Under the pieces are notes generated by a model, which was given only the letters and a program-made list of their open reading frames with translations, searched no databases and was not told the DNA's origin. Below are positions 1-6,339 of a DNA stretch of 6,339 bases, one piece after another. Made by a program: the position numbers and the translations under genes. How positions within the stretch are numbered: position 1 is the first letter of the stretch; every line of letters begins with the position of its first letter. Origin of the DNA: Candidatus Poribacteria bacterium (lineage in GTDB: Bacteria; Abyssobacteria; SURF-5); assembly GCA_016215705.1 (NCBI GenBank), contig JACRIR010000191.1:1-6339 (forward strand), read 5' to 3'.

Positions 1-1
1 A

Positions 2-23
2 CCTTGACGACCCTTGACAACCC
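2..23. repeat. Two-unit 10-bp tandem repeat at the window edge
   Basis: CCTTGACGAC (2-11) is followed at once by CCTTGACAAC (12-21) and the first bases of a possible third unit. The array may be longer to the left, outside the window. It has the same ~10-bp periodicity as the motif arrays near 3025, 5081 and 5146 but a different core. Two units alone could be chance. Confidence 0.35.
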
Positions 24-58
24 GCTCCGCCCGTCACACTGCGCCGTATGGCGCCATA

Positions 59-87
59 TTGACAGACGCAACTAAAGGAAATAGAAT
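59..87 (+). promoter_or_regulatory. Sigma70-like promoter for the 300-1607 gene
   Basis: A perfect -35 hexamer TTGACA (59-64) is followed after exactly 17 bp by TAGAAT (82-87), five of six matches to the -10 consensus. Transcription would begin near position 94, giving a leader of about 205 nt before the ATG at 300. An ATG at 89-91 opens an 18-codon frame, but it lies upstream of the predicted transcription start and is therefore not a leader peptide of this transcript. No operator is recognisable. The call rests only on hexamer match and spacing. Confidence 0.5.
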
Positions 88-114
88 TATGAATCTGCCC
101 TGCAATTCTGTAAG

Positions 115-136
115 TGCGAATGAATTCGCATTCGCA
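115..136 (+). other. Hairpin in the 5' leader of the 300-1607 gene
   Basis: TGCGAATG (115-122) and CATTCGCA (129-136) are perfect inverted repeats around a 6-nt loop. The hairpin would form about 20 nt into the predicted transcript from the promoter at 59-87. No T-tract follows, so it is not a simple terminator. It could stabilise the RNA, form part of a longer regulatory leader, or be a protein-binding dyad in DNA. The remaining leader (137-284) holds only a weak AGGCC (147-151)/GGCCT (186-190) pairing, and I recognise no riboswitch class in it. Confidence 0.4.
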
Positions 137-299
137 GAGCGATAAAAGGCCGAAAATCTTGTGAGAATGAATTTGCGCCTGCAATGGCCTGATCCGGATA
201 CATAATTGCGGAACAGGACTCTTGTATCTCTTTTGCATGACATACGCAGTTTTCGACAATCCCCGCGCGCGGATAGGTTGATACGGAGGTCCCGGCAAA

Positions 300-1607
300 A
301 TGCAACGGCAACACAAACAAGTGAGGTTGCTGATGGCTCTGGTCTACATGGCCTTTGCCTTCGCCTACAGAATCATGATGATCCCTCCCGGCGTCAACGA
401 TTCGCATCTGCCTGACCTGACAGGAGACTTGATGATGAACTACGACATCGTCTCCGAGATAATAGGAGCAAAGTCCATCCTGGACGGCAGCTTCAGCATG
501 TATGTCGGAAGATATTCCCGGGATATCATTCCCAACGGCGTAGTGCTTCCTTATCCGCCTCTCACCGCCTACTTGCAGACCCCAATAGTCTATGTCGGAA
601 CCAGGCTCGGGTTGGACCCCTTCGGAATGACAATGTTCATGATTTGCGGATTGCCGTACATCGTGCTTGGGGCGCTATGCGCTTTGCAGGCCGGCTATGT
701 CTTGAGAAAATGTCTCGGCGTATCGGACGAAATGACGATCACGGCCACAGTATTCCTGATTCTATTCTCCTCGCTCATGTTCTGGGTCGTCACATATGCG
801 GCTCGGTTCGAATACGTGGCCGCGCTTTTCCTGCTGCTGGCAATGTCCGCGCTTGGGAGCAACCGATATGGACTGGCCGGTATTTGCCTCGGGTTGTCAC
901 TCATGACGAAACAGTTGGCTTTGCCCGCCGTTATGGCATTCGTGATCGTAGCGTTGTTCGGAGCGCTGAGGAAGGAAATCGAACTTCGGAAAGCGTTTCT
1001 TCTGCTCGTGACGATTCCCATCCCGTTTGTCATGCTGGTCCCTTTCTACATTGCGAGCCCCGAAGGCGTTCGTGAGGGAATGCTCAAAACGCCTTCACTA
1101 TTCCCGATAATGCATGTAAGTTTTGTTAACCTCTGCGCTCAGGTGGGAAAACTCGTGTTCGAGGAAAGGGCAGTCGGAGAATTCCTAAAGCTTCACTCGA
1201 ATTCGATCATTCTGCTGTTATGCGTGGGCTACATTCTCGCGGTTGTAAAATCGAAGAGGTTGAGAATGGACTCGAGCCGTTTCTGCGCGCTCGCCGGACT
1301 GGCCTCTTTCTTGTTGGTGATCCTCACCAAGTATACGTACATCGACAAATACTCGGTCCCCGCATCGGTGTTCGTCATACTCTGGGGCGCTTCCCGCAAA
1401 CCCGGCTTCCCGTATGACGCTTTGTGGTTCGTAGTACTGCAATCATTCATCCTCGACCACGTCCCCGTGATTTGGAAACAATATGTCGGCCTGATCTTCT
1501 ACAGCATGGTATTCGCCTATGTTCATTACATGGCGTTTACCGGAAGCGACAATAAATTGACAATCGCCGATTCGCGCGAGCCCCCTCCGGAAGTCGTTGG
1601 ACCTTAG
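300..1607 (+). CDS. Multi-pass membrane protein, GT-C/GT87-like glycosyltransferase
   Basis: 435 residues, mostly hydrophobic, with roughly ten to twelve predicted membrane segments (clearest around 9-28, 107-133, 146-166, 170-184, 207-222, 232-251, 301-316, 328-343, 374-390 and 394-412) and a short polar C-terminal tail. The layout resembles GT-C enzymes, which move sugars from polyprenyl-phosphate donors to acceptors outside the cytoplasmic membrane. After the first helix comes an acidic extracytoplasmic loop (D34, D39, D43, D49, E53), then a YPPL motif (85-88) before an amphipathic stretch, an RFEY (169-172) helix, and a GLSLMTKQLALP segment (198-209) like the glycine/lysine/proline motif of GT87 (DUF2029) and related families. 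The ATG at 300 has GGAGG at 285-289, ten nt upstream. It is transcribed alone and is convergent with the transporter. Donor and acceptor are unknown. A non-enzymatic polytopic protein is possible. Confidence 0.8.
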   Translation: MQRQHKQVRLLMALVYMAFAFAYRIMMIPPGVNDSHLPDLTGDLMMNYDIVSEIIGAKSILDGSFSMYVGRYSRDIIPNGVVLPYPPLTAYLQTPIVYVGTRLGLDPFGMTMFMICGLPYIVLGALCALQAGYVLRKCLGVSDEMTITATVFLILFSSLMFWVVTYAARFEYVAALFLLLAMSALGSNRYGLAGICLGLSLMTKQLALPAVMAFVIVALFGALRKEIELRKAFLLLVTIPIPFVMLVPFYIASPEGVREGMLKTPSLFPIMHVSFVNLCAQVGKLVFEERAVGEFLKLHSNSIILLLCVGYILAVVKSKRLRMDSSRFCALAGLASFLLVILTKYTYIDKYSVPASVFVILWGASRKPGFPYDALWFVVLQSFILDHVPVIWKQYVGLIFYSMVFAYVHYMAFTGSDNKLTIADSREPPPEVVGP

Positions 1608-1660
1608 CCAGGGCCCTTGTGGTTGAAGTCTCTTGCTCGCGCCACGAGGCTCGAGATCCC

Positions 1661-1682
1661 GCGCGCCTCGCGCAGCCCTTTT
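1661..1682 (+). terminator. Possible weak terminator between the convergent genes
   Basis: GCGCG (1661-1665) and CGCGC (1669-1673) can pair around a 3-nt loop, followed by AGCCC and then TTTT (1679-1682). An alternative longer-range pairing is CGAGGC (1645-1650) with GCCTCG (1665-1670). The gap between the two stop codons (1608-1706) is where termination must occur for both genes, but the stem is short and the U-tract is poor and displaced, so this is only a candidate. Confidence 0.25.
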
Positions 1683-1706
1683 CAGCTTGCTCCCTTCACC
1701 TTTCCC

Positions 1707-2930
1707 CTACTCTTTCGGCGAACGCACGAAACAGAGTGCGAGAAGGCTGGCAATCATACAGGCCGCGGCCACCGGAAAGATCACGCGGTAACCCGCCATG
1801 TCTATCAACTTGCCCCCGAGCAAAGGTCCGAAAATCTGCGGCGCAGCCATACTGATGATGCCGATACCCACAAACTCGGCCGTGCGCTTTTCAGGGATGA
1901 GATCGAGCATGTAAGCGTATCCGACTCCCATAATCGCTGCAAGCGGAATTCCGGTGAGCCCCACGGTGACAAACGCTTGCGTCAAATCTTGCGAAAACCC
2001 CACCAGTAACTCACTCGCCGCCCAGAATACAATCGCGCACAATAGAATTCCTTTTCGTCCCATCCGGTCGCCCAGTATGCCCAAAGGCAACACCAGCGCC
2101 GTTTGCACGACTGACATCATCATCGGAACCAGGAGCGACTGTCCTTGAGGAACCTTCAGATGTTCGGATAAGAACAGGGTTAGAAAGGGCGCCGGAATCC
2201 AGAAACCGAGCCACCAGAGAAACTGCGCGACGAAAAACATCATCGCATTTCTCTCCTCCAGTATGCCGGACAAATGGCGCAAAGGGCTGAAAGCCTCCAG
2301 CGGTTTGATTGAGGGTTCGCCTGAAAGCTCATTCGAGAGTTCGCCCGCCGCCTCCGCCTCGGGGAGAAACTTGATGGCGATCAACGCGCTGCCGGCCATG
2401 ACGGCGGCCACGGTGTAAAACGTCGCTACCGGATGCTCATCCCAGATGCGCGAACTAACGAGAAAGCTTGCAATCAGACCGATGCCGCCGCACAGGTTCA
2501 TGACCCCGCTGGCAGTGCTGCGCTGGTGAGGCGGCGTGATATCGGGAAGCAAAGACATATAAGGAGTCTGTGCGGCGTCAATAAAGACATACATTACCGC
2601 CGATATTGCGCAGACGATAGCGAATGCTTTCAAATGCGGGAGGACTGCGACGCAGAGGGCCGCGCCCAGTATTCCAAAGAATACATATGGTCTGCGGCGG
2701 CCGAATCGCGTCGAGGCGCGGTCACTCAAGTAGCCGACGATAGGAGGAATGGTGGAGCCGGAGAATCCCGCCAGGCTGAGCACGAGTGAAATCTTGAATT
2801 TCGAGTCGGTGAACTTATCGAGAAACAGCGGCATCGAGCCGGAGTAGAATCCCCAGAAGAAGAGCACCCCGAACCATCCAAGGCCGAGGAGAAGCATTCT
2901 TGTTGCAGTGATCCTACGTGGCGTGGTCAA
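1707..2930 (-). CDS. Major facilitator superfamily transporter, GPH/SLC45-like
   Basis: 407 residues, the usual size of a 12-helix MFS carrier. The loop between helices 2 and 3 carries G66-YLSDR-(5 residues)-GRRRP81, the expanded motif A typical of glycoside-pentoside-hexuronide and SLC45/sucrose-type carriers. A second motif A, GDRMGRKG (287-294), marks the equivalent loop in the C-terminal half. PYMSLLPDITPPHQRSTASG (123-142) is a further family-like segment. A charged loop (about 191-228) links the two six-helix halves. The likely job is proton- or cation-coupled uptake or export of a small solute, perhaps a sugar, across the inner membrane; the substrate cannot be read from the sequence. 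The start is TTG: GGAGGG (2945-2940 on this strand) lies nine nt upstream, whereas the first in-frame ATG (residue 12, 2897) would lose the N-terminal segment and has no better site. It is monocistronic and ends 99 bp from the convergent glycosyltransferase-like gene. Confidence 0.88.
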   Translation of the reverse strand: MTTPRRITATRMLLLGLGWFGVLFFWGFYSGSMPLFLDKFTDSKFKISLVLSLAGFSGSTIPPIVGYLSDRASTRFGRRRPYVFFGILGAALCVAVLPHLKAFAIVCAISAVMYVFIDAAQTPYMSLLPDITPPHQRSTASGVMNLCGGIGLIASFLVSSRIWDEHPVATFYTVAAVMAGSALIAIKFLPEAEAAGELSNELSGEPSIKPLEAFSPLRHLSGILEERNAMMFFVAQFLWWLGFWIPAPFLTLFLSEHLKVPQGQSLLVPMMMSVVQTALVLPLGILGDRMGRKGILLCAIVFWAASELLVGFSQDLTQAFVTVGLTGIPLAAIMGVGYAYMLDLIPEKRTAEFVGIGIISMAAPQIFGPLLGGKLIDMAGYRVIFPVAAACMIASLLALCFVRSPKE

Positions 2931-2979
2931 TGTGTCTGTCCCTCCGAAGGAAGCATGCGCAATGACGCGCGATTTCTTG

Positions 2980-3003
2980 TCATTCCCGCGAATGCGGGAA
3001 TGA
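2980..3003. repeat. REP-like perfect 10-bp inverted repeat
   Basis: TCATTCCCGC (2980-2989) and GCGGGAATGA (2994-3003) form a perfect 10-bp stem with a 4-nt loop (GAAT). The CATTCCCGCGAA...GCGGGAATG form matches the familiar REP-type extragenic palindromes found dispersed in many bacterial genomes. It lies about 50 bp upstream of the transporter start, so it may fall within that gene's 5' leader or between it and its promoter. There is no T-tract. No REP-associated transposase (RAYT) is present in the window. Confidence 0.65.
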
Positions 3004-3024
3004 TACGGAGAAGCTGTCTATTCT

Positions 3025-3060
3025 ATTCGTGTAATTCGTACAATTCGTGCGATTCGTGAT
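3025..3060. repeat. 9-bp tandem array, ATTCGTNNN x4
   Basis: Four contiguous 9-mers share ATTCGT and differ in the last three bases: ATTCGTGTA (3025-3033), ATTCGTACA (3034-3042), ATTCGTGCG (3043-3051) and ATTCGTGAT (3052-3060). Two more cores, ATTCGTG and ATTCGT, follow at 3079-3091. The array is intergenic. Open frames across it are low in complexity and unlike proteins, so it is treated as non-coding. Confidence 0.7.
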
Positions 3061-3102
3061 CCGGAACTTTTCTTCTTCATTCGTGATTCGTCTCGCGCCA
3101 TG

Positions 3103-3123
3103 CGTCCCGCGTTTCGCGGGATG
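3103..3123. repeat. Second intergenic hairpin (CCCGCG/CGCGGG)
   Basis: TCCCGCG (3105-3111) and CGCGGGA (3115-3121) pair perfectly around TTT, and the stem extends by a G-T wobble (3104/3122) and a C-G pair (3103/3123). It resembles the REP-like palindrome at 2980 in composition but not in exact sequence. It lies about 80 bp downstream of the ATPase operon's last stop on the minus strand; that strand has no U-rich tail directly after it, so it is not a good intrinsic terminator. Confidence 0.5.
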
Positions 3124-3153
3124 ATATTCGTGTTCCCAGAGTTTCTTCTTCTT

Positions 3154-3202
3154 TTGGCTGCGGCTATGCCGCGCTGTGATCTCTGTGCCTTTGCGGCATA
3201 TT
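3154..3202. repeat. Partial copy of the dispersed module also found at 5236 and 5400
   Basis: Positions 3154-3179 match 5400-5425 at 25 of 26 bases in the same orientation, and match 5236-5261 nearly as well. The module has a small GCGGC-TAT-GCCGC hairpin (3160-3172). It is followed by CTCTGTGCCTTTGCGG (3181-3196), another phrase I recall from intergenic filler repeats. The module runs up to the stop codon of the DUF4276-like gene at 3203. Confidence 0.65.
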
Positions 3203-3817
3203 TCAGACCTTTGTCGCCACGAGTTGCTCGAGTCGCCGAAGACAGCGGCTCAGGCTGTCGGAGAATCGGGCCGCCACCTCTGGACGCCATCCTCTCTTGG
3301 TGTCATTCACGAACTGGATCAACCTGGAATTATATGCCGGCCCCACCTTGCGGCCGCTCTTGACCCTGGGTATCATGTCTTCGCGGATATCCTTGCGGCG
3401 TGACGCGCGCGCAATTTCGATCATCGTGTGTTTTGGGTCGGGCAGCGCTTCGGGATCACGCGGGATGAGCGAGACGGGCACATTTAAGAAATTGGCGAGA
3501 CGCTCGGCGTCGGCAATAAGCCATGCCTCGATCTCGCGGACAACAATTCGGAAACAGATGCCCTGAGCCGGGTCGGGAAGCCATGCCCTCAGGAACGAAG
3601 GTGAGCAATCGGTGTCGTGATCCAGGTCAACAAGCACAATCCACGGACTGATACGAGCCGCCCGGTTGTATCCGTCAATCTCTTTCCGGAGGAAGGGTTT
3701 TCCGTGCTTGCCGTAGATTGTCCCCGGCGACGCGCCCGCCCACTGTATTAGGCGTCGCAGAACCGCCTCGTCCACAAGTCCTTCAACTGCGCCGGAGATG
3801 ATGACAGCGTTCGGCAT
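3203..3817 (-). CDS. DUF4276-like protein with TOPRIM-style acidic motifs, partner of the ATPase
   Basis: 204 residues, soluble, with no signal peptide or membrane segment. The N-terminus has a beta-strand then VEGLVDEAVLRRL (11-23), placing E12 and D16 as in the first TOPRIM motif. IVLVDLDHD (60-68) supplies D64, D66 and D68, as in the TOPRIM DxD. Then come features I associate with DUF4276: VVREIEAWLIAD (92-103), a DPEALPDPKH segment (121-130), GPAYNSRLIQFV (159-170) and a C-terminal SLSRCLRRLE (188-197). TOPRIM folds bind Mg2+ and cut or rejoin nucleic acid, so a nuclease or nucleotide-processing role is plausible but inferred. The ATG at 3817 lies 9 nt after the ATPase stop with only a weak GGGGA upstream, so translation is probably coupled. 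It is the second gene of the operon and ends against an intergenic repeat module. A purely structural or regulatory role for the fold cannot be excluded. Confidence 0.82.
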   Translation of the reverse strand: MPNAVIISGAVEGLVDEAVLRRLIQWAGASPGTIYGKHGKPFLRKEIDGYNRAARISPWIVLVDLDHDTDCSPSFLRAWLPDPAQGICFRIVVREIEAWLIADAERLANFLNVPVSLIPRDPEALPDPKHTMIEIARASRRKDIREDMIPRVKSGRKVGPAYNSRLIQFVNDTKRGWRPEVAARFSDSLSRCLRRLEQLVATKV

Positions 3818-3826
3818 GGTTGTCGG

Positions 3827-4978
3827 TCAATCCCCAAGAAGCGTCAGTTGTTCGACCCTGTGGGGGCGAGTCCGGGGAATAACGGCATCGGCAAGAACCG
3901 AGCCTCCCTCAAGGAGAGCGCGAATTTCATCGAAGCTGCTCGCAGGGGTTACGGTTGTGCCTTCACCGGGCTGGAGGAGGAGAACTTCATCGAGCCCGAT
4001 GCCTTCGTCGCGCAGCAGATCACTCGAATGCGTGCTGATGAACATCTGCCGGGCGAACCTGCGTTGGATACGCGCGAACATCTGGGGAATGAACCTGACC
4101 ACTTCCGGATGAAGCGACAACTCGGGCTCTTCTATGAGCAACGGGCCGCGTCCGTCGAGCGCCGCCCAAAGCAGCCCGAACAGCCGGAGTGTCCCGTCGG
4201 AGAATTGTTCCTCTGTCTGCCACGCGCCGCGACGCCGCCAATGTTCATACTTGCCATGGAGGTGAGGCGCTCCCTTCGCATCGCGCTTGAGTTCCAGTTC
4301 CTTTAACTGCGGCACGGCGACACATAGAGCGTTCACGATGCGCTCCAGCCGGGCATTTCTCGTCTTGTCCGGCGTGCGGGAGATTTGCTCGAGAAAATCG
4401 CCGCCGAACGGATCGCCGCGCCTGCCGGCCGACCGGTCCGGCTCGCGAATCAGTTGCGGAACGATATGAAGATAACGAATGGACGAAAAGAAATCCGCAA
4501 CCTTGCGGAAGACCTTGTTGGCGTAAACTTGCTCGAGGTAGGTCTGTGTGAGGCGCTCCGGGTCGGCTTTGTCCTGTCTGTCGGGACGCGAGAGAATTCC
4601 CGACCCGTTTCTCATGACTGATTCCTTCTTGATGATTGGGCGACGCAGGTTATCCTGTCCGAAACTGAGTTCGTATTCCCAGGTTGAGGCGGCTTCGCCC
4701 GTCCCAATGCGGGTCCGGATCAAAATGTCTGAGCCCTTGCGAGCAGCAAGGCAACGCAGGTTCGATACGCCTCCGCGCCTGCGTACGGCTTCCTGGAATC
4801 CTCCGCCGACGGAAACAATGTCGTGGAGAAAGCGAAAGGCATCCAGAAAGTTCGATTTGCCAAGCGCGTTTGCGCCGACGAGAAACACGCGACGTTCCAG
4901 ATTGACGCCGACTGACGTGAAGTTGCGCCAGTTCTCCATCCCGATATGGGTGAATCGAAGAGTTCCGCTTTTTGTCAT
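3827..4978 (-). CDS. AAA family ATPase (AAA_21/SMC-like, ABC-type head)
   Basis: 383 residues counted from the ATG at 4978; numbering below uses the upstream ATG at 4984 (385 residues). The N-terminus reads as a RecF/OLD-like start (FTHIGMENWRNF, 11-22). Next come Walker A GANALGKSN (37-45), a variable middle region (about 60-255) in place of long coiled coils, an ABC signature FSDGTLRLFGLL (261-272), Walker B PLLIEEPELSLHP (281-293) with catalytic E285/E286, and an H-loop STHS (317-320). All ATPase motifs look intact. Such proteins dimerise around ATP and often control a nuclease partner. Here the next gene, 9 nt downstream, is TOPRIM-like, which supports a two-component complex like PARIS or RloAB. 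There is no fused TOPRIM domain, unlike OLD or GajA. Two ATGs are available: GGAAG abuts the one at 4984 but sits 6 nt from the one at 4978, so 4978 is preferred. I see no strong promoter. The biological role is unknown. Confidence 0.88.
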   Translation of the reverse strand: MTKSGTLRFTHIGMENWRNFTSVGVNLERRVFLVGANALGKSNFLDAFRFLHDIVSVGGGFQEAVRRRGGVSNLRCLAARKGSDILIRTRIGTGEAASTWEYELSFGQDNLRRPIIKKESVMRNGSGILSRPDRQDKADPERLTQTYLEQVYANKVFRKVADFFSSIRYLHIVPQLIREPDRSAGRRGDPFGGDFLEQISRTPDKTRNARLERIVNALCVAVPQLKELELKRDAKGAPHLHGKYEHWRRRGAWQTEEQFSDGTLRLFGLLWAALDGRGPLLIEEPELSLHPEVVRFIPQMFARIQRRFARQMFISTHSSDLLRDEGIGLDEVLLLQPGEGTTVTPASSFDEIRALLEGGSVLADAVIPRTRPHRVEQLTLLGD

Positions 4979-5018
4979 TGCCATCTTCCGTCGGCTGCCT
5001 GGTTGGGATTCCTATCTG

Positions 5019-5050
5019 TACTACTCACGTTCGAAATCATGAATTTCTGT
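5019..5050 (-). promoter_or_regulatory. Upstream element resembling that of the methyltransferase gene
   Basis: Upstream of the ATPase start, TACTACTCA (5019-5027), AATC (5035-5038) and TGAATT (5040-5045) recur with nearly the same spacing in front of the methyltransferase gene (TACTACTCA at 6168-6176, then AATC and TGAATT ending near 6194). Both copies lie upstream of minus-strand genes in the same orientation, 35 and 15 bp from the starts. It may be a shared regulatory site, a promoter remnant or a dispersed repeat. The ATPase copy lacks a good -10. Confidence 0.35.
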
Positions 5051-5080
5051 CGTGTTTCCTTTTCTTCTCTTTTTCCCGAA

Positions 5081-5110
5081 TCCGCGTTCATCTGCGTGCA
5101 TCTGCGGCTA
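5081..5110. repeat. 10-bp periodic motif, three units (TCTGCGTGCA type)
   Basis: TCCGCGTTCA, TCTGCGTGCA and TCTGCGGCTA follow one another with exact 10-bp spacing. The third unit forms the start of the first 164-bp duplication unit. It is intergenic and low in complexity, and is treated as non-coding. Confidence 0.6.
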
Positions 5111-5260
5111 AGAATGTCTTTTGTTGTTTCTTCTTCTTTCCCCAAAATCCGTGCTAATCCGTGCCAATCCGTGGTTGCACGCTTCTTCTTTTTCTTCCCG
5201 CCCTCGCGCCCTGGTGGTGAATCCTTTTCGTTGCCTTGGCTGCGGCTCTGCCGCGCTATG
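5097..5260. repeat. 164-bp tandem duplication, unit 1
   Basis: This segment and 5261-5424 are direct tandem copies, 160 of 164 bases identical. The four differences (5162/5326, 5180/5344, 5207/5371, 5258/5422) are all transitions. The unit contains a T/C-rich tract, three AATCCGTGNN decamers (5146-5175), a CGCCCTGGTGGTGAATCC phrase and the GCGGC-TCT-GCCGC hairpin module. Frames read through it are repetitive, so it is judged non-coding. Confidence 0.9.
5146..5175. repeat. 10-bp tandem array, AATCCGTGNN x3
   Basis: AATCCGTGCT, AATCCGTGCC and AATCCGTGGT follow without gaps, and the array recurs at 5310-5339 with one base changed. It is related in style to the ATTCGTNNN array at 3025. Such motif trains are, from memory, abundant in intergenic DNA of several environmental phyla. 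Confidence 0.7.
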
Positions 5261-5424
5261 TGCATCTGCGGCTAAGAATGTCTTTTGTTGTTTCTTCTTC
5301 TTTCCCCAAAATCCGTGCTAATCCGCGCCAATCCGTGGTTGCATGCTTCTTCTTTTTCTTCCCGCCCTCGTGCCCTGGTGGTGAATCCTTTTCGTTGCCT
5401 TGGCTGCGGCTCTGCCGCGCTGTG
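5261..5424. repeat. 164-bp tandem duplication, unit 2
   Basis: Second copy of 5097-5260. It begins directly at the end of unit 1 and stops at the end of the hairpin module. After 5425 the sequence is unrelated. The stretch 5425-5535, up to the methyltransferase stop codon, holds no gene I can support, only a small CGGC-GCA-GCCG dyad (5493-5503). Confidence 0.9.
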
Positions 5425-5535
5425 AACAGGAAAGCTCAGTACTCTCTCAAAATATCAGCTTGCAGCCTAAAAGTCAAAGGCGGGCCGAAGAACGGCGCAG
5501 CCGCAACCAGGAACAGGGAACCCGTCGGAGATGTG

Positions 5536-6153
5536 CTATCGTTTGAAGGACGACATGCAGTAGTGCTCTCCCGAATCGAGATGAATGTCGGTTGTCTCGA
5601 AATCCTTAAAGACCTCCCGCAACTCGTCGGGAGTGAAGTAATGGTGCGGCAGCCCCTTTTCGAGTCCATCCTGCGGGACGAAGGTTCCTGGTTCAATCTC
5701 CTGATATGTTTCGCATACATTCCTCTGTTTAGGCACGGTCACAAAGACGAATCCGCCTTTCTTGAGAACTCGCGCTATTTCTCCGACAGTTCTTCTGATG
5801 TCCGCAATCTTGGCATGATGGATAACCTGTATCGAGATAACGGCGTCAAAGAAATCATCTTCATATGGCAATCTCTCCATCATGCTTTGGAGTTGTAGAT
5901 CGGCTGTCAATCCTTCGCCGCCTAGCCGGGTCCGGGTTATCTCGACTCCTTCCGGCGAGCTATCCAAACCATAAACCGAGAAGCCGTTTTGGGCGAGATA
6001 CACTACGTGCCTTCCCGATCCGCTGCCCAGGTCGAGGACGACTTGCGCCCCTCTGCTCTTCAGCAGTTGTACAATGCCGGCCATGTCTTCATGCGGCTCT
6101 CCAAAAAACGCGCCGTGTTCCTTGAAGATTTCATTCCACGGGTTCCGGTCCAT
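5536..6153 (-). CDS. Class I SAM-dependent methyltransferase
   Basis: 205 residues, the size of a stand-alone UbiE/Methyltransf_11/25-type enzyme. Motif I VLDLGSGSGRH (39-49) is the glycine-rich SAM-binding loop. D64 in VYGLDSS (61-66) sits at the end of strand beta-2, where the acidic residue binds the SAM ribose. The segment LPYEDDFFDAVISIQVIHH (95-113) is the usual motif II/III region, followed by IARVLKKGGFVFVTVP (126-141). The C-terminal part (HYFTPDELREVF, 171-182) is also typical of the family. It transfers a methyl group from S-adenosylmethionine, probably to a small molecule in the cytoplasm; the acceptor is not evident. The ATG at 6153 has GGAGAG (6166-6161) seven nt upstream. It is in the same orientation as the ATPase operon but separated from it by 551 bp of repeats, so it is likely a separate transcription unit. 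Confidence 0.9.
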   Translation of the reverse strand: MDRNPWNEIFKEHGAFFGEPHEDMAGIVQLLKSRGAQVVLDLGSGSGRHVVYLAQNGFSVYGLDSSPEGVEITRTRLGGEGLTADLQLQSMMERLPYEDDFFDAVISIQVIHHAKIADIRRTVGEIARVLKKGGFVFVTVPKQRNVCETYQEIEPGTFVPQDGLEKGLPHHYFTPDELREVFKDFETTDIHLDSGEHYCMSSFKR

Positions 6154-6175
6154 GGGTCAACTCTCCATACTACTC

Positions 6176-6202
6176 ATTATCAGAATCGTGAATTCTTGTC
6201 AC
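6176..6202 (-). promoter_or_regulatory. Candidate promoter for the methyltransferase gene
   Basis: On the minus strand GTGACA (6202-6197) and GATAAT (6181-6176) each match five of six consensus bases, with a 15-bp spacer, shorter than the usual 17. A start near 6169 would give a very short leader that still includes the GGAGAG ribosome site. The element overlaps the TACTACTCA/AATC/TGAATT motif shared with the ATPase upstream region. Nothing further is recognisable in 6203-6339. Confidence 0.35.
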
Positions 6203-6339
6203 TCTTGTCCAAGATAACAGAAAGGAATCCCCGAAAGAGCCTGTCACTACTGAGTAACACTGACATGCACAAACCAGGAAACCCCTTTGTCATGAACAGC
6301 AGAGGCGAAACAACTTGCACAAATCATCAACCGCAGAGT

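Follow-up and report, generated by a model that had tools for sequence, protein, structure and literature searches.

Related systems

OLD and GajA are enzymes which cut DNA; PARIS is triggered by Ocr-like proteins of phages and cleaves tRNA. The name HEC-01 reportedly stands for Hma-embedded candidate 1 of PADLOC-DB and is said to go back to Payne et al. 2024 on bioRxiv; to our knowledge, neither a phage phenotype nor a mechanism is known for this system. In the literature searched, we found no phage phenotype for HEC-01 either, and the system was not the main subject of the papers found. Several HECs, among which HEC-06 is named, are antiviral; HEC-01 is not named there (PMC12988326). Hma has been given a new name, DUF499-centred BREX-related (BR) systems, and TOPRIM-linked OLD-ABC dyads in BREX/BR loci were described as backup effectors (PMC12839542). 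AriB is a two-metal tRNase (PMC12409363), and the active site of BpOLD consists of E400, E404, D455, D457, T506, E508, and K562 (PMC6755086).

Here, we describe a pair of genes, A and B, in a window which comprises an entire contig of 6339 nt (G000:C127) from a fragmented genome assembly. With a probability of roughly 0.7, in our estimate, they form a split-OLD defence module of the HEC-01 type, which combines an ATPase sensor with a separate two-metal TOPRIM nuclease. The candidate system to which the window pair belongs had been catalogued before, and the pair is one of its well-conserved members; what is new is a motif in the tail of A.

The locus and its assignment

An earlier note, made from the sequence of the window, had placed two intact genes, 9 nt apart, at 3203-4978. 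Both open reading frames were confirmed on the minus strand; the end of the span had to be corrected, as position 4978 corresponds to the second in-frame methionine of A and the frame reaches 4984. The genes and their neighbours are:

3827..4984, minus strand: gene A, OLD/SMC-type ABC ATPase of 385 aa (HEC-01A), from PADLOC, Pfam AAA_21, and the predicted model
3818..3826, minus strand: 9-nt gap between the stop of A and the start of B, from the ORF coordinates
3203..3817, minus strand: gene B, TOPRIM-like predicted nuclease of 204 aa (HEC-01B, DUF4276-like), from PADLOC, the predicted model, and VIA-align
1707-2930, minus strand: MFS transporter, 3' neighbour of the pair, from a Pfam search
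300-1607, plus strand: hydrophobic membrane protein of 435 aa, weakly GT87-like (sub-threshold GT87 match, E 0.11)
5536-6153, minus strand: small methyltransferase, from a Pfam search

A and B presumably share one transcription unit. Among the window neighbours (P0003-P0005), i.e. the MFS transporter, the GT87-like protein, and the methyltransferase, there is no evident defence gene. The protein encoded at 300-1607 is perhaps a membrane glycosyltransferase.

The intergenic regions contain repeats. A 164-nt tandem duplication of text like 'AATCCGTGCCAATCCGTGG', whose copies are 98% identical, is located at 5096-5423, just upstream of A. Genome-wide, 34 matches to this text with at most two mismatches were counted versus 0 for the reversed control, which indicates a dispersed intergenic repeat family. 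Moreover, a 26-nt repeat like TTGGCTGCGGCTATGCCGCGCTGTGA occurs three times (3154-3179, 5236-5261, 5400-5425), on both sides of the operon.

Protein A matched the PADLOC model HEC-01A with E 3.9e-156 (residues 9-381 on profile positions 1-379 of 382) and protein B matched HEC-01B with E 1.7e-62 (residues 5-200 on positions 4-198 of 204); the latter model was also matched by 86/86 relatives of B. The combination of A and B is thus one that had been listed before as a candidate for defence. An unlisted pairing is ruled out, since both genes match HEC-01 models.

Protein A

The ATPase motifs of A are:

4853..4876, minus strand: Walker A, GANALGKS, residues 37-44; G37, N39, G42, K43, and S44 invariant
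4190..4201, minus strand: ABC signature, SDGT, residues 262-265; S262, G264, and T265 invariant, D263 in 78/79
4121..4141, minus strand: Walker B, LLIEEPE, residues 282-288; E285 and E286 invariant
4028..4030, minus strand: H-loop, H319, invariant

A comparison of 79 relatives, among which all residues listed as invariant are strictly conserved, corroborated the four motifs that had been read from the sequence, including the glutamate pair of Walker B. A matched Pfam AAA_21 with E 3.3e-33 and scored against the models AbiLi (E 1.6e-23) and MAD3 (E 4.7e-18). Its predicted model has a pLDDT of 89.6, and VIA-align found PtuA, Rad50, SMC, and AriA at Z-values of 18.7-21. We propose that A is an ATP-binding ABC sensor, which would dimerise like Rad50, PtuA, and AriA. 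In one related locus (L078), A appears to be broken up into a pair of neighbouring open frames at 1076-1792 and 1796-2509, which may be due to an internal stop or an assembly error.

Protein B

The candidate active-site residues of B are:

3782..3784, minus strand: E12, TOPRIM motif-1 glutamate, 86/86 sequences
3770..3772, minus strand: D16 (ExxxD), candidate second-metal ligand, 80/86
3620..3628, minus strand: D64-L65-D66, TOPRIM DxD; D64 in 86/86, position 66 occupied by D (73 sequences) or N (13)
3527..3529, minus strand: E97, start of the helical domain (helix 96-101 after strand 87-92), candidate second-metal ligand, 86/86
3431..3433, minus strand: K129, candidate catalytic lysine, 86/86

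B had been described as a DUF4276-like protein with a set of TOPRIM residues, and both statements have to be qualified. Its own match to DUF4276 (PF14103) reaches 21.1 bits (E 4e-4) and stays below the gathering cut-off of 30.2; among its relatives, however, 72/86 match at E <= 0.01, the best one at 1.5e-8. DUF4276 is not named in the literature searched. E12 and D64 are invariant, as are E97, K129, R90, W99, G159, and Y162, and D16 and D66 are mostly kept. In contrast, D68, which had been counted among the TOPRIM residues, is conserved in merely 52/86 sequences and is thus not part of the site.

In the predicted model of B (pLDDT 90.9), strands and helices alternate as in a TOPRIM domain, and a helical region follows. 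At or near the top of its VIA-align results, in alignments that span the whole chain, are the C-terminal region of BpOLD (6nk8; 160 residues aligned, Z 8.8, rmsd 3.9), AriB (8ux9; 163 residues, Z 8.5, rmsd 4.2), PH0156 (169 residues, Z 8.4, rmsd 4.2), and XccOLD (6njv; 158 residues, Z 7.9, rmsd 4.0), where Z-values near 8-9 are barely above the usual noise level. In the top rows, which are OLD C-terminal regions and AriB (Z 7.6-8.8), 154-163 residues were aligned; most Rossmann-type rows below them cover about 100 residues of B. Foldseek alone gave many Rossmann-type rows and no match at E <= 0.001 for the model of B; the fold was therefore assigned by considering the full-length match, the motif positions, and the conservation jointly. 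When PDB sequences were searched with a profile, no link between B and OLD emerged, and hhalign of B with OLD TOPRIMs gave only 57.6%, with VEGxxD and VDLD in register. The earlier note had suggested a check of the TOPRIM fold; the confident model, whose best matches are OLD C-terminal regions and AriB, speaks in favour of this fold. The model supports a composition of TOPRIM fold plus helical domain, as in OLD-type nucleases.

The residues E12, D16, D64, D66, E97, and K129 follow each other in the same order as in BpOLD, and E95-x-E97 is spaced like T506-x-E508. The BpOLD counterparts of E12, D64, E97, and K129 are E400, D455, E508, and K562, a correspondence deduced from order, spacing, and secondary structure and not from superposition. 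We propose that B acts as a TOPRIM nuclease in its own right, whose predicted active site is of the two-metal, OLD-like type. By analogy with RecR, whose TOPRIM domain is non-catalytic, B may also not be a nuclease.

The C-terminal tail of A

The tail of A, which has low pLDDT, contains a pentapeptide:

3836..3850, minus strand: QLTLL, residues 379-383, C-terminal, putative sliding-clamp-binding motif, from the tails of relatives and the consensus in PMC9690074

In bacteria, the consensus motif for binding to the sliding clamp is QL(S/D)LF, typically located at the C-terminus (PMC9690074). Of the 80 relatives of A, 50 have an exact QLxLF within their final 14 residues versus 0/772 neighbouring proteins, and a relaxed form was found in 60/80 versus 3/772; in the body of A, QLxLF never occurred among the 80 relatives. 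Q, L, L, and F are retained around a variable middle position, at which A, S, T, M, P, and V occur. This enrichment at the C-termini suggests that the module may be tethered to the replisome. Judged from the sequences, clamp docking of A via its QLxLF-like tail is plausible, if somewhat doubtful, and we hold with the same reserve the wider idea that HEC-01 could be a replisome-tethered immune sensor whose ATPase would sit on the host sliding clamp. In that case, phage replication which takes over or disturbs the clamp would cause A to fire the TOPRIM nuclease, the clamp serving as the guarded or recruiting element. Such a tether would favour DNA over tRNA as the substrate of B.

The main rival to clamp docking, to which we give even odds, is a tail that works as a docking peptide directed at B or at the fold of A itself, the likeness to QLxLF being coincidental; it competes with the clamp part alone and leaves the split-OLD assignment untouched. 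Conservation spans the entire tail, including P374 outside the pentapeptide, as would suit a docking peptide. The tails of distant members of A in an independent sample are QLALAF, QLEIHL, KLELHL, LLSLF, QLSLF, and QLELELW, and some members are without the motif; KLELHL, LLSLF, QLELELW, and the motif-less cases again favour the docking peptide, but several deviant tails, e.g. QLALAF, fit known hexapeptide variants of the clamp motif. Further points against a coincidence are the frequency of the exact consensus at the extreme C-terminus, its absence from the body of A and from the C-termini of the 772 neighbours, and the low pLDDT of the last residues of A. Archaea were considered as a contrast, since hosts with PCNA are expected to lose QLxLF; A occurred in only 4/392 archaeal genomes, a small sample, with the tails ELAWF, QMELF, QTELF, and none, and one of these A proteins has no B nearby.

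A sliding-clamp-like tail on the sensor is not mentioned in the literature found on these systems. If the tail binds DnaN, this would suggest a route by which sensors of the OLD type locate phage DNA during its replication; as the new element, it renders the mechanism testable.

Pairing, distribution, and evolution

Relatives of B were detected in 9/98 sampled genomes, namely in 3/3 members of the window's family and in about 6/95 genomes elsewhere; in 9/9 cases a close relative of A adjoins B. With a strict pattern, 407 relatives of B were retrieved from a collection of 84,980 species. For the best 80 of these 407, A is located directly upstream of B in 79/79 evaluable loci with upstream DNA. 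In view of both samples, A and B are paired far more often than chance would produce. Relatives of B with A upstream occur in more than 20 phyla; the earlier expectation of a widespread pair has held. One IMG/VR contig (L120) carries a pair; a search of phage records (50,697) and plasmid records (72,556) found no close relative of B.

The pairwise distances of A and B are correlated (r 0.84), a value as high being reached in 0/500 permutations. On the tree of A, the phylum labels require 44 changes, with a minimum of 20 and a mean of 53.5 after shuffling; this scatter fits frequent transfer, with the caveat that bins can be contaminated. Between the window copy and the copies of two genomes of its family (G001 and G002), dN is about 0.2 and dS at least 1.3, which is near saturation; these values indicate purifying selection. 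The neighbours of the pair in the window are absent near both of these copies. Fold comparison, active-site conservation, and obligate pairing agree in supporting what the earlier note had postulated, a split-OLD-like ATPase with a separate TOPRIM nuclease.

Obligate pairing would also be a property of a toxin-antitoxin or plasmid-exclusion system, in which B is the toxin (e.g. a tRNase), A the neutraliser, and maintenance rather than phage defence the main effect. The model of B is structurally related to the two-metal tRNase AriB (PMC12409363), and the PDB deposit of AriA is labelled 'antitoxin'. However, the plasmid and phage records contain no close relative of B, and a large ATPase which has kept all hydrolysis motifs exceeds the needs of neutralisation. 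We regard this explanation, which overlaps with abortive infection, as improbable.

Genomic context

In a Holophagae contig (L097), the gene order is HmaA - A - B - HmaB - HEPN/DUF499 ATPase, i.e. the pair lies inside Hma. A Hma-type SNF2/NOV_C helicase was found in 17/56 loci with more than 3.5 kb of upstream DNA and was missing in 39/56; a DUF1156 methylase occurs in 8 loci. Around the window copy and two copies of its family lie genes of metabolism and others without a defence role; many further loci are likewise outside Hma-type islands. PADLOC families flanking the pair numbered 119 near versus 64 far, these counts being small. A survey of the neighbourhoods, as proposed in the earlier note, thus confirmed the pairing throughout and a location in defence islands for some relatives, but not for the window copy. 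Accordingly, the suspected anti-phage role is backed indirectly, by the HEC-01 model matches and by relatives in Hma/BREX-related loci, and not by the surroundings of the window copy, which is outside a defence island.

Several related loci contain further candidates. A pAgo-like protein is encoded directly 3' of A/B in a Nitrospirales genome (L095, 10971-12215), with a Hma-type helicase upstream. In L061, a HEC-05-like fusion of GmrSD_N and Schlafen AlbA_2 (10625-12760) directly follows the pair on its 3' side; this pair is located after a DUF1156 methylase and before a DUF499 ATPase. The genome G001, which has a separate HEC-01 copy, contains in L167 (658-9152, G001:C36) the genes HmaA, PDC-M38A/B, and HmaB. 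PDC-M38A/B is a different pair of ATPase and small partner, the latter beginning with MANRLIFEGVND; this is another two-gene candidate embedded in Hma and distinct from the HEC-01 copy. In L168 (1740-9430, G002:C80), a HmaA-type helicase is followed by a TmtA-like protein of 1390 aa in the place of HmaB.

Alternatively, the pair could serve replication-coupled repair or genome maintenance as an analogue of RecF (ABC ATPase) and RecR (TOPRIM), with A docking on the sliding clamp at forks, B processing or marking DNA, and the defence context being secondary. The C-terminal QLxLF in A, its predicted Rad50/SMC-like fold, and surroundings of non-defence genes, both in the window and among its family copies, would be in line with such a role; the pair is also kept by 3/3 sampled family members, as a housekeeping gene would be. 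Yet only about 6/95 other sampled genomes carry the pair, it is scattered over phyla, relatives lie inside Hma/BR loci, and B keeps the full catalytic set, unlike RecR. We therefore consider a repair function unlikely. For the defence module speak the obligate order of A then B, the recurrence in Hma/BREX-related loci, and the patchy spread over phyla; against it speak the 39/56 evaluable loci without a Hma-type helicase and the non-defence surroundings of the family copies.

If the pair is a defence module, A would act as the sensor and hold B inactive in a PARIS-like manner, but with B belonging to its own TOPRIM family. An infection cue would alter the nucleotide state or the contacts of A; B would then be released or activated and cut nucleic acid, whereupon the infection aborts or phage replication stops. 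For this scheme, we infer a complex of A and B, activation by A, DNA or RNA as the substrate, and an anti-phage outcome. HEC-01 is a widespread candidate in many phyla, and the analysis provides for it a specific split-OLD model in which the catalytic residues are named.

Comparison with known systems

HEC-01 is the closest system: A and B align with its models almost from end to end, the genes are adjacent and on the same strand, and relatives are found between HmaA and HmaB (L097). The window copy itself stands alone outside any Hma locus, so that the Hma embedding holds at the level of the family. The dyads of PMC12839542 likewise consist of an OLD-ABC ATPase and a separate TOPRIM gene in Type-1 BR (Hma) loci; the canonical ones are equated there with PARIS, and this HEC-01 clade may be among the dyads.

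PARIS also combines an ABC ATPase with a separate TOPRIM nuclease, and the models of A and B resemble AriA (Z 18.7) and AriB (Z 8.5, close to the noise level). The proteins differ in size, B having 204 aa versus about 305 for AriB, and A 385 aa versus 464 for AriA; there was no AriB model among the PADLOC hits of B and no AriB family among its Pfam matches at E <= 1, and membership in PARIS was rejected. With OLD and GajA, A and B have in common the ATPase class and the TOPRIM-helical catalytic layout. They are, however, two polypeptides versus one fusion, and the helicase GajB is absent, the 3' neighbour being the MFS transporter; the pair is thus neither OLD nor Gabija. AbiL/RloAB and MADS possess an AAA_21/OLD-type ATPase with a separate partner, as is the case for A and B. 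Here, B had no AbiLii/RloB match at E <= 1, and A reached 65.6 bits versus the MAD3 NCBIfam cut-off of 420, which excludes both memberships. Although the pair belongs to none of them, it may work in a manner similar to PARIS, Gabija, AbiL, and MADS.
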